The translations under genes were made by a program, and so were the position numbers. The notes beneath the pieces are model-generated. The model had not been told where the DNA came from. It saw only the letters and a program-made list of their open reading frames with translations, and did no database searches. This document shows, piece by piece, positions 1-64,000 of a stretch of 64,000 nucleotides of DNA. The stretch is from Brucella pseudogrignonensis (GTDB lineage Bacteria; Pseudomonadota; Alphaproteobacteria; Rhizobiales; Rhizobiaceae). Position 1 is the stretch's first letter. Each line of letters starts with the position of its first letter. The stretch spans positions 558,001 through 622,000 of the forward strand of contig NZ_NNRM01000017.1 in the NCBI RefSeq assembly GCF_002252525.1, in the 5' to 3' direction.

Positions 1-598
1 AGACGACGAGATAGGCGACCCAGACGATGGTGAGCCAGATATCGACATACCATTCCGGTTCAGCATATTCGCGGCTCTGGGTAATCCCAAGCAGATAGCC
101 GGTTGCAGCCATCACGATGAAAAGCTGATATCCCCAGAACACGAACCAGGCCAGATCACCACCGATCAGGCGCGCGCGACAGGTGCGCTGCACGACATAG
201 AACGACGAAGCGATCAGGATATTGCCGCCGAATGCAAAAACAACCGCTGAAGTGTGCAGCGGGCGCAGACGACCGAAGTTCAGATAGGGTTCAAAGTTGA
301 GATCGGGGAAGGCAAGCTGGGCTGCGATAACCACACCGACCAGAAAGCCAACCACACCCCAGAAGACCGTTGCGATCACGCCGTAGCGGATCGGTCCGTC
401 CATATAGGTGGACTGATCGACCTTCTTTGGCGCAAGGCCGTAATCGGCATTGCGCATCAGCAAGATGGTGAAGATGGCGAGTGTAGCGAACAGAATCCAC
501 ATATGGGTTCTGAACAACTCATCATGAGAAAATCCGGCCAGAAGCACAGCAAAAAGTGCTCCCAGACCAGACAGGACTGTTCCAGCGGCGTAGTTCAT
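1..598 (-). CDS. ccoN: cbb3-type cytochrome c oxidase subunit I, N-terminal part (runs off the left edge)
   Basis: The 199 visible residues are the start of subunit I of a cbb3-type haem-copper oxidase, the inner-membrane terminal oxidase used at low oxygen. Reading from the ATG complementary to 596-598, the protein begins [12 protein letters not shown] and has successive hydrophobic helices. The segment [14 protein letters not shown] contains the early His expected for the low-spin haem of CcoN. The copper-B and haem b3 ligands lie beyond the window, as would ccoO, ccoQ and ccoP. A perfect FNR-type site lies about 90 bp upstream of the start. The gene has no closed frame here because its end is missing; the assignment rests on sequence recognition. 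Confidence 0.9.
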
Positions 599-687
599 TT
601 AATCCCCTCGCAGCGCAAGTCAGAAGCTGTCTGAGTAACGACAGCTATAGCGATGCCTTTCTATCGGCTCTCTACGAGAGGGTGTCA

Positions 688-701
688 TTGATCTAAATCA
701 A
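688..701. promoter_or_regulatory. FNR/FnrN-type site upstream of ccoN
   Basis: The sequence is TTGAT-CTAA-ATCAA, a perfect match to the FNR consensus TTGAT-N4-ATCAA. It is centred about 97 bp upstream of the ccoN start, in the gap between ccoN and the Irr-like gene. FNR/FnrN/FixK proteins activate cbb3 oxidase operons at low oxygen in many alphaproteobacteria, so control of ccoN is the natural reading. Confidence 0.85.
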
Positions 702-746
702 AGAGCTCTAATCGGACCTGCGACGAATTGGGAGTTTTCCGGGAAA

Positions 747-1247
747 TCAGGCGATGTCAGTTTCCGGCACCAGATGGATCAGAACGTCCACTTTGCTGAT
801 CTTGTAGCCAGCAGGCGGAGCGGGCAGCGGGCCAATGCCGATATCGTCTGTTGCAATGTCGATGATCTGGTCTTCGTCGTGGATGTAGAAATGTGCGTGG
901 TCGCCAGTATCCGTATCGAAATAGGTACGTTCGCCATGCAGGCTTATCTTGCGGACAAGGCCCGCATCGGAAAATTGATTGAGCGTGTTGTAAACCGTTG
1001 CAACGGATAGCTTCTCGCCCAGCAGTAATGCTTCTTCATTCAGCATATCCGGGGTCACGTGCCGGTGTTTCTCCGTGAAAAGCATACATCCTAACGCAAT
1101 ACGCTGACGGGTCGGGCGTAACCCGGCCCGTCTTAAAATCGCTTTGACTGCTGTTGTCTGCTGCTTGGCCCATTCCTTGTCAGAACGAGGGACGGTTTCT
1201 GGCAAGAGCTGCGCGGCTTTAGGCCCAGATCGAGGATTAAACAGCAT
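747..1247 (-). CDS. Irr-like Fur-family transcriptional regulator
   Basis: This 166-residue protein belongs to the Fur family, metal- or haem-responsive DNA-binding repressors. The winged-helix part carries LRPTRQRIALG and VATVYNTLNQFSDAGLV. The dimerisation part carries TYFDTDTGDHAHFYIHDED followed by IIDI. This resembles rhizobial Irr, where the corresponding stretch is a His cluster followed by FF..GEN..LDI; here the cluster is reduced to HAH. The N-terminus, of about 38 residues before the conserved start, is longer than in typical Irr. It could be a second Irr paralogue or another Fur-branch regulator, so no symbol is given. It lies upstream of ccoN on the same strand. A TGCAAAT palindrome upstream suggests control by Fur/Mur or by itself. 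Confidence 0.8.
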   Translation of the reverse strand: MLFNPRSGPKAAQLLPETVPRSDKEWAKQQTTAVKAILRRAGLRPTRQRIALGCMLFTEKHRHVTPDMLNEEALLLGEKLSVATVYNTLNQFSDAGLVRKISLHGERTYFDTDTGDHAHFYIHDEDQIIDIATDDIGIGPLPAPPAGYKISKVDVLIHLVPETDIA

Positions 1248-1312
1248 GAACAGTCTCGGCTTCTTTAATCAAAAGCTATGTCTGAAATCTGAATGAATAT
1301 TCTGACCTTAAT

Positions 1313-1327
1313 TGCAAATGATTTGCA
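1313..1327. promoter_or_regulatory. Fur/Mur-type palindrome upstream of the Irr-like gene
   Basis: Perfect 15-bp palindrome TGCAAAT-G-ATTTGCA, 66-80 bp upstream of the start codon of the Irr-like regulator at 1247. The form matches the site recognised by alphaproteobacterial Fur/Mur proteins (TGCAAAT-N-ATTTGCA). Nothing else in this gap explains it. Which Fur-family protein binds it is not shown by the sequence. Confidence 0.65.
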
Positions 1328-1377
1328 GTTGCATAATACGCCGAAAGCCTGACCCGTCAACCTACACAGGCGGGAAT

Positions 1378-2739
1378 TTATGTCGCAGCCTGAGCAGGGA
1401 TGATGAGGAGGGCGCGCAAGCCACCTTCAGAACGATTATGAAGCTGCACTTCACCGCCCATACGCGTTGCCGCCATCTTCACGATGGCCAGACCCAGACC
1501 GCTGCCATTTTCGCTTCTATTGGCACCGCGATAAAAGCGCTCGGTCACATAAGCCATGTCTTCCGGCGGAATGCCGGGGCCATCATCTTCGACAGTGAAA
1601 ACAACCTGATCATCAGCCTTTTCGAGACTGCATCGCACAGACCCGCCTTGAGGCGAATGATTGACGGCATTCTCGATCAGATTACGCATGGCAAGTGTGA
1701 AGAGATGCGGATATTGCATCGTCACAAGCGGCAGATTGCCGGGCAGCTCGATCTTCACGCCCCGATGTGCGGCAAGCATACGCATGTCGGTCGAGATCGA
1801 AACAAGCAGCTGACAGGCTGGCTCCGGCGATGGTGGCTCCATTTCATCACCAGTCTCAAGGGCTGCAAGGTCCAGCAGCTGATTGACGAGACGGCTGGTG
1901 CGATCAACACCCGATGCAATTTGGCGTACTGCATTGAGGCGCATGGCGTCGTCTTTGGCACCCTCGGCGATCTGTGCCTGTGTCTTGAGGCCTGCAAGCG
2001 GCGTCTTCAATTCGTGCGCTGCAAAGATCGCAAAATTGCGCTCGCGCTCGCGGGCTTCTTCCACACGATGGAACAGATCATTCAAAGCCGAAACCACCGG
2101 GCTGATTTCGGACGGCAACTTCTCTTCCGAAAGCGGTCGCAAATCCCGCGCATCGCGTTTGGATAAAGTGCCGGCGAGACTGCTCAACGGATCAAGCCCG
2201 CGCCGGACGCAAAGCCAGATCAGGATAGCAAGAATTGGAAGCAGGAGCAGGGCAGGCAGCACCACACCCGTCACCACGTTTTGCACAAGCCGCTCTCGCA
2301 CTGATAGGCTGTCGCCCACCATCACACGCAGCCCGAGCTTTGTATTTTCAACCGCAAACACCCGCCAGCGGTCCCCAGCAACAACTGTATCTGAAAAGCC
2401 ATTGGCCACATCGGTCAGGCGTTCACCCGGTGCGCTTTCGGACCGTCCAACAAGTCTGCCGTCGATTGCCCAGATCTGGCAGAAAAGCTGGCGATCATAA
2501 TGGGGAAAATCATCCATCGGCTTGAGTGAAAGCTGTCCGCCGTCGCCATCGGGATTAACCTCAACGCGCCGCTCGATCAAAAGCGAATTGACCATACGAG
2601 CCGCTTCCATGAGGCGCGCATCCAGCACTTTTTCAAGTCGCGATTGGGTACTCACATGAATCCAGATAACGGCGAACAACCAGACAAGACAGGTGATGCC
2701 GATCAATATACCGGTCAGGCGACTGCGAATGGAGTTCAT
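1378..2739 (-). CDS. two-component sensor histidine kinase (QseC/TctE-like)
   Basis: This 453-residue inner-membrane kinase senses a periplasmic signal and phosphorylates the response regulator encoded just upstream. An N-terminal membrane helix (about residues 8-28) and a second near residue 160 enclose a sensor loop of about 130 residues. The H-box is AAHELKTPLAGL, with the phosphorylated His near residue 242. The ATPase domain shows NLIENAVNHSP (N box), VEDDGPGIP (G1) and GSGLGLAIVK (G2). The start ATG overlaps the regulator's stop codon as ATGA, so the two are translationally coupled. The signal is unknown; the neighbouring divergent dsbD operon hints at envelope or thiol stress. Confidence 0.93.
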   Translation of the reverse strand: MNSIRSRLTGILIGITCLVWLFAVIWIHVSTQSRLEKVLDARLMEAARMVNSLLIERRVEVNPDGDGGQLSLKPMDDFPHYDRQLFCQIWAIDGRLVGRSESAPGERLTDVANGFSDTVVAGDRWRVFAVENTKLGLRVMVGDSLSVRERLVQNVVTGVVLPALLLLPILAILIWLCVRRGLDPLSSLAGTLSKRDARDLRPLSEEKLPSEISPVVSALNDLFHRVEEARERERNFAIFAAHELKTPLAGLKTQAQIAEGAKDDAMRLNAVRQIASGVDRTSRLVNQLLDLAALETGDEMEPPSPEPACQLLVSISTDMRMLAAHRGVKIELPGNLPLVTMQYPHLFTLAMRNLIENAVNHSPQGGSVRCSLEKADDQVVFTVEDDGPGIPPEDMAYVTERFYRGANRSENGSGLGLAIVKMAATRMGGEVQLHNRSEGGLRALLIIPAQAAT

Positions 2740-3401
2740 GCTTGCTCCCTCGCAAGCCGGTAGCCGACACCGCGCACTGTCTCGATGAAGCCTGAACCAA
2801 GCTTGGATCGCAGATGATGGATATGCACCTCGACCGCGTTGCTTTCGACTTCTTCCTGCCAGCCATAAAGCGCTTCTTCAAGCGATGACTTGGAGATTGT
2901 CGCCGTTGGACGTTCCATTAAACTACGCAATATCGAAAACTCACGGCGGGTCAGGCGGAGCGGCTCACCCTTGTACTGCACCGACATTTCAGCCGGATCG
3001 AGTTCCACGCCCTGCCATTCAAGCGTGCTACTTGCGCGCCCTGTGCCGCGCCGAGCAATGGCACGCACACGCGCTGCGAGTTCATGGAGATCAAACGGCT
3101 TGCCAACATAGTCGTCAGCGCCTGCATCAAGTCCTGCGATACGTTCCGGTACCTGATCGCGGGCGGTCAGCAACAGAACTGGCGTATCATCGCGGGCCTG
3201 TCGCATGGACTTCAGAATGTCGAGACCAGAGCCATCCGGCAGCATCAGATCAAGCACAACCGCGTTGTAATTCTGGGCAGCAAGGGCGGCCTCTGCATCT
3301 CCACAGTTTGCAACGGCATCCACGGTGAATCCGGCTAATCCCAGACCCACGGAAAGTCCGTCGAGCAGGATTGCATCGTCTTCAACCACCAGAATGCGCA
3401 T
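2736..3401 (-). CDS. OmpR-family response regulator (QseB/PmrA-like)
   Basis: A 221-residue response regulator. The receiver domain has the acidic pair EDD at 7-9, the phospho-acceptor Asp51 in VVLDLMLPDG, Thr in LLLTARD and Lys in VGKPFDLHEL. The C-terminal winged-helix domain (about residues 125-218) has RREFSILRSLMERP and a recognition segment around VEVHIHHLRSKLG, ending VRGVGYRLA. It is the first gene of an operon with the kinase and is transcribed away from dsbD. The divergent promoter contains CTTAAG-N5-CTTAAG, the direct-repeat arrangement bound by PmrA/QseB-type regulators, so autoregulation and control of dsbD are likely (inference). Confidence 0.93.
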   Translation of the reverse strand: MRILVVEDDAILLDGLSVGLGLAGFTVDAVANCGDAEAALAAQNYNAVVLDLMLPDGSGLDILKSMRQARDDTPVLLLTARDQVPERIAGLDAGADDYVGKPFDLHELAARVRAIARRGTGRASSTLEWQGVELDPAEMSVQYKGEPLRLTRREFSILRSLMERPTATISKSSLEEALYGWQEEVESNAVEVHIHHLRSKLGSGFIETVRGVGYRLAREQA

Positions 3402-3455
3402 GTGTCTTCCTGTTTCCGCCTTGTTTCATCTGTAAGCGGCTTCTCGCTTTGCCAG

Positions 3456-3472
3456 CTTAAGGCTGCCTTAAG
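3456..3472. promoter_or_regulatory. CTTAAG-N5-CTTAAG direct repeat, candidate response-regulator box
   Basis: Two identical CTTAAG half-sites (3456-3461 and 3467-3472) are separated by five bases, an 11-bp period that puts both on one face of the helix. OmpR-family regulators such as PmrA and QseB bind CTTAA-type half-sites with exactly this spacing. The site lies between the divergent response regulator (start 3401) and dsbD (start 3542). Confidence 0.6.
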
Positions 3473-3541
3473 GTGACGACAGCATTTGCTTTTTACAACC
3501 TAAACTATTTTGCACGAATCAAATTACCCGGAATAACCCGA

Positions 3542-5326
3542 ATGCGCTTTTTCGCGATACTTGCTGCTTTTCTTATGTTTGCTCTTTCACCTGCGCTGGC
3601 TGCAAACCCGCTGCCGGTCGATGATGCTTTTCGTCTAAGTGTTGTGAAGGATGGCGACAACCAGCTCCTGCTTAACTGGCAGATTTCCGACGGTTATTAT
3701 CTCTATCGCGATCATATCGAAGCCAAAGATGCGAAAGGCGCAGCGCTCACCGTTGATACGCAACCGGGTATCGCCAAGGATGATCCGAATTTCGGACGGC
3801 TAGAAGTTTATTACACGCGAGCAAGTGCCAGTGTTCCGGCGGGTAGCGAACCCATTCAGCTGACCTATCAGGGGTGTCAGGAAGACGGTATCTGCTATCG
3901 GCCTGAAACCCGCACGATTGATCCCGTAACGCTCGCCGTCAGCTCTCAGATGGGCAAAGCGTTTACGAACGGCTCCGTGTTCACCGCCGCATCAACTCCC
4001 GCGGCTGAGAGCAAAGCTTTCGCGCTCGCCCCCGAAAAAGGCATGATCGAAAATCTTCTTGATCAGGGCGGTTCGGCACTGGTGATTGCAGCTTTCCTTG
4101 CTTTCGGTGTGCTGCTGGCCTTCACGCCTTGCGTGTTTCCAATCTACCCGATTGTCGCAGGAACGCTGGCGCGGGAAGGCGAAAAACTGACGGCGAAACG
4201 CGGCTTCGTGCTTTCCAGTACTTATGTGTTCAGCCTTGCGCTCGGGTTTGCTGTCGTCGGTGCAATTGCTGGCTGGTCGGGCCAGAATTTGCAAATGGTG
4301 CTGCAATCCAAATGGATGGCGCTTGCACTGGCTGGCATCTTCACACTGCTTGCTCTGTCAATGTTCGGCCTGTTCCAGTTACAGCTCCCATCCTCATGGG
4401 TCAGTGCAATCTCGGCTAAAACCGGCCAACGCACCGGTTCCAAGCGCTCTGCTGCAATCCTCGGCTTTTCCTCGGTGCTGATTGTCGGCCCCTGCGTGAC
4501 TGCACCTCTTGCTGGTGCGCTGCTCTATATCGCACAGACGGCCAACGTAGCACTCGGAGCCAGCGCGCTCTTCGCGCTTGGCATCGGTAAAGGTCTGCCG
4601 TTGATTGCTTTTGCGACGCTGGGTGCTGGCACCTTGCCGCGTGCAGGCGCGTGGATGGAGGCGGTCAAGCAGGTATTCGGCTTTGGTTTTCTCGCAACCG
4701 CGATTTTCATGGCTGCACCCTTGCTGCCATCGGGCGTGGATATGGTTTTATGGGCTTTGCTGCTGTTTGGTGTGGCGAGCTTCGCTTTCCTCAAAATCCC
4801 GGATCGCAGCGTGGTTGCGCGCACGATTGGTACTGCCGCCTTCGTTTATGGCGTTATTCTGATGCTCGGCGTTGCTTCCGGTGGTCGCGATCCATTGCAA
4901 CCGCTGGCGGCATTGGTTAACCGTGACGTTAACCATAATTTGGCCGAGCTTCGATTCGCGCCGGTTGAAACGGTTTCTGCCCTTCAGGAAAAGCTGGATG
5001 CGGCGCGCGGCGATCAGCCGACGCTGGTCTATTTCACGGCAGATTGGTGCGTCAGCTGTTCCACTGTGGAGCGGCGCGTCCTGCCGGATGCAGGCGTGAA
5101 GAAAGCGCTGGGCGGATATCAGCTTATCAAGGCCGATGTCTCGGACCTGAATGCGGGCAATGCCGATCTCATGGCAAAGCTCAAAGTTGCAGGCCCGCCG
5201 ACCATGGTTTTCTTCAACAATGCCAGCAAGGAACCTGAAGGTACACGCTTGGTTGGCGACGTTTCGTCGGCAACAATTGAACGTTCGGTCGGACTCATTA
5301 ACGCCGGCCAGAAGCAAGGCTTTTAG
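3542..5326 (+). CDS. dsbD: thiol:disulfide interchange protein DsbD
   Basis: This 594-residue inner-membrane reductase passes electrons from cytoplasmic thioredoxin to periplasmic thiol proteins. After a signal peptide ending near ALAAN comes the periplasmic alpha domain with the pair C112/C118 (CQEDGICY). The CcdA-like membrane domain has PCVFPIYP near residue 196 and GPCVTAPLAG near 316. The C-terminal thioredoxin domain has WCVSC near residue 502. All three cysteine pairs are present, so the electron relay is complete; the length fits the family. I chose ATG 3542, which begins the signal peptide MRFFAILAAF; an in-frame GTG at 3473 would add 23 unlikely residues. It leads an operon with an L,D-transpeptidase and a CPYC thioredoxin-fold protein. 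Confidence 0.95.
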   Translation: MRFFAILAAFLMFALSPALAANPLPVDDAFRLSVVKDGDNQLLLNWQISDGYYLYRDHIEAKDAKGAALTVDTQPGIAKDDPNFGRLEVYYTRASASVPAGSEPIQLTYQGCQEDGICYRPETRTIDPVTLAVSSQMGKAFTNGSVFTAASTPAAESKAFALAPEKGMIENLLDQGGSALVIAAFLAFGVLLAFTPCVFPIYPIVAGTLAREGEKLTAKRGFVLSSTYVFSLALGFAVVGAIAGWSGQNLQMVLQSKWMALALAGIFTLLALSMFGLFQLQLPSSWVSAISAKTGQRTGSKRSAAILGFSSVLIVGPCVTAPLAGALLYIAQTANVALGASALFALGIGKGLPLIAFATLGAGTLPRAGAWMEAVKQVFGFGFLATAIFMAAPLLPSGVDMVLWALLLFGVASFAFLKIPDRSVVARTIGTAAFVYGVILMLGVASGGRDPLQPLAALVNRDVNHNLAELRFAPVETVSALQEKLDAARGDQPTLVYFTADWCVSCSTVERRVLPDAGVKKALGGYQLIKADVSDLNAGNADLMAKLKVAGPPTMVFFNNASKEPEGTRLVGDVSSATIERSVGLINAGQKQGF

Positions 5327-5363
5327 GATTGATCATGGCTCGGGGACATTGGGGTTGGGGAAA

Positions 5364-6149
5364 TTGACGACATATAATCAAATTGCAAAGGCAGCGCCGT
5401 CTCTGGCGCGGCTGATATTGATTGGCCTTATGCCTTTGGCAGTTGCGGCCTGTACTACGACATCCGACAGGCCTGTCGTTGTTAACATGCCCGAACCAGC
5501 GGTCGTCGCACCTGAGCCAGTGGCTGTTGCACCTGTCGTTGAGCCTCTACCGGAGCCGGAAGTTCAGACGGCAAAGAGCGAATATGAAGTGATGTACGGT
5601 GCTGTCACCGACGGCGGCAATCACATTGCAGCACTCGATCTCAGTAAGATTGCCGAACGCAATCTTCGCAAGCAGGTCGATTATCAGACCAGCCACCCGG
5701 TCGGCACAATCATTGTCGATCCCTATACGCGCTATCTTTATCTCGTGCAGCCCGGTGGCAAGGCCATGCGCTATTCCGTTGGCGTGGGCCGTGCTGGCCT
5801 GACCTTCAGCGGCGAGGCGCAGGTTGCTTACAAGGCGCAATGGCCACGCTGGACACCAACGCAGAATATGATCAAGCGCAATCCTGATCATTATGCGAAA
5901 TACGCCAATGGTCTGGAAGGCGGCATTCGCAATCCGCTCGGCGCGCGTGCGCTCTATCTTTATCGCGATGGCAAAGACACGCTTTATCGCATCCATGGCA
6001 CCAACGAACCCTGGTCAATCGGCAAGGCTGCTTCGTCGGGCTGTATCCGTCTTTTCAATCAGGACATTCTCGATCTTCATAAACGCGTATCCAGTGGAAG
6101 CCGCGTTGTGGTCCTGAGCAAGACTCAATCTGCACAAGGAGAAAGCTGA
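5364..6149 (+). CDS. L,D-transpeptidase (YkuD domain) lipoprotein
   Basis: A 261-residue periplasmic L,D-transpeptidase, forming 3-3 cross-links in peptidoglycan or attaching proteins to it. From the TTG at 5364 a signal peptide leads to a lipobox, LAVAAC, followed by a proline/valine-rich linker of about 40 residues. The YkuD domain begins near VGTIIVDPYTRYLYLV and carries the catalytic motif HGTNEPWSIGKAASSGCIRL with its nucleophilic Cys. Reading frame continues upstream into dsbD but is non-coding there; GGGG just before TTG 5364 is the best ribosome site available. It follows dsbD by 37 bp and overlaps the next gene by one base (TGATG), so it is part of the dsbD operon. The reduced active-site Cys is a plausible DsbD client. 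Confidence 0.87.
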   Translation: MTTYNQIAKAAPSLARLILIGLMPLAVAACTTTSDRPVVVNMPEPAVVAPEPVAVAPVVEPLPEPEVQTAKSEYEVMYGAVTDGGNHIAALDLSKIAERNLRKQVDYQTSHPVGTIIVDPYTRYLYLVQPGGKAMRYSVGVGRAGLTFSGEAQVAYKAQWPRWTPTQNMIKRNPDHYAKYANGLEGGIRNPLGARALYLYRDGKDTLYRIHGTNEPWSIGKAASSGCIRLFNQDILDLHKRVSSGSRVVVLSKTQSAQGES

Positions 6150-6763
6150 TGATGAACCGCCGCCAGATGCTCGCTACAACTGTAGCCGGTGCCGCAACGA
6201 TTGCCATTTCTGGCGGCGAGAGCTTCGCCCAGCGTGTGCCGACAGTGGCCGATGTCCTTTATGACAAGGAAATCCCGGTCCTTGGTAATCCTAACGGCAA
6301 CGTCACCATTGTGGAATATTTCGACTATCAGTGCCCTTACTGCAAAAAGGGCCATGCTGAGCTGATGCGCGTTGTCGAGAAAGACGGCAATGTGCGTCTG
6401 GTGCTCAAAGACTGGATCATTTTCGGTGACAATTCGGCCTATCCGGCGCGTCTGGTGCTGGCGGCAGAAAAGTCGGGAAATTACGTCAAGGCTATGGAAG
6501 CCATGATGCTGACGCCCGGTCGTCTGACCAAAGATCAGACCGATGCAGCCTTGAAGAAGGGTGGCCTTGATCCGAAGAAGCTTGAGGCCGATTACAAGGC
6601 GGATGCTGCGCGGATCGACGGCATTCTTGCGCGCAACATGGAGCAGGGCGAAGCGTTCAATTTTGGCGGTACGCCGTCCTTCGTTATCGGCACCCGGCTT
6701 TACGGAGGCGTGATGAACGAGCGGAGCCTGATCGACGCGATCAAGGAAGCGCGGAAGGCTTAA
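6149..6763 (+). CDS. DsbA/ScsC-like thioredoxin-fold protein, CPYC active site
   Basis: A 204-residue exported thiol protein. The N-terminus NRRQMLATTVAGAATIAISG looks like a twin-arginine signal. The mature part has VEYFDYQCPYCKKGH, a CPYC redox site, an inserted helical domain, and the cis-proline loop GGTPSFVIG near residue 176. Thr before the cis-proline is typical of DsbC/DsbG and ScsC rather than of DsbA. Its start overlaps the transpeptidase stop, so it is translated with it and downstream of dsbD. Working as a DsbD-fed reductase or isomerase for the transpeptidase is an inference from context; an oxidase role is also possible. Confidence 0.85.
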   Translation: MMNRRQMLATTVAGAATIAISGGESFAQRVPTVADVLYDKEIPVLGNPNGNVTIVEYFDYQCPYCKKGHAELMRVVEKDGNVRLVLKDWIIFGDNSAYPARLVLAAEKSGNYVKAMEAMMLTPGRLTKDQTDAALKKGGLDPKKLEADYKADAARIDGILARNMEQGEAFNFGGTPSFVIGTRLYGGVMNERSLIDAIKEARKA

Positions 6764-6851
6764 AGCGGTCGCAAAATTTGAAAGCAAGCAGCGGAGTGTT
6801 GTCAGTCTTGTTAAGCGTTAGCTTTCCTTCATAGTAAGAAGGATAACGGAC

Positions 6852-7946
6852 ATGAACCTGATGACACGCACGCTGACAAGCAACAATGACACTGATGAAA
6901 GCCGCTGGCTAAAAGTGCTGGCGCGCGACAAGGCATCAGATGGCGAATTCGTTTACGCTGTACGCACGACGGGCGTTTATTGCCGTCCATCGTGCCCGTC
7001 GCGGCGTGGCAAACGCGAAAATGTTCAGTTCTTTATGGTGGCCGAAGATGCAGAGCGGGCTGGCTTTCGCCCTTGTATGCGATGCAAGCCGCATGTCGAT
7101 GTAACGCTTGATGCACAAAACAGTGCGCGCTATGCCGATATGGTTTCCGCCGCTTGCCGCTTCATCGAGAATGCCGATGAAGTTCCCGCGCTGGAAGACA
7201 TTGCGCGTGCTGCAGGGGCAAGTCCGGCTCATTTCCATCGCATTTTCAAAAGCTTCACAGGTCTCACGCCTAAAGCCTATGCTGATGCGCATCGTGCAGA
7301 GAAAATGCGCGCCGCCCTTAAATCCAGTGATAGCCGCGTGACGGATGCAATTTACGAAGCGGGTTACAATTCTTCCAGCCGCTTCTATGAGGCCTCAGAT
7401 AAGATACTCGGCATGAAACCAAAGGCCTTTAAGTCTGGCGGCGAAAACGAAACCATCCGCTTTGCCATCGGACAATCCACACTTGGCGCCGTTCTGGTAG
7501 CGGAAAGCGGCAAGGGGGTCTGCGCCATTCTGATGGGCGATGATCCGCAGGAGCTGATTATCGATCTGGAAAAGCGGTTTCCGAAAGCGCAGCTCGTCGG
7601 TGCTGATCGCGACTTCGAGGATCACATTGCTCAGGTGATCGGCTTTGTTGAAAACCCCGGCATCGGATTCGATCTGCCTCTTGATTTAAGAGGCACAGCT
7701 TTCCAGCAGCGTGTCTGGCAAGCCTTGCGCGAAATCCCGCTTGGCAAAACTGTAAGCTATAGCGAACTCGCCGAGAGGATCGGTTCGCCAAAATCCACCA
7801 GAGCTGTGGCGCAGGCATGTGGTGCCAACAAGATCGCCGTTGCGGTGCCCTGCCATCGCGTTGTGCGCAATGATGGTGGCTTGTCCGGTTATCGCTGGGG
7901 CGTTGAACGCAAGCGGGATCTGATCGAAAGAGAGCGCCAGTCATGA
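6852..7946 (+). CDS. ada: Ada: bifunctional DNA repair methyltransferase and AraC-type activator
   Basis: A 364-residue protein that repairs alkylated DNA and switches on the adaptive response. The N-terminal zinc domain has TTGVYCRPSCPSRRGKREN and FRPCMRCKP; one of these Cys accepts methyl from phosphotriesters. An AraC-type DNA-binding domain follows (SPAHFHRIFKSFTGLTPKAY). The C-terminal O6-alkylguanine transferase has AVPCHRVVRNDGGLSGYRWG with the acceptor Cys near residue 333. All parts of the E. coli-type protein are present. It overlaps the following oxygenase gene by four bases, which suggests co-expression in alkylation repair. Confidence 0.95.
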   Translation: MNLMTRTLTSNNDTDESRWLKVLARDKASDGEFVYAVRTTGVYCRPSCPSRRGKRENVQFFMVAEDAERAGFRPCMRCKPHVDVTLDAQNSARYADMVSAACRFIENADEVPALEDIARAAGASPAHFHRIFKSFTGLTPKAYADAHRAEKMRAALKSSDSRVTDAIYEAGYNSSSRFYEASDKILGMKPKAFKSGGENETIRFAIGQSTLGAVLVAESGKGVCAILMGDDPQELIIDLEKRFPKAQLVGADRDFEDHIAQVIGFVENPGIGFDLPLDLRGTAFQQRVWQALREIPLGKTVSYSELAERIGSPKSTRAVAQACGANKIAVAVPCHRVVRNDGGLSGYRWGVERKRDLIERERQS

Positions 7947-8644
7947 AAGAGAAACTGGCCTCTTACGACTGGCAGAAAATTGCAGATGAGCTGGATCAAT
8001 TCGGCACCGCAACATTGGACCAGCTCTTTTCCAAAGATCAATGCAGTGAGATCGTCGGTCTTTATGATGCGTCCGATGCCTTTCGCTCGACGATTTCCAT
8101 GGCAAGACATGGTTTTGGGCGTGGTGAGTACAAGTATTTCGCCAACCCGCTGCCTGAAATCATCGGGGCATCCCGCAAGGAATTGTATGGACGGTTAAGT
8201 CCGATAGCCAATCGCTGGAGCGAACGTTTGAGAAGCGGGATGGAATATCCAGCGAACCATGATGAGTATCTCGCAATGTGTCACGCTGCCGGGCAAACGC
8301 GCCCAACGCCACTGATCCTGCAATATGTCGAGGGTGATTATAATTGCCTGCATCAGGATCTTTACGGCGATCTGGCTTTTCCGCTTCAGGTGGCCGTGCT
8401 GTTGTCGCAGCCGGGCGAGGATTTTATGGGCGGTGAATTTGTGCTCACAGAACAGCGTCCGCGTATGCAAAGTAGGGCCGAAGTTGTGCCTTTAAGGCGG
8501 GGAGATGCTGTGATTTTTGCGGTAAACGACAGGCCAATTTGTGGTACGCGTGGCGATTATAAGGCGAAAATGCGGCACGGCGTCAGTCGTTTGCGCTCCG
8601 GCAAGCGTCATACACTGGGCATTATATTTCATGATGCACGATAA
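7943..8644 (+). CDS. 2OG-Fe(II) oxygenase, putative alkylation-repair dioxygenase
   Basis: This 233-residue protein looks like an iron- and 2-oxoglutarate-dependent oxygenase of the DUF2086/PF09859 type, a family linked by annotation to demethylation of damaged DNA. The double-stranded beta-helix has LHQDLYGD (H-x-D iron ligands) near residue 132, and near the C-terminus RHGVSRLRSGKRHTLGIIF, with a second His and Arg residues to hold 2-oxoglutarate. Its ATG overlaps the ada stop codon (ATGA), so it is translationally coupled to ada. In E. coli the corresponding position is held by AlkB, which is a different family; an AlkB-like job here is an inference. Confidence 0.8.
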   Translation: MKEKLASYDWQKIADELDQFGTATLDQLFSKDQCSEIVGLYDASDAFRSTISMARHGFGRGEYKYFANPLPEIIGASRKELYGRLSPIANRWSERLRSGMEYPANHDEYLAMCHAAGQTRPTPLILQYVEGDYNCLHQDLYGDLAFPLQVAVLLSQPGEDFMGGEFVLTEQRPRMQSRAEVVPLRRGDAVIFAVNDRPICGTRGDYKAKMRHGVSRLRSGKRHTLGIIFHDAR

Positions 8645-8704
8645 GGGGTTGCAACGTTTCAGTTGATGGCTTTTGATCGCAGCACAAGATCAAAGGAGTC
8701 GGAA

Positions 8705-9055
8705 ATGAGCGTGACCATCTACGGTATCAAAGCCTGTGACACCATGAAGAAGGCACGCAGCTGGCTTGACGATCATGGCATTGATTATGCCTTTCACGAT
8801 TACAAGAAGGAAGGCTTGGACGCTGCAACAATCGACCGCTTTCTCAAGGACATAGAATGGGAAAAGCTGCTCAATCGTGCGGGTACAACCTTCCGCAAGC
8901 TACCCGAAGAAGAGCGTCAGAATGTTGACGCTGAAAAGGCCCGGGCTCTGATGCTGGCGCAGCCTTCCATGGTCAAGCGGCCTGTTCTCGAAAAAGATGG
9001 AAAGTTGACCGTCGGCTTCAAGCCCGATCAATACCAGACGTTTTTCCAAGCTTGA
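8705..9055 (+). CDS. ArsC/Spx family protein (YffB-like)
   Basis: A 116-residue thioredoxin-fold protein of the arsenate reductase family. The motif YGIKACDTMKKARSWLDDHG near the N-terminus holds the single Cys at the ArsC catalytic position. SMVKRPVLE..G...VGF is the conserved C-terminal block of the Spx/YffB branch. YffB-type proteins lack proven arsenate reductase activity, so a thiol-dependent role is as likely as arsenate reduction. The start at 8705 follows a strong AAAGGAG ribosome site; an upstream in-frame ATG would add 14 residues without such a site. No other arsenic genes are nearby. Confidence 0.85.
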   Translation: MSVTIYGIKACDTMKKARSWLDDHGIDYAFHDYKKEGLDAATIDRFLKDIEWEKLLNRAGTTFRKLPEEERQNVDAEKARALMLAQPSMVKRPVLEKDGKLTVGFKPDQYQTFFQA

Positions 9056-9117
9056 GCATTGCTGTCGCTGCCATAGATTGACTGGTTCAAACTGACAGTT
9101 AGCAGGGCACTCAATCC

Positions 9118-10161
9118 ATGCATAAGCGGATAGACAAGGTTCTTCAGCAATGGTCGGTCAGTTGGCGCGATGCGCTGATTGCCTCTATTGGTGGCGCGGT
9201 GGCTTGGCTTATCTGTCAGTGGATGCTCGGCCAGCCGCGCCCCGTATTTGCAATGGTTACGGCCGTTATCTGCCTCGCGCCCAATCTCCCCAATCACGGA
9301 AAACAGGCGATTGGCGTCATTACCGGCGTGACGACCGGCGTTGTGGTTGGCGAGCTTTCCCTGCTACTTCCGGAAACGATCCCGGTCCTGCATATGAGCG
9401 TTGTCACCTGCATTGCTATGGTGCTTGCAACAACCTTTGGTCTGGCCCCGGCAATCGCCATTCAGTCGGGCGTTTCCGCAATTCTGGTCCTGGCTATGGG
9501 ACCGCAGGTTGCCGGTATGACGCGCCTCATCGATGTTCTCGTGGGTGCGGGTGTCGGGCTCCTTTTCAGTCAGATACTGGCGACACCCGATCCGGTAAGG
9601 CTCATCGACAGGGCAGTGCGAGGGCTGGTCGACAATATCCTGAAAGGCCTGAAACAGTCCGCGATTGCGCTTGAAAAACAGGATGTAGTCCACGCACAAA
9701 GCGCCATCAACCAGTTCACGCAAGCACAACGCGCGGTCAATGCTCTGGGTGATGGCATAGCGCTCGCGCGATCCAATGCGCGCTGGTCGTTGCGTGGAAG
9801 GCTCGTCGCGCGCGAAGTCAGTGAAATGGCGGGCCGCTATGATCGTCGCGGCATCCGGCTTTATGCATCGGCACTGTTGTTTGGTGAAGCACTTGGCAAT
9901 GCCCTGCGCAAAAAGGAAGCCTCGCCGCCGGAATGGATTGCACAGTCATTGCAATCGGTTATCCATAATTGCAATCTGGATGAAGGTGAGACGCCGGAAC
10001 GCTTGCCTCCGGTGCCGCAGGATATTGATTTCAGCTGGCGTGATACGGCTTTCCGCCTGCAGTCCGTGAATGAAACGCTGTTACATTTTCTGCATTCGGC
10101 CCAGCCTGACAGTGTGCCTGTACGGCCGCCGAAGCCAAATGCAGATGTGTCAACGGTATGA
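9118..10161 (+). CDS. FUSC-type (aromatic acid exporter-like) inner-membrane protein
   Basis: A 347-residue membrane protein. Roughly six hydrophobic helices fill residues 20-165 (DALIASIGGAVAWLICQWML; VGAGVGLLFSQILATPDPV). A hydrophilic, mostly helical cytoplasmic half follows. This layout and the repeated Gly-rich helices match the FUSC/YccS/AaeB superfamily of putative exporters of aromatic or other organic acids. It is a single gene between the ArsC-like and MFS genes. The substrate cannot be read from the sequence. Confidence 0.75.
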   Translation: MHKRIDKVLQQWSVSWRDALIASIGGAVAWLICQWMLGQPRPVFAMVTAVICLAPNLPNHGKQAIGVITGVTTGVVVGELSLLLPETIPVLHMSVVTCIAMVLATTFGLAPAIAIQSGVSAILVLAMGPQVAGMTRLIDVLVGAGVGLLFSQILATPDPVRLIDRAVRGLVDNILKGLKQSAIALEKQDVVHAQSAINQFTQAQRAVNALGDGIALARSNARWSLRGRLVAREVSEMAGRYDRRGIRLYASALLFGEALGNALRKKEASPPEWIAQSLQSVIHNCNLDEGETPERLPPVPQDIDFSWRDTAFRLQSVNETLLHFLHSAQPDSVPVRPPKPNADVSTV

Positions 10162-10293
10162 CTTCCGCATTTAGCCATAATCCAACCAGATTGAAGCAGG
10201 TTCAAATGCCGGAAAGTTGAACTGAATTCGAGTGATTGATCCCATCAGAAAAATTCAATTGTATGCGTTCGCGCGAAGCGTATTTTCCCCGCC

Positions 10294-11472
10294 ATGAATA
10301 AGACACTCCCCCAGACCTATCCGCACCAGATTGCACTCCGCTATGCCTTTGGCGGTTTCCTCGCCATGATTACGGCGATGGGTATTGGTCGCTTCATTTA
10401 TACGCCAATTCTTCCCGGCATGATGTCAGATGTGGGCTTTAATGCCGCTGATGCGGGGTTCATCGCATCGGCCAACTATGTTGGCTATCTGCTTGGAGCC
10501 GTTGTTGGGGGCTATGGCTGGTCTGCGGGGATTGAACGCTTGAGCGTGATTGTGGGGCTGATTATCAGTGCCGTTCTTTGCGCGCTCATGGCGGTGGTCG
10601 ATGGTGTATGGCTGTTCTCAATCATTCGCTTTGCGGCAGGTTTTATCAGTGCTGTCACCATGATCCTCGCAACTGCAATCGTGCTGAGCCATATTACGGC
10701 TGCAGAGCGGGCAGGGCTCGGTGCACTGCACTTCGGCGGTGTTGGGGCAGGCATTGCACTGTCTGCGGTCCTGGTGGCGGTCATTCGACTGTCAGGTCTC
10801 GGCTGGAAAGCAGACTGGATTGGCGCTGCTGTTTTGAGCGTGATCATGGCCGTTTTTGTGGCCTATCTCGTTAAGGAAGGGCCGGTTGGCGGCACGAATG
10901 GGAAGCGTGAACCGGCTTTGCCAAACAGCTTCGCTTTCAACGCAATTGCACTGGCCTATGGCATTTTCGGCTTTGGCTATGTGATCACGGCGACATTTAT
11001 CATTGCCATCGTACGATCCAATGACGGCGGGCCGCTGATGGAAGCGGCGGTCTGGGTCATAACCGGATTATGTGCGGCGCCGTCAATCTGGCTTTGGTCG
11101 CCTGCCATCAGAAAGTTCGGGTTGTTCTCCGCCTTTGCACTCACTGCCATATTGGAAGCGATTGGCGTTGCAGCAAGTGTGGTGTTGCCCGCACCTTTTG
11201 GCCCGCTGATTGGTGGTGCATTGCTGGGTTTGACGTTTATGGCGCTGACCGCCTTCGGTCTTCAGGCTGCGCGCGTTCTTGCACCGCATTCGCCAAAGCG
11301 CGCGCTGGGGCGCATGACAGTCTGCTTCAGTCTAGGCCAGATTGCAGGGCCACTGGTTGCCGGCTTCATGGCGCAACATTCCGGCTCGTTTACCCTGCCA
11401 AGTCTGATCGCCGCTTTTGCATTGATTGTCACGGCTGTCATAGGTCTTGCTGCGGGCAAAGCTGCCAAGTAA
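10294..11472 (+). CDS. YbfB/YjiJ-family MFS transporter
   Basis: A 392-residue protein with about twelve membrane helices, of the major facilitator superfamily. The opening [20 protein letters not shown], followed by [13 protein letters not shown], is the hallmark of the YbfB/YjiJ family, and [15 protein letters not shown] follows in helix 2. No substrate is known for this family. It stands alone, 132 bp after the FUSC gene and 88 bp before bacA, in the same direction. No regulator is adjacent. Confidence 0.85.
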
Positions 11473-11560
11473 CCGGAAACCTTACAAAAATTTAACTGGT
11501 AAAGAATGGGGGAGAGGCATTTCATAAATGCAGAATTGCATTTTTGGATTTCCCCCGATG

Positions 11561-12802
11561 TTCGTATCGTTTTTTCCGCGCCCCAAACTGTTTTTTTCGT
11601 CAGCACTTCTCTGGACACTTCTGGCTGTGATTGGCTGGTATGATGGGGGAAGCAATCTTGGACGATTCATAGGCCTGCCGCCCGCAGCAGCAGATGCGGC
11701 GCCAATCATCGGCGCGAGTGTCTTCTGGTCCGCACCATTTTTGTGGTTCTACATTTATTTCGCAGTCGCTGTGTTTGCGTTCTATGCTTTCTGGAGCGCA
11801 TTCTCACCGCATCGCTGGCAGCGCTGGTCTGTCCTTGGTTCAGCATTGATCCTGTTTACGACCTATTTCGGCGTTCAGGTCAGTGTCGCGATCAATGCCT
11901 GGTATGGACCTTTCTACGATATGGTGCAGAAAGGGCTGAGCACACCGGGCGCCGTTTCCGCTGCCGATTTCTATTGGGGTGCAGTGGATTTTGCCGGGAT
12001 CGCTTTTCTTGCCATCACAGTCGGCGTGGTCAGCTTGTTCTTTGTCAGCCATTATATCTTCCGCTGGCGAACGGCTATGAATGATTATTACATGCTGCAC
12101 TGGCAGAAGCTGCGCCATATCGAAGGTGCTGCGCAGCGTGTGCAGGAAGATACGATGCGCTTTTCTTCCACGTTGGAACAGCTAGGCGTCAGCCTTGTAA
12201 AGTCGATCATGACGCTGATTGCCTTCTTACCGGTGCTGTTCACTTTCTCCGAAAAGGTCAGCGAACTTCCAATAGTTGGCGTAATTCCTCATGCGCTGGT
12301 CTGGGCCGCAATCGTTTGGGCAATCTTTGGAACCGGCTTTCTCGCGCTTGTTGGTATCAAGTTACCCGGGCTGGAGTTCAACAATCAGCGGGTGGAAGCA
12401 GCCTATCGTAAGGAACTGGTTTATGGCGAAGATCATGCCGATCGCGCTGAGCCTGTTACAATGCGCGAGCTTTTCACAAACGTTCGCCACAACTATTTCC
12501 GGCTTTATTTCCACTATGTCTATTTCAACGTGGCGCGTATTTTCTATCTGCAGGCGGACAATATTTTTCCGCTTCTGCTGTTAATACCGTCAATTGTTGC
12601 AGGTAAGCTGACGCTCGGTTTGATGAGCCAGATTTCCAATGTGTTCGATCAGGTACGCGGCTCTTTCCAGTATCTCGTCAATTCGTGGACGACGATTATT
12701 GAGCTTCTGTCGATCTATAAGCGTCTGCGCAGCTTTGAAGCTGCTATCGATGGCGGTCCGCTACCTGTTCTGGATCAGGAAAATCTGGGGCTGTCGGCAT
12801 GA
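11561..12802 (+). CDS. bacA: BacA/SbmA peptide transporter
   Basis: A 413-residue inner-membrane importer of the SbmA/BacA family, which uses the proton gradient to take up antimicrobial peptides and, in rhizobia and Brucella, is needed for persistence in host cells and for very-long-chain fatty acid modification of lipid A. The start at 11561 ([19 protein letters not shown]) aligns with E. coli SbmA; an in-frame ATG 33 bp upstream is less likely. The ABC-transporter-like transmembrane fold is seen in [17 protein letters not shown] and in [16 protein letters not shown], and the domain closes with [18 protein letters not shown]. No nucleotide-binding domain is present, as expected for this family. 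Confidence 0.95.
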
Positions 12803-12812
12803 GGCCGACAGC
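12790..12812. other. hairpin at the end of bacA
   Basis: A perfect 9-bp stem, GCTGTCGGC and GCCGACAGC around ATGAG, spans the bacA stop codon and lies between two convergent genes. No T-run follows the stem on either strand in the usual place, so a factor-independent terminator is only a possibility. Confidence 0.4.
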
Positions 12813-12823
12813 AAAAAGTCGTT

Positions 12824-13807
12824 CTATGATCTGTTTTGAACAGCGTGGTTGTTAGGCATATCGATGCTGTTGAGATAGTCATTATAGGTCGTGCATTTTA
12901 CATCCGGCTTGTTGCAGACTTCAGAAACGAGACGTTCCATGGCCCGCCAGTAGGCGCCATCATTCATCAGTACGAAATGAAAGCCGAGCTGTAGAGGAAT
13001 GCGTTCGCCATCATATTGCTTGTCGAATGCCGTGCGGAAAGCCTTATAGGCGCGGTCTTCAAATTCGGCTGATTGAGCGGGTGCTTCCTTGCCCTTGGAA
13101 TGTCGGACGTAGAGATTGTAATCCATGCCAACAATAAGCCGCTGCGATGGTCCTTCCGGGATCAGCGGCAAGCCAAAAGACGCGAACTGGCCGGTTATCT
13201 GCGGCAGCTCCGGTCCGCGGGTGATGGACGATGCCTGATAGCGAAAACCATTGGCTTTCAATGCATCCTGAACGGGCTTGGATGCGGCAAGATAGGGTGC
13301 GCGGAAGCCGTTTATGCCATTGTGGGCTAGCTCCTGCCAGCCCTCGGGTTCGCCTTCAATGCCGTTATTCTTGTAAGCATCGGCAGTGATGCGACGGAAT
13401 TCCTTGATTTCCTTGTCCCAGTCAGCGGTTGACCAGTCGGTGCCGTCAAAGTGTCCGCAGCCGTGACTTGCGATTTCGTTGCCCTCAAGATGCGCCTGCC
13501 AGATATTGCCAAGACGAGCCACAACCTCGTCGTGACTGAGTGCAAAGCCGACATTGGATGCACCAGCACGTTTATGTGGGGGCTGATAGTCGCGCCGGTC
13601 TTTCTTGGTCATCAGAAAGACGCAGGAGAGAAAATAGGTGAAATGCGCGTTGTTGTTTTTCGCCAGTTCCCGCGAGCGCGTCCAGAGCTTGTTATCGTGC
13701 GCGCCATCAAACGAAATCAGCACATATTGCGGCTTCGTTGTTTGGGCGATTGTGGGGCTTGCAGCAAGTGCGGAAGCAATAAGCACGGCGGGAGTGATGA
13801 GGCGCAT
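12824..13807 (-). CDS. secreted polysaccharide deacetylase family protein
   Basis: A 327-residue exported protein with a NodB-like deacetylase fold. From ATG at 13807 the signal peptide MRLITPAVLIASALAASP ends near AQTT. The conserved Asp is in YVLISFDGAHDNK and the metal-binding His pair in ASHGCGHFDG; later blocks are NGINGFRAPYL and LQLGFHFVLMNDG. The family removes acetyl groups from chitin-like or other cell-surface polymers; the substrate here is unknown. The reading frame extends 15 codons upstream, but the signal peptide fixes the start. It is convergent with bacA. Confidence 0.85.
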   Translation of the reverse strand: MRLITPAVLIASALAASPTIAQTTKPQYVLISFDGAHDNKLWTRSRELAKNNNAHFTYFLSCVFLMTKKDRRDYQPPHKRAGASNVGFALSHDEVVARLGNIWQAHLEGNEIASHGCGHFDGTDWSTADWDKEIKEFRRITADAYKNNGIEGEPEGWQELAHNGINGFRAPYLAASKPVQDALKANGFRYQASSITRGPELPQITGQFASFGLPLIPEGPSQRLIVGMDYNLYVRHSKGKEAPAQSAEFEDRAYKAFRTAFDKQYDGERIPLQLGFHFVLMNDGAYWRAMERLVSEVCNKPDVKCTTYNDYLNSIDMPNNHAVQNRS

Positions 13808-14012
13808 GGGGGAATGAACGCAATCTGACTGGAAAAGTTGCCTGTTAGTCACAAAATATGGCGAAGCTCAGACAGAAATGCATATTGTTTCTATGACAGG
13901 TCTTACATATGGCGCGAATTCCGACTAAAAGCGCCAGAACATACAAATTAAGATCAACGAATTTTCGAGCGCGGCTCCACAAGTGCTGCACTCCAATAAA
14001 AACGGCAGGTCC

Positions 14013-14696
14013 ATGGCAGACGACAGTTTCATTCGCGAGGTAAACGAGGAACTCCGTTCGGAACGGGCAAAACAGGTTTGGAAAAACTTCGGCCCACTGC
14101 TGATCGGCGGTGCGGTTGCGGTTGTTATCGGCACTGCTGCCTGGGTTGGTTATCAGCACTGGACCGATAGCAAAGCTTCTGCTTCCGGTGACAAGTTCCT
14201 GGCAGCACTTGATCTCGCCGCTTCCGGCAAGAACGATGAAGCCATTGCAGCGCTCGATGATCTGGAAAAGACCGGTTACGGTTCTTATCCGGTTCTGGCA
14301 CGTATGCGTGCGGCCTCTGTTCAGGCTGCAAAGGGTGACGCGGCTGCAGCGGTTGCCGCATTTGACGCGGTCGCTGCAGATAATGCAGTGCCGTCACCGA
14401 TGCGCGATGTCGCTCGCTTGCGCGCAGCCTATCTGCTCGTTGATTCTGGTTCTTATGATGATGTCGCAAAGCGCGTTGAAACGCTTTCGGCAGATGGCAA
14501 TCCAATGCGTTCCGGCGCGCGTGAAGCGCTGGGCCTTGCTGCTTGGAAGGCAGAGCGTTTCGACGATGCTGCCAAGCTCTATCAGCAGATTGCAAATGAC
14601 AATCTGGCGCCGGCAAATATCCGCCAGCGCGCCAATACAATGCTTGATCTCATGCGCGGCGCTGGCGTTACTGTGCCAGAAGCTCAACAGGGCTAA
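14013..14696 (+). CDS. YfgM-like membrane-anchored TPR protein
   Basis: A 227-residue protein with a cytoplasmic N-terminal stretch (MADDSFIREVNEELRSERA), one membrane helix at about residues 27-47 (PLLIGGAVAVVIGTAAWVGY) and a periplasmic tetratricopeptide domain. This is the architecture of E. coli YfgM, an ancillary SecYEG-associated chaperone. As in E. coli it sits just upstream of der, here with a 31-bp gap and without bamB between. The start at 14013 removes ten unlikely upstream residues. Assignment rests on topology and gene order. Confidence 0.85.
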   Translation: MADDSFIREVNEELRSERAKQVWKNFGPLLIGGAVAVVIGTAAWVGYQHWTDSKASASGDKFLAALDLAASGKNDEAIAALDDLEKTGYGSYPVLARMRAASVQAAKGDAAAAVAAFDAVAADNAVPSPMRDVARLRAAYLLVDSGSYDDVAKRVETLSADGNPMRSGAREALGLAAWKAERFDDAAKLYQQIANDNLAPANIRQRANTMLDLMRGAGVTVPEAQQG

Positions 14697-14727
14697 TCCG
14701 CGTTTATCTTCGGAGTAATACGAACCT

Positions 14728-16179
14728 ATGGGTTTCACTCTCGCCATCGTCGGGCGTCCCAATGTCGGCAAGTCCACACTGTTTAATCGCCTCGTCGGCC
14801 GCAAGCTGGCGCTGGTCGATGACTTGCCGGGCGTTACGCGCGACCGGCGCATCCATGATGCAAAGCTTTACGATCTGAAGTTTCAGGTGATCGATACGGC
14901 TGGCCTTGAAGAAGCTGCAAACGATAGTCTGGAAGCGCGTATGCGCGCGCAGACCGAAGCGGCCATTCAGGAAGCCGACGCGATCCTGTTTGTGATCGAT
15001 GCTAAAGCTGGCATTACACCAACCGATGCGACTTTCGCTGAAGTTGTACGTCGTTCAGGCCGTCCGGTCGTTCTGGTTGCCAACAAGTCGGAAGCTCGCG
15101 GCGCGCAGTCGGGTCTTTATGATGCTTTCCAGCTTGGTCTTGGTGAGCCTTGCCCGATTTCTGCTGAACATGGTCAGGGTATGCCTGATCTTCGCGATGC
15201 TATCGTCGAACTTCTGGGTGAAGAGCGCGTCTTTGCCGATGAGAAGGAAGAGGAAGCTGCTGACGAAGTCTTTACACCAAAGGCTGTTGGCGAGCTGATC
15301 GGCGACGATATTGAAGACCCGGATGAAGAAGAAATTCCGGCTTACGACGCTACCAAGCCTCTGCGCATTGCCATTGTCGGACGTCCAAATGCGGGCAAGT
15401 CCACGATGATCAACACGATGCTCGGCGAAGACCGTCTTCTGACCGGTCCGGAAGCTGGCATCACACGCGATTCTATTTCGGTTGATTGGGAATGGCGTGG
15501 CCGTAAGATCAAGCTTTACGACACGGCTGGTTTGCGCCGCAAATCGCGTGTTCAGGAAAAGCTTGAAAAGCTTTCGGTCGCCGATGGCCTGCGTGCTATC
15601 CGCTTTGCCGAAGTGGTTATCATCGTTCTCGATGCGACGATTCCGTTTGAAAAGCAGGATCTGCAGATCGCCGATCTTATTATCCGCGAAGGCCGCGCGC
15701 CTATCATCGCGTTTAACAAGTGGGATTTGATCGAAGACCGCCAGATGGTTCTGGCCGATCTTTACGAAAAGACTGCGCGTCTGCTTCCGCAGGTGCGTGG
15801 TATTCGCGCTGTGCCGATTTCCGGTGAGCGCGGTCAGGGCCTCGACAAGCTTATGGAAAACCTTGTCGCTACCCACGAAATCTGGAACCGTCGTATTTCG
15901 ACAGGTCGCCTCAATCGCTGGCTTACTGGCGTTATTGCGCATCAGCCACCTCCGGCTGTTTCTGGTCGTCGCCTGAAGGTCAAGTATATGACGCAGGTGA
16001 AGACCCGCCCTCCGGGCTTCGTTGTGAACTGCTCGCGCCCGGATGCAATGCCACAATCCTACGTGCGCTATCTGGTAAATGGCTTGCGTGAGACATTCGA
16101 AATGCCCGGCGTGCCGATCCGCTTGTCACTGACAACATCGGAAAATCCGTTTGCCGGTCGCGCAAAGAAGAAGAGATAA
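14728..16179 (+). CDS. der: GTPase Der (EngA)
   Basis: A 483-residue double GTPase needed for maturation of the 50S ribosomal subunit. The first G domain has [25 protein letters not shown] and NKSE. The second has [25 protein letters not shown] and NKWD. A C-terminal KH-like domain with [20 protein letters not shown] follows. An acidic linker of about 35 residues ([11 protein letters not shown]) joins the two G domains. It follows the YfgM-like gene in a likely operon, and a strong hairpin terminator begins three bases after its stop. Confidence 0.97.
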
Positions 16180-16181
16180 GC

Positions 16182-16209
16182 AAAAGCCCGGTCGCAAAAC
16201 CGGGCTTTT
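16182..16209. terminator. bidirectional terminator between der and the MFS gene
   Basis: A 10-bp perfect stem, AAAAGCCCGG and CCGGGCTTTT around an 8-base loop, sits between the convergent ends of der and the MFS gene. The T-rich 3' arm is present on both strands, so it can serve both genes. Confidence 0.9.
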
Positions 16210-16212
16210 ATT

Positions 16213-17622
16213 TTAGCTGCGCTTACGGGTAGCAAGCCCTGCTGATGCGATGCCAAGCACGCATAGAATCGCAATGCCAAGTGAAACATTGGTTGCGGCG
16301 TTAAGCGGTGTGCCATCGCCTGCACTCATTAAAGTTCCGGCAATTGCCGATGTGATCGAGAAGGCGATGAGCTGCGTGGTGGTAATCGCCGCTGCTGCCT
16401 TGCCGCCTTCGGCGGGGTCGTTGGTACTGCTCATGGCTGCAACGCCGAGCAGCGGCCAGGAGATGCCAATTCCGACACCGGCCACGCCGAGCGCTATCGT
16501 CCATAGCAGCACTGTCGCCGTGGATGCATGATCGATGAGGAGCAGGCTGTAGGCGATCAGGCCAACTGCCAGCAGCAAAGGTCCGAGACGAATGGCACGG
16601 CGGCGGGTCACTTCTGAATTGATCGATACGGCAAAAAGCTGTGCGATCACCCAGGCGAGCGACAGAACCGCACCCAATAGCCCTGCCAATAGAGGGCTGA
16701 GACCGGCGAGTTGCTGGCTGAACAAGGGGATAAAGTTTTCGAGCATGACGCCAGCGCTCAATGCTGCGACGGTTAGGTAAGTCCATTTCAACGAATTGCC
16801 CGGTAGGTAGGTTATGCGGGGGAGGATCGTGTTTGTGGCACCGCGTTCAATCGATACGAAGACGATAAGCAAAAGAATGCCGATGCCGACTGCAATCAAT
16901 GTGGGTAAGCCGATTGGCAGAATAGAGCTGACGCTAATTGCGATGATTGCCAGCAACAGAGGGATAAGTGAAGCAAATGGCACGGGCGCGCGATAGTCGC
17001 CGGTTTTTGCCTGTTTGAAGGAGCCACGGGCAATGACGGCCAGCAGGAGTGCAGCCACTGCCAGTGCAGCATAGGCCCATCGCCACAAACCAAATTCTGC
17101 AAACAAGCCACCCAATGACGGGCCGAACAGCGTGCCAAGCCCCCACATTGCGGAAACAACACCTGTCGCACGCGCCCAGAGCTTTTCAGGAAGGGCAGAC
17201 CGGATCACAGCATAGCCGAGACCAGCGAGCAGACCACCGCCCAGTCCCTGAACAACGCGGGCCGCAATCAGCGATTCCATTGTAGGGCTGATCGCAGCAC
17301 CAATCGCTCCGAGAGCAAAGATCGTGAAGGCGATAACATAGGCAGATGCGGCACCCTTCCAGTCGAGTACACGACTTACGAAAAGCGATGCAACAATGGC
17401 TGCAATGACGAAGGCAGTTGTGACCCACGCATAATAATTTTGCCCACCAATATCCATGACAATGGAAGGCATCAGCGCTGCCGTGAAATAAAGATTCATT
17501 GCATAGAGCAGAATGCCACCCGCCATGACGGAAACAACGGCCAGATGCCGACCTGAAAACAGATCAGCCCAGTTGGCTGAAGACGCGTCGAGGCTCCCGG
17601 CCTCGTGTGAGAGTCCAGTCAT
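16213..17622 (-). CDS. MFS transporter (drug:proton antiporter type)
   Basis: A 469-residue membrane transporter. Helix 1 is near VVSVMAGGILLYAMNLYF; the A-motif-like turn SRVLDWKGA follows helix 2, and ARVVQGLGGGLLAGLGYAVI resembles the multidrug-type motif C region. About 13-14 helices are predicted. The start follows GGAG. It lies 28 bp downstream of a DoxX-like membrane protein and both are divergent from a TetR regulator, the usual layout of an inducible efflux system. The substrate is unknown. Confidence 0.85.
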   Translation of the reverse strand: MTGLSHEAGSLDASSANWADLFSGRHLAVVSVMAGGILLYAMNLYFTAALMPSIVMDIGGQNYYAWVTTAFVIAAIVASLFVSRVLDWKGAASAYVIAFTIFALGAIGAAISPTMESLIAARVVQGLGGGLLAGLGYAVIRSALPEKLWARATGVVSAMWGLGTLFGPSLGGLFAEFGLWRWAYAALAVAALLLAVIARGSFKQAKTGDYRAPVPFASLIPLLLAIIAISVSSILPIGLPTLIAVGIGILLLIVFVSIERGATNTILPRITYLPGNSLKWTYLTVAALSAGVMLENFIPLFSQQLAGLSPLLAGLLGAVLSLAWVIAQLFAVSINSEVTRRRAIRLGPLLLAVGLIAYSLLLIDHASTATVLLWTIALGVAGVGIGISWPLLGVAAMSSTNDPAEGGKAAAAITTTQLIAFSITSAIAGTLMSAGDGTPLNAATNVSLGIAILCVLGIASAGLATRKRS

Positions 17623-17650
17623 TGTAGTTCTCCATAGTGTAGAGCTTGAG

Positions 17651-17965
17651 TTAGTTTTCTGGGTGTACGCCCTGCGACAGAATGAACGTCAGCAATGACA
17701 CGGTGAGCACGATCAGAGGTGCAATCGCCTGGTCGTATTCGGCATGAAAAAGCGTCGTGAGACTGGCTGCTGCCATGACAAAGCTGCCTATTGCAGCACC
17801 CAGTTTTCGTGTGGCTGGGTTGATCAACAATGCTGCGGCCGCCAGTTCCAGAGTAGCGGTTATATAGTGAAACCAGTCCGGATAGGCCCAGCGGGCATAG
17901 GAGGCCGCGTTCTGGGGTGAAAGCAAAAAAGCAAGGCCAGTGGTGAAGACGGAGCGGATAGTCAT
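17651..17965 (-). CDS. DoxX-like small membrane protein
   Basis: A 104-residue protein with about four hydrophobic helices: FTTGLAFLLSP, FHYITATLELAAAALLINP, LGAAIGSFVMAAASLTTLFH and APLIVLTVSLLTFILS. This arrangement is typical of the DoxX/DoxX-like family, whose functions are mostly unknown (some act in quinone-linked redox chemistry). I prefer ATG 17965; an in-frame ATG at 18031 would add 22 polar residues and has no ribosome site. It is the first gene of an operon with the MFS transporter, downstream of two TetR-type operators. Confidence 0.7.
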   Translation of the reverse strand: MTIRSVFTTGLAFLLSPQNAASYARWAYPDWFHYITATLELAAAALLINPATRKLGAAIGSFVMAAASLTTLFHAEYDQAIAPLIVLTVSLLTFILSQGVHPEN

Positions 17966-18081
17966 GTTGCGAATTCTCAGATTGGGCGCGACAAAACCCG
18001 TCGCCCGAACTGGTATTTTCGGGCGTGACATTTCGTCTGTACTGCTGTTTTAGGTGCATCTGCCGAGGCAGAATGGTATAT

Positions 18082-18097
18082 TAGAGTTGTCACTCTA
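18082..18097. promoter_or_regulatory. candidate TetR operator 1
   Basis: A 16-bp inverted repeat, TAGAGT-TGTC-ACTCTA, in the gap between the DoxX-like gene and the divergent TetR gene. It shares both ends (TAGA and TCTA) and the following TTTATG with a second copy exactly 45 bp away, which points to a repeated protein-binding site. Confidence 0.6.
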
Positions 18098-18126
18098 TTT
18101 ATGTTCGACCCGGTGTCAAGCATAAT

Positions 18127-18142
18127 TAGAATGATCGATCTA
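18127..18142. promoter_or_regulatory. candidate TetR operator 2
   Basis: A 16-bp imperfect inverted repeat, TAGAATGA-TCGATCTA, matching operator 1 at 18082 in 11 of 16 positions and, like it, followed by TTTATG. It ends 15 bp before the TetR start codon, so binding here would block its translation start region and promoter. Confidence 0.6.
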
Positions 18143-18157
18143 TTTATGGAGATATGA

Positions 18158-18754
18158 ATGGTTCGCACCGTCAATCCTGAAAAGCACGAAGAAAAGCGGC
18201 TGGAAATTCTGGAAGCTGCACATCGCTGTTTTCTACGCGAAGGGTTGCAGGGTGCGTCCATTGCAAAAATCTGCAAGGAGGCGGAAATCAGCCCCGGCCA
18301 TCTCTACCACTACTTCTCCAGTAAGGAGGAAATTGTGGAGCAAATGGCAGATGAATATCTGCGTAAGTTGCATGGAGATTTTGCAAGCCACCCGGAAGGG
18401 CAAGACACTGCCACCGTGTTGCTGTCAGAACTCTGGGGCATGAGCGGTTGGGGTGAGGTCGATCATTGCCGCATTCTGTTCGAGCTGTTGTCTGAGGCGG
18501 GCCGAAGCGAGCGTATCAGGGAAATTCTGCGCAACAATACGGCCAGCATTCGCAGAATGCTGGCCGATACCTTGAAAGCAGGGCAGGCTCGCGGCGAAGT
18601 TGATCCATCGCTGGATGTAGGGCATACGAGTGCGATGCTGATTGCGGTTCTGGATGCAGCACCCATGCTGCCTTTGATGGTGCCGGATGTGAGCTTTGAG
18701 GAGAGCCGCAAGCTGTTGACCACGATGATCACACGTTTCCTGCGGCCTCAATAA
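18158..18754 (+). CDS. TetR-family transcriptional regulator
   Basis: A 198-residue repressor. The N-terminal helix-turn-helix is EAAHRCFLREGLQGASIAKI followed by SPGHLYHYFSSKEE. The ligand-binding helical domain is typical of the BetI/AcrR branch. A GGAG site lies six bases before the ATG. It is divergent from the DoxX/MFS operon, with two related 16-bp inverted repeats between them, so it most likely represses that operon and itself. The inducer cannot be inferred. Confidence 0.92.
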   Translation: MVRTVNPEKHEEKRLEILEAAHRCFLREGLQGASIAKICKEAEISPGHLYHYFSSKEEIVEQMADEYLRKLHGDFASHPEGQDTATVLLSELWGMSGWGEVDHCRILFELLSEAGRSERIREILRNNTASIRRMLADTLKAGQARGEVDPSLDVGHTSAMLIAVLDAAPMLPLMVPDVSFEESRKLLTTMITRFLRPQ

Positions 18755-18763
18755 TCTACTCTA

Positions 18764-19174
18764 TCAGGGATGCAACTGTGCGCCCTTGATCGCTTTGTCG
18801 ATGTGTTTCTTGGGGCCATGAAGAGCGAGGCCGACCAGATCCGGTGTATCGGCATTTTCGGCGCGGAAGACTTCGCGATTGGCAGCATCGTGGCCGGTTG
18901 CAAACATCGCACGGACATAGGCTGCACGCGTTAAATCCCGTTGCAGGGATTGCTGCCATGCGCGTTGAAGAATTTCGAGTGATGCCGAGAAAACGACCAC
19001 CGGCTGACTGAACAGACGGGCATGTTCCCGCCCGAGCGCATCCACATATGGCTCGCCGATGCCATTTGGAACGGCACCGGCAATACCAGAGGCCAAAAAA
19101 GCCGTGACATTGAGTTTTTGCCAGATTTGCAGATCGCTTTGCACCAGAATGGCAATTTTTGTATCGAAAATCAT
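18764..19174 (-). CDS. DUF2000 family protein
   Basis: A 136-residue soluble protein opening MIFDTKIAILVQSDLQIWQK and continuing LNVTAFLASGIAG, which I recognise as the DUF2000 family (PF09391), of unknown function. No catalytic motif stands out; the HARLFSQPVVVFSAS and MFATGHDAANRE blocks look conserved. GGAG lies before the start. It is convergent with the TetR gene (9-bp gap) and next to an AraC-type regulator on the same strand; no functional link is visible. Confidence 0.75.
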   Translation of the reverse strand: MIFDTKIAILVQSDLQIWQKLNVTAFLASGIAGAVPNGIGEPYVDALGREHARLFSQPVVVFSASLEILQRAWQQSLQRDLTRAAYVRAMFATGHDAANREVFRAENADTPDLVGLALHGPKKHIDKAIKGAQLHP

Positions 19175-19193
19175 AGGATGCTCCTTTTAAAAA

Positions 19194-19236
19194 GCGCATC
19201 CCGAAAAGTGTGTGATTGTTTTCGGAAAAGATGCGC
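19194..19236. repeat. intergenic palindrome (GCGCATC type) with an 11-nt loop
   Basis: Outer stem GCGCATC/GATGCGC, inner stem CCGAAAA/TTTTCGG, an 11-base loop GTGTGTGATTG and a 4-base bulge AAAA on the 3' side. The same plan is seen at 41814-41860 and in the three composite repeats at 20.9, 54.2 and 63.6 kb. It lies between the DUF2000 and AraC genes, 20 bp upstream of the DUF2000 start. Confidence 0.8.
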
Positions 19237-19261
19237 GCTCAAAATGGAGCAGGTAGCGTAG

Positions 19262-20125
19262 CTAACGCGGCAAATCTGGAACGTTTGTGCGCCCACGACG
19301 ATATTGTGCTGGCGTTAGTCCATAAGCGCGTCGAAACCATCGGCCCATATGGCTTTGATCGGCAAAGCCACTCAGCATGGCGGCCTGTGCAGGCGTTTCC
19401 TGCTCACGCAATAACCGACGTGCAGCAGCGAGCCGCAATTGCACCAGATAGGCGTGAAGCGAGGTTCCGTAGCGGCGTCGAAAACTGCGCGAAAGGGAGA
19501 AGCGATCGGTCGCGCCGACGGCTTCGACCAATTGCTCAAGTCCGATATCTTCTTCAAAATGTGCGCGGAGATAGTCCATCGCCCGTGCAGAAATATCAGA
19601 TGCGATAATGTCAGGCTTAGGCTCTGCTCGTCCGAGATGTCTGCAAAGAAGTGCAATGATTTGGTCACGGCTTTCTTCAACCGACAGCCGTGTTGCGGCT
19701 TCAATAATCAGACTTGTGGTTCGCATCACTGCCTGCGCCAGTTGAGGGTCGTCGGTTAATGTGCTGCGAAATCCGATTGCAGCATCGTTGCCACCCATTT
19801 CCTGTCTAATCAGCGATTGCGGTAGATAAAGCATGGAATAGGCAAAGCCATCGTCCTGAATAGCCTGCCCATCATGCAATTCGCCCGGCTCAATGAGCAT
19901 AATCTTTCCAGTGGTACTTTGACGTCGCTGTCCGCGACAGAAAAAATCCTGCACACCATAATGCGTCACGCCCACCAGCCATTCATCATGGAAATGCATG
20001 TCATAGGCATGGCTATGAAACCGTGCACCCAAAGCTTCAAGCCCCGTTGTCTGATCGCGCCGGAGCTGAAAAGCATCGCGCGCCGTATGACGGGTCTTAA
20101 CCAAACACGCCGCCTTCATCAGCAT
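19262..20125 (-). CDS. AraC-family transcriptional regulator
   Basis: A 287-residue regulator. The N-terminal cupin-like sensing domain has FHSHAYDMHFHDEWLVG and IEPGELHDGQ. The C-terminal pair of helix-turn-helix motifs spans about residues 185-280 (LEQLVEAVGATDRFSLSRSF; AAMLSGFADQSHMGRWF). The start region overlaps the end of the upstream short-chain dehydrogenase by 29 bp, so the two are co-transcribed; alternative starts at 20119 or at a TTG near 20104 are possible. The effector is unknown. Confidence 0.88.
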   Translation of the reverse strand: MLMKAACLVKTRHTARDAFQLRRDQTTGLEALGARFHSHAYDMHFHDEWLVGVTHYGVQDFFCRGQRRQSTTGKIMLIEPGELHDGQAIQDDGFAYSMLYLPQSLIRQEMGGNDAAIGFRSTLTDDPQLAQAVMRTTSLIIEAATRLSVEESRDQIIALLCRHLGRAEPKPDIIASDISARAMDYLRAHFEEDIGLEQLVEAVGATDRFSLSRSFRRRYGTSLHAYLVQLRLAAARRLLREQETPAQAAMLSGFADQSHMGRWFRRAYGLTPAQYRRGRTNVPDLPR

Positions 20126-20843
20126 CGACGGTAATCGATAATGTTACATGACGTGGGCGGGTGAGGGCAAAGAGCACGGATTCGACGATATCGCGACTGG
20201 TGGCCGCTTGACCTTTCTGACGGTTGGCCGAAGCTTCCCAACTATTATCCAGTGGCGAAGCGTCTTCGAGATATGGTGGATGAACGACGATGGAACGGAC
20301 AGGTGTTCCCGCAAGCTTTTGCCGTAGGCCATCCGCGAGTGCGGCCTGCGCGCGCTTCGCGGCATAGAAAGGCACCGAAACAGTCTGTAACGGCGCGTTG
20401 GGCAAACCACTGATCGAGCCGATTGTTATGATATCCGGGCTGTTTGAATTATTGAGTGCAGGCAGAAGCCCCTGTGTGAACAGGAACGTTCCTGTGACAG
20501 CGGCATTGATGACACCTGCAACTTCCGCCTCTGAATAGTCTTCCTGTCTGTCTTCAAGCCACATCGCGCCGTTGTTTACGAGAATGTCGATTGCAGGATG
20601 GCTCGCTTTAATGGCGTCGATGGCAGCCGTGACGCTTGCCATATCGGCGAGATCAACCTGCACGGTATCAACTCTGCGTCCGGTATGTTTTGTAATCTTA
20701 TCGGCAGTCTCTTCGAGAGCTTTCAGACTGCGTCCGCAAAGCACGACATTGCATCCGGCTTCGGCCAGTGAGAAGGCGAGCGCTGCGCCAAGGCCGCGGG
20801 CAGCACCTGTTACAACGGCGGTGGTTCCTTCAAAGCGGGACAT
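20097..20843 (-). CDS. short-chain dehydrogenase/reductase
   Basis: A 248-residue NAD(P)-dependent oxidoreductase with a Rossmann fold. The nucleotide-binding loop is VVTGAARGLGAALA, followed by NNGAMW (NNAG-type motif) and the active-site Ser and Tyr-x3-Lys in IGSISGLPNA and VPFYAAKRAQAA. ATG 20843 is preceded by GGAGAG at the right distance; an ATG five codons upstream is less likely. It overlaps the following AraC-type gene, which may control it. The substrate is not evident. Confidence 0.87.
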   Translation of the reverse strand: MSRFEGTTAVVTGAARGLGAALAFSLAEAGCNVVLCGRSLKALEETADKITKHTGRRVDTVQVDLADMASVTAAIDAIKASHPAIDILVNNGAMWLEDRQEDYSEAEVAGVINAAVTGTFLFTQGLLPALNNSNSPDIITIGSISGLPNAPLQTVSVPFYAAKRAQAALADGLRQKLAGTPVRSIVVHPPYLEDASPLDNSWEASANRQKGQAATSRDIVESVLFALTRPRHVTLSITVDADEGGVFG

Positions 20844-20888
20844 AGGCTCTCCAGTCATTTTGTATGCGATGCGTTCTGCGTCGAATTA

Positions 20889-20991
20889 TAGCATTTCCAG
20901 CAAAAGTGCGAAGCGGTTTTGCGTCGGATAATGCGTAAAAACAAATAGTTACAGTGGTTCCAACGATTCATTTCTAACTGGAACCGCTGTA
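20889..20991. repeat. 103-bp composite palindromic repeat, copy 1
   Basis: Two hairpins joined by about 15 A-rich bases. Hairpin 1: GCATT...AATGC enclosing GCAAAA/TTTTGC with the 11-base loop GTGCGAAGCGG. Hairpin 2: TACAGTGGTTCCA paired with TGGAACCGCTGTA. Copies 2 and 3 lie at 54182 and 63603. Compared with them, hairpin 2 has C for G on one arm and G for C on the other, a compensatory change. It lies in the divergent gap between the SDR gene and dmeR. The rest of that gap (20844-21131) holds only the dmeR operator. Confidence 0.85.
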
Positions 20992-21090
20992 TGTGCGGAT
21001 AGATAGTGCGAATGGAAGCGCGATGCGAGCTTTCAAAAGTCCCCTCCCACAAGTGTTACAGCAGATAGGCTTCCTCAATGATCGAATCAG

Positions 21091-21110
21091 TAGTATAGTC
21101 CCCTATACTA
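21091..21110. promoter_or_regulatory. DmeR (RcnR/CsoR-type) operator
   Basis: A perfect 20-bp inverted repeat: TAGTATAG and CTATACTA around TCCC. RcnR-type repressors bind a C/G tract flanked by TA-rich inverted arms of just this kind. It ends 21 bp before the dmeR start codon and no other gene uses this promoter, so it should control dmeR and dmeF together. Confidence 0.8.
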
Positions 21111-21131
21111 TATCTTCAGCAGCAGGTTCTC

Positions 21132-21404
21132 ATGTCGCACACCATCCACCAGAAGGAAAAGCTCATTGCCCGCGTTCGCCGCATCAAGGGGCAGCTCGAA
21201 GGCGTTGAGCGCGCACTGGCTTCGGAAGCAGCCTGTGCCGAAGTGTTGCGGCAGCTTGCATCAGCGCGCGGAGCGCTGACCGGACTAACAGCGGAGGTGA
21301 TGGAGGATCATCTGCGTGAACATGTTGTCGAAATCGACGACGCTGGTGAACGTCGAAAGGGTGGTGACGAGATGATCGAAGTCATCCGCGCCTATATGAA
21401 ATAG
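21132..21404 (+). CDS. dmeR: metal-sensing repressor DmeR (RcnR/CsoR family)
   Basis: A 90-residue all-helical repressor. N-terminal SHTIHQKEKLIARVRRIKGQ, then a Cys in EAACAEVLRQLAS and two His in EDHLREHVVE: this His-Cys-His-His pattern is that of the nickel/cobalt sensor RcnR and of DmeR, not of copper-sensing CsoR. It is followed after 13 bp by the dmeF exporter. A 20-bp palindrome lies in its promoter. When nickel or cobalt binds, the repressor should leave the DNA and let dmeF be made. Confidence 0.88.
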   Translation: MSHTIHQKEKLIARVRRIKGQLEGVERALASEAACAEVLRQLASARGALTGLTAEVMEDHLREHVVEIDDAGERRKGGDEMIEVIRAYMK

Positions 21405-21417
21405 TAAGGAGCGTCCC

Positions 21418-22407
21418 ATGGCTGGGAACCATCACCACGCACACCATTCAGTTCATAATTTATCGGCGTCGCATGAACACGTCTTTCTCGGCGAAGACCA
21501 TCATCGAAACGAACGCAAGGTCTGGCTTGTTATTGCTCTGACTGCGACCATGATGGTCGTCGAAATCATTGCGGGCTCGATTTATGGTTCAATGGCTCTC
21601 GTGGCTGACGGCTGGCATATGTCCACCCATGCAGGCGCCATGCTGATCACCGCGCTCGCCTATTTCTATTCACGACGTCACGCGCATGATCCGCGTTTCA
21701 GCTTCGGCACCGGAAAGCTGGGCGATCTCGCTGGCTTCGCTAGCGCCGTAGTGCTGGCCTTGATCGCCTTGCTGATTGGGTGGGAGAGCTTCCTTCGCCT
21801 GACAAACCCAATTGAGATCAGCTTTAATCAGGCAATTGCAGTTGCCGTGGTGGGACTGGTCGTCAATCTCGTGAGTGCATGGCTGCTGAAAGACGATCAC
21901 GGCCACCACCATGGGCACAACCATCATCACGAACATGACCATGACCATGACCATAATGATGAAACAGGTCATACGCATGAGAAGGTGCGGGATAACAATC
22001 TCCGGGCGGCCTATCTGCATGTTTTAGCTGACGCACTGACCTCTGTGCTTGCGATTGCCGCACTTCTGGTTGGCAAAAGCTATGGCTGGCTCTGGGCCGA
22101 TCCATTGATGGGCGTTGTTGGGGCGCTGGTTATTGCGCGCTGGTCGTGGGGACTGATCCGTGATTCCGGTCAGGTTCTGCTTGATGCTGTTCCAGAAGCG
22201 GCGCGCCTCAAGAACGAAATCACGAACCACCTTGAGCGCTCGGGGGATCACATTACCGATCTGCATATCTGGCAGATCGGTCCGGGACATCATGCGGCGA
22301 TTGTTGCGATTGCCTCGCATAGCCCCAAGTTGCCGTCGGTTTATAAGGAACGCCTTGGTCATATCCATGGATTGTCTCATGTGACTGTCGAAGTGGACGC
22401 AGCCTGA
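21418..22407 (+). CDS. dmeF: cation diffusion facilitator, cobalt/nickel exporter DmeF
   Basis: A 329-residue inner-membrane CDF-family exporter. Six membrane helices begin at VWLVIALTATMMVVEIIAGS. The metal site is ALVADGWHMSTHAGAML in helix 2 and YLHVLADALTSVLAI in helix 5. A His/Asp-rich loop at about residues 158-185 (HHHGHNHHHEHDHDHDH) and a His-rich N-terminus (NHHHAHHS) can buffer metal. The cytoplasmic C-terminal domain is present. The large His loop and the RcnR-type regulator upstream are as in rhizobial DmeRF systems for Co(II) and Ni(II). Confidence 0.9.
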   Translation: MAGNHHHAHHSVHNLSASHEHVFLGEDHHRNERKVWLVIALTATMMVVEIIAGSIYGSMALVADGWHMSTHAGAMLITALAYFYSRRHAHDPRFSFGTGKLGDLAGFASAVVLALIALLIGWESFLRLTNPIEISFNQAIAVAVVGLVVNLVSAWLLKDDHGHHHGHNHHHEHDHDHDHNDETGHTHEKVRDNNLRAAYLHVLADALTSVLAIAALLVGKSYGWLWADPLMGVVGALVIARWSWGLIRDSGQVLLDAVPEAARLKNEITNHLERSGDHITDLHIWQIGPGHHAAIVAIASHSPKLPSVYKERLGHIHGLSHVTVEVDAA

Positions 22408-22488
22408 TCTTTGCATCAAGGGTTGAGTCTGCATCCTTGGTCTGCTAATCCGCCGCCTCCTGAAAATCCCCACCATCAGAGGCAGATC

Positions 22489-23811
22489 ATGACGACAGTG
22501 AACCAGAGCCAGTTTGACGGCGTCACACTGGGCATCGACTTCGGCACGACAAATACTGTTTTGTCGCTTGCATCGCCCGATGGTTCGACTGCAGTGCTGA
22601 GTGTGCCGAAAGATGGCGTCGATATCACCGGTTATCGCTCGATCCTGTGTTTCTGGCAGGATCGGGAAACCGGCGAACGCACATCGGAAAGCGGGCCGTG
22701 GGCGATGGATGCATTTGTGAATGCGCCGCATTCGACCCGTATGCTGCAGTCTTTCAAGACGTTTGCGGCTCAAAAATCTTTCACCGACACACCGGTCTTC
22801 GGCAAGCGCTTCAAGTTTGAAGATATTCTTGAGACGTTTCTGGAATCAGTTGCTGCGCGCCTTGGCGATCGGCTGCCCCCAAAGGGCAATCGTGTTGTCA
22901 TTGGACGCCCCGTCATCTTTGCGGGGGCAACGCCGGACGAAGAGCTGGCCATGCAGCGTTATGAAAAAGCGTTCCGCGCTTTTGGCTTCACAGATATTCA
23001 CTATGTCTATGAGCCGGTGGCGGCTGCATATTTCTACGCACAGGAACTGAAAGCCGAATCGACTGTTCTCGTTGCTGACTTTGGTGGCGGCACGAGCGAC
23101 TTCTCCATTGTGCGGTTCGAAGTGGGCGCGGATGGCCTGAGTTTCACGCCACTGAGCCAGACGGGTCTCGGCATTGCGGGCGATACGTTCGATTATCGCA
23201 TCATCGACAATGCGGTATCGCCGCTGCTTGGCAAGAATGGTGAATATAAATCCTTCGGCAAGCGCTTGCCGGTGCCCAAGCACTATTATGCAAATTTCGC
23301 ACGCTGGAACACATTGTTCCTGATGAATTCGCCCGCAACCATTCGCGCGCTGACCGATCTTGCCAAGAATGCTGTCGATCCGGAGCCGCTCGAACATTTC
23401 ATTCACCTGATCGAAAATGATTATGGTTATGAGATCTATCGCGCGGTCTCAAATCTCAAAGTCCGTTTGTCATCGGAAAGAATTTCCGAGCTTCACTTCA
23501 AGGCGGACGATTTCGAGATCCGCTCAGACATTACCCGCAACGACTTCGATAATTGGATCGCCGATGATGTGGCGAATATCGAGCAGTCGGTCGAGCAGGC
23601 TGTGGAGAATGCAGGCCTGACGTTTGACGGGATCGACCGCGTGTTCCTGACGGGCGGCACTTCCTTTGTGCCCGCGATCCGTACCGCTTTTGAGAAGCGT
23701 TTCCCCGACGCGATGGTGACAAGCTCGAACCAGTTTGATTCGATTGCCAATGGTCTGGCATTGATTGGTCAGAGCACAGACATCGAACGTTGGGCTGTTA
23801 AAGCAGCTTAA
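22489..23811 (+). CDS. Hsp70-family ATPase (YegD-like)
   Basis: A 440-residue relative of DnaK made almost only of the nucleotide-binding domain. Motifs: GIDFGTTNTVLSLA (phosphate 1), YVYEPVAAAYFYA, ADFGGGTSDFSIV (phosphate 2) and FLTGGTSFVPAIR (adenosine). No room is left for a DnaK-type peptide-binding and lid domain; E. coli YegD has the same length and lacks it too. The start at 22489 excludes 26 upstream residues rich in Pro and His. The stop codon overlaps that of the convergent L,D-transpeptidase within one TTAA. Function unknown. Confidence 0.88.
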   Translation: MTTVNQSQFDGVTLGIDFGTTNTVLSLASPDGSTAVLSVPKDGVDITGYRSILCFWQDRETGERTSESGPWAMDAFVNAPHSTRMLQSFKTFAAQKSFTDTPVFGKRFKFEDILETFLESVAARLGDRLPPKGNRVVIGRPVIFAGATPDEELAMQRYEKAFRAFGFTDIHYVYEPVAAAYFYAQELKAESTVLVADFGGGTSDFSIVRFEVGADGLSFTPLSQTGLGIAGDTFDYRIIDNAVSPLLGKNGEYKSFGKRLPVPKHYYANFARWNTLFLMNSPATIRALTDLAKNAVDPEPLEHFIHLIENDYGYEIYRAVSNLKVRLSSERISELHFKADDFEIRSDITRNDFDNWIADDVANIEQSVEQAVENAGLTFDGIDRVFLTGGTSFVPAIRTAFEKRFPDAMVTSSNQFDSIANGLALIGQSTDIERWAVKAA

Positions 23812-24350
23812 GGCATGATGGTAATCGGGGTGCCATTTGGCACCTTGGACCATATTTCGCGCATTTCAGCATTGGTCACGCCGATGCAGCCATCCGTCCA
23901 GTCCCAAAGGTGATGCACCGGTGCAAGCAAGCCCCAACCATTGGGCAAGCCGTGGATCATGATATTGCCGCCGGGCGAATACCCGGCCGCATCGGCGGCG
24001 TTCTGATCTGCTGCATTCGGGTAGGAAACATGCAAGCTCAGATGTGCCATTGAGCGCGGATTGCGCCAGTCGATGATGTAAGCGCCTTCGGGCGTCTTCT
24101 GATCACCTTCGCGCGCCTTGTGTCCTCCATCGCCATTCCCACCAAGCGCAATGCGATATGTGCCAATCACGGCGCCATCCCGAAGCAGGGTCATCCGGCG
24201 TTCGCCTTTATTGACCTCTATGGCATCGGCTTGTTGTTCGGCGGGAGCAGGCTGCGGTGGTTCGCCAGAACCAATGCGCGCCATAACCTTTGTATAGCCA
24301 AACAAAGCAACAGCGATGACAACGACAGCGAAGAGGATTTTCTTGATCAT
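23808..24350 (-). CDS. L,D-transpeptidase family protein (YkuD domain)
   Basis: A 180-residue exported or membrane-anchored protein. Residues 3-20 (KKILFAVVVIAVALFGYT) form a hydrophobic anchor; a short Pro/Ala/Gln linker follows. The YkuD domain has NKGERRMTLLRDGAVIGTY and the catalytic region IMIHGLPNG followed by HLWDWTDGCIGVTNAEM with the nucleophilic Cys. The C-terminal TPITIMP is typical of the family. It is distinct from the lipoprotein L,D-transpeptidase at 5.4 kb. The shorter form with DWTDGCIGV may act as a cross-linker or as a carboxypeptidase; the sequence does not decide. Confidence 0.88.
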   Translation of the reverse strand: MIKKILFAVVVIAVALFGYTKVMARIGSGEPPQPAPAEQQADAIEVNKGERRMTLLRDGAVIGTYRIALGGNGDGGHKAREGDQKTPEGAYIIDWRNPRSMAHLSLHVSYPNAADQNAADAAGYSPGGNIMIHGLPNGWGLLAPVHHLWDWTDGCIGVTNAEMREIWSKVPNGTPITIMP

Positions 24351-24503
24351 ATTGCCCGCTTATTTCTGCTCTGTGGCCTGTTCAAGACCGCTTTTTCCAG
24401 ATGTCTTTTAAAAGCACAAGTCTCGCCGCTTCGCATTGTGATGATCGGGATGGGCGGCTAAGCTTACTTGAAGTCCTCAAGAATGCGGAGCCAAGGCCCA
24501 CTT

Positions 24504-25163
24504 ATGTCGATAATCACTGAACAAAAATCGGAACGATTTTCCGAAAATTTGCGCAAAAGCGCTGAGCCATTCTGGTCCGAGGCCGTTCAACACCGTTTGG
24601 TGCAGGAAATGTTTGATGGCTCTGTTCCACAGGAAGTTATGAAGCGCTATCTCGTTCAGGATCATCGCTTTATCAATTGCTTCCTGTCGCTTCTGGGCGG
24701 CGTACTCGTCAATTGCGATAATATGAATGCCAAGCTGACACTTGGGCGCTTCATCGGCATGATTAGTAATGACGAAAATTCTTATTTTGAACGCGCTTTT
24801 GCTGCGCTCGATGTAAGCCATGTTGAACGTTATGATGCACCAGACGCGGAACCAACCGCAGCCTTTAAAGCATTAATGCTGGAAGCTGCGACTTCGGGTT
24901 CGTATGCCGCCTGCCTCTCCGTTCTGACGGTTGCAGAATGGCTTTATCTTGATTGGGCGCAAAAGGCTCCCAAGAACCTACCCGAAAGTTTTGTTTTCTC
25001 TGAGTGGATTGTTTTACACGACAACCCTTATTTTTCAGATTTTGTTGCTTTTCTGAGATCAGAACTCGATCGAGTTGGGCCTCAGAAGGAAGCAGAATGC
25101 CGTAGCTTTTTTCAGCGCGCCGTAGAGCTTGAGAAGGCCTTCTTCGATTCAGCCTATGAATAA
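24504..25163 (+). CDS. TenA-family (thiaminase II-like) protein
   Basis: A 219-residue helical protein of the TenA family, which hydrolyses degraded thiamine or its formamidopyrimidine product for salvage. Recognisable blocks are RYLVQDHRFINCFLSLLG, TVAEWLYLDWAQKAP and the C-terminal ELEKAFFDSAY with the conserved Glu. The position of the usual nucleophilic Cys before the W-x-Y-L block seems to be Ala/Glu here, which would place it in the Cys-less TenA_E group. No TPP riboswitch or other thiamine gene is visible nearby. The start at 24504 is the first ATG; upstream frame starts are TTG. Confidence 0.75.
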   Translation: MSIITEQKSERFSENLRKSAEPFWSEAVQHRLVQEMFDGSVPQEVMKRYLVQDHRFINCFLSLLGGVLVNCDNMNAKLTLGRFIGMISNDENSYFERAFAALDVSHVERYDAPDAEPTAAFKALMLEAATSGSYAACLSVLTVAEWLYLDWAQKAPKNLPESFVFSEWIVLHDNPYFSDFVAFLRSELDRVGPQKEAECRSFFQRAVELEKAFFDSAYE

Positions 25164-25169
25164 CTCAGG

Positions 25170-25586
25170 TTAGTTTCGCAGGCAGTCAATGATTGTTGTC
25201 TCACAAACAGGTGTCTGGGCGCGGCTTTCTGGGTTGTCGCGCCAATGCTTGTACGTGATCCAAAACTCCACATCCTTATAGGCATAGGTTTTGGCTTGCT
25301 TCTGAGTGCGACTCTTATCGAGTGCGTCGGGCGTAATGACCATATGGTGAGCGAGCCGTTTGAACACCCAGGGCTTAGCCCCTTTCTTATGCTCGAACAC
25401 TTCCAGATGATAGTAAGGGTCATTGTGTGCCGGGTCAGGCACCTGATGAATGTCAGCCCAACGCGTTAACTTCACCGTATCAGCAAGAATGATTGTGCGC
25501 TCTGGCGTCTGAGCATTCACTATTGGAGCCGCAAAGGGGAGGGCTACCAGCGCCAATATAAGAACTTTCGATCGCTTTTTGCCCAT
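25170..25586 (-). CDS. small secreted protein, possibly DUF5086 family
   Basis: A 138-residue protein with a signal peptide (LILALVALPFAAPIVNAQ) and a mature part of about 112 residues. IILADTVKLTRWADIHQVPD, YYHLEVFEHKKGAKPWVFKR and CETTIIDCL look like conserved blocks; two Cys near the C-terminus could form a disulphide. I believe it is of the DUF5086 type but cannot verify this. GAAGGAAT precedes the start. It is convergent with the TenA gene, six bases away. No function can be given. Confidence 0.65.
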   Translation of the reverse strand: MGKKRSKVLILALVALPFAAPIVNAQTPERTIILADTVKLTRWADIHQVPDPAHNDPYYHLEVFEHKKGAKPWVFKRLAHHMVITPDALDKSRTQKQAKTYAYKDVEFWITYKHWRDNPESRAQTPVCETTIIDCLRN

Positions 25587-25813
25587 TATTCAAAATTCCT
25601 TCGGCATCCGAGTTAAAGCGCAGGCGTTTCACCCTGCGCATATTTGCTATTGAGAAGGCTAAAAAAGCAAATGAAAACAAACAGCCATTAAATGCCGTTA
25701 ATTCAAAATTAATCAATCTTTTCAAAGGGTAAACAAAGGCGCGTTAACGATCCATCAAGGTTAATACTCCATTATTCGCTATAGTTAAGTAATCGTTGCG
25801 AGTGGAGTTTGCG

Positions 25814-27106
25814 GTGCGTTTTGGTTCCATACGAGCGCTGTTTGGCCGGTCGAAGGCCGTAGCCGAGCCGGTATGGCACTATCCGGTCACGGGCTATTGC
25901 CCGGAGGATGGTCGCTATTACGCCGTACGCGCAAAACCGCGTCAGGTGCTGCATAAGCCGCATCGTCTCGTGCCGCTGGTTCTGGCGGCAATTACCTATC
26001 TCTTCAATTCCAACGCAATCGCCTTTCAGGACATGGCCAGCCTTGTTCCGACGGCTGATGTAGCCGGTCATCGCTGGACCGCGTTTGTTGCCAAAGCTCC
26101 CGTCGGATCGCTCCATCAGGCAGAAATGCCCTTTGTCGATGCCACGACCGTCACTGGCAGCATCGCCAGCAGCGGTATCGAAGTTCCGGGTATTGGTCGC
26201 GTAGCGCTTTCGGGTGGCAGGAAGACTGCCAAGCTGGGTGTTGACGATCCCAATCCCGATGAAAACCGCATCAATCGCTCCGATAAGACCGGTCGTCTTG
26301 TCTCTGTGAAGCCGAAAGCTCCCGCGCGGACTTTCAACGCAGGTAGCATGTTTGAGAAGATCAGCATGATTACTGCCCCTCGTGAGAAGATTGATGCGCG
26401 TATGGCTTTCTCCAAGTCCAGTGTCGAGGGCAAGGAGGTCGAAATCGCAATGGCGTTTCATGCGGTCAAACCGCCCAAGCCCAAACCGGACATGCCGGTG
26501 CAACTGGCAAAGCTAATCAACAATGATCAGCCCGACGTTCTCGCGTTGGGCTATGCGCCTTCTAAGCCTGACTATGGCAAAACCTCTCCCTTCGAGAGCA
26601 TTCTGACACCGGAGGCCGATGCAGGCCGCTTCGTGCCGCCAATCAGCGATCAGGATCATGCATGGGCTGCAACGCCTCTGCCTGCAGAATCATTTGGAAC
26701 CAAAGAGCAGAAGTGCCTCGCCGAAGCGGTTTACTACGAAGCGCGCGGAGAAAACGTCAAAGGGCAGGTGGCTGTTGCTCAGGTAGTGCTCAATCGTGTG
26801 CGTAATCCTGCTTATCCCGGCACGATCTGCGGCGTTGTCTATCAAAACCGGAACTGGCTCAATGCCTGCCAGTTTTCCTTCGCCTGTGACGGTCAGAAGC
26901 ATCGTGTAACCGAGATTCCGCAATGGCGTCTTGCACAGCAGGTGGCAAAGACTGTGACTGCAGGCCAGATCTGGTTGCCGGAAGTTGGTTCATCCACCCA
27001 TTATCATGCAACCTATGTCAGCCCATTCTGGGCGCCGACCATGAAGAAGATGACCAAGATTGGCCTTCATGTGTTCTATCGCACCTATGGCGGCGGTTGG
27101 AGCTGA
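25814..27106 (+). CDS. SleB-type cell wall hydrolase
   Basis: A 430-residue protein with one membrane helix at about residues 52-70 (RLVPLVLAAITYLFNSNAIA), a long low-complexity periplasmic linker, and a C-terminal Hydrolase_2/SleB domain: CLAEAVYYEARGENVKGQVA, VAQVVLNRVRNPAYPGTICG, and ACQFSFACDG. The family cleaves peptidoglycan (lytic transglycosylase/amidase type) and is common in alphaproteobacteria without spores. GTG 25814 follows GGAG at about seven bases; a TTG six codons upstream is weaker. The gap before it (25587-25813) is A/T-rich and holds TTAA tetramers but no clear CtrA site. Confidence 0.87.
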   Translation: MRFGSIRALFGRSKAVAEPVWHYPVTGYCPEDGRYYAVRAKPRQVLHKPHRLVPLVLAAITYLFNSNAIAFQDMASLVPTADVAGHRWTAFVAKAPVGSLHQAEMPFVDATTVTGSIASSGIEVPGIGRVALSGGRKTAKLGVDDPNPDENRINRSDKTGRLVSVKPKAPARTFNAGSMFEKISMITAPREKIDARMAFSKSSVEGKEVEIAMAFHAVKPPKPKPDMPVQLAKLINNDQPDVLALGYAPSKPDYGKTSPFESILTPEADAGRFVPPISDQDHAWAATPLPAESFGTKEQKCLAEAVYYEARGENVKGQVAVAQVVLNRVRNPAYPGTICGVVYQNRNWLNACQFSFACDGQKHRVTEIPQWRLAQQVAKTVTAGQIWLPEVGSSTHYHATYVSPFWAPTMKKMTKIGLHVFYRTYGGGWS

Positions 27107-27424
27107 TAAGCGACAGCATGGGTGCGATCACTTTCGGACACATTTATTTGTCTGAAGGGTCGCTTGAAACGCGTGCACAATGATGAATCTATGTGCTGAC
27201 TTTCGCCCAATTCGATTCCAATTTTGAGGCCGAATTGCCGCCTGTTCTCCGACTTTGATCGGAAAATGAGTCGCACCAATAGCTAAATTATTGTATTTCC
27301 AAGAGAAAAAACCTTCTGAAGCAACTGCTTGACTGCCTTGACTAGCGGGCGGTGTGTCAATATGTTGCGCGCAACTTGGAAATGGGCTTGTAGCGCCCGC
27401 ATTTCTTGCAAAAAGGAGCTGCCA
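27107..27424. other. 318-bp non-coding leader region of the F0 operon
   Basis: No convincing gene is seen here. The right-hand part holds the promoter at 27338-27366 and an AAAAGGAG ribosome site just before atpI. The left part, after the SleB-type gene, shows no strong terminator hairpin. Confidence 0.5.
27338..27366 (+). promoter_or_regulatory. sigma-70-type promoter of the atpIBEF'F operon
   Basis: -35 TTGACT at 27338-27343, a 17-bp spacer and -10 TATGTT at 27361-27366, leading into atpI 60 bp downstream. A second TTGACT starts eight bases before the first. Matches are by eye against the standard consensus. Confidence 0.5.
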
Positions 27425-27823
27425 ATGACGAGCGGCACTGAGCCGGGAAAAACACCCGGTCAAAGCAGGAATGTGGACAGCAAAACTGTTTCCGGGGGGC
27501 TGGATCAGCGTTTGAATCGCCTTGAGGTCGAATTGGCCAAAAAAGGTGTACTCAAGACACCGGCTTCCGAGGATGAGCGGTCGGAAACATCCAGTTCCGT
27601 CGCGCAGGCCATGAAACTCTCCAGTGAGTTTATCGCTGGTATCGTGGTTGGTGCGGTAATTGGTTGGGCTCTTGATCGCTACGCGGGCACGTCGCCATGG
27701 GGGTTAATCGTATTTCTCCTTCTAGGCTTCGGTGCAGGCACCCTCAATGTGCTCCGTTCCGCAGGTTATGTCGCCGATCAAGGCAACATTAAGTCTAGCG
27801 TGGAAAAGAGCGATAAGGAATAA
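27425..27823 (+). CDS. atpI: ATP synthase protein I (AtpI)
   Basis: A 132-residue membrane protein encoded first in the F0 operon. The N-terminal 60 residues are hydrophilic, with a short charged helix (LDQRLNRLEVELAKKGVL). Two membrane helices follow: EFIAGIVVGAVIGWALD and WGLIVFLLLGFGAGTLNVLR, with the Gly-rich pattern of AtpI. AtpI helps assemble the c-ring and is not part of the finished enzyme. The start at 27425 follows AAAAGGAGCTGCCA. It precedes atpB by 107 bp. Confidence 0.9.
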   Translation: MTSGTEPGKTPGQSRNVDSKTVSGGLDQRLNRLEVELAKKGVLKTPASEDERSETSSSVAQAMKLSSEFIAGIVVGAVIGWALDRYAGTSPWGLIVFLLLGFGAGTLNVLRSAGYVADQGNIKSSVEKSDKE

Positions 27824-27930
27824 GTCTTCGCGGACATCACGAAAATGTTCGCGTATAGACATTTGAGACAAAGCGGGCGGTTCGCCCGAGACTGAAACGC
27901 CTTAGGGCAGGAACGACAGACGAGGTTAAG

Positions 27931-28680
27931 TTGGCCAACGATCCGATCCATCAGTTCCAGGTTTCCCGGTTGATTCCTATCGACGTCGGTGGTTTGGACC
28001 TGTCGTTTACCAATGTTTCGGCTTTCATGGTCGCAACTGTGGTGCTTGCATCAGGCTTCCTCTACTTCACATCGTCGAGCCGTGGTCTGGTTCCAAGCCG
28101 CCTTCAGTCGGTTTCGGAAATGGCATATGAATTTGTGGCGTCCAGCTTGAGAGATTCAGCTGGCTCAAAGGGTATGAAGTTCTTCCCCTTTGTTTTCTCG
28201 CTGTTCATGTTCGTGCTCGTCGCAAACTTCATTGGCCTGTTCCCTTATTTCTACACGGTCACAAGCCAGATCATCGTAACCTTCGCTCTTTCTTTGCTGG
28301 TTATCGGTACAGTCATCATCTACGGTTTCTATAAACATGGTCTCGGCTTCCTCAAGCTGTTCGTACCAAGCGGCGTTCCGGGCATCATCGTGCCGCTGGT
28401 TGTTGCCATTGAAATCATTTCGTTCCTCTCGCGCCCAATCAGCCTCTCGGTTCGTCTTTTCGCGAACATGCTGGCAGGCCACATCACGCTCAAGGTTTTC
28501 GCAGGCTTCGTTGTCTCGCTGAGCTCGCTTGGTGCACTGGGTGTTGGCGGCGCTATCCTGCCTCTCATCATGACGGTCGCGATCACCGCGCTTGAGTTCC
28601 TGGTTGCATTCCTCCAGGCCTACGTCTTCACCGTTCTTACCTGCATGTACATCAACGACGCAGTACATCCGGGTCACTAA
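27931..28680 (+). CDS. atpB: F0F1 ATP synthase subunit a
   Basis: A 249-residue subunit a of the proton channel. Helices are numerous; the essential Arg is in [15 protein letters not shown], and [20 protein letters not shown] closes the protein. The start is TTG with a GAGG ribosome site, and the N-terminus [13 protein letters not shown] is the form known in Brucella. It lies between atpI and atpE in the F0 operon; the F1 operon is elsewhere, as is usual in alphaproteobacteria. Confidence 0.97.
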
Positions 28681-28749
28681 GGTTCTCGCCGGCGGGTTTC
28701 CGCCAGAACAGAAATCCGCACTAATTTGCAATCCAGAAGGAGCTTTAAC

Positions 28750-28977
28750 ATGGAAGCGGAAGCAGCAAAGTACATCGGCGCCGGTCTCGCCTGTTTCGGT
28801 ATGGCCGGTACGGCTCTCGGCCTCGGCAACATTTTCGGTAGCTATCTCTCGGGCGCTCTGCGTAACCCATCCGCTGCTGACAGCCAGTTCGGCCGTCTGG
28901 TATTCGGTTTCGCTGTGACGGAAGCTCTGGGCATCTTCTCGCTGCTCATCGCGCTTCTGCTCCTCTTCGCTGTTTAA
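28750..28977 (+). CDS. atpE: F0F1 ATP synthase subunit c
   Basis: A 75-residue two-helix hairpin that forms the rotor ring. Helix 1 has [20 protein letters not shown], the polar loop is ALRNPSA, and helix 2 has the proton-carrying Glu in [18 protein letters not shown]. The true start is ATG 28750 after AGAAGGAGC; upstream codons in frame are not coding. A long hairpin just after the stop may raise expression of this gene over its neighbours. Confidence 0.97.
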
Positions 28978-28996
28978 TAAACAGTCGCAAGAAACT

Positions 28997-29038
28997 GGCC
29001 TGCCGCGATCTGTATCTTAAAATGCAGCGCGGCTGGCC
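28997..29038 (+). other. intercistronic hairpin between atpE and the b' gene
   Basis: Stem of GGCC-T-GCCGC with GCGGC-T-GGCC, with an inner CTG/CAG pair and an A/T-rich loop, starting 20 bp after the atpE stop. It is not followed by a long T-run, so it is more likely an mRNA-stabilising or attenuating structure than a full terminator. Confidence 0.55.
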
Positions 29039-29121
29039 TTTGCATATGAAGTCTGAGTGAGCATGTTTAATGCCGGAAATTCTTTCTGGTAAGAATATGC
29101 TGGATTAAAGGGGAAATCTGG

Positions 29122-29739
29122 ATGTTCGTGTCCACGGCGTTTGCCCAAACCGCCACCGAATCGCAACCGGCACCTGCTGCTGGCGAGCACGGCGCAGCCG
29201 ATGCTGTGCACACCGAAACCGGGGTCGCGCACGATGCCGGACACGGCAGCGGCGTATTCCCGCCGTTTGATTCCACCCATTATGCATCGCAGCTTCTGTG
29301 GCTGGCGATCACTTTCGGCCTTTTCTATCTGTTCCTGTCGCGTGTGGTTCTCCCACGCATCGGTGGCGTGATCGAAAACCGTCGTGACCGTATCGCACAG
29401 GATCTCGAGCAGGCTGCCCGCCTTAAGCAGGATGCAGACAACGCTATTGCTGCCTATGAGCAGGAACTAGCCGCTGCCCGCACCAAGGCTGCTTCGATTG
29501 CCGAAGCTGCTCGCGAAAAAGGCAAAGGCGAAGCAGACGCAGAACGTGCGACTGCGGAAGCTGCTCTTGAAAGCAAGCTGGCAGAAGCTGAAGAACGTAT
29601 CGCCGCAATCAAGGCCAAGGCCATGAGCGATGTCGGTACGATCGCTGAAGAAACCACGTCTGCGATTGTTGAACAGCTCCTGGGTACCAAGGCCGACAAG
29701 GCTGACGTAACAGCAGCAGTCAAAACCGCAAACGCCTGA
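29122..29739 (+). CDS. F0F1 ATP synthase subunit b' (second b subunit)
   Basis: A 205-residue stator subunit. An extended periplasmic/N-terminal part (about 50 residues, [17 protein letters not shown]) precedes one membrane helix ([20 protein letters not shown]) and a long charged coiled coil ([20 protein letters not shown]). This N-terminal extension and the position before the b gene mark it as b' (often atpG or atpF2), which pairs with b as in photosynthetic and other alphaproteobacteria. Start after AAAGGGG. It is separated from the b gene by 10 bp. Confidence 0.93.
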
Positions 29740-29749
29740 GGAGACGAAA

Positions 29750-30229
29750 ATGGATTCAACATTTTGGGCATTTATTGCTCTTCTTCTCTTCATTGCTCTG
29801 ATTGTTTACTTGAAGGTTCCAGGTATGATCGGTCGTTCGCTTGATGAGCGTGCCGAGAATATCAAGAAAGAACTGGAAGAAGCCCGCACCCTGCGCGAAG
29901 AAGCACAACAGCTTCTTGCTGAATATCATCGCAAGCGCAAGGAAGCGGAAAAAGAAGCTGGCGACATCGTTGCCGCCGCTGAACGCGAAGCCAAGGCTCT
30001 TCTTGAAGATGCCAAGCGTGCGACCGAAGAATATGTTGTTCGCCGCAACAAGCTTGCTGAGCAGAAGATTGCAACTGCTGAAACCGACGCAATCAATGCA
30101 GTTCGCGCTTCGGCTGTTGATCTGGCAGTAGCCGCTGCTGGCAAGATCGTTGCCGACAAGGTCGACGCAAAGGTTGCAGGTACCTTGTTCAAGGATGCAC
30201 TCGGTCAGGTTAAGACCAACCTGAACTAA
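29750..30229 (+). CDS. atpF: F0F1 ATP synthase subunit b
   Basis: A 159-residue stator subunit. The N-terminal helix MDSTFWAFIALLLFIALIVY spans the membrane; the rest is a charged coiled coil (DERAENIKKELEEARTLREE) that reaches up to F1 and delta. GAGGAGA precedes the start. It is the last gene of the F0 operon and is followed by a strong terminator at 30254. Confidence 0.96.
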   Translation: MDSTFWAFIALLLFIALIVYLKVPGMIGRSLDERAENIKKELEEARTLREEAQQLLAEYHRKRKEAEKEAGDIVAAAEREAKALLEDAKRATEEYVVRRNKLAEQKIATAETDAINAVRASAVDLAVAAAGKIVADKVDAKVAGTLFKDALGQVKTNLN

Positions 30230-30253
30230 GTTCGGCAATTTGATAGTTTTAAG

Positions 30254-30283
30254 AAACGCCGCCTCAAAAGGGCGGCGTTTTTG
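30254..30283 (+). terminator. terminator of the F0 operon
   Basis: Perfect 10-bp stem AAACGCCGCC/GGCGGCGTTT with a 7-base loop, followed by TTGTTTTC, 24 bp after the atpF stop. Confidence 0.92.
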
Positions 30284-30319
30284 TTTTCTGTTCTGTCTTC
30301 TTTTTCAAGGAAGCAGTTC

Positions 30320-30814
30320 TTAATCCCCGTCCGGTTCAGCGAGTTGGCTGAGCGCCAGTTCCCCTTGAGCCTTGACCGTCTGGATCGCGAAATTGCTGCG
30401 GATATCTATAACGCCTGGAAGGCGCAATAAAGTGCCGGTTAGAAAGCGTTCATAGGCTGCGAGGTCAGCCACGACGACTTGCAACAGGAAGTCGGATTCT
30501 CCCGATACAAGATGGCAGGAAAAGACTTCAGGCAGGTTCTGCACTGACGTACGGAATGCTGTTGCTGTTTCCTCATGATGGCGCTCTACACGGATGCCAA
30601 CAAAGACAGTCAGTCCCAGTCCTATGGCATTGCGGTCGAGTGCCGCGTGGTAGCCTTGAATGACGCCAGCTTTTTCGAGGAGTTTGACTCGTCGCAAACA
30701 CGGGGAAGGGGATAGCCCTATTTTATCGGCAAGCTGAACGTTTGAAAGACGCGCATCGTCTTGCAGTGCAGCGAGTATCTTACGGTCCGTTGCGTCTAGT
30801 TTTAATTTTGGCAT
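30320..30814 (-). CDS. Lrp/AsnC-family regulator
   Basis: A 164-residue feast/famine regulator. Helix-turn-helix: LDATDRKILAALQDDARLSN then LADKIGLSPSPCLRRVKLLE. The C-terminal RAM domain (about residues 65-145) has VSGESDFLLQVVVADLAAYE and binds small ligands such as amino acids. It is divergent from a LysE-family exporter, the usual arrangement in which an Lrp-type protein switches on amino acid export. A 7-bp inverted repeat, GCTCATT...AATGAGC at 30936-30959, lies in the gap between them. Confidence 0.92.
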   Translation of the reverse strand: MPKLKLDATDRKILAALQDDARLSNVQLADKIGLSPSPCLRRVKLLEKAGVIQGYHAALDRNAIGLGLTVFVGIRVERHHEETATAFRTSVQNLPEVFSCHLVSGESDFLLQVVVADLAAYERFLTGTLLRLPGVIDIRSNFAIQTVKAQGELALSQLAEPDGD

Positions 30815-31006
30815 AAGCCACCATTCTGAAAAGTCATATTGGCAGATTATATCAACTTCGATCCACTCCGCACCATAAAACGCAAGGACACGGACTGCAC
30901 TTACGAGTTAGCTTCGGAAAGCTCTATCAGCTGTAGCTCATTCATCATATGCAATGAGCCAACCCGATGGCAGCTGCGTGAATTTTAGCTGTTCGGGGCG
31001 ATATTG

Positions 31007-31624
31007 ATGAGCGAGACGTGGTTATTTGCAAGCGCACTGGCGGCTGCATTTCTTCTTCCTGGGCCGGACATGATTCTGCTTCTACAGACGGGAGCGGCGC
31101 AGGGCAGAGCTCATGCACTAGCTGCTGCCGCAGGGCTTGCAACGGCCCGTGCTTGCCACGTCCTGCTCGCTGCATTTGGTTTGGCCGCTCTCCTGCACGC
31201 ATTTCCAATCGCGTTTCAATTCTTGCGGATCGTGAGTGCCTGTTATCTGGTCTGGATTGCGATCGGCATCTTGCGTCACCCATTGGCGTCCCTCGATACA
31301 GCAACCAACGGCATTGAACGACGCTCTTATTTGGCGTCCGCCCGTAAGGGTTTACTCACCAATCTGCTGAACCCGAAAGCTTTGCTTTTCTGCTCGGTTC
31401 TATTGCCGCAGTTCGTTCATCCAGACAGAGGCAGTATCATGATGCAGTTTGCATTTCTGGGTGGGATGATGACCATCGTCGGGCTGTCGTTCGATACGAT
31501 CTATGCCTTTGCAGGATCGTCACTCGGCAACCTGTTCAAGCGATATCCGGTCATACAATCTATTCAGCGTTGGGGCTTTGCGGCTCTGCTTTTTGGCTTT
31601 GCAGCCAAACTGGCGACGGTTTAA
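31007..31624 (+). CDS. LysE/RhtB-family amino acid exporter
   Basis: A 205-residue six-helix exporter. The LysE signature is in LFASALAAAFLLPGPDMILL followed by LQTGAAQGRAHALAAAAG, and NPKALLFCSVLLPQFVHP is the second family block. ATG 31007 is preferred over a TTG one codon before it. The adjacent divergent Lrp-type gene suggests export of an amino acid, but which one is not shown. Confidence 0.9.
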   Translation: MSETWLFASALAAAFLLPGPDMILLLQTGAAQGRAHALAAAAGLATARACHVLLAAFGLAALLHAFPIAFQFLRIVSACYLVWIAIGILRHPLASLDTATNGIERRSYLASARKGLLTNLLNPKALLFCSVLLPQFVHPDRGSIMMQFAFLGGMMTIVGLSFDTIYAFAGSSLGNLFKRYPVIQSIQRWGFAALLFGFAAKLATV

Positions 31625-31644
31625 GCCTTTCATTGATCTATGAT

Positions 31645-32307
31645 TTAGACACTATAGCGCCCTTTGATCGGCGCGAACGTATAGCGGTGGATGCCGGGCA
31701 CCGGCCCATCTGTCTCAATAGCCGCTCGATGCTTGGCCGTACCGTAACCAGCATGTACCTCGAGACTGTATGGTGGATGGGCTAGACCGGCACGGATCAT
31801 CATTCGGTCACGTGTAACTTTCGCAACGATTGATGCGGCCGCAATTGAAATAGAACGTTGATCGCCTTTCACCAATGCAGAACCGGGGCAGGGCAAACCG
31901 GGCGGCACATCGCGTCCGTCAATCAAGGCATGATCCGGGCTGAGTGTCAGCCCCATCAATGAACGGCGCATTGCTTCAAGCGCTGCTTTACGAATGTCAC
32001 TGGCGTCTATACTTCGCGCGCTTAGGCTTGCAACAGAAACGGTCAGTGCTTTGGCGAGGATGATTTCGTAAAGCGCGTCGCGCTTGGCAGCTTTCAACCG
32101 CTTTGAATCATCTAGCCCTTCTGGCAGGTCATTCGGATCAAGCACCACCGTCGCCGCAACGACCGGACCGGCGAGTGGGCCGCGGCCAGCTTCATCAATG
32201 CCTGCAATATGGCGAAGCCCTCGCGACATATGCCTTCTCTCTTCGGAGAAGTCGGGGGCAAGCGGGATTTCAAAGAGGAGCGGAGAATCAGAACTCAAGC
32301 GTTTCAT
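31645..32307 (-). CDS. rnhB: ribonuclease HII
   Basis: A 220-residue endonuclease that removes RNA from RNA/DNA hybrids and single ribonucleotides from DNA. Active-site residues are in [18 protein letters not shown] (Asp, Glu), [11 protein letters not shown] and [12 protein letters not shown] (the later Asp). The frame stays open for 54 codons more, but family length and the [12 protein letters not shown] start support 32307; a still shorter start at 32229 has a better ribosome site (GAGAGAAGG). It ends 20 bp from the convergent LysE gene. Confidence 0.95.
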
Positions 32308-32513
32308 TTGGCGGCAATGCTCGCATTGCTTCTGATTCTCCGCAAGGTCCCTGCCGAGGATAGTGGCGTAAAAGCAGGGGCCTTCCGCCTGAAAAAACCA
32401 GACGGGGATCAAACTCACAACTGACAACTCATGCACACTTAAAGCCAACAAGACACAGGGCTCTTTCACCTCACTTTGATGATAGGAGCGCCGATATCCA
32501 GAAGTAGTGCCGC

Positions 32514-33668
32514 TTAAAAAAGCGAAAGCTGTTTGCCACCCTTCTCAACAGGCTCAAACAGATCCGTGCGCAGGGGAATACGCTTTGAATTGAAGCCGAG
32601 CTTGCGTGCAGCGATCTCGAAGCGACGGCCAATCTGCCAAGCATAAGGGCCTGTTCCACGCATACGCTTGCCCCATTCGGCATCGTAGTCTTTCCCGTCA
32701 CGCATGGAGCGGACGAGCGACATGACATGGCGGTAGCGATCAGGATAATTGCGCAGCAGCCAATCTTTGAACAAAGGGGCTACTTCAAGCGGTAAACGGA
32801 GCAGTACATAGCCTGCTTCGCGTGCGCCCTGTGCGTAAGCTGCATCCAAAATACGCTCAATCTCATGATCGTTGATGCCGGGTATAATCGGTCCCATCAT
32901 CACATTCGACGGAATGCCGGCATCGGCGAGCTTGCGAATGGCCTGCAGGCGCAAAGTCGGCGTTGATGCGCGGGGCTCCATTGTGCGCGCAAGATTGGCA
33001 TCAAGCGTGGTGACTGAAAGCGCTACCTTGGCCAGCCCTTTTTCAGCCATGCGAGACAGGATATCAATATCCCGCACGACCAGAGCTGACTTGGTGACGA
33101 TGCCGACAGGATGATTGGCAGCCTCCAGCACTTCAAGAATCTCGCGCATTACGCGCCATTTTTTCTCGATGGGCTGATATGGATCGGTATTGGTGCCAAT
33201 TGCTATGGTCTTGGCCTGATAGCCGGGTTTTGCCAGTTCACGCTCCAGCAGGCGTGGTGCATCTGGTTTGGCGAACAGACGCGCCTCGAAATCAAGTCCG
33301 GCTGAAAGCCCCATATAGCTATGTGTTGGCCGCGCAAAACAGTAAATACAACCATGCTCGCAACCGCGATAAGGGTTAATCGAACGGTCGAAGCTGATAT
33401 CCGGTGAATCATTGCGCGTGATGATGGTGCGGGGCTTCTCAACCTGAACATCCGTCTTGAAAGGTGGCAGGTCTTCAAGTGTCTCCCAGCCATCATCAAA
33501 TTCGTGTCGTGTGGTTGGTTCGAACCGGCCGCTAGGATTGATGCCTGCACCGCGCCCACGACGTCGCGAGTGGTCAATGCGCAGGCCTGCTTCACCGACA
33601 AGCGCGTTGGCATGTTCCGCCCGTCCTGTTCCGAATGCTGCCTTGTCTGCCTGCTGGATAATTTCCAT
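32514..33668 (-). CDS. PA0069-type radical SAM protein
   Basis: A 384-residue radical SAM enzyme of the SplB-like branch. The iron-sulphur motif is [15 protein letters not shown] (C-x3-C-x2-C) near residue 107. Other blocks are [17 protein letters not shown] and [14 protein letters not shown]. An N-terminal [16 protein letters not shown] is typical of this family, which is conserved but without a known reaction. It is adjacent to, and on the same strand as, rnhB with a gap of 206 bp in which I see nothing. Confidence 0.87.
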
Positions 33669-33776
33669 AACCGACTCTCTCGTTTCAGAATCTATTCGTA
33701 ATCCAACGTCGGGAACAAAGCAAGAACATATAATCCGAAAGCTTTTCGATCACGCGGCCTTGATATAAAAGAAAGC

Positions 33777-34289
33777 ATGTTATCAGTTCTGATTTTCACG
33801 CGAAATTCTGAGGGGCTTCTGGCCCAAACACTGTCAGCACTGGTGCCGGCAGTTGTGGAAGGGCTATTGCGTCGTGTTGTCGTTGTGGATAAGGCGTCCA
33901 CTGACGAGACAAGGTTGGTTGCAGAGGGGGCAGGTTGCTCACTTTACGACGAAACGGATTTGCAGTCGGCTTTTGATGATCTGCGAGCGGACTGGCTTTT
34001 GTTGCTGAAACCGGGTGCTATTCTTGCAGACGGTTGGGAAGACGCGGTGCGTCGGCATATGGAAATGAGCCAATCGCCTGCGCGGTTTTCATCGCCTCAG
34101 GATTTAGGCCTGATGGGTAAGCTTTTGGGCGCGAAACCTTCACTCGATAATGGGCTTCTGGCGCCCGTCATAACAATTCGACCCGTAGTCGGAGATGGAG
34201 GCGTTCCTGGCGCTGTCTTGAAACGACTCAAGCCAATCCGGCTTCCGCATCAGATTTTACCACCAAAAACAACAAAAGGCGGAGCCTGA
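33777..34289 (+). CDS. short glycosyltransferase-2-like protein, probably not catalytic
   Basis: A 170-residue protein. The N-terminus LSVLIFTRNSEGLLAQTL and VVVVDKASTDETRLVAEGAG matches the nucleotide-binding half of family-2 glycosyltransferases. Where those enzymes have the metal-binding D-x-D, this protein reads DWLLLLKPGAILADGWED, with no such motif, and the acceptor-binding half is shortened. It may be a degenerate or regulatory member. The start is the first ATG. A terminator follows its stop. No sugar-related genes are adjacent. Confidence 0.7.
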   Translation: MLSVLIFTRNSEGLLAQTLSALVPAVVEGLLRRVVVVDKASTDETRLVAEGAGCSLYDETDLQSAFDDLRADWLLLLKPGAILADGWEDAVRRHMEMSQSPARFSSPQDLGLMGKLLGAKPSLDNGLLAPVITIRPVVGDGGVPGAVLKRLKPIRLPHQILPPKTTKGGA

Positions 34290-34303
34290 GGGCTTCGCCT
34301 TTT
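34274..34303. terminator. bidirectional terminator after the glycosyltransferase-like gene
   Basis: Stem AAAAGGCGGAGCC / GGCTTCGCCTTTT with a TGAG loop. T-runs occur on both strands, so it can also end the convergent DUF680-like gene. Confidence 0.88.
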
Positions 34304-34328
34304 TGTATTCTACCGGCTTGCGCCGATA

Positions 34329-34559
34329 TTAGTTCTGATAGCTTGAAGGCGATGCGTCGCCAAAGCGATGAGCAGAACCGTCCTGATAAGTGGTCGTCTG
34401 ACCGATAGAAGCGGTTGCAGTGTTATCAACCTGCTGTGTTGCAACTGGCGTGCGGTCATTTGCATAAAGATCGGCAGGTTCACCAACATGTGGGTTTTCA
34501 GCGAAAGCTGCACCGGCGCTAAGAGCAACGGCTACGGCAGCAAGAGCAAACTTTTTCAT
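34329..34559 (-). CDS. DUF680-like small secreted protein, copy A
   Basis: A 76-residue protein with a signal peptide (MKKFALAAVAVALSAGAAFA) and a mature part of 56 residues starting ENPHVGEPADLYAND and ending GDASPSSYQN. No Cys. It matches copy B at 34703 at about 67 of 75 positions, with most changes in the middle (TTTY against SSF). I recognise it as similar to DUF680 proteins of rhizobia, which have no known function. A hairpin-rich leader lies upstream at 34587-34634, and a ribosome site GAAGGAATAG precedes the start. Confidence 0.82.
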   Translation of the reverse strand: MKKFALAAVAVALSAGAAFAENPHVGEPADLYANDRTPVATQQVDNTATASIGQTTTYQDGSAHRFGDASPSSYQN

Positions 34560-34586
34560 TTTTCTATTCCTTCTTCATCGCCCTTT

Positions 34587-34634
34587 GGATGGCATCAGTG
34601 CTTCCGGGGCACCGGGGTGGCACCAATGCCATCC
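34587..34634 (-). promoter_or_regulatory. structured leader upstream of DUF680-like copy A
   Basis: Outer stem GGATGGCAT/ATGCCATCC (9 bp, perfect) enclosing two smaller possible stems, GTGC/GCAC and GGT/ACC, giving a possible three-way junction. It lies 28 bp upstream of the copy A start and has no T-run after it on the minus strand, so it is not an ordinary terminator of copy B. Confidence 0.5.
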
Positions 34635-34702
34635 ACCGGGGAGATAACTCGTATGCGTTGATCTGATGTAGTCAGATTGAAACGCGGTTTGGTAAGCTGG
34701 GC

Positions 34703-34930
34703 TTAGTTCTGGAAGCTCGAAGGCGATGCATCACCGAAGCGATGAGCCGAACCGTCCTGAAACGAAGACTGACCAATCGAAGCGGTTGCAGTGTGATCGA
34801 CCTGCTGGGCTGCAACTGGTGTGCGGTCATTTGCATAAAGATCGGCAGGGGTGCCAACATTTGGATTTTCAGCGAAAGCTGCACCGGCGCTAAGGGCAAC
34901 GGCTACGGCAGCAAGAGCAAACTTTTTCAT
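34703..34930 (-). CDS. DUF680-like small secreted protein, copy B
   Basis: A 75-residue protein with the same signal peptide as copy A and a mature part ENPNVGTPADLYAND...GDASPSSFQN. A GGAGATAG ribosome site precedes the start. The similarity to copy A ends just outside the coding region and ribosome site, so the duplication covers little more than the gene. Copies A and B are on the same strand, 143 bp apart. Function unknown; a stress- or growth-phase-related envelope role is only a guess. Confidence 0.82.
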   Translation of the reverse strand: MKKFALAAVAVALSAGAAFAENPNVGTPADLYANDRTPVAAQQVDHTATASIGQSSFQDGSAHRFGDASPSSFQN

Positions 34931-35144
34931 TTTCTATCTCCTTGGTTTTGTGAAGCGACGTTGTGTTCGTCGTTTCGATGACCAAGAGATAGGCCTTTCA
35001 ATCGGCTGCGCCTAGCTACCGTTTGGTTCACAGATTGTATCTCAAAGAGTAGACAATAAACCCTTGAAACGGGCAAAATGTCCAAGACAACACGGTTTAT
35101 TCAAGTATATGTGAACAGTGTGAGGCGAGAAAATGACCGTTTTG

Positions 35145-36056
35145 TCAGAGCGCTGACGGAGCTGTTTGGCTTGAAACCACGAACCAGTTGGGATTTTTCG
35201 CCAGGATTTGAGATGCGGCGGCATCCGCGCTTTGCTGATCTTTGAAGATTGCAAAGCAGGTAGCGCCTGAGCCGGACATTTGCGCATAAAGCGCGCCATG
35301 CGCACGTAGCAGATCAAGCTTACCGTTAATCTGCGGGGCAAGAGCCAGCGCTGCGTGCAGAAGGTCGTTACGGGTTGAGCCGAGATATGTGCAGATGCTT
35401 TCAACATCGCCATGTGCAGGTGCCGGGAGCTGCTGGTTGTCACGCTTTGTCAACGCACGGAAGACATCGGGCGTCGCAACAGCGGTGCCATCATTGACCA
35501 GCAGTATCGGAAACGATGGCATTTGCGGTATTGCGGTGAGTTGTTCACCGATGCCACGCGCAACAAGCGGTGCTCCGAGAGCGGCACCACGCAGACACAT
35601 GGGAAGGTCGGCGCCCAAATTGAGCCCGAGTTCAGCCAGCGTGTCGAGGTCCAGATTGAGCCGCCAGATTTCGTTGAGTGCGAGAAGCGTTGCCGCCGCG
35701 TCGCTGGAACCACCGCCGATGCCTGACGCGACGGGCAAGTTCTTCTCTAAGTGGATTGAAACGGGGGTAAGCGCGCGATCCGCATGTGATCGCAAAGCGT
35801 CGCGCGCCTTGACGACTAGATTGCCGCTATCAAGCGGTATGCCTTGAGCGAAGCGCCCGCCAATGCTGAAACTATCTTCGTCGGCTTCTTCGATGGTGAT
35901 GCGGTCGCCATAATCAGCAAAGACGACCAGCATATCGAGCAGATGATAGCCATCATCTCTACGCCCTGTCACATGCAGCGCGAGATTAACCTTGGCCGGT
36001 GCCACGCGATGAACAGAAGGACGATCCAGAGTGGCAGCCTCAGCAGAATGATGCAT
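35145..36056 (-). CDS. ispE: 4-diphosphocytidyl-2-C-methyl-D-erythritol kinase
   Basis: A 303-residue GHMP kinase of the non-mevalonate isoprenoid pathway. The substrate-binding block [20 protein letters not shown] is near the N-terminus; the ATP loop is [20 protein letters not shown]; and [14 protein letters not shown] is the C-terminal GHMP motif. The start is ATG 36056; a shorter start is possible, since the first 18 residues are weakly conserved. The gap to the DUF680-like genes (34931-35144) holds nothing I recognise. Confidence 0.96.
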
Positions 36057-36073
36057 TCAGAATGAAATTAATA

Positions 36074-36259
36074 TTAGTCTTTTTTGACGTAATATTCACC
36101 CGTCTTCGGGTCCTGAACCAGTGTGCCATGGGCGCGGTTCTGGGCCTCTTTTTCTGCCCGACGAACGCGCTGGGTAACACGTACCGCTTCGCGCTTGAAC
36201 GAGCGATAACCGTACCAGGCGGCAGCGAGTATCAACAGCAGAAAGATAAGCTGGGGCAT
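36074..36259 (-). CDS. 61-residue membrane protein, unknown
   Basis: A small protein with one N-terminal helix (PQLIFLLLILAAAWYGYRS), a basic/charged linker (RRAEKEAQNRAHG) and a C-terminal TLVQDPKTGEYYVKKD. The last part is the kind of short conserved tail seen in small rhizobial membrane proteins, but I cannot name a family. It lies 17 bp upstream of ispE on the same strand and may be co-transcribed with it. No function is proposed. Confidence 0.7.
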   Translation of the reverse strand: MPQLIFLLLILAAAWYGYRSFKREAVRVTQRVRRAEKEAQNRAHGTLVQDPKTGEYYVKKD

Positions 36260-36388
36260 GGCCTCTAATCCTCAGGCTAGCATAGGTTCCCGAAAGGCCT
36301 TTTCGGGATCACGGAGTGAAACTTATTCGCAGGCAGCATAACACTACTTTGTAGGATTATGCATCATATCATGGTGAAACAATGAATT

Positions 36389-37273
36389 TCAAAGGCCATA
36401 TCGCGCCCAGAGCGCCTTTTCTTCGGCGACTGACAGAAGGCCGTCACCGAGATTAGCTGCGATCGCAGCAGGATCAATGCCACTAAGCGCTATTTCGACA
36501 CCCGGTGCCTTACGTCCGAGTAGTCCGCGCTTGGGTTCAATCAGCTTGAGCTTCACCTTGTCACCATAGGTCTTGCGCAGGAAGCTGCGCATATCCCCAA
36601 GTCCGTCAACGAGGCCCAGTTCTTTGCCTTTAATGCCTGTCCAGAATAAGCCGGTGAAGAGGCTCTCGTCATCGGCGAGTTTGCTGCCGCGACGCTCCTT
36701 CACCATGTCGATGAAGGTCTGGTGAACTTCAAGCTGAAGCGATTTGAGACGTTCAATATCGGCTTCCTTCTCTGGCTGAAACGGATCAAGCGTCGACTTG
36801 TTTTGGCCTGCTGTATAGACACGGCGTTCGACGCCGATTTTCTTAAGCAGCTCCGGGAAACCGAACGACGCTGAAACAACGCCGATGGAGCCGACAATCG
36901 ACGACGGATCGGCGATGATCTCATCACCTGCGAGCGCAATCATGTAACCGCCTGATGCAGCAGCATCTTCCACAAAGACAAAAACTCGCTTCTGATGCTC
37001 GTCTGCCAAATCGCGAATACGACGATAGATGAGGCGTGACTGCACCGGTGAGCCACCGGGCGAATTGATGGAAATGGCGACTGCTGGCGTTTCCTTGTCA
37101 GTGAAGGCCTTTTCGAGCACAGCGGAAGCACTTGCGAGCGACAGCGATGGGCGCAGCGATGAGCCGCCGCTCATGATCACGCCATGCAAACGCACAACAG
37201 GGATTTCAATCTCTTTTTTGCGAAAACGACGCGGAATGAAGCGGGACAATATTCCTGACAAATCAAACTCCAA
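36389..37273 (-). CDS. sppA: signal peptide peptidase SppA (S49 family)
   Basis: A 294-residue serine protease that degrades signal peptides left in the membrane. It is the short form with one S49 domain: VVRLHGVIMSGG, SINSPGGSPVQSRLIYRRI, the nucleophile Ser in EDAAASGGYMIALAGDEI, SIVGSIGVVSASF, and the general-base Lys in GQNKSTLDPF. No clear N-terminal membrane helix is present from the chosen start; the frame is open for 110 codons more but is not coding in style and crosses the nhaA terminator. I chose TTG 37273, with CAGG just before it. Confidence 0.87.
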   Translation of the reverse strand: MEFDLSGILSRFIPRRFRKKEIEIPVVRLHGVIMSGGSSLRPSLSLASASAVLEKAFTDKETPAVAISINSPGGSPVQSRLIYRRIRDLADEHQKRVFVFVEDAAASGGYMIALAGDEIIADPSSIVGSIGVVSASFGFPELLKKIGVERRVYTAGQNKSTLDPFQPEKEADIERLKSLQLEVHQTFIDMVKERRGSKLADDESLFTGLFWTGIKGKELGLVDGLGDMRSFLRKTYGDKVKLKLIEPKRGLLGRKAPGVEIALSGIDPAAIAANLGDGLLSVAEEKALWARYGL

Positions 37274-37327
37274 CCTGAAAAATACTTGTTGCAGCGAATG
37301 TAGGAAGCAAATTGGCAAACACAAAGA

Positions 37328-37358
37328 AAAATGCCCGGAATTTCGTTCCGGGCATTTT
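37328..37358. terminator. terminator between nhaA and sppA
   Basis: Perfect 13-bp stem AAAATGCCCGGAA/TTCCGGGCATTTT with a 5-base loop, just after the nhaA stop; it ends nhaA on the minus strand. It separates nhaA from sppA. Confidence 0.92.
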
Positions 37359-37365
37359 GTTTTCG

Positions 37366-38544
37366 TCAGTTTTTCGGCTTGGCCAGCATTCTGAGCAGTA
37401 CATAACCACATATTGCAGAGAGTGCGGAGCCAGTTAGAACGCCGATTTTTGTCTCGGCTTGTAATAGTTCCGACTGATAGGACAAAAGCCCGATAAAAAT
37501 GCTCATCGTGAAGCCGATGCCGCAAAGAAGTGAAACACCATATATCTGCCCCCAGCTGGCGCCCATTGGCCGCTGTGCCAGACCCGTTTTGATTGCGAGC
37601 CATGCAGCACCAAACACGCCAAGCTGTTTGCCGACAAAAAGACCGAGCATGATGCCAAGCGGCAGAGTATCGAAGATGATGGAAGGCGTCATTCCGGTGA
37701 ACGAAATACCGGCATTGGCAAAACCGAACACTGGAACGATGAAGAAAGCGACAGGTTTTGCCAGAGCGTGCTCCAGCGTATGAAGTGGCGAAGTCATATC
37801 ATCCGGCTTCGCTTTGGCAGGCTTCAGCGGGATCATGAGAGCCGCGGCAACGCCAGCGACGGTCGCATGAACGCCGGAGTTGAGCACGAAGAACCACAAT
37901 ATGGCAGCGCCAATGAGATAGGGTAGCAGTTTCGAGACGCCTATGCGGTTCATAGCAAACAGAACGGCGGCCGTTGCAAATGCTGCGCCCAGATAAGGCA
38001 TGGAAATCTCAGCAGTATAAAAGATCGCAATGATGATCACTGCTGCCAGATCATCGAGAATGGCAAGCGTCGCCAGAAAGACCTTGAGGCTTGACGGCAC
38101 GCGCGATCCGAGTAGCGATAAAACACCAAGCGCGAAAGCGATGTCGGTGGCTGACGGTACAGCCCAGCCGCGCACTTTCTCAGGATCGTTATAATTGAAG
38201 GCAACGAAAATCAGTGCGGGCACGATGACGCCGCCTGCGGCAGCTATGCCCGGCAAAATGCGATTAGGCCAGCTTGCAAGCTGGCCATCGAGAAACTCAC
38301 GTTTTATCTCAAGTCCGACCAGCAGAAAGAAGACGGCCATCAGCGCATCATTGATCCAATGCGAAAGACTGAGTGGACCAATATAGGACTGCAATGCGCC
38401 GAAATAGGTCTTGGAAAAAGGCGAATTCGCAACGATCAGCGCGAGCGCTGCAGCGGCCATGAGAACAATACCACCAGCAGATTCGCTGTCGAGAAAGCGA
38501 CGCATGATGGAAACGGGGCGGACGGGCTTCGGATGTGACGTCAT
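37366..38544 (-). CDS. nhaA: Na+/H+ antiporter NhaA
   Basis: A 392-residue inner-membrane antiporter that exports sodium in exchange for two protons. The two essential Asp lie in [17 protein letters not shown], and the Lys of the second half is in [15 protein letters not shown]. Other blocks are [20 protein letters not shown] and [16 protein letters not shown]. About twelve helices. ATG 38544 follows AGAAGAAT; the upstream open frame (31 codons) overlaps the next gene and is unlikely. Confidence 0.95.
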
Positions 38545-38555
38545 TATTCTTCTTT

Positions 38556-38855
38556 TCAGGTTATTTCCGGAGCGTCTACTTCGTAGAGCGTGAGGTTGCG
38601 ATCCGTAATGCCAAGTCTTGGCCATTCGGAACGCCACTTCCCTATGTGGTCAGACACGAAGTGTTTGTCCAGTGAAACCCGATCGCGCCATAGCTCTTTT
38701 ACATGAATGACGTTTGTTTCAAGTACATCTTGAGAATAAGAATACGAAAGGCAGCCGTCCTCTGCGCGACTTGCTTCAATCATCCGCTGCATAACTGGTC
38801 GAGCTTCATCAAGTTTTTCGGCCGGCAAGCGAATGGTTCCAACGATGAGAAGCAT
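38556..38855 (-). CDS. antibiotic biosynthesis monooxygenase (ABM) domain protein
   Basis: A 99-residue single-domain protein: [35 protein letters not shown] and [17 protein letters not shown] are typical of the ABM/YgiN dimeric alpha-beta barrel. Family members include quinol monooxygenase YgiN and haem-degrading enzymes. The start overlaps the stop region of the GNAT gene, 4 bp apart, which ties it to the operon trmN6/GNAT/ABM. Function not assignable. Confidence 0.85.
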
Positions 38856-38859
38856 GTCT

Positions 38860-39570
38860 TCAGTTTTCCAAACTATATTGTTTACAGATTCTGTCGCCCG
38901 ATGTGCGATATGTGCGAAAACCCATCGCTTCATAATAGGCGAGGCCCATATCGTTATCGGCACCGATGGTTGCGTCGATATCAGTGATCTCTGCCGCTTC
39001 CGCCGCCTGACGGGTTGCTGCGAATAGGGCCGATCCTACGCCTTTGCGGGCAGCACGCGGACTGACATGGGTGCCGATAATTCCCCAGCCGACTGCAACG
39101 CCGTAGGGATTGTCTTCGGTCGCATGTTTCAGTGATTGAAAACCTAGTATCTCGCCATCAGCAACCGCTACGTGACATTCGATCCGGTTCGGATCGGAAA
39201 TATAGCGCTCAATGACATGGTCGCGATCATAATCCCGCTGGAGTCCGGTTGCGTCGATGATCTCTTTGAGAACGCGGCTCATGCCATCCGCATCGTCAAT
39301 TTTGACTGGTCTGATTTCCATGAAGCCCTCGCTTGTTTCAATCACGGAAAGCCATTGGATCAGCGCTCTCGCTTCCCGCATGGCTTCGGTCTGGTCATTG
39401 TAAAGCCCGGATGCGTAAGCCGTACCCCAATAAGTGTAGGGTCCAATCTCAGGCACTTCATCCAGAAACTCTTGGGTTTCTTCAAAAGAATAAAGCCCGT
39501 TTCTGTGATCAAAGAGTTCGAACCGAGCCTTTCCGTCGTTGCGATCAACCGCGTTCAGACATTTTTTCAC
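38860..39570 (-). CDS. GNAT acetyltransferase with an extra N-terminal domain
   Basis: A 236-residue protein in two parts. Residues 1-82 (KARFELFDHRNGLYSFEETQ; YWGTAYASGLYNDQTEAMRE) form a small alpha-beta domain that I think also exists as a stand-alone protein in alphaproteobacteria. Residues 83-236 are a complete GNAT domain: MEIRPVKIDDADG, GTHVSPRAARKGVGSALFAA and YEAMGFR. The start is GTG 39570, with AGGA eight bases before it, 8 bp after the methyltransferase stop. An internal ATG before MEIRPVK could give the GNAT part alone. The substrate is unknown. Confidence 0.8.
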   Translation of the reverse strand: MKKCLNAVDRNDGKARFELFDHRNGLYSFEETQEFLDEVPEIGPYTYWGTAYASGLYNDQTEAMREARALIQWLSVIETSEGFMEIRPVKIDDADGMSRVLKEIIDATGLQRDYDRDHVIERYISDPNRIECHVAVADGEILGFQSLKHATEDNPYGVAVGWGIIGTHVSPRAARKGVGSALFAATRQAAEAAEITDIDATIGADNDMGLAYYEAMGFRTYRTSGDRICKQYSLEN

Positions 39571-39578
39571 GGGTTTTC

Positions 39579-40373
39579 CTAAAGCAGCGAAGTCTGGCCA
39601 TTATTAATGGCTGTGGCGCGTGGCGTGAAATCATTACCCGCATCGCCGTGCAGAATAAGGGCTGGCATGAGCGAAAGGCCTGCACGGCTACCGCGAATGC
39701 CGGTAATCACGATGCGGATGGCCGCCGCGTCAGGGCGTGGCAGGATCGGAATGATCTTCAGTCCGCCAAAACGCCGCTCAAGCGCTTCCAATATCGGCGC
39801 GAGCGAAGCAGGGCGTGCGATAATCGAAACGCCGCCGCCGGGCCGCAGAAGCGCCGATGCGGTGCGCAGCCATTGGTCGAACATGCCTTCGGGCATGACA
39901 TGCGCTTCAGCTTTCAAGGGATCAGGTGTCGAGCGGTCGCTCGCCTCATTAAAAGGCGGGTTCATGATGACATAATCGAAGCTGTTATCGATCAGGCCAG
40001 CGCTGGCCCGCGCCTTGCCGGTCAGTGAGACATCGGCTTCCAGAATATCGACACGGTCGCGCAAGGCGGTATTTAGTGGATGGTTGACGCTCTTATGCGC
40101 AAAGTTAAGCATAAAGCCCGAGCGTTCGATGAGTGTAGCGCGCGCGTCCTTGCAGCGGGCAGCCACCGCGAGGCCTGCAGCACCTGCACCACTGCCGAGA
40201 TCGGCAAGGCGGCCTGAGAAACCATTTGGCACGCTGCTTGCGAGAATCATTGCGTCTACACCGGACCGATGGCCTTTCATCGCGGGCTGCACGAGATGAA
40301 ATGCACCACGATGAAACACATCCAGCGTTTCTTCCATGGTATCCTGTGCGCGCTCGGAAATGTTATTCGTCAT
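39579..40373 (-). CDS. TrmN6-like tRNA (adenine-N6) methyltransferase
   Basis: A 264-residue SAM-dependent methyltransferase. The SAM site is ADLGSGAGAAGLAVAARC; the catalytic NPPF motif is in YVIMNPPFNEASD. HRSGVDAMILASS is typical of the TrmN6/YfiC group that makes N6-methyladenosine in tRNA-Val, next to the anticodon. ATG 40373 overlaps the end of the DUF2007 gene by 11 bases and is preferred to ATGs ten and five codons upstream. It is followed by the GNAT and ABM genes. Confidence 0.85.
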   Translation of the reverse strand: MTNNISERAQDTMEETLDVFHRGAFHLVQPAMKGHRSGVDAMILASSVPNGFSGRLADLGSGAGAAGLAVAARCKDARATLIERSGFMLNFAHKSVNHPLNTALRDRVDILEADVSLTGKARASAGLIDNSFDYVIMNPPFNEASDRSTPDPLKAEAHVMPEGMFDQWLRTASALLRPGGGVSIIARPASLAPILEALERRFGGLKIIPILPRPDAAAIRIVITGIRGSRAGLSLMPALILHGDAGNDFTPRATAINNGQTSLL

Positions 40374-40593
40374 GGTCTTTGAGTTCATGTTCCAGACCGG
40401 CATCGATCAGGTAACGTCTGGCTTCGTCCAATCGGTCTTCCTCAACGAGGAATCGCCTAGGTATAACGCCTAATGAACCTTCGAGAATGCTCATATTGGT
40501 GTCGGCAATGAAGTAAATGATGCCGGCCTCTTTCATAAGAGCTTCGGCAACGGACAGGAGAACGGAATCATTTGTGCGCATAAGTTCGATCAT
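40363..40593 (-). CDS. DUF2007 family protein
   Basis: A 76-residue protein: MIELMRTNDSVLLSVAEALM, IYFIADTNMSILEGSLG and IPRRFLVEEDRLDEARRYL are the DUF2007 (putative signal-transducing protein) pattern, a small alpha-beta fold of unknown role. It leads the cluster with the TrmN6-like methyltransferase, whose start lies inside its last codons. It is divergent from the polyprenyl synthase gene; the 155-bp gap between them must contain both promoters, which I cannot place with confidence. Confidence 0.82.
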   Translation of the reverse strand: MIELMRTNDSVLLSVAEALMKEAGIIYFIADTNMSILEGSLGVIPRRFLVEEDRLDEARRYLIDAGLEHELKDHDE

Positions 40594-40748
40594 TTCGACA
40601 ATGTGTAATCAATAGACCGCATTGACAACTGCTTCCTTCAATGGTGAACAGGCTCTGAATAAAAAGCTTGGGCGTTGCAGGGGCTGTTAAGCGTCTTGAG
40701 CATTCTGATCCGCACAAATAGTGTGGTCAGCAGCTAGGAGTAACGACA

Positions 40749-41765
40749 TTGGGTGTGGTTTTGAATCTTGACGGGAAACAGAAGCGGGAAGGATCGGTTC
40801 AGCCTCTGGTCGACCTGACGAAGGCCGATATGGGCCGCGTGAACGAAATGATCCTGTCCCGTGCGGGCTCCGATGTCGAGATGATCCCGGAAGTGGCGAA
40901 CCATCTCATTTCATCTGGTGGCAAGCGCCTCCGCCCAATGATGACGTTGGCTGCTGCCCGCATGTTTGGCTATGAGGGTGACGGGCATGTCCGTCTCGCA
41001 ACCTCGGTCGAATTCATGCATACCGCTACTCTTCTGCATGACGATGTGGTCGATGAAAGCGATCTGCGTCGCGGTAAAAGCACGGCGCGCATGATCTGGG
41101 GCAACCAGGCAAGCGTTCTGGTTGGCGACTTCCTGCTCGGTCAGGCTTTCAAGATGATGGTTGATGTCGGCTCGCTCGATGCTCTTGATGTTCTTGCAAC
41201 TTCCGCTTCGGTTATTGCTGAAGGCGAAGTGATGCAGTTGGCTGCCGCCAAGAACATGGAAACCACGGAAGACGAGTATCTGGCCGTCATTAAGGCTAAA
41301 ACCGCAGCGCTGTTCTCGGCTGCTGCCGAAGTCGGTCCGATCATTGCTGATGCGAAACCTTCCGATCGTGCAGCCCTGCGCGATTACGGTCTTAATCTTG
41401 GCCTCGCTTTCCAGCTTGTTGACGATGCGCTGGATTATGGTGGTTCGGCAGCCGATCTTGGCAAGAACACCGGCGATGATTTCCGCGAAGGCAAGATCAC
41501 ACTGCCAGTGATCCTGAGCTATCGCCGCGGCACTGATGAAGAACGCGCTTTCTGGAAACATGCAATTGAAGAAGGTGCGAGCGACGACGCTTCGCTTGAA
41601 AAGGCCATTGGCCTGATGACAAAGCACGGTGCAATCGCTGACACTGTACAGCGTGCCCGTCATTTCGGCGAAATTGCCCGCGATGCCTTAGCGCCGTTGA
41701 AGGCCTGCCCTGAGAAGGATGCGCTGATTGAAGTCATCGACTTCTGCATCAGCCGGGTAAACTAA
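40749..41765 (+). CDS. ispB: polyprenyl diphosphate synthase (octaprenyl/decaprenyl type)
   Basis: A 338-residue trans-prenyltransferase that makes the ubiquinone side chain. The first Asp-rich motif is in LLHDDVVDESDLRRGK, the second in LVDDALDYGGSAADLGKNTG; GGKRLRPMMTLAAARM is the IPP-binding block. The start is TTG 40749 with AGGAG at the right distance. A hairpin terminator follows at 41790. The product length cannot be told from the sequence; the ubiA gene at 57 kb uses it. Confidence 0.93.
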   Translation: MGVVLNLDGKQKREGSVQPLVDLTKADMGRVNEMILSRAGSDVEMIPEVANHLISSGGKRLRPMMTLAAARMFGYEGDGHVRLATSVEFMHTATLLHDDVVDESDLRRGKSTARMIWGNQASVLVGDFLLGQAFKMMVDVGSLDALDVLATSASVIAEGEVMQLAAAKNMETTEDEYLAVIKAKTAALFSAAAEVGPIIADAKPSDRAALRDYGLNLGLAFQLVDDALDYGGSAADLGKNTGDDFREGKITLPVILSYRRGTDEERAFWKHAIEEGASDDASLEKAIGLMTKHGAIADTVQRARHFGEIARDALAPLKACPEKDALIEVIDFCISRVN

Positions 41766-41789
41766 GGTCTTTGTAAAATTTAAAGAATG

Positions 41790-41811
41790 GCATCCTTCAC
41801 GGATGCTTTTT
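41790..41811 (+). terminator. terminator of ispB (first copy of a duplicated hairpin)
   Basis: Stem GCATCC/GGATGC with TTCAC loop, followed by five T. A second, near-identical hairpin with the same loop lies at 41881. Confidence 0.85.
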
Positions 41812-41813
41812 CA

Positions 41814-41860
41814 AGCATGTCGCCTGAAAGTGGAAACCGGTTTCAGGTTGACGACATGCT
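41814..41860. repeat. intergenic palindrome (AGCATGTCG type) with an 11-nt loop
   Basis: Outer stem AGCATGTCG/CGACATGCT, inner stem CCTGAAA/TTTCAGG, 11-base loop GTGGAAACCGG and a 4-base bulge TTGA. Same plan as the palindrome at 19194 and hairpin 1 of the 103-bp repeats. It sits between two copies of one terminator hairpin. Confidence 0.85.
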
Positions 41861-41873
41861 GATAAGGAGTAAC

Positions 41874-41904
41874 AAGAAAAGCATCCTTCACGGATGCTTT
41901 TCTT
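41874..41904. repeat. second copy of the GCATCC hairpin
   Basis: AAGAAAAGCATCC/GGATGCTTTTCTT around TTCAC, a 13-bp stem that contains the same 21 bases as 41790-41810. The two copies flank the palindrome at 41814-41860 as direct repeats. It lies in the leader of the TPR gene and could act as an attenuator there. Confidence 0.75.
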
Positions 41905-41986
41905 GCGCTTGGACCCCAAAAAGGCCATGCTTGAGGTGCCTCTGAATAGGGGATCTTATACGGAATCGGAAAGAGGACTGGGCTTT

Positions 41987-43789
41987 ATGCGGCAGGGATC
42001 TAAACGTCGTCCGCTTTACGGATTGCTTCTTCTGGCTTTGGCGGGAGTGGTGATACCGGCAAATGCGGCAATGGCTAAAACAAGCACAGATCCAGTCTCG
42101 CAGGTGCGTGCCGGTTCATTTGCCGGCGCTTATCTCGCAGCGCGCACAGCTGAAGCCGACAACAACATTTCCGCAGCTGTCGATTTTTATCGTCAGGCCA
42201 TGGCGTTTGATCCGGGAAATGACATCATCAAGCAGAACCTGCTATTGGCGCTGTTGACGGAAGGTCGTTTCAAGGATGCTCTGCCGCTTGCCGAAGAGCT
42301 TAAAGATCAGCCGGAGATTGAGCGCTTTTCACGCGTAGCACTGGCAATCGATGCCATTTCCAAGAAGCAGTATCGCAAGACCGGCCCGCTTCTGATGTTG
42401 TCGATTCAGTCCGACATGGACCAGCTCGCGACCAGTCTCATGAGCGCATGGGTGAAGGTCGGGCAGGGCAATCCAAAGCGTGCGCTTGCTGATGTTGTGA
42501 AGATCAACGGTCCTGAGTGGTACGGCCTGTTCCGCATTTATAATGCAGCGCTTATCGCCGATATTGCTGGCGATAAGCAGGACGCACGCAATTATTATCA
42601 GCAAGCGCTCGATGATCGCGCCGGTGGTAGCGCAGCGCCTGATACCTATGAGCGTATTGTGATGTCCTATGCCGCATTCAAGCTGCGTCAGGGCGATAAG
42701 GCCGGTGCTGTCAAGATTCTCAAAGACGCTGAAGAGCTTCTGAATGGCCGTATGACGATCACAGAGATGCGCGAAAAGATTGAGGCGGGACAGAAATATC
42801 CTCGCCTGATCGATACGCCACAGCAAGGTGTGGGCGAAGTGCTTTATACGCTTGGCACTGCGATCAATCGCGGTGGTGCAGAAGCATTTGCGAAACTGTA
42901 CCTGCAAATGTCGTTGCCACTGCGCCCAGACAATGATGCTACGCTTTACCAGCTTGGAGATATTTCGGCGAAGCTGCGTCAGCCGGAAAAGGCTGTCGAA
43001 TATTATGCTCGCGTTCCCGAAAAATCGCCGTATCGGCGTGATGCGGAAATGCAGCGCGCACTTAATCTTGCTGAAAACGAGAAGACTGGCGAAGCAATCA
43101 CCCAGCTCAAGACCTTGCTTGAGCGCGACAAGACGGATCTGCGCACCTATTTGGCGCTCGGTGGTGTCTATGCGCAGGACAAGAATTTTGCCGACGCTGC
43201 AAAAATCTATGATGCAGCGGTAGAGCAGATCAAATCGCCGGAACGCAAGGATTGGCCAGTGTTCTACCAGCGCGGCATCGCGCATGAACGGCTGAAGGAA
43301 TGGGATCAGGCAGAGCCAAATTTCAAGAAGGCTCTGGAGCTTTATCCTGATCAGCCACAGGTGCTGAATTATCTTGGTTATTCATGGGTTGATCGGGGTG
43401 AAAATCTCGATGAAGCACTGAAAATGATCAAGAAGGCAGTCGAACTGCGTCCGCAGGATGGTTACATCGTCGATTCGCTCGGCTGGGCTTATTACAAGCT
43501 CGGTCGTTATCCGGAAGCCGTGGTCGAGCTTGAAAAGGCCGTGAAGCTTCGTCCGGAAGATCCGACGATCAACGACCACCTTGGCGATGCTTACTGGCGC
43601 TCGGACCGTCAGCTTGAAGCGACTTTCCAGTGGAACCACGCCATTGCTGGCAAGCCTGAACCTGAAGAGCTGGCCAAAATTGAAGAAAAGCTGAAAAAGG
43701 GTCTGGCTCCTGATCCAAATCCTTCGGAGGCGCGGGCTCAGGACAAGAAGCCTGAGCCGACAAAAGCGCCTGAAACCAAAACCGAATAA
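41987..43789 (+). CDS. exported TPR-repeat protein
   Basis: A 600-residue protein with a signal peptide (RPLYGLLLLALAGVVIPANA) and about a dozen tetratricopeptide repeats, for example AADNNISAAVDFYRQAMAFD, EWDQAEPNFKKALELYPDQP and GYSWVDRGENLDEALKMIKK. The C-terminal 30 residues are Lys/Pro/Glu-rich. Such proteins are scaffolds; partners are not known. ATG 41987 starts the signal peptide; ATGs at 41894 and 41927 are in frame but overlap the repeat hairpin or lack a ribosome site. It lies between ispB and glyQ. Confidence 0.82.
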   Translation: MRQGSKRRPLYGLLLLALAGVVIPANAAMAKTSTDPVSQVRAGSFAGAYLAARTAEADNNISAAVDFYRQAMAFDPGNDIIKQNLLLALLTEGRFKDALPLAEELKDQPEIERFSRVALAIDAISKKQYRKTGPLLMLSIQSDMDQLATSLMSAWVKVGQGNPKRALADVVKINGPEWYGLFRIYNAALIADIAGDKQDARNYYQQALDDRAGGSAAPDTYERIVMSYAAFKLRQGDKAGAVKILKDAEELLNGRMTITEMREKIEAGQKYPRLIDTPQQGVGEVLYTLGTAINRGGAEAFAKLYLQMSLPLRPDNDATLYQLGDISAKLRQPEKAVEYYARVPEKSPYRRDAEMQRALNLAENEKTGEAITQLKTLLERDKTDLRTYLALGGVYAQDKNFADAAKIYDAAVEQIKSPERKDWPVFYQRGIAHERLKEWDQAEPNFKKALELYPDQPQVLNYLGYSWVDRGENLDEALKMIKKAVELRPQDGYIVDSLGWAYYKLGRYPEAVVELEKAVKLRPEDPTINDHLGDAYWRSDRQLEATFQWNHAIAGKPEPEELAKIEEKLKKGLAPDPNPSEARAQDKKPEPTKAPETKTE

Positions 43790-43793
43790 TTTC

Positions 43794-43828
43794 AAAGCCC
43801 GGAAGTTTGATCAATTTCCGGGCTTTCC
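43794..43828 (+). terminator. terminator after the TPR gene
   Basis: Stem AAAGCCCGGAA/TTCCGGGCTTT around about 11 bases, six bp after the stop codon. Confidence 0.85.
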
Positions 43829-43936
43829 ATTTCTCTATGCCGGCGTGAGCAGCGTTCAGCGATCAAATGTCATGCTTGACCGTGGCAGGCTGACAAATTA
43901 GACCGGGCCATCATTTCAATAACAAGGCCTGACCCC

Positions 43937-44887
43937 GTGTCCAGTACGTTGCCAGCACATATGCACCCCACCCGTTCCTTTCAGGGTTTGATCCTGACGC
44001 TCCATAACTATTGGGCGGAACACGGTTGCGCTATTTTGCAGCCTTACGACATGGAAGTAGGGGCGGGTACGTTCCACCCGGCGACGACTTTGCGTTCGCT
44101 CGGGCCAAAGCCTTGGAAAGCTGCGTATGTGCAGCCGTCGCGCCGTCCGAAGGATGGCCGCTATGGTGAAAATCCAAACCGCTTGCAGCATTATTATCAG
44201 TATCAGGTGATCATCAAGCCATCGCCGCCGAACCTGCAGGACCTTTATCTCGGTTCGCTTCGCGCTATCGGTCTTGATCCGACGCTGCATGACGTGCGTT
44301 TCGTGGAAGACGACTGGGAAAGCCCGACGCTCGGCGCTTGGGGTCTTGGTTGGGAATGCTGGTGTGACGGCATGGAAGTGTCGCAGTTCACTTACTTCCA
44401 GCAGGTTTGCGGCATTGAATGCTCGCCGGTCGCGGGCGAATTGACCTATGGTCTTGAACGCCTCGCCATGTATGTGCAGGGCGTGGACAATGTCTATGAC
44501 CTCAACTTCAATGGTCTCGAAGGCGAAGAAAAAGTCACCTATGGCGACGTTTTCCTACAGGCTGAGCAGGAATATTCCCGCTACAATTTCGAAATGGCGA
44601 ATACCGATATTCTGCACCAGCATTTTATTGATGCAGAGCGCGAATGCGCTGCGATTTTGAAGGCAGGCAGCACGGGCGAAGGCTCGCTGCATAAATGCGT
44701 TTTCCCGGCCTATGACCAGTGCATCAAGGCATCCCATGTCTTCAACCTGATGGATGCGCGCGGCGTGATCTCGGTTACTGAACGTCAGAGCTATATCCTG
44801 CGCGTGCGCAATCTCGCGCGTCAGTGCGGCGAAGCTTTCTTGTTGACGGATGCCGGTGGTTTTAATCTCAAGCGTGAGGGCGAGTAA
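43937..44887 (+). CDS. glyQ: glycyl-tRNA synthetase alpha subunit
   Basis: A 316-residue catalytic subunit of the bacterial alpha2-beta2 glycyl-tRNA synthetase. Class II motifs include [39 protein letters not shown] and [20 protein letters not shown]. The start is GTG 43937; an ATG eight codons later ([12 protein letters not shown]) gives the length usual in relatives and may be the true one. It is followed after 5 bp by glyS. Confidence 0.97.
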
Positions 44888-44892
44888 TTAAT

Positions 44893-47184
44893 ATGCCTGA
44901 TTTGTTGCTCGAACTTTTCTCCGAAGAAATCCCGGCCCGCATGCAGCGCAAAGCTGCAGGTGATTTCAAGAAGATGATCACCGATGGTCTGGTGGAAGCC
45001 GGTCTGACCTATGAGGCCACGACCGCCTATTGGACCCCGCGCCGTTTGACGCTCGATATTCGCGGTCTGACCGTGCGCTCGAAAGACGTGCATGAGGACG
45101 TAAAAGGCCCATCCGTCACGGCACCGGAACAAGCCATTGCGGGCTTTCTCCGTAAGGCTGGATTGACCGATGTGTCTCAGGCACATGTGCATTCCGATCC
45201 AAAGAAGGGCGATTTCTACGTTGCTCATCTGACCAAGCCGGGCCGCGCTGCGGAAGAAATCATTGCTGAACTCGTACCGCAGACAATCCGCAACTTCCCT
45301 TGGCCAAAATCCATGCGCTGGGGTGCAGCTTCGTCAAAGCCGGGTGCACTTCGCTGGGTGCGTCCGCTGCAATCGATCCTCTGCACCTTCGGTCCTGAAA
45401 CCGAAGAAACGGTTGTGGTCGAGTTTGACGTTGACGGCATCAAGTCGGGCAATCTCACCTATGGTCATCGTTTCCTGAGCGATGGTCAGGCGATCAAAGT
45501 GCGCCGTTTTGACGATTACGTCGAAAAGCTCGAAAAGGCTTTTGTGGTGCTCGACGCCGAGCGCCGCAAGGAAATCATCTCGCAGGACGCGCATAACCTG
45601 GCTTTCGCCTCCGGTCTGGAACTGGTCGAAGATGCGGGTCTTCTCGAAGAGGTTTCTGGTCTGGTCGAATGGCCTGTCGTGCTGATGGGCGAGTTTGAGG
45701 AAGAGTTTCTGGCGATTCCGCCGGAAGTCATTCAGCTGACAATCCGCGTGAACCAGAAATGCTTGGTCACCCGCAAGCAGGGCGAAACAGAAGCACTGTC
45801 GAACAAGTTCATTCTGGTGTCCAACATCGCTGCACGCGATGGCGGCACGGAAATCGCTTACGGCAATGGCAAGGTCGTGCGCGCACGTCTCTCCGATGCG
45901 CTTTATTTCTGGCACACGGATCAGCACGATCTGCCGGACCTCGACAAGCTTTTGGCTTCTGGCGAAAAATTCGGCCTTGATCTGAAAAAGCCGCTTGATC
46001 AGCGCATGGCGCGTCTGGATGCGCTCAATGTGACCTTCCATGCCAAACTCGGCACGCAAGGACAGCGAGTTCAACGCATCCGCGAGCTGGCGGCTGAGAT
46101 CGCGCCGCTGGTCGGTGCCGATCCTGCGCTTGCAGCGCGCGCGGCAGTTCTGGCAAAGGCCGATCTGACAACGGAAGTTGTCGGCGAATTCCCTGAACTT
46201 CAGGGCGCGATGGGTCGCAAATATGCTCTGCTTCAGGGCGAAGACGAATCCGTCGCTACGGCTCTCGAAGAACATTACAAGCCGCAAGGCCCGTCTGATT
46301 TCGTACCGAAAAATCCGGTTGCCGTTGCTGTCGCCTTGGCTGACAAGCTCGACACGCTGATTGGTTTCTGGGCGATTGACGAAAAGCCTACCGGCTCGAA
46401 AGACCCGTTTGCTCTGCGTCGTGCAGCGCTGGGTGTGATCCGTCTGGTTCTGTCGCAGGACTGGAAGTTCCCGCTCTTGCCACTTCTGCGCTCGGCTTAT
46501 GCCGCTCTCAAAGAAGGTCAGGTTCAGCGCAGACTGCGTGAGTTTGAAGCCAAGCTCGCAGATGAAAAATCTGGCGATGTTGATGGTGAGCAGGACGTCG
46601 ATAACGCATTGCGCAATCTGGAAGCAGAGGTGCGTGCGCAAGAAGCCAATGCTGAGCCGTTGCTGGCTGATCTGCTGTCCTTCTTGCATGACCGTTTCAA
46701 GGTTCACTTGAAAGAAGACGGCGCACGTCACGACGCAATTGATGCGGTTCTGACTTCGGATGCCGACAATCTTCTGCTGGTTGCCCGTCGTTTGGAAGCC
46801 TTGATCGTCTTCATCAATGAAGAAGACGGCAAGAACCTTCTGGCTGGCACGAAGCGCGCTGCCAACATTCTGGCCGCGGAAGAAAAGAAGGGCACCAAGG
46901 TCGCTCAAAGCGTCGATGCCGCTCTCTTGAAGCTCAATGAGGAAAAGGCGCTTTATGCGGCTGTAAACCTCGCAGCTCAAGAAGCCGAAGAAGCCATTGC
47001 CCGCGAAGATTTCGGCGGCGCAATGCTGGCGCTGGCCAAGCTGCGCGGTCCGGTTGATACTTTCTTCGAGAAGGTACTGGTCAATGACGAGGACGAAAAC
47101 GTCCGCGCCAATCGCCTTGCACTGCTTGAACAAATCCGCACCGCTACCAGCAAGGTGGCCGATTTCTCGAAAATCGCCGGATAA
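44893..47184 (+). CDS. glyS: glycyl-tRNA synthetase beta subunit
   Basis: A 763-residue beta subunit that binds tRNA-Gly. It starts [18 protein letters not shown], the family opening, and has the inner block [11 protein letters not shown] and the HD-like [18 protein letters not shown] region; the anticodon-binding domain fills the C-terminal 150 residues, with an insertion of about 60 residues ([20 protein letters not shown]). It is co-transcribed with glyQ (5-bp gap) and ends at a strong hairpin. Confidence 0.96.
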
Positions 47185-47186
47185 GT

Positions 47187-47215
47187 AAAAAAGCCGCCTC
47201 AAAGGCGGCTTTTTT
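47187..47215 (+). terminator. terminator of glyQS
   Basis: Perfect 12-bp stem AAAAAAGCCGCC/GGCGGCTTTTTT with a TCAAA loop, two bases after the glyS stop. Confidence 0.95.
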
Positions 47216-47334
47216 AATAACTCATTCCGATCTTGCATGAAGTGCTGATTGGAGTCTCTTGCTCAAAAGCGACGCTTTGTGTAGCTACGACATGCACGCA
47301 AAAGCGCAGTAACAATGAATAAGGGCTGAAGCCT

Positions 47335-48306
47335 TTGGCCGACATTCTGGAATTTGACGATAAAGCTGTTTCGCGCGCGGTGGCTGTGCTCACCCGTGGC
47401 GGCCTTGTCGCGATTCCGACAGAGACGGTCTATGGTCTTGCGGCTGACGCAGCGCATGGCGAAGGCGTTGCCGGTATTTTCGCCGCCAAAGGCCGTCCGC
47501 AGTTTAATCCGCTTATCGCCCATGTCGATAGCATCGCCATGGCCGAGCGTTATGTGACTTTCGATCCGATCTCACGCAAACTCGCAGAGGCTTTCTGGCC
47601 GGGACCGCTGACACTTGTTCTGCCGCTTAAAGCTAAACAGGACACGCCGCGCCCTATCCATCCGCTGGTGACGGCAGGGCTTGATACACTCGCCATCCGT
47701 ATGCCAACGGGGCAGGTGCGTGATGTTATAAAGAATCTGGACGGCCCTGTTGCTGCACCAAGCGCCAATACTTCGGGTCGTATCAGTCCGACATCTGCGA
47801 AAGCCGTGGCGGATGATTTGGGCAATAAGATCGACATGATCCTCGATGCTGGTCCGTGTGGCGTGGGTGTTGAATCGACTATTCTTAAGGTTGAAGACGA
47901 GCGCGTGCGTCTGCTGCGCCCCGGTGGTTTAGCCGCAGAAGAGATTGAAGCGTTGATTGGCGTTAAGCTTGAACGTGCGGAGCATAAGGCCGCTATTCAA
48001 GCGCCGGGCATGATGGAATCCCATTATGCGCCTGATGCTGCCGTGCGGCTTGATGCTGCAAGCGTTGATGCGGGCGAGGCATTGCTGGCTTTCGGACCAG
48101 AGCGCGTGACCGGTGCCGATAAAGCGCTTGCTGTGCTGAACCTCAGCCCATCGGGCGATTTGCGCGAAGCGGCCAGCAATCTGTTTGATTTCATGCGCAG
48201 GCTTGATGCAAGCGGCGCGCGCACCATTGCTGTTGAACCCATTCCTTTTGATGGTCTCGGTGAGGCCATCAATGATCGTCTTAAACGCGCGGCTGCCCCG
48301 CGCTAA
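47335..48306 (+). CDS. L-threonylcarbamoyladenylate synthase, Sua5 type
   Basis: A 323-residue enzyme that makes threonylcarbamoyl-AMP for the t6A modification of tRNA. The N-terminal YrdC domain (1-200) has GGLVAIPTETVYGLAADAAH, KGRPQFNPLIAHV and GPVAAPSANTSGRISPTSA. The C-terminal part from about residue 220 (MMESHYAPDAAVRLDAAS) is the extra Sua5 domain, so this is Sua5 rather than the short TsaC. The start is TTG 47335. It is followed 25 bp later by the FAD oxidase gene. Confidence 0.93.
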   Translation: MADILEFDDKAVSRAVAVLTRGGLVAIPTETVYGLAADAAHGEGVAGIFAAKGRPQFNPLIAHVDSIAMAERYVTFDPISRKLAEAFWPGPLTLVLPLKAKQDTPRPIHPLVTAGLDTLAIRMPTGQVRDVIKNLDGPVAAPSANTSGRISPTSAKAVADDLGNKIDMILDAGPCGVGVESTILKVEDERVRLLRPGGLAAEEIEALIGVKLERAEHKAAIQAPGMMESHYAPDAAVRLDAASVDAGEALLAFGPERVTGADKALAVLNLSPSGDLREAASNLFDFMRRLDASGARTIAVEPIPFDGLGEAINDRLKRAAAPR

Positions 48307-48331
48307 TTCCCCCAACTGACAAGAGAAGCAC

Positions 48332-49744
48332 ATGCTCGACACCGCCCTGATCGAACGTTTTGCAGCCATCGTTGGCGAAAAAAATGCGCTGACCGCGCCG
48401 GAAGATATTGCGCCTTTCATGATCGAACAGCGCGATCTCTATCAGGGCCGTTCGCCACTGGTTCTGCGCCCTGCTTCGACGGAAGAAGTTTCTGCTATCC
48501 TGAAACTTGCCAATGAAACCAAGACGCCGGTCGTCCCGCAGGGCGGCAATACTGGTCTTGTTGGCGGTCAGACGCCTGATCAGAGCAACACCACGATTGT
48601 TCTGTCGCTTGGCCGCATGAACAAGGTGCGCTCGGTTGATCCGGTCGGTAATCTGGTGACGGTCGAAGCCGGTGTGATCCTCAAAAACCTTCAGGACGAA
48701 GCGCAGAAAGTGGGCCGTCTGTTCCCGTTGTCGCTTGGTGCGGAAGGTTCCTGCCAGGTTGGCGGCAATCTTGGTTCAAACGCTGGCGGCACGGCTGTTC
48801 TGGCCTATGGCAATATGCGCGAGCTTTGCCTCGGTCTTGAAGTGGTTCTGCCAAGCGGCGAAATCCTCAATGATCTGCGCTATGTGAAGAAGGACAACAC
48901 CGGCTATGATCTCAAAGATCTGTTTGTCGGTTCGGAAGGCACGCTTGGTGTTATCACTGCTGCCGTTTTGAAGATTTACCCGCAGCCAAAGGGCAAGGGC
49001 GTTGCCTATGCCGGTCTTCGCAGCCCGGAAGACGTGCTTCGCCTGTTCCAGCTTGCCAACGAACATGCAGGTCCGTCGCTCACTGGCTTTGAACTGATGC
49101 CGCGTGTCGGCGTTGAGTTTACAATTGCTCATGTCGACGGCGTTCGCGATCCGCTCGAAAGCCCGCATGACTGGTATGTGCTGGTGGATATTTCTTCGAC
49201 CCGTTCGGAAGACGATGCGCGCACGACGCTTGAAACCATCCTGACGGAAGCGTTCGAGAACGATATTATTCAGGATGCAGCGATTGCCGAGAGCGTTGCA
49301 CAGGCACAGATGTTCTGGAAAATGCGCGAGGAAATGTCCTGGGCGCAGAAGCCGGAAGGCGGCTCGATCAAGCACGATATCTCGGTGCCTGTCGCAAAAA
49401 TCCCGGAATTCATTCACGAAGCCAATGCGGCAACGCTGGAAATGATTCCCGGCTCGCGTATTGTTTGTTTCGGCCATATTGGCGATGGTAATCTGCACTA
49501 TAACGTGTCGCAGCCGGTGGGTGCCGATAAGCAAGCTTTCCTTGATCGTTGGCACGATTTAAATCATCGCATTCATACAATTGTTGCTTCTTATACCGGA
49601 TCGATCTCCGCAGAGCACGGTATCGGCGTATTGAAGCGCGAGGAGCTCGCCTTCTTCAAACAGGACGTAGCTCTTGAATTGATGCGCCGTATTAAGAAAT
49701 CATTCGACCCGAATGGCATTATGAATCCGGGTAAAGTGCTGTAA
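48332..49744 (+). CDS. FAD-binding D-2-hydroxyacid dehydrogenase (D-2-hydroxyglutarate/D-lactate type)
   Basis: A 470-residue flavoprotein. The PCMH-type FAD domain has VVPQGGNTGLVGGQTPDQSN, GAEGSCQVGGNLGSNAGGTA and LFVGSEGTLGVITAAVLKIY. The C-terminal FAD-oxidase domain has CFGHIGDGNLHYNVSQP and SAEHGIGVLKREELAF with metal-binding His. These are the hallmarks of the D-2-hydroxyglutarate/D-lactate dehydrogenase group; which substrate is used cannot be decided. It lies just after the Sua5 gene. Confidence 0.9.
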   Translation: MLDTALIERFAAIVGEKNALTAPEDIAPFMIEQRDLYQGRSPLVLRPASTEEVSAILKLANETKTPVVPQGGNTGLVGGQTPDQSNTTIVLSLGRMNKVRSVDPVGNLVTVEAGVILKNLQDEAQKVGRLFPLSLGAEGSCQVGGNLGSNAGGTAVLAYGNMRELCLGLEVVLPSGEILNDLRYVKKDNTGYDLKDLFVGSEGTLGVITAAVLKIYPQPKGKGVAYAGLRSPEDVLRLFQLANEHAGPSLTGFELMPRVGVEFTIAHVDGVRDPLESPHDWYVLVDISSTRSEDDARTTLETILTEAFENDIIQDAAIAESVAQAQMFWKMREEMSWAQKPEGGSIKHDISVPVAKIPEFIHEANAATLEMIPGSRIVCFGHIGDGNLHYNVSQPVGADKQAFLDRWHDLNHRIHTIVASYTGSISAEHGIGVLKREELAFFKQDVALELMRRIKKSFDPNGIMNPGKVL

Positions 49745-49766
49745 TTCCAGCAAATAAGAAGAAATT

Positions 49767-49792
49767 AAGGCGGGCAGGAAACTGTCCGCCTT
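49767..49792 (+). terminator. terminator after the FAD dehydrogenase gene
   Basis: Stem AAGGCGG-GCAG/CTGT-CCGCCTT (one G-T pair) around GAAA, then TTCATTT. Confidence 0.85.
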
Positions 49793-50014
49793 TCATTTAT
49801 GTAAACGCAAATTAGCAAGAATTACTGACTTCTTACACCTGGTTGTAAAGCAGTAACCAAATGAAAAAGCAGGGAAAAGTTAACCTAACGCGTTAAGCGC
49901 ATCGGTAATAAACGCGGTCTATTCTCCAAATCAACAAGAGCGAACATCGCTCAAAAGAGAAGCCGGAATAACTGGCTCTCAAAAAACAGGCAGAGATAGA
50001 CAGAGGCGTCGAAA

Positions 50015-50584
50015 ATGATGAGCAGCGGACTTAAGAAGCCAGAATGGGCAGGTCAGGAACTTCGGCTCGATCCGTTTCACCTTCCGCAGGTTGTGACCTA
50101 TGCGGCAGAAGATTGCGATGCAGACGTAACCTTCACCATTAGTGAACGTGGTGCGGTTATCCGCCAGATCCTGCCATCGAGCGGCTTGCCAATGTCGCTC
50201 GCTCTTCCGATCAACGCATTCATCGGCGTGACAGCTCGCGCTGTCGAAGACGAGTTTGGCGAAATCACCGTAACGCTTGAACTGATGCATGAAGATCCGC
50301 AGCTTTCTGTGCCGCTGCTGGTTGCTCACGACCTGACCGATGTTGCTGCTGACTGGCGCGCCTGGGCTGCAACCTTCAATCTGCCAATGATGCTGGTGGA
50401 AGAAGATGGCGTTGCGCGTCCGCTTTATGAAAGCACTGGCCCGGTTCGCACCGGAGAACCACAGGCACGCCGTCAGGGGCAGGAACCGCGCCGCCGCCGC
50501 CCTCGCTTCCTTGCCCGCCGCAAAACCGGTTCGCTGGGCGTGCGTATGGTCATTGAAGGCCGTGAGATTATCGCTCGAAACTAG
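50015..50584 (+). CDS. DUF6101-like protein
   Basis: A 189-residue soluble protein, with KKPEWAGQELRLDPFHLPQV at the start, a central ERGAVIRQILPSSGLPMSLA and ITVTLELMHEDPQLSVPLLV, then an Arg/Pro-rich linker (RRQGQEPRRRRPRFLARRK) and a short tail. I think it belongs to DUF6101, common in Rhizobiales, without known function. The basic tail suggests binding to nucleic acid or membrane, but that is inference. It is a single gene; a candidate small RNA starts 120 bp downstream. Confidence 0.7.
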   Translation: MMSSGLKKPEWAGQELRLDPFHLPQVVTYAAEDCDADVTFTISERGAVIRQILPSSGLPMSLALPINAFIGVTARAVEDEFGEITVTLELMHEDPQLSVPLLVAHDLTDVAADWRAWAATFNLPMMLVEEDGVARPLYESTGPVRTGEPQARRQGQEPRRRRPRFLARRKTGSLGVRMVIEGREIIARN

Positions 50585-50671
50585 AACGCATCCAGAAATT
50601 CGCTCCAAGAGCTGCATCAAAGCGATACGAATTTCGGGTTCGCCATACTAGTAGGTCATCACATTCGCGTG

Positions 50672-50700
50672 TGAACACGTTCTCGTCGGATTTCTATACT
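50672..50700 (+). promoter_or_regulatory. candidate promoter of the small RNA
   Basis: -35 TGAACA at 50672-50677 (4 of 6 matches), 17-bp spacer and -10 TATACT at 50695-50700, which would start transcription near 50707. By-eye match only. Confidence 0.4.
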
Positions 50701-50706
50701 ATCTAA

Positions 50707-50843
50707 AGAATAACGCACCGCTCGGTGGTCGTCTGGAAAGATGAAGGACCTTTCCAGACATCAAAGGCCTCGATGCCGGAGCAACCAACTTGGCTGACCT
50801 CCAGCAAGCCACCCGGATGGTAATCCCATCCGGGTAATTTTTT
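50707..50843 (+). ncRNA. candidate structured small RNA with intrinsic terminator
   Basis: About 137 bases with no sensible reading frame. Hairpins: CACCG-CT-CGGTG (50716-50727), TCTGGAAAG/CTTTCCAGA (50732-50758, 9 bp, perfect), possible GGAG/CTCC around a CCAACTTGG palindrome, and a last stem ACCCGGATGG/CCATCCGGGT (50811-50835) followed by six T. The T-run is only on the plus strand, and the next gene is on the other strand, so the terminator belongs to a plus-strand transcript, either an independent RNA or the long 3' end of the DUF6101-like message. I do not recognise an Rfam family. Confidence 0.45.
50811..50843 (+). terminator. intrinsic terminator (plus strand)
   Basis: 10-bp perfect stem ACCCGGATGG/CCATCCGGGT around TAATC, followed by AATTTTTT. 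No T-run on the minus strand. Confidence 0.9.
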
Positions 50844-50850
50844 ATTCAGA

Positions 50851-51600
50851 TTACTTTTTGCGACTGAGAAACGCCATTACGGCTTCGCGCGCTTCGCTCG
50901 ACGTGAGCCGCTCGGCAAAATGCTTTGCTTCTCTTGCGATGCGATCAGCAACAGGTTCGGCAGGCATACGCATCAGGCTGCGAGCAATCTGCATGGCCTG
51001 CGGAGGCTTGGCAGCAATTTCCTCTGCAGCTTTCAGCACTTCTGCTTCCAGCTCGCTGCTTTCTACAACCTTATAGACAATGCCCGCTTCAAGTGCTGCC
51101 TGCGCATCGAAGCCATGCCCCAGTGCGAGCAATGCAAATGCCTTCTGATGCCCCATCAGCGATGGTGCAAGCAGGCTGGAGGCCGCTTCCGGTACGAGTC
51201 CGAGATCAACAAAAGGCGTGCGAAACAACGCATGGTTAGTGGCAAACGTCAGGTCGCAATGAAGATGGATTGTCGTGCCGATCCCGATAGCCAGGCCATC
51301 GACGCCGGATATGACCGGCTTCTTCGAGCCCGATAGGGCTGCGAGAAAATTCAGAATGTCATTGCCCATATTGCCGTCCGACGCGGCAGCCATGAAATCC
51401 TGCATGTCGTTGCCTGACGAGAATGCGCCGGGCACGCCCAAAAACACATGCACGCGCACCGCATCATCGGCATCGCCATCTACAAGCGCCTTGGCCATTG
51501 CCGCATACATTGCGCGGGTGATGGCATTTTTCTTGTCGGCCCGATTAAACCGGATGATCTGCACTGCACCTTTGCGTTCGATCAGAACATGCTCGCTCAT
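50851..51600 (-). CDS. enoyl-CoA hydratase/isomerase family protein
   Basis: A 249-residue crotonase-fold protein. AFSSGNDMQDFMAAAS and SGVDGLAIGIGTTIHLHCD form the oxyanion-hole regions; FVDLGLVPEAASSLLAPSLM follows. The residue pattern (Pro-Glu-Ala in this last block) is found in hydratases and in delta3-delta2 isomerases; the exact reaction is not certain. Its start lies two bases after the acyl-CoA dehydrogenase stop, so both are made from one message and act in fatty acid or branched-chain acyl breakdown. Confidence 0.9.
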   Translation of the reverse strand: MSEHVLIERKGAVQIIRFNRADKKNAITRAMYAAMAKALVDGDADDAVRVHVFLGVPGAFSSGNDMQDFMAAASDGNMGNDILNFLAALSGSKKPVISGVDGLAIGIGTTIHLHCDLTFATNHALFRTPFVDLGLVPEAASSLLAPSLMGHQKAFALLALGHGFDAQAALEAGIVYKVVESSELEAEVLKAAEEIAAKPPQAMQIARSLMRMPAEPVADRIAREAKHFAERLTSSEAREAVMAFLSRKK

Positions 51601-51602
51601 AA

Positions 51603-53381
51603 TCAGACCTCCAGCGCGGATTTTGCAGCTGCAAGGCTGACTGCGCCGCTGATGACGGTGTCCTTGAGGGATGAGACTTCCGCAAGCATGTTTTCGGCAA
51701 AGAAACGGCAAAGCGCAGCGCGGCCGGCATCGTCACTGTTAAGTGCTGCGCGCGCGAGATACGCACCGCCAGCAGTCAGGGAGAGCAGGCGCTGATACGG
51801 CGTTGCGCCAGCCAGCGCTTCTTCTGTACGGCCTTCGCTTGCCGTCTTTTGCAGCCATTCGGTGGCTTCACGCGCATCTTTGATGGCGGCCGAAAGACGT
51901 GAACCCGTTTCGCCAAGTTCAGGACGGTTCGATTTTGTCGCTTTGTCCGCTTCTTGCTGCAGTTCGGCGAGATAGTTGCCGATGCGCTCACCATTGCCGA
52001 GCGGTAACTTGCGCAGCACAAGGTCAATGGCCTGAATGCCATTTGTACCTTCATAAATCGGAGTAATGCGGGCATCGCGCAGCAATTGCGCTGCACCGGT
52101 TTCTTCGATGAAGCCCATGCCGCCATGGATCTGCACGCCAAGCGAGGCCACATCCACGCCGACATCAGTTGCAAAGCTTTTGGCCAAAGGTGTGAGCAGT
52201 CCGGCGCGATCCGACCAGAATTGTGCGTCAGCACCCTCTGTTGCATGACTCATATCGATCGCATGGGCGCATGAATAGGTGATGGAGCGGGCAACCTGTG
52301 TCAGCGCTTTCATGGTGAGCAACATACGTTGCACATCCGGGTGCTCGATAATTGGGCTCATGCCAGCCTTGGGATCAGCACCCAAGGCGCGGCCCTGTTT
52401 GCGGTCTTTGGCGTAGTTCAATGCCTGCTGATAGGCGGCTTCGGCCACGCCAACGCCCTGAATACCAACCAGCAAACGGGCATTGTTCATCATGGTGAAC
52501 ATGCAGGCGAGGCCGCGATTTTCTTCGCCAATCAGATAACCAACGGCACCTGTTTCCTCGCCTTTCACGAACCCATCGCCATAGATCATGGTGCAGGTAG
52601 GGGAGGCATGAATGCCCATCTTGTGTTCCAGGCCCGAGCAGAACAGATCGTTGCGTCGGCCAAGCGAACCATCTGCATTGACGAGGAATTTTGGCACAAG
52701 AAACAGCGATATGCCCTTGGTTCCGGCAGGTGCATCAGGCAGGCGAGCCAGCACCAGATGCACAATATTGTCGGTCAGGTCATGTTCGCCATAGGTAATG
52801 AAAATCTTCTGGCCAAAAATACGATATGAACCATCATCGCTGCGCTCTGCACGCGCACGCAATGCACCGAGATCAGAGCCCGCCTGTGGCTCTGTCAGGT
52901 TCATGGTGCCCATCCACTCGCCGGTGATGAGTTTCTCTAAATACGTGTCTTTCAGCTCTTTTGAGGCGTGCTTTTCCAGTGCTTCGACCGCGCCCATGGT
53001 GAGCGTAGGAGCGATAGCAAACGCCAAAGTGCCGGAGTTCCACATTTCGCTGACAGCCACCGACATCATGGTTGGCAGGCCCTGGCCGCCATATTCCGGC
53101 GTGCCGGTTAGTGAATTCCAGCCGCCCGCAATCCAGTCGGCATAAAGCTCTTTCCAACCGGGCGCCGTCGTTACAACGCCATCTTTGACAGTGGCTCCAT
53201 GCCTGTCACCGGTGATGCGAAGTGGTTCCACGCGCTCGGAGGCAAACCTACCTGCTTCTTCCAGAATAGCTTCCGCCAGATCGGCGGAAAATTCGGGGAA
53301 ACGGTTCTCTTCAATGGCTGTTTCAAGGCCTGCGACCTTCATCAGCGTATGGGAAATTTCGGAAACCGGCGCGCGATACAT
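51603..53381 (-). CDS. acyl-CoA dehydrogenase (long, 592 residues)
   Basis: A flavoprotein that introduces the alpha-beta double bond into acyl-CoA. The FAD/substrate domains have WMGTMNLTEPQAGSDLGALR and RIFGQKIFITYGEHDLTDNI; the catalytic Glu is in RDARITPIYEGTNGIQAIDL. A C-terminal extension of about 150 residues after the core places it in the long acyl-CoA dehydrogenase group with FadE5/AcdA-type proteins. ATG 53381 follows GGAGGAAAG; the upstream 19 codons are unlikely. It leads an operon with the crotonase. A LiuR/FadP-type site lies about 110 bp upstream. Confidence 0.93.
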   Translation of the reverse strand: MYRAPVSEISHTLMKVAGLETAIEENRFPEFSADLAEAILEEAGRFASERVEPLRITGDRHGATVKDGVVTTAPGWKELYADWIAGGWNSLTGTPEYGGQGLPTMMSVAVSEMWNSGTLAFAIAPTLTMGAVEALEKHASKELKDTYLEKLITGEWMGTMNLTEPQAGSDLGALRARAERSDDGSYRIFGQKIFITYGEHDLTDNIVHLVLARLPDAPAGTKGISLFLVPKFLVNADGSLGRRNDLFCSGLEHKMGIHASPTCTMIYGDGFVKGEETGAVGYLIGEENRGLACMFTMMNNARLLVGIQGVGVAEAAYQQALNYAKDRKQGRALGADPKAGMSPIIEHPDVQRMLLTMKALTQVARSITYSCAHAIDMSHATEGADAQFWSDRAGLLTPLAKSFATDVGVDVASLGVQIHGGMGFIEETGAAQLLRDARITPIYEGTNGIQAIDLVLRKLPLGNGERIGNYLAELQQEADKATKSNRPELGETGSRLSAAIKDAREATEWLQKTASEGRTEEALAGATPYQRLLSLTAGGAYLARAALNSDDAGRAALCRFFAENMLAEVSSLKDTVISGAVSLAAAKSALEV

Positions 53382-53486
53382 CTTTCCTCCACTTGGCCTT
53401 TGTATGGGTCTCTCCTCGGAAACCCGTCCCGCGGCCAATCAGGCAGCGGGAACATAACGGCTATTGATATAAGAGCTATCGGCTTA

Positions 53487-53501
53487 TTACGTAAACGTCA
53501 A
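53487..53501. promoter_or_regulatory. LiuR/FadP-like site upstream of the acyl-CoA dehydrogenase
   Basis: TTACGTAAACGTCAA, which on the other strand reads TTGACGTTTACGTAA, close to the motif known for regulators of fatty acid and branched-chain amino acid breakdown in proteobacteria. It is about 106 bp upstream of the acyl-CoA dehydrogenase start and 136 bp upstream of the divergent TetR start. Confidence 0.5.
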
Positions 53502-53636
53502 TATTGTGAATTGTCTTGTTGGATCACGTTCGGTTTCCTTGGGTGGTCGCAACCTCGCGCCAGATTTCCTTTTACAGCGCGAAGAAAACGCAAGTTTGTT
53601 GCGTGACAGAAAACAAACCATCTGGTAGGTTTCTTT

Positions 53637-54182
53637 ATGTCAATCGCTAATCGTCGCCAGAAAAACCCTCAACTTGTCCGTTCGCAGCTCATTGAAAGTG
53701 CTGTCGAGTTGGCACTGGAGTCTGGTTTGAATGCGGTGAGCCTTGAGGCTGTGGCAAGTAGAGCTGGCGTCACGAAGGGCGGTCTGCTGCACCACTTCGC
53801 AAACAAACAATTGCTGATTGATGCAGTCTTTGACGAATTGGTACTGGATTTTGAAACTGCCCTGCGAGCCAGAATGGCGAATGACCAAGAAACTCGCGGA
53901 CGTTTTACAAGAGCCTATCTTGAGCTGGCGATAGAGGCGCAACAGGATGACAGTCGTGTATGGGCTTTATGGATATCGGTATTTTCCGATGCAAGACTTC
54001 GCGATGCCTGGGGCCATTGGCTTAATGCGCGGCTCGAAGAATACGGCGACACGGAAAGCGGGGCAGATATGGAAGCGGTGCGTTTTGCAGCTGATGGAAT
54101 CTGGCTGAGCCATATGGTTGGCGTCGTCCCGAATGACTGGTCAGCACTTCGGAGCCGTCTGGTGAAAATGATTAGTGATTAA
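53637..54182 (+). CDS. TetR-family transcriptional regulator
   Basis: A 181-residue repressor. The helix-turn-helix is ESAVELALESGLNAVSLEAV then ASRAGVTKGGLLHHFANKQL. The ligand domain is short; VWALWISVFSDARLRDAWGH is typical of the group near small multidrug exporters. It is divergent from the acyl-CoA dehydrogenase operon and followed by an SMR exporter gene; a 103-bp repeat has been placed between this gene and the SMR gene, starting at its stop codon. It could control either side. Confidence 0.9.
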   Translation: MSIANRRQKNPQLVRSQLIESAVELALESGLNAVSLEAVASRAGVTKGGLLHHFANKQLLIDAVFDELVLDFETALRARMANDQETRGRFTRAYLELAIEAQQDDSRVWALWISVFSDARLRDAWGHWLNARLEEYGDTESGADMEAVRFAADGIWLSHMVGVVPNDWSALRSRLVKMISD

Positions 54183-54284
54183 AGCATTTCCGGCAAAAGT
54201 GCGAAGCGGTTTTGCGTAAGAATAATGTATAAAAACAAAAAGATAGAGCGGTTCCAACAGTTTAATATTAACTGGAGTCACTCT
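54182..54284. repeat. 103-bp composite palindromic repeat, copy 2
   Basis: Begins at the last base of the TetR stop (TAAAGCATTTCC). Hairpin 1: GCATT...AATGT enclosing GCAAAA/TTTTGC and the loop GTGCGAAGCGG. Hairpin 2: AGAGCGGTTCCA pairing with TGGAGTCACTCT (less perfect than in the other copies). About 85% identical to copy 3 by eye. Confidence 0.85.
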
Positions 54285-54316
54285 AATAACTGGCTTTACC
54301 AACAAAGTTAAATCTC

Positions 54317-54649
54317 ATGAAAAACTATCTGTTTCTCGGTGTTGCTATCGTTGCAGAGGTAATTGCGACATCTGCGCTCAAGGCGTCCAACTCTTTTACA
54401 GTTATGGTTCCAACCTTCACGATGATTGTTGGCTATGCCGTGGCCTTTTATTTTCTTTCCCTGACATTGCAAACCGTTCCGGTAGGTGTCGCTTATGCGA
54501 TCTGGTCCGGCTGCGGTATCGTTCTGATTTCTGCCTTTGGCTGGCTGGTCTATGGTCAGAAGCTGGACTTGTGGGGAATGATCGGAATCGGCTTCATAAT
54601 TTTTGGTGTGCTGATTGTTAATTTGCTCTCCAAGTCATCAGTGCATTAG
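54317..54649 (+). CDS. SMR-family small multidrug exporter
   Basis: A 110-residue four-helix protein of the EmrE/QacE/Gdx group. The essential Glu14 is in [17 protein letters not shown]; the helix-4 and helix-3 blocks [20 protein letters not shown] and [20 protein letters not shown] match the family. Whether it exports toxic cations or guanidinium is not clear; the VAYAIWSG form is common to both. It follows a TetR gene, but a repeat element lies between, so co-transcription is uncertain. No strong ribosome site is seen. Confidence 0.9.
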
Positions 54650-54776
54650 AAAGCGCGCGAAGGTTACGTTTTCTCATGCTCCAATCCGAAAATAGACCTT
54701 AAAAACAAAACACTGCACTTAATCCAATTTTTAGTTCATTATTGTAAACGTCAGTAATGTTCGTAGGTGTTTTTAT

Positions 54777-55922
54777 ATGACGCTTGTTCCGTACTTCCTG
54801 ACTGTCAATCTGACGGTGTCATGTGTTTTCATCCTGACATTTGCGTTCGTTGCCATTCAGGAACGGAACTATGCAGCCCCGCGCTGGTTCACGCTGGCAT
54901 CCATAGCAGCAGCACTCGTTGCAATCTTCGGCTACTGGATCCCGCTTGCAGAAAATCCACGCCTATTGGTCCTGGCTTCCTTCTCGCTTCTGATGGCGGC
55001 GTTTCTGGCCATAACGATCGGCCTGCAAAGTATTTATCACCAGAAGATCGACTGGAAATTTTATGGCGGCTTCTTCCTTGCAGCCATCATCTGCAATCTG
55101 CTCATCTATGATCTGCCGCGAACGTCGTTTTTGCATCGCTTTCTTTATCAGTTGCCGCTCTGCCTCGCGCAGCTTTGGATGATCCGTGTGATCTATCTAT
55201 CGCGTATGCCACGCCTGGTCGATAAACTGATGATGGCGCTCGCGATATTCAGCTGCATTTACTACCTTTCAAAAGCCTTCCTTATCGCTTGGCCGGGTTC
55301 CGATATGCGGCCGGAGGACGATGCCAACACGCTGCATGTCATCGTTTCCCTGGCAGTGGGTGTGCTGGTGCAGGTAGCGCGCGGACTGCTTCTTTTGCTT
55401 AGCACTGTGTCGCATATGGTGGGGGAGGCCAGCGAGCAATCGGAAGTCGATGAGCTTTCGCAGATTTATAATCGACGCGGTTTTGATCGGCATGTTTCCC
55501 GCGTTTTGGCGCGCAAGGGAGCTCGTATTCGCTATTCAGTGATTATGAGCGATCTGGATTTTTTCAAACGCGTCAACGATACCTATGGTCATGATGGCGG
55601 TGACAGGGTGATTGCAGCTTTTGGTAAGCTGCTCAAAACGCAATTGCCGAAAGCAGCGGTTGCCGCCCGAATGGGCGGCGAGGAATTCGTTGTCTTCATT
55701 CCAGACAACGACATGGCTGCTGCGGAAGCTTTGGCGCAAAGCTTGCGGGAAGCTCTATGCGAGCTTCGCTTTACAGGCAAATCTCCGGCTTGGAGCCCGA
55801 CGGCAAGCTTTGGTGTTGCCGAGCAGGTCGATGATGAGAGCCTTTATGAGACGATGCGCCGTGCAGATGCGGCACTCTATCAGGCGAAAAAAGCCGGGCG
55901 CAATCGTGTCCATATCGCTTGA
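54777..55922 (+). CDS. membrane diguanylate cyclase (GGDEF domain)
   Basis: A 381-residue protein that makes cyclic di-GMP. About seven hydrophobic helices fill residues 5-215. The GGDEF domain follows: DELSQIYNRRGFDRHV, VIMSDLDFFKRVNDTYGHDG and the signature ARMGGEEFVVF. The RxxD inhibitory site five residues before GGEEF is absent (PKAAVAAR), so product inhibition at that site is unlikely. A CATTA...TAATG inverted repeat lies 20-40 bp upstream. No partner gene is adjacent. Confidence 0.93.
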   Translation: MTLVPYFLTVNLTVSCVFILTFAFVAIQERNYAAPRWFTLASIAAALVAIFGYWIPLAENPRLLVLASFSLLMAAFLAITIGLQSIYHQKIDWKFYGGFFLAAIICNLLIYDLPRTSFLHRFLYQLPLCLAQLWMIRVIYLSRMPRLVDKLMMALAIFSCIYYLSKAFLIAWPGSDMRPEDDANTLHVIVSLAVGVLVQVARGLLLLLSTVSHMVGEASEQSEVDELSQIYNRRGFDRHVSRVLARKGARIRYSVIMSDLDFFKRVNDTYGHDGGDRVIAAFGKLLKTQLPKAAVAARMGGEEFVVFIPDNDMAAAEALAQSLREALCELRFTGKSPAWSPTASFGVAEQVDDESLYETMRRADAALYQAKKAGRNRVHIA

Positions 55923-55949
55923 AGTGCTGCGGCCGCATGAGACGGGTTA

Positions 55950-57233
55950 TTACTTGCCCGAGCGTTCGCGTTCTACTGCACGCCAGCCAATGTCTGAGCG
56001 ATAAAAACCTTCCGGCCAGTTAATCTGCTTGATGGCGTCGTAAGCCTTGCTCTGGGCTTCGGCCACCGTTTCAGCAATCGCTGTTACGTTGAGAACGCGA
56101 CCACCATTGGCAATGAGGTTGCCGTCTTTTTCAGCCGTACCGGCGTGGAAAACTTTGAGCCCGTCAATGTTATTGAGCTGGTCGAGACCACGAATGATGC
56201 TGCCTTTCTTCACATTGGCAGGGTAGCCTTCTGCAGCCATAACCACGGTGAGGGCAGGTTGGTCTTTCCACTCAAGCGATACTTCATCAAGCTTGCCGTC
56301 CACGGCCGCATTGATAAGATCAAGCAGGTCGGTTTCAAGGCGCATCATTAGCACCTGACATTCCGGATCACCAAAACGGGTGTTGTATTCGATAAGCTTC
56401 GGCCCGTCCTTGCCGATCATCAAGCCCAGGAACAGCACGCCCGAGAAAGGTGCGCCAATTTCCGCCATGCCGCGCATGGTCGGTTCGATCAGTTCGCGCA
56501 TGGTGCGCTCAACGATTTCGGGTGTCATTACAGGAGCGGGGGCATAAGCGCCCATACCGCCGGTATTCGGCCCGGTGTCGCCATCGCCCACGCGCTTGTG
56601 GTCCTGTGCCGAGCCAAGCGATAGGGCAGTTTTGCCATCACAAATGCAGAAGAAGCTTGCTTCTTCACCTTCAAGAAACTCTTCAACGACCACTTCGGCA
56701 CCAGCAGAACCGAATGCGCCTTCAAAACAGGCATCAACCGCGTCCAGCGCTTCATCGAGCGTCATGGCAACAACAACGCCTTTGCCGGCGGCAAGTCCGT
56801 CGGCCTTGACGACGATAGGTGCGCCCACTTCACGGACATAGGCCTTGGCTTTTGGTGCATTGTTGAAGCGGCCATAGGCACCTGTTGGAATGCCAAAACG
56901 CGCGCAAAGATCCTTGGTGAAGCCTTTCGAGCCTTCAAGCTGGGCGGCAGCCTTGGATGGTCCGAAAACGCGAATATTCTCGGCTTGGAGATCGTCGGCG
57001 AGGCCCGCGACCAGTGGGGCTTCCGGGCCAACGACAACCAGATCGATTGCCTTGTCCTTGGCGAATGCGATGACCGCTGCGTGATCGGTTACGTCGAGCG
57101 TTACAAGTTCTGCATATTCGGCAATGCCGGGGTTGCCGGGCGCGCAATAAAGCTTTGTCAGCTTTTCGGAAGCGGCGAGTTTCCAGGCCAATGCGTGTTC
57201 GCGGCCACCAGAACCGATCAACAGAACTTTCAT
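55950..57233 (-). CDS. purD: phosphoribosylamine-glycine ligase (GARS)
   Basis: A 427-residue purine-synthesis enzyme joining glycine to phosphoribosylamine. The N-terminal domain has [20 protein letters not shown] and [16 protein letters not shown]. The ATP-grasp core has [40 protein letters not shown] and [20 protein letters not shown] followed by GDPECQ. Complete length for the family. It is divergent from ubiA, with a 142-bp gap. Confidence 0.97.
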
Positions 57234-57375
57234 GCCTTGCTCCCTGCGCGTGAGATCAGTAAATGTTTATTGATACGGGTCTCTATTGCCCAACGCGTTT
57301 GCGGGCAAGGGCAGTACCGCGATTTTTGGATAAAAAGCGGGTGGAGCCGTAGCAGTTTCTAGAAAGCAGGCAATC

Positions 57376-58401
57376 ATGCAGCAGTCAAAACCCAATGCAG
57401 GGTCCGGTATTGGGGCCAATTCAGATGTGCAGTCGCGCGATGTGCGTGGACGCGTGAAAGACGCGCCTTCGGGCCATTGGGTCTATCGCGTTCTTCCGCC
57501 ATCGCTGTGGCCCTATGCGCAGCTTGCGCGCTGGGATCGCCCGATTGGTTGGCAGCTTTTGCTCTGGCCTTGCTGGTGGTCGGCAGCACTCGTTGCTGGC
57601 GCAGGCGCGCAGCCTGGCGACGGTGCATGGTCCGTCATACCCTCAATCTGGCACCTTGTCCTGTTTTTGGTTGGCTCAATTGCCATGCGCGGTGCAGGAT
57701 GTACCTATAACGATATTGTCGATCAGGATATCGACGATAAAGTCGATCGCACGCGGTCGCGTCCACTGCCATCGGGACAGGTCACGAGCAGGCAAGCGAA
57801 GATTTTTCTCGTTTTGCAGGCGCTGGTTGGCCTTGCTGTGGTGCTGCAGCTTAACTGGTTTTCAATCGGGCTTGGTGTCTTCTCGCTGCTGATTGTTGCT
57901 GCCTATCCATTCATGAAGCGCTTCACCAATTGGCCGCAGCTGGTACTTGGTCTGGCCTTTTCTTGGGGCGCGCTGATGGGTTGGGCGGCCGCGGAAGGCT
58001 CTCTCGCATTGCCGCCTGTGCTGCTTTACATCGGCGCGATCCTCTGGGTGATCGGCTACGATACGATCTATGCCCATCAGGATAAGGAAGATGATGCGCT
58101 GGTTGGAGTGGGTTCAACCGCGCGGCTGTTTGGCAAACATACCAAGACTGCGCTCATGGTGCTTTATGGTGGAGCAATCGGTTTTTTTGCGGCGGCGTTT
58201 GCTGTTGCGCAGGTTCCGATGCCAGCACTTGCCGGTTTGCTGGCCGCTGGTGCCCATCTTTATCGCCAGATCATCGTGCTTGATATCGACAATCCCGATC
58301 AGTGTTTGAAACTGTTTCGTTCCAACAATATTGTGGGCCTGATCATCTTTCTGGGCCTCGTGTTCGGAAGCCTGTGGGTGGCCGTCAAACCGCTCGTCTG
58401 A
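57376..58401 (+). CDS. ubiA: 4-hydroxybenzoate polyprenyltransferase
   Basis: A 341-residue membrane enzyme that joins the polyprenyl chain to 4-hydroxybenzoate in ubiquinone synthesis. The two Asp-rich motifs are NDIVDQDIDDKVDRTRSRPL and YDTIYAHQDKEDD. Eight to nine membrane helices. An N-terminal hydrophilic extension of about 35 residues precedes the first conserved block (LARWDRPIGWQLLLWPCWWS). It uses the product of the polyprenyl synthase at 40.7 kb. A shared terminator separates it from pdxH. Confidence 0.95.
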   Translation: MQQSKPNAGSGIGANSDVQSRDVRGRVKDAPSGHWVYRVLPPSLWPYAQLARWDRPIGWQLLLWPCWWSAALVAGAGAQPGDGAWSVIPSIWHLVLFLVGSIAMRGAGCTYNDIVDQDIDDKVDRTRSRPLPSGQVTSRQAKIFLVLQALVGLAVVLQLNWFSIGLGVFSLLIVAAYPFMKRFTNWPQLVLGLAFSWGALMGWAAAEGSLALPPVLLYIGAILWVIGYDTIYAHQDKEDDALVGVGSTARLFGKHTKTALMVLYGGAIGFFAAAFAVAQVPMPALAGLLAAGAHLYRQIIVLDIDNPDQCLKLFRSNNIVGLIIFLGLVFGSLWVAVKPLV

Positions 58402-58404
58402 ATT

Positions 58405-58433
58405 AAAAAGGCCACCGAAACGGTGGCCTTTTT
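58405..58433. terminator. bidirectional terminator between ubiA and pdxH
   Basis: Perfect 13-bp stem AAAAAGGCCACCG/CGGTGGCCTTTTT with AAA loop, with T-runs on both strands, between convergent genes. Confidence 0.95.
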
Positions 58434-58442
58434 CTTATTTGG

Positions 58443-59054
58443 TTACGGATAAAGCCGATCTTTGTTCCAGTCGCCTTCAGGTGTGTCGCGGGTAAACAAT
58501 ACGCGGTCATGCAGGCGGAACGGACGGTCGTGCCAGAATTCGATGGAAACCGGGCGAATGCGGAATCCGGACCAGTGAGAAGGCCTTGGAATGTCGCCGA
58601 TGGCGTAACGAGCGGTATATTCGGCAACAGCCTTTTCAAGCGCAAAACGGCTTTCGAGCGGTCGCGACTGTTTCGATGCCCATGCTCCTATGCGGCTGCC
58701 GCGTGGGCGCGATGCATAATAAGCGTCGGCTTCTGCGTCGCTGACCTTCTCAACTGGCCCGCGCACGCGCACCTGACGGCGCAGCGACTTCCAGTGAAAG
58801 CACATGGCAGCCTTTTCGGCGGACAGGATTTCCTGCCCCTTCTTGCTTTCATAATTGGTGTAGAAAACAAAACCGTGCTCGTCGAAATCCTTGAGTAGCA
58901 CCATACGCACATTGGGCAGGCCGTCAGGATCAACGGTGGCAAGTGCCAGTGCATTTGGGTCGTTCAGTTCGCTCTTGGTGGCGTCATTCAGCCATTCAGC
59001 AAAAAGTCGGAACGGTTCTGAGCTTTGGGTGAAATCGTCGCTGGTGTCTGTCAT
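58443..59054 (-). CDS. pdxH: pyridoxamine 5'-phosphate oxidase
   Basis: A 203-residue FMN enzyme making pyridoxal phosphate. FMN and substrate blocks: [40 protein letters not shown] and [20 protein letters not shown]; the C-terminal [16 protein letters not shown] and WNKDRLYP are diagnostic. The start is the first ATG. It stands alone, convergent with ubiA. Confidence 0.96.
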
Positions 59055-59143
59055 TTGCCGCTATTTCAGATATCTGGAAAACTTGGGTACGCGGAACTTC
59101 CTCCAATTCGTCCGCTTTGTCCATGGCTGAGAGCTGCGACGCA

Positions 59144-60076
59144 TCATGCCAGCATGTTGTGTTTTCTCAACCAGGCTTCATACCATTGCGGCCATTGTTC
59201 CGTAGGCGTTCCCGTCTTACCCATGCCAAAGCCATGGCCACCTGATGGTATCGCATGAAACTCCACATCCACGCCTGCCTTCACACAAGCTTGCTGCATG
59301 ATAAGGCTATTGGCTGGATTGGAAATCTGATCGTCATCCGCTTGCGTGAGAAAAACCGGAGGGCAATCCTTGTTAACATGGCTTTCAACCGACCACTCCC
59401 GCGTTGCTTCTTGTGTTGGATGCTTGCCAACAAGCGAGCGACGGGTCGATGTGTGATCATAAGGCGCTTCAAGTGTAATAACCGGATAAATCAGCGCCGC
59501 CGCATCTGGCCGGGCTGATTGTGTGTCGATGTCATCGACAGGTTCGTAAGACGCAAAAGCTGAGCGGGTCGCGGCAAGCCCCATCAAGTGCCCGCCAGCA
59601 GAAAAGCCCAGCGCACCGATCTTGTTTGGAGCAATCTGCCAGTCAGCCGCTTTCGCCCGCACCAGACGAAATGCTCTTTGAACGTCCTGTAGCGGTGCCA
59701 GTGGTCCTGCAGCCCATCCCTCAATTGGCAGTCGATAGGTGAGGACAAAAGCAAAAATGCCTCTTTTTGCGAGCCAGCGTGCAGCGGGATAAGACTCTTT
59801 GCCTTCCTCAATGCGCTTATATCCGCCACCTCCGGCAATGATCACTGCAGAACCGTTTGGCCGCTCAGGGTTGAATATCTCTAAGCCAGGTACTGCAATG
59901 TTTGTGACCGCGCCTCTCTTGGTTATATCAGGCGAACCGCTCGGGCCTCCGCCACCGGGTGGCGATGCAGGCCAAAGGGATAGGCGGCTGCTTTGTGATC
60001 GAACACTGATAATTGGCAAGCTGAATGCTGTGGTAAGCGCGGCGCCACCAATCAGTAAGTTACGGCGTGAAATCAA
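59144..60076 (-). CDS. exported alpha/beta-hydrolase (esterase)
   Basis: A 310-residue serine hydrolase with a twin-arginine-like signal (SRRNLLIGGAALTTAFSLPI). The fold shows the oxyanion block IIAGGGGYKRIEEGKESYPA, the nucleophile elbow GFSAGGHLMG, an Asp in TQADDDQISN and the His in SGGHGFGMGKTG. This resembles acetyl-xylan esterase/BD-FAE-type enzymes. A periplasmic esterase of polysaccharide or small esters is the likely role. The gap after it (60077-60315) has no gene; its right part holds the leader of the lipoprotein. Confidence 0.87.
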   Translation of the reverse strand: MISRRNLLIGGAALTTAFSLPIISVRSQSSRLSLWPASPPGGGGPSGSPDITKRGAVTNIAVPGLEIFNPERPNGSAVIIAGGGGYKRIEEGKESYPAARWLAKRGIFAFVLTYRLPIEGWAAGPLAPLQDVQRAFRLVRAKAADWQIAPNKIGALGFSAGGHLMGLAATRSAFASYEPVDDIDTQSARPDAAALIYPVITLEAPYDHTSTRRSLVGKHPTQEATREWSVESHVNKDCPPVFLTQADDDQISNPANSLIMQQACVKAGVDVEFHAIPSGGHGFGMGKTGTPTEQWPQWYEAWLRKHNMLA

Positions 60077-60315
60077 AGTTCATCCTCACTCGAACCGATG
60101 TTTCAGACTCTTGAATCTGCTCACTAATCATGGCGATTTTTGCCCGCAAAAGCTTGTTTTCGCAATTAACACTGAACATCTGCAATAGAAGCTCTGTCAG
60201 CCAACTTTATACCGTTGTCCTTTGGTAGCGATTTGTTTACCTTGCCCGCGAACCGCTTGTTAACCCCATACCCCCATATTCGCTACATCTTTAGGATGTA
60301 TTTAAGGGAAGACCG

Positions 60316-60786
60316 TTGGCTGCTGAATCCGCTCGCCGCGACACACATGACGATTCTACGATTCTTGGTATGGCTTTTATTCGCCGTGCAGCGCTCGTTA
60401 TGGTTGTTTTGCCGCTGGCAGGCTGTGCGATGGGTGGCGTCAGTATTGAGAAGGCTGTGCCCGATTCGTCTACAATCACGGGTTCAGTCAAACCAGCACA
60501 AAAGACAGAAACAGATACTGGCAAACTTTCGGACCAGTCCACGATCAAGAGTGTCGTTTCGGCGCTTGATTTCACCCAATGGGGCAAGAAGCCAGTGCCG
60601 TGGGCTAATCCTGATACGGGTAGTCAGGGCACGATTACCACGATTGCCGAGACCAAATCCGACGATGGCCTCTGCCGGAAATTCGAGACCTCTCGTGAGG
60701 CTTTTGACGGTGTTTCGATCTATCGCGGCGAAACCTGTATGCAGCGCGGCGGTCAGTGGACAATCACCTCATTTGCACCGATCTAA
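60316..60786 (+). CDS. RT0821/Lpp0805-like surface lipoprotein
   Basis: A 156-residue exported lipoprotein. The lipobox is VVLPLAGC after RRAALVM; the mature part is short, with two later Cys (DDGLCRKFE and GETCMQRGGQWTI) in a pattern I know from the RT0821/Lpp0805 family. TTG 60316 has a strong AAGGGAAG ribosome site; ATG 60370 would give the more usual signal peptide MAFIRRAALVM and cannot be excluded. The function of this outer membrane antigen family is not known. Confidence 0.75.
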   Translation: MAAESARRDTHDDSTILGMAFIRRAALVMVVLPLAGCAMGGVSIEKAVPDSSTITGSVKPAQKTETDTGKLSDQSTIKSVVSALDFTQWGKKPVPWANPDTGSQGTITTIAETKSDDGLCRKFETSREAFDGVSIYRGETCMQRGGQWTITSFAPI

Positions 60787-60902
60787 GCTTTTTTGAAAAC
60801 ATCCCTTTGTAAGTCTGGAAGTTTTCCGGCTTCGTGCGCATATTATGGCAAACTGAGTCTAGCGACTGAGATTACAGTCATTTTTCCAAATGAGGACTAT
60901 AT

Positions 60903-61826
60903 ATGCGCGATCCCTATAGCGTGTTGGGCGTCGCCAAAACGGCGAAGCCCGAAGAAATAAAATCGGCATTTCGCAAACTGGCCAAAAAGCACCATCCGGA
61001 TCAGAACCAGGATGATCCGAAGGCACAGGAGCGTTTTGCGGAAGTTAACCAGGCCTATGAAATCGTCGGCGATAAAGACAAGCGCGGACAGTTTGACCGT
61101 GGCGAAATCGATGCAGAAGGCAAGCCATTGTTTCAGGGCTTTGCCGGTCAGGGTGGCGGCTTTGATGGGCATGCCGGTTTCGGCGGCGGAGATCCGTTCG
61201 CGGGCTTTCGTCAGCGTGGCGGTGGGCAACAGGGTGGCTTCGGTGGCGCTGAAGACATTCTCAATGATTTGTTTGGCGGCGCTTTCGGCGGCGGGCGCGG
61301 TGGCGCACGTCAGCAGCGCGGGCCGGTCAAGGGCAGTGATCTTTCAGCGTCGATTAATATCACGCTTGAACAGGCTGCAGGTGCCGACAAGGTTGAAGCC
61401 GTCTTCCCCAACGGCAAACATCTGAAGATCAAGCTGCCGCAATTCGTCGAAGACGGCCAGACAATCAGGCTCAAAGGTCAGGGCGAGCACGTCCTGGGCG
61501 GAACACCCGGCGATGCGCTGGTCACGATCCACTTCAAACAAAGCGCACGTTTTAGGCTTGAAGGTCGCGATGTGCATGTCGATCTGCCGGTCGAGCTTGA
61601 GGACGCCGTCCTGGGCGGTAAGGCTGAAGTCGAAACGCTGAGCGGTCGTATCGCCGTCAAGGTTCCGGCTTGGTCCAACTCAGATAAGGTTCTGCGCCTC
61701 AAGGGTAAGGGCCTGCCACTGAAAGCTGGCGGTCATGGCGACCTTTATGTACACGTCCGCATCATGCTGCCGGAAGGTGGCGATGCCGAACTTGAAGAGT
61801 TTTTGCGCAAGCGCAAAGGCGAATAA
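60903..61826 (+). CDS. DnaJ-class co-chaperone of CbpA type
   Basis: A 307-residue J-domain protein. The J domain (1-65) has [20 protein letters not shown] with the HPD motif that stimulates DnaK. A Gly/Phe-rich stretch follows (about 75-130: [17 protein letters not shown]). The two C-terminal beta-sandwich domains follow (about 145-305), with no zinc-finger repeats. This is the CbpA-like class. It stands upstream of fabI, as in other Rhizobiales. Confidence 0.92.
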
Positions 61827-61851
61827 GTCAAAATCGTTATAAAAGCCAATG

Positions 61852-61886
61852 CGGGGATTAACTGCTAAAGCTGCATTTAATCCCCG
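61852..61886 (+). other. hairpin after the CbpA-like gene
   Basis: Perfect 10-bp stem CGGGGATTAA/TTAATCCCCG around 15 bases, 26 bp after the stop. No T-run follows on the plus strand, so termination is uncertain. The rest of this gap (61887-62050) shows no feature I can name. Confidence 0.5.
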
Positions 61887-62050
61887 TAAAAAGGCTTAGC
61901 AGTGTCTTTTGCGTCCTCAACCGATGCTCAAGCACAACTCTGTTGTGCGATAAAATCACAATACCCGGCTTTTTATGCGCAATTGCTTGAAGCTGTTGCA
62001 AGCCTGTGCGATAGGGCATCTAGTTGATTATATTTCGATGAGGACCCTTA

Positions 62051-62869
62051 ATGACCGCAAAGTCAGGTTTGTTGCAGGGCAAGCGCGGATTGATTCTGGG
62101 CGTAGCCAACAACCGTTCCATCGCCTGGGGTATTGCCAAGGCCGCTCGTGAAGCTGGTGCGGAACTCGCATTCACCTATCAGGGTGATGCGCTGAAGAAG
62201 CGCGTGGAGCCGTTGGCCGAAGAATTGGATGCTTTCGTTGCAGGACATTGTGATGTTGCTGACGGCGCAAGCATTGATGCTGTTTTTGAAGCACTTGAAA
62301 AGAAGTGGGGCAAGCTCGACTTCGTCGTTCACGCCATTGGTTTCTCCGACAAGGATGAACTGACCGGGCGTTACGTCGATACCAGCGAAGCGAACTTCCA
62401 GAACACCATGCTGATTTCGGTTTATTCGCTGACGGCAATTTCGCGCCGCGCGGAAAAGCTGATGGCTGATGGCGGCTCCATTTTGACGCTGACCTATTAC
62501 GGCGCTGAAAAAGTCATGCCGAACTACAACGTCATGGGTGTTGCAAAGGCTGCTCTTGAAGCAAGCGTCAAGTATCTGGCCGTTGATCTTGGCCCGCAGA
62601 ATATCCGCGTCAATGCGATTTCAGCAGGTCCTATCAAGACTCTGGCTGCATCCGGCATTGGTGACTTCCGCTATATTCTCAAGTGGAACGAGTATAACGC
62701 ACCGCTGCGCCGCACGGTTACGATTGATGAAGTGGGCGATGTTGGCCTTTACTTCCTCTCTGACCTCTCGCGCTCGGTCACGGGTGAAGTTCACCACGCT
62801 GACAGCGGCTACCACGTCATCGGCATGAAGGCTGTTGACGCTCCGGATATCTCAGTCGTTAAAGACTGA
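62051..62869 (+). CDS. fabI: enoyl-[acyl-carrier-protein] reductase (NADH)
   Basis: A 272-residue enzyme that reduces enoyl-ACP in fatty acid synthesis. The nucleotide-binding start is GKRGLILGVANNRSIAWGIA; the catalytic Tyr-x6-Lys is in YYGAEKVMPNYNVMGVAKAA (Tyr in YNVMGVAK). SAGPIKTLAASGIGDF is the substrate-binding loop. It is the short-chain-dehydrogenase type sensitive to triclosan-like inhibitors in other bacteria. A terminator follows directly. Confidence 0.95.
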   Translation: MTAKSGLLQGKRGLILGVANNRSIAWGIAKAAREAGAELAFTYQGDALKKRVEPLAEELDAFVAGHCDVADGASIDAVFEALEKKWGKLDFVVHAIGFSDKDELTGRYVDTSEANFQNTMLISVYSLTAISRRAEKLMADGGSILTLTYYGAEKVMPNYNVMGVAKAALEASVKYLAVDLGPQNIRVNAISAGPIKTLAASGIGDFRYILKWNEYNAPLRRTVTIDEVGDVGLYFLSDLSRSVTGEVHHADSGYHVIGMKAVDAPDISVVKD

Positions 62870-62882
62870 TTGTTGTAAGACG

Positions 62883-62918
62883 AAATCCCGAAAAGTTGAC
62901 CGACTTTTCGGGATTTTT
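62883..62918 (+). terminator. terminator of fabI
   Basis: Stem AAATCCCGAAAAGT/ACTTTTCGGGATTT around a 6-base loop, followed by TTT, 14 bp after the fabI stop. Confidence 0.93.
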
Positions 62919-63012
62919 CTTTTGTCTTTCCGTCAGCGGGAAGGTTATCCAAAGAATGGGCACTAGCATAATGTGCGCCAGAAAATCATTAGCGGCAGAT
63001 AGAGGTAATGCT

Positions 63013-63603
63013 TTGGCTCGGGAGATCATCTACTTTTCGCGTCACGGTGAGACGGATTGGAATGTCTCGCAGCGCATTCAGGGGCAGCTTGATATTGATA
63101 TCAACGCCCATGGACGTACCCAGGCAGACCGTAACGGCGATATGCTGAAATCGCTGATTGGCGACGGTGCCGGTTATGATTTCGTTGCAAGCCCGCTGCG
63201 CCGCACACGCGAAACAATGGAGCGCATTCGCCTGCGCATGGGTCTCGACCCATATGATTTCCGTACTGATCCGCAGCTTATGGAAGTGAATTTCGGCGAT
63301 TGGCAAGGCTTCATGATGGAAGATATTGCCAAGGAGCGTGATGACCTTGTGCAAGCGCGCGCTCGCGATAAGTGGAACTTCATCCCGCCGGGCGAAACGG
63401 CTGAAAGCTATATGCGTCTTTCTCAGCGTATCGGGCGCTGGGTTGAAGCGGTCGAATGGCCAACCGTCTGTGTGACGCATGGCGGCTGCATTCGCACCCT
63501 GTTTTATCTCTATGGTGATATCGACGGCCACGATGCTGCAAATATCTCCATCCCGCAGGACAAGATATTGAAGTTCGAAAACGGCAAGCTTGATTGGGTT
63601 TAA
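63013..63603 (+). CDS. histidine phosphatase family protein (phosphoglycerate mutase-like)
   Basis: A 196-residue phosphatase of the branch-1 family. The phospho-His is in IYFSRHGETDWNVSQRIQG; the second His in VCVTHGGCIRTLFYLYG; RRTRETMERIRL and EVNFGDWQGFM are also typical. TTG 63013 after AGAGG gives the family start (LAREIIYFSRHG); the upstream frame overlaps the fabI terminator. Whether it acts as a mutase or a phosphatase is not shown. Its stop codon TAA is part of the following repeat. Confidence 0.9.
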   Translation: MAREIIYFSRHGETDWNVSQRIQGQLDIDINAHGRTQADRNGDMLKSLIGDGAGYDFVASPLRRTRETMERIRLRMGLDPYDFRTDPQLMEVNFGDWQGFMMEDIAKERDDLVQARARDKWNFIPPGETAESYMRLSQRIGRWVEAVEWPTVCVTHGGCIRTLFYLYGDIDGHDAANISIPQDKILKFENGKLDWV

Positions 63604-63705
63604 AGCATTTCCAGCAAAATTGTGAAGTGGTTTTGCATAGGGATAATGCGTAAAAACAAAAAGATAGAGCGGTTCCAACGGTTCAATATTAACTGGAACT
63701 GCTCT
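63603..63705. repeat. 103-bp composite palindromic repeat, copy 3
   Basis: Begins at the last base of the histidine phosphatase stop (TAAAGCATTTCC). Hairpin 1: GCATT...AATGC enclosing GCAAAA/TTTTGC and loop TTGTGAAGTGG, one of the few that differs in the loop. Hairpin 2: AGAGCGGTTCCA/TGGAACTGCTCT. Same orientation as copies 1 and 2. Confidence 0.85.
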
Positions 63706-63780
63706 TAAAAGCCGGGTAGCTTTTGATATCGATACGCTGCGTCGTTGCGGTCGTTGAAAAGCCCTACTTTGCGAGTGTTC

Positions 63781-64000
63781 ATGTCATTCAAACGCTTTGC
63801 GGTTATTGCTGACATTCATGGCAACAGTGATGCGCTGGCAGCAGTGCTCGCTGATATTGATGCCCTGAATATCCAAACCATTGTCAATCTCGGGGATCAT
63901 TTAAGTGGGCCGCTCGCTGGGCGAGAAACGGCGGATATGCTGATGGCGCGTGAGATGATTGCAATTCGTGGCAATCATGACCGTTGGCTGGTTGAAAAAG
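63781..64000 (+). CDS. metallophosphoesterase, N-terminal part (runs off the right edge)
   Basis: Only the first 73 residues are in the window. They carry the metal-binding motifs of calcineurin-like phosphoesterases: FAVIADIHGNSDALAAVL (Asp, His), VNLGDHLSGPLAGRE (Gly-Asp) and AIRGNHDRW (Gly-Asn-His-Asp). The YfcE/DR1281-like group is the closest by eye. The substrate cannot be told. The gap after the repeat is short and shows no other feature. Confidence 0.88.
   Translation, partial: MSFKRFAVIADIHGNSDALAAVLADIDALNIQTIVNLGDHLSGPLAGRETADMLMAREMIAIRGNHDRWLVEK

What the first reader, a model, noticed from the sequence alone, without database searches (positions are those of the whole stretch)
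3401..6763. dsbD, a Cys-dependent L,D-transpeptidase and a CPYC thioredoxin in one operon facing a two-component system
Seen: dsbD (all three Cys pairs), a lipoprotein L,D-transpeptidase with nucleophile SGCIRL, and a DsbC/ScsC-like CPYC protein are tightly linked (37-bp gap, then one-base overlap), divergent from a two-component system. Known: in E. coli, DsbG, fed by DsbD, keeps the single Cys of L,D-transpeptidases reduced. Inferred: this is a self-contained reductase-partner-client module that protects a cell-wall cross-linking enzyme from oxidation, under signal control. A linked module of this kind is not one I recall being described.
Basis: partly seen in the sequence, partly recalled or inferred. 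Interest (0 to 1): 0.75.

Follow-up and report, generated by a model that had tools for sequence, protein, structure and literature searches.

The report
Copper-type thiol regulon including cell-wall crosslinkers
A gene cluster pairs a cysteine-based two-component sensor and a thiol-repair relay, both of a kind known from copper defence, with an enzyme that cross-links the bacterial cell wall through a vulnerable cysteine; the pairing recurs in related bacteria and suggests they guard or rebuild their wall when cysteines are under attack.

Summary
In detail: dsbD, a YkuD L,D-transpeptidase (LDT) and a CPYC thioredoxin-fold protein ("DsbX") form one apparent operon, divergent from a two-component system. 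Of 80 named relatives picked by DsbX, 48 have dsbD or the regulator nearby; 43 of these carry an LDT, against 2 of the other 32. A rare box, CTTAAG-N5-CTTAAG, is found in 39 of 40 loci with the regulator and 2 of 40 without. In 25 further regions, 34 of 42 boxes adjoin dsb, LDT or regulator genes; in the window's genome the other two precede a second LDT and a multicopper oxidase. The kinase has an invariant periplasmic Cys (41 of 41) that 13 of 13 sister kinases lack at that place. These features match DsbRS-dsbDEG, a published copper-sensing system of Pseudomonas seen here through citing papers, so that half is known. LDTs as members of the regulon were not found in the paper searches made. 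Best reading: attack on periplasmic cysteines (copper likeliest, reactive sulfur a rival) induces a reducing relay plus fresh LDT. That DsbX reduces the LDT Cys is inferred only.

The parts
1378..2739 (-). DsbS-like sensor histidine kinase (2CSK_N, HisKA, HATPase_c; HAMP below its cut-off); invariant periplasmic Cys87 in RQL-x-CQIW (codon 2479-2481)
2736..3401 (-). DsbR-like response regulator (best NCBIfam models PmrA and QseB, below their cut-offs), overlaps kinase gene by 4 bases
3456..3472 (.). Proposed regulator box CTTAAG-GCTGC-CTTAAG, between the divergent units; one of three perfect copies in the genome
3542..5326 (+). dsbD, 594 aa, three Cys pairs (longer ORF from GTG 3473 less likely)
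5364..6149 (+). L,D-transpeptidase (YkuD), probable lipoprotein (VAAC lipobox by eye), TTG start, catalytic Cys codon 6042-6044 (SSGCIRL)
6149..6763 (+). DsbX: DsbA-fold thioredoxin-like protein, CPYC (Cys62, Cys65) with Thr175-Pro176; 3gyk / ScsC / alpha-DsbA2 group

Best explanation
This is the alphaproteobacterial form of the DsbRS regulon (a copper-sensing kinase/regulator pair that induces periplasmic thiol-reduction genes), in which L,D-transpeptidases have become regular members. An agent that attacks periplasmic cysteines (copper most likely; reactive sulfur species or oxidants possible) acts on Cys87 of the sensor. The phosphorylated regulator binds CTTAAG-N5-CTTAAG and switches on dsbD-LDT-dsbX and, elsewhere in the genome, a second LDT and a multicopper oxidase. 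DsbD brings electrons across the inner membrane to DsbX (in many relatives also to an LGT-TlpA fusion or DsbG), which keep exposed cysteines, among them the catalytic Cys of the LDTs, reduced, while fresh LDT replaces enzyme already poisoned. Shown by sequence: the gene set, its conservation, the box and its neighbours, the sensor Cys, the domain make-up. Inferred: regulator-box binding, the signal, electron flow, and LDT as direct client of DsbX.
For: Gene set TCS, dsbD, (tlpA), LDT, dsbX recurs in Hyphomicrobiales and Rhodobacterales: LDT in 43 of 48 loci with dsbD or the regulator, 2 of 32 without. Three annotated plasmid copies have the full order TCS <-> dsbD-tlpA-LDT-dsbA, two have rearranged sets, and one plasmid shows an LDT as the sole detected divergent partner of the TCS. 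Box in 39 of 40 regulator-bearing loci, 2 of 40 others; in 9 of 14 family genomes that I chose as having a close DsbX and 3 of the other 47. Of 42 boxes in 25 regions, 34 adjoin a dsbD, dsbX, dsbG, LDT or TCS gene. Own-genome targets: second LDT, multicopper oxidase. Sensor Cys in 41 of 41 module kinases versus 0 of 13 sister kinases at that place; also in 6 of 6 kinases from such loci in other classes, in L279 at residue 82. Published: DsbRS of P. aeruginosa is copper-responsive and induces dsbDEG (passages); DsbG of E. coli protects single-Cys transpeptidases (passage); LDTs fully inhibited in vitro by Cu2+ (passage).
Against: No expression, binding or redox data. LGT-TlpA and DsbG, part of the Pseudomonas operon, are missing from the window's locus. 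DsbX could be an isomerase or oxidase. Several copies sit beside sulfide/persulfide genes (BigR, Blh, YeeE, TauE), which fits another signal. 32 of 80 DsbX loci have neither dsbD nor regulator, and 30 of those no LDT. In six loci from other classes with the TCS block no LDT was found in the stretch read. Eight of 42 boxes precede other genes. Five of 14 family genomes with a close DsbX have no perfect box.
Confidence: 0.66

Rival explanations
1. Same circuit, but the physiological signal is reactive sulfur (sulfide, polysulfide, thiosulfate/tetrathionate) that modifies cysteines of the sensor and of LDTs; the relay removes the modification.
For: Plasmid copies in Pseudorhizobium, Agrobacterium and Bosea lie beside Blh/YeeE-YedE/TauE genes (BigR in the first two), and tlpA-dsbG on a Pseudomonas plasmid beside ArsR/YeeE/TauE; Blh-like match near 7 of 48 module loci (4 at 49% identity or more, 3 at 25-28%) versus 1 of 32 others; Acinetobacter copy near TauE and cytochrome d oxidase genes; Blh and YeeE matches in L293; a box before cytochrome c and SoxA/TsdA-like genes in Paracoccus; DsrE gene in Pseudochrobactrum.
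Against: Sulfur genes are near only a minority of loci; the published Pseudomonas system answers copper; an own-genome box precedes a multicopper oxidase.
Confidence: 0.25
2. LDT is only co-induced for wall strengthening under copper or envelope stress and is not a client of DsbX/DsbD; the relay serves other proteins (cytochrome oxidase maturation, copper chaperones, general disulfide repair).
For: Four boxes in Rhodobacterales precede COX1/FixO-type oxidase genes; ccoN/ccoO-like matches lie near the TCS in L063-L069; TlpA of Bradyrhizobium serves oxidase maturation (passage).
Against: The LDT gene lies within 250 bp of dsbX in 34 of 48 loci; single-Cys transpeptidases are known DsbG clients in E. 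coli.
Confidence: 0.3
3. DsbX is an oxidase or disulfide isomerase, not a reductase, and DsbD feeds something else.
For: DsbA fold, single domain; nearest characterised relatives include Caulobacter and Proteus ScsC, reported as trimeric isomerases (passages).
Against: dsbD lies near dsbX in 42 of 80 loci; CPYC with Thr before Pro, the DsbG/ScsC pattern (meaning recalled); no dsbB seen in the operon; lacks the long N-terminal trimerisation region.
Confidence: 0.15
4. Chance neighbours or simple inherited synteny.
For: LDTs are numerous (13 YkuD matches in this genome).
Against: Rearranged orders keep the same gene set, and split units have their own boxes (L056, L195, L200, L202).
Confidence: 0.02

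Closest known systems
DsbRS - dsbDEG copper-sensing system, Pseudomonas (Yu et al. 2022, Sci Bull; primary paper not held, known here from passages of PMC13101516 and PMC10141476)
   Same: Kinase/regulator pair next to and divergent from a dsbD operon; TlpA/DsbE and DsbG in some alphaproteobacterial copies; sensor Cys (its Cys82 role and the site TTA-N8-TTAA are recalled; both fit: Cys82 in L279, and the box reads as TTA-N8-TTAA)
   Different: Alphaproteobacterial copies usually add one or more LDTs and carry DsbX, in some beside or instead of DsbG; box stricter, CTTAAG-N5-CTTAAG; the window copy lacks TlpA and DsbG
E. coli DsbD-DsbG protection of transpeptidases (Depuydt et al. 2009, via a passage of PMC3526765)
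   Same: DsbD-fed CPYC protein and single-Cys transpeptidase clients
   Different: Genes not linked in one operon (recalled); DsbG has a dimerisation domain, DsbX does not; here next to a dedicated TCS
ScsB/ScsC of Caulobacter, Proteus, Salmonella
   Same: Fold and sequence group of DsbX; copper link; membrane reductant plus periplasmic partner
   Different: Classical DsbD instead of ScsB; no long N-terminal trimerisation region; LDT in operon
PmrAB / QseBC two-component family
   Same: Domain make-up; TTAA-repeat box type (recalled)
   Different: Scores below the NCBIfam cut-offs; invariant Cys in sensor domain

Membership tests
DsbRS-dsbDEG regulon | TCS divergent from dsbD | tested here: met
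DsbRS-dsbDEG regulon | Cys in kinase sensor domain (role recalled) | tested here: met
DsbRS-dsbDEG regulon | TTA-N8-TTAA site at dsbD promoter (recalled) | tested here: met
DsbRS-dsbDEG regulon | dsbE/TlpA and dsbG in the operon | tested here: not met
   absent at the window locus; LGT-TlpA in 31 of 80 relatives' loci, DsbG in some
DsbRS-dsbDEG regulon | Copper-responsive signalling and induction | not testable with these tools
   needs experiment
DsbG / DsbC | N-terminal dimerisation domain (DsbC_N) | tested here: not met
   no DsbC_N match, none in the model
DsbG / DsbC | CXXC with Thr-Pro loop | tested here: met
   both Cys and T175-P176 invariant in 42 sequences
ScsC | DsbA-like catalytic domain similar to ScsC structures | tested here: met
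   7rgv E 2e-39 by profile, 6.6e-13 by fold
ScsC | N-terminal trimerisation helix | tested here: not met
   residues 6-26 low confidence and only a 5-residue helix before the domain; Salmonella ScsC also lacks it
ScsC | ScsB partner | tested here: not met
   operon partner is DsbD by NCBIfam; the only other DsbD_TM match in the genome lies in a 267-aa frame
DsbD | alpha, beta, gamma domains with Cys pairs | tested here: met
YkuD L,D-transpeptidase | Catalytic domain with SxGC[IV]R motif | tested here: met
YkuD L,D-transpeptidase | Cross-linking or protein-anchoring activity | not testable with these tools
   needs biochemistry

The most novel reading that the evidence does not exclude
Alphaproteobacteria run a dedicated wall-protection programme: a Cys-based copper (or sulfur) sensor controls several classes of L,D-transpeptidase together with a private reductant (DsbX), making the LDT catalytic cysteine the main periplasmic copper/thiol-stress target that the regulon evolved to defend.
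Probability: 0.4. Interest if true: 0.8.

Novelty: new variant of a known kind. Interest (0 to 1): 0.62.

Why it matters
Copper inhibition of LDTs is published and DsbG was known to guard single-Cys transpeptidases, but no regulon tying copper/thiol sensing to LDTs turned up in the searches made. At least one of the Hyphomicrobiales, Agrobacterium tumefaciens, depends on LDTs for fitness and polar growth (title and abstract start of PMC11527210), so the regulon offers a testable account of how such a wall survives copper or sulfide. The box also gives a short candidate target list for any alphaproteobacterial genome.

Tried and rejected
Rejected: chance adjacency (rearranged gene sets; counts); DsbC/DsbG identity of DsbX (no dimerisation domain); the degenerate PmrA box YTTAAK-N5-YTTAAK as predictor (10 strand hits against 11 for the reversed control; only the strict form is informative). 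Tried to show that regulon LDTs arose more than once: they form several clusters, but a single origin is not rejected (p-AU 0.348), so it is not claimed. Kinase sensor model poor (pLDDT 64), not used. Rfam and tRNA scans of the window empty. Promoter and terminator scan of 3300-6900 near shuffle level. Paper searches for a linked LDT-Dsb operon, the Pseudomonas genes, copper and LDT, or a sulfur-sensing Dsb regulon: (one search failed). None of the listings seen names an LDT-Dsb operon; two searches listed 15 of 28 and 30 of 211 papers. The main text of the A. tumefaciens LDT paper (PMC11527210) holds none of 'copper', 'disulfide', 'operon', 'DsbD'.

An automatic alignment gave Ser for the Acinetobacter kinase position; reading the protein showed Cys in the same ACQV motif.

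One of the 48 'module' loci (L101) rests on a dsbD-like match of 26% identity; one search used my own list of 48, which has L109 in place of L101. The 14 'close DsbX' genomes were chosen by hand: 13 with E 5.3e-32 or better plus G050 (43% identity over a partial match), while G007 and others with weaker whole matches went to the 47. The 34 genomes are 33 of the 48 module loci plus L109. Of their 65 boxes, those in 25 chosen regions (42 boxes) were read, chosen mainly because they lie outside the known locus. The LDT test left out 15 of 89 rows (long branches, near copies, odd copies).
Full report
WHAT IS THERE. The window locus (genome contig C8) holds, reading outward from a shared intergenic region: to the left a response regulator and a sensor kinase; to the right dsbD, a YkuD L,D-transpeptidase (LDT) and a CPYC thioredoxin-fold protein, here called DsbX. 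The likelier dsbD start is ATG 3542. The seven nearest named loci (Brucella, Ochrobactrum, Paenochrobactrum and two unnamed Rhizobiales isolates) are 72-85% identical in DsbX.

CONSERVATION. Among 61 genomes of the GTDB family searched with DsbX, I took 14 as having a close DsbX (13 with E 5.3e-32 or better, plus G050 with a partial match of 43% identity). In their neighbourhoods the same genes recur, often rearranged: same order in G016; dsbX-tlpA-dsbD facing LDT-regulator-kinase-dsbX in G040 and G049; dsbX and LDT facing the TCS with dsbD elsewhere on the contig in G027; LDT, dsbX-LDT, TCS and dsbD-tlpA as separate units in G030. In several others (for instance G013, G037, G051) DsbX has no such neighbours in the stretch read. 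A scan of one genome per species gave 80 named loci, the best of 577 relatives: 58 Hyphomicrobiales, 22 Rhodobacterales. 48 have dsbD or the regulator; of these 43 hold an LDT and 34 have it within 250 bp of dsbX. Of the other 32 (23 of them Bradyrhizobium, Afipia or Agrobacterium vitis), 2 hold an LDT. A common full form is TCS facing dsbD-tlpA-LDT-dsbX, where 'tlpA' is an LGT-like membrane part fused to a TlpA/redoxin domain; this gene was found in 31 of 80 loci and not in the Brucella/Ochrobactrum loci L063-L068. Three annotated plasmid copies show that full order under the names DsbD, TlpA, L,D-transpeptidase, DsbA family protein; a Sphingobium and a Bosea plasmid carry the set rearranged.

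THE BOX. CTTAAG-N5-CTTAAG lies between the divergent units at 3456-3472. In 41 loci with the regulator, 33 have a perfect copy within about 330 bp upstream of the called regulator start, 34 with at most one mismatch, against 41 of 1600 random 391-bp windows at the one-mismatch level. Over whole loci it is present in 39 of 40 with the regulator and 2 of 40 without. Genome-wide: 3 places in the window's genome; 9 of the 14 family genomes with close DsbX; 3 of the remaining 47; 33 of 34 genomes reached through named loci, 65 boxes in all. In the window's genome the other two boxes stand 93 bp before a second LDT gene and 25 bp before the called start of a small ORF that is followed by a multicopper oxidase gene. 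In 25 chosen regions of other genomes, 34 of 42 boxes adjoin dsbD, dsbX, true dsbG, LDT or TCS genes, and 19 of 42 have an LDT as first gene on one side. The 8 exceptions: COX1/FixO-type oxidase genes (4, one of them shared with a 5'-nucleotidase-like gene), another 5'-nucleotidase-like gene, lgt, a cytochrome c pair with a SoxA/TsdA-like part, and a LacI-type regulator. Where the set is split, the parts have boxes of their own (G030; G070, G079, G092). That the regulator binds the box is inferred from this co-occurrence and from its PmrA/QseB-like family.

THE SENSOR. The kinase's periplasmic domain has one invariant Cys (Cys87): 41 of 41 module kinases. In 12 genomes searched for the same sensor family, 21 matches were found: 8 module kinases, all with Cys there, and 13 others, all with Tyr at the aligned place, 12 of these 13 without any Cys in the domain.

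WHAT IS KNOWN. A 2026 paper on P. fluorescens (passages of PMC13101516) and a review (passage of PMC10141476) state that DsbRS of P. aeruginosa is a copper-responsive TCS that induces dsbDEG; the primary paper is not held. From recall, not from a call: its Cys82 is critical for copper binding and its site is TTA-N8-TTAA. Both fit here: in a dsbDEG-type locus from another class (L279) the Cys is residue 82 counted from the GTG start, and CTTAAG-N5-CTTAAG reads as TTA-N8-TTAA. Of 20 regions fetched from outside the class, five (L276, L279, L284, L287, L293) show regulator, kinase and dsbD with tlpA, four of them with dsbG; with four LDT queries none of the five shows an LDT in its 13-16 kb. The Acinetobacter plasmid copy is the same, with dsbG and no LDT. 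All six kinases have the Cys, and four of the six intergenic regions show TTAA pairs 11 bp apart, the spacing of the box.

WHY LDT. Three published points make the addition sensible: the transpeptidases work through one Cys and DsbG of E. coli protects them from sulfenylation (passage of PMC3526765); and Cu2+ fully inhibited a 1,3-LDT in vitro, 'as for' 3,3-LDTs (passage of PMC10864386; title of Peters et al. 2018 seen in reference lists). A copper-sensing regulon that makes both a reductant and new LDT is therefore coherent. Regulon LDTs fall in several clusters: operon type, a second type (17-row group, 97% local support), a short Rhodobacterales type (14-row group, 100%), but a single origin is not rejected (p-AU 0.348).

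DsbX. The model is confident (pLDDT 89) and shows one DsbA-fold domain. Nearest solved chains: 3gyk (Silicibacter pomeroyi), Caulobacter ScsC, Wolbachia alpha-DsbA2, Salmonella and Proteus ScsC. ScsC proteins are linked to copper resistance (passages). The two active-site Cys and Thr-Pro are invariant in 42 sequences. Two related paralogs in the genome carry CSHC and CGYC. Reductase, isomerase and copper carrier all remain open.

SIGNAL. For copper: the published system, the multicopper oxidase behind a box, the ScsC kinship. For reactive sulfur: BigR, Blh, YeeE/YedE and TauE genes beside several plasmid copies and a minority of chromosomal ones (Blh match near 7 of 48, only 4 of them at 49% identity or more). 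Both attack thiols; the sequence cannot decide.

LIMITS. All functional statements are inferences from gene content, conservation and papers on other species. Loci were picked by DsbX similarity and are not independent. G050 has a box before an LDT but no module kinase was found in it.

Noticed in passing
window 1-1247: Start of a ccoN-like (cbb3 oxidase) gene and an irr iron-response regulator gene lie next to the kinase; loci L063-L069 also show ccoN/ccoO-like matches near the kinase.
   Followed up: partly
window about 23817-24224 (-): Another YkuD L,D-transpeptidase domain, one of 13 in this genome; not among the 9 matches found with the operon LDT.
   Followed up: no
L144 5342-7468: Box 25 bp before a 136-aa ORF without Pfam match, followed by a multicopper oxidase gene: a candidate copper target of the same regulator.
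   Followed up: partly
L191 4058-5026 (genome of Brucella pecoris locus L063): A box stands about 106 bp before lgt, the lipoprotein diacylglyceryl transferase gene; many regulon LDTs look like lipoproteins.
   Followed up: no
L059 4383-7312, L060 2109-5344: A different LDT cluster without TCS nearby: LDT - DsbA-like - prolyl isomerase (parvulin type by Pfam in L059) - LDT.
   Followed up: no
L205 5176-7656: Box before a cytochrome c gene and a SoxA/TsdA-like cytochrome c gene in the genome of Paracoccus aminovorans locus L104, a hint of thiosulfate chemistry.
   Followed up: no
L209 5029: Box about 50 bp before a LacI-type regulator gene in the genome of Pseudooceanicola locus L127, unexplained.
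   Followed up: no
L306 7653-10383 (Rhodobacter sp. CZR27 plasmid): Minimal form: the TCS with box faces a single LDT, no dsb gene detected in the 19 kb read.
   Followed up: no
L308 8287-10335 (Methylosinus trichosporium OB3b plasmid): TCS with box beside transposase genes and with no dsb or LDT match in the stretch, apparently orphaned.
   Followed up: no
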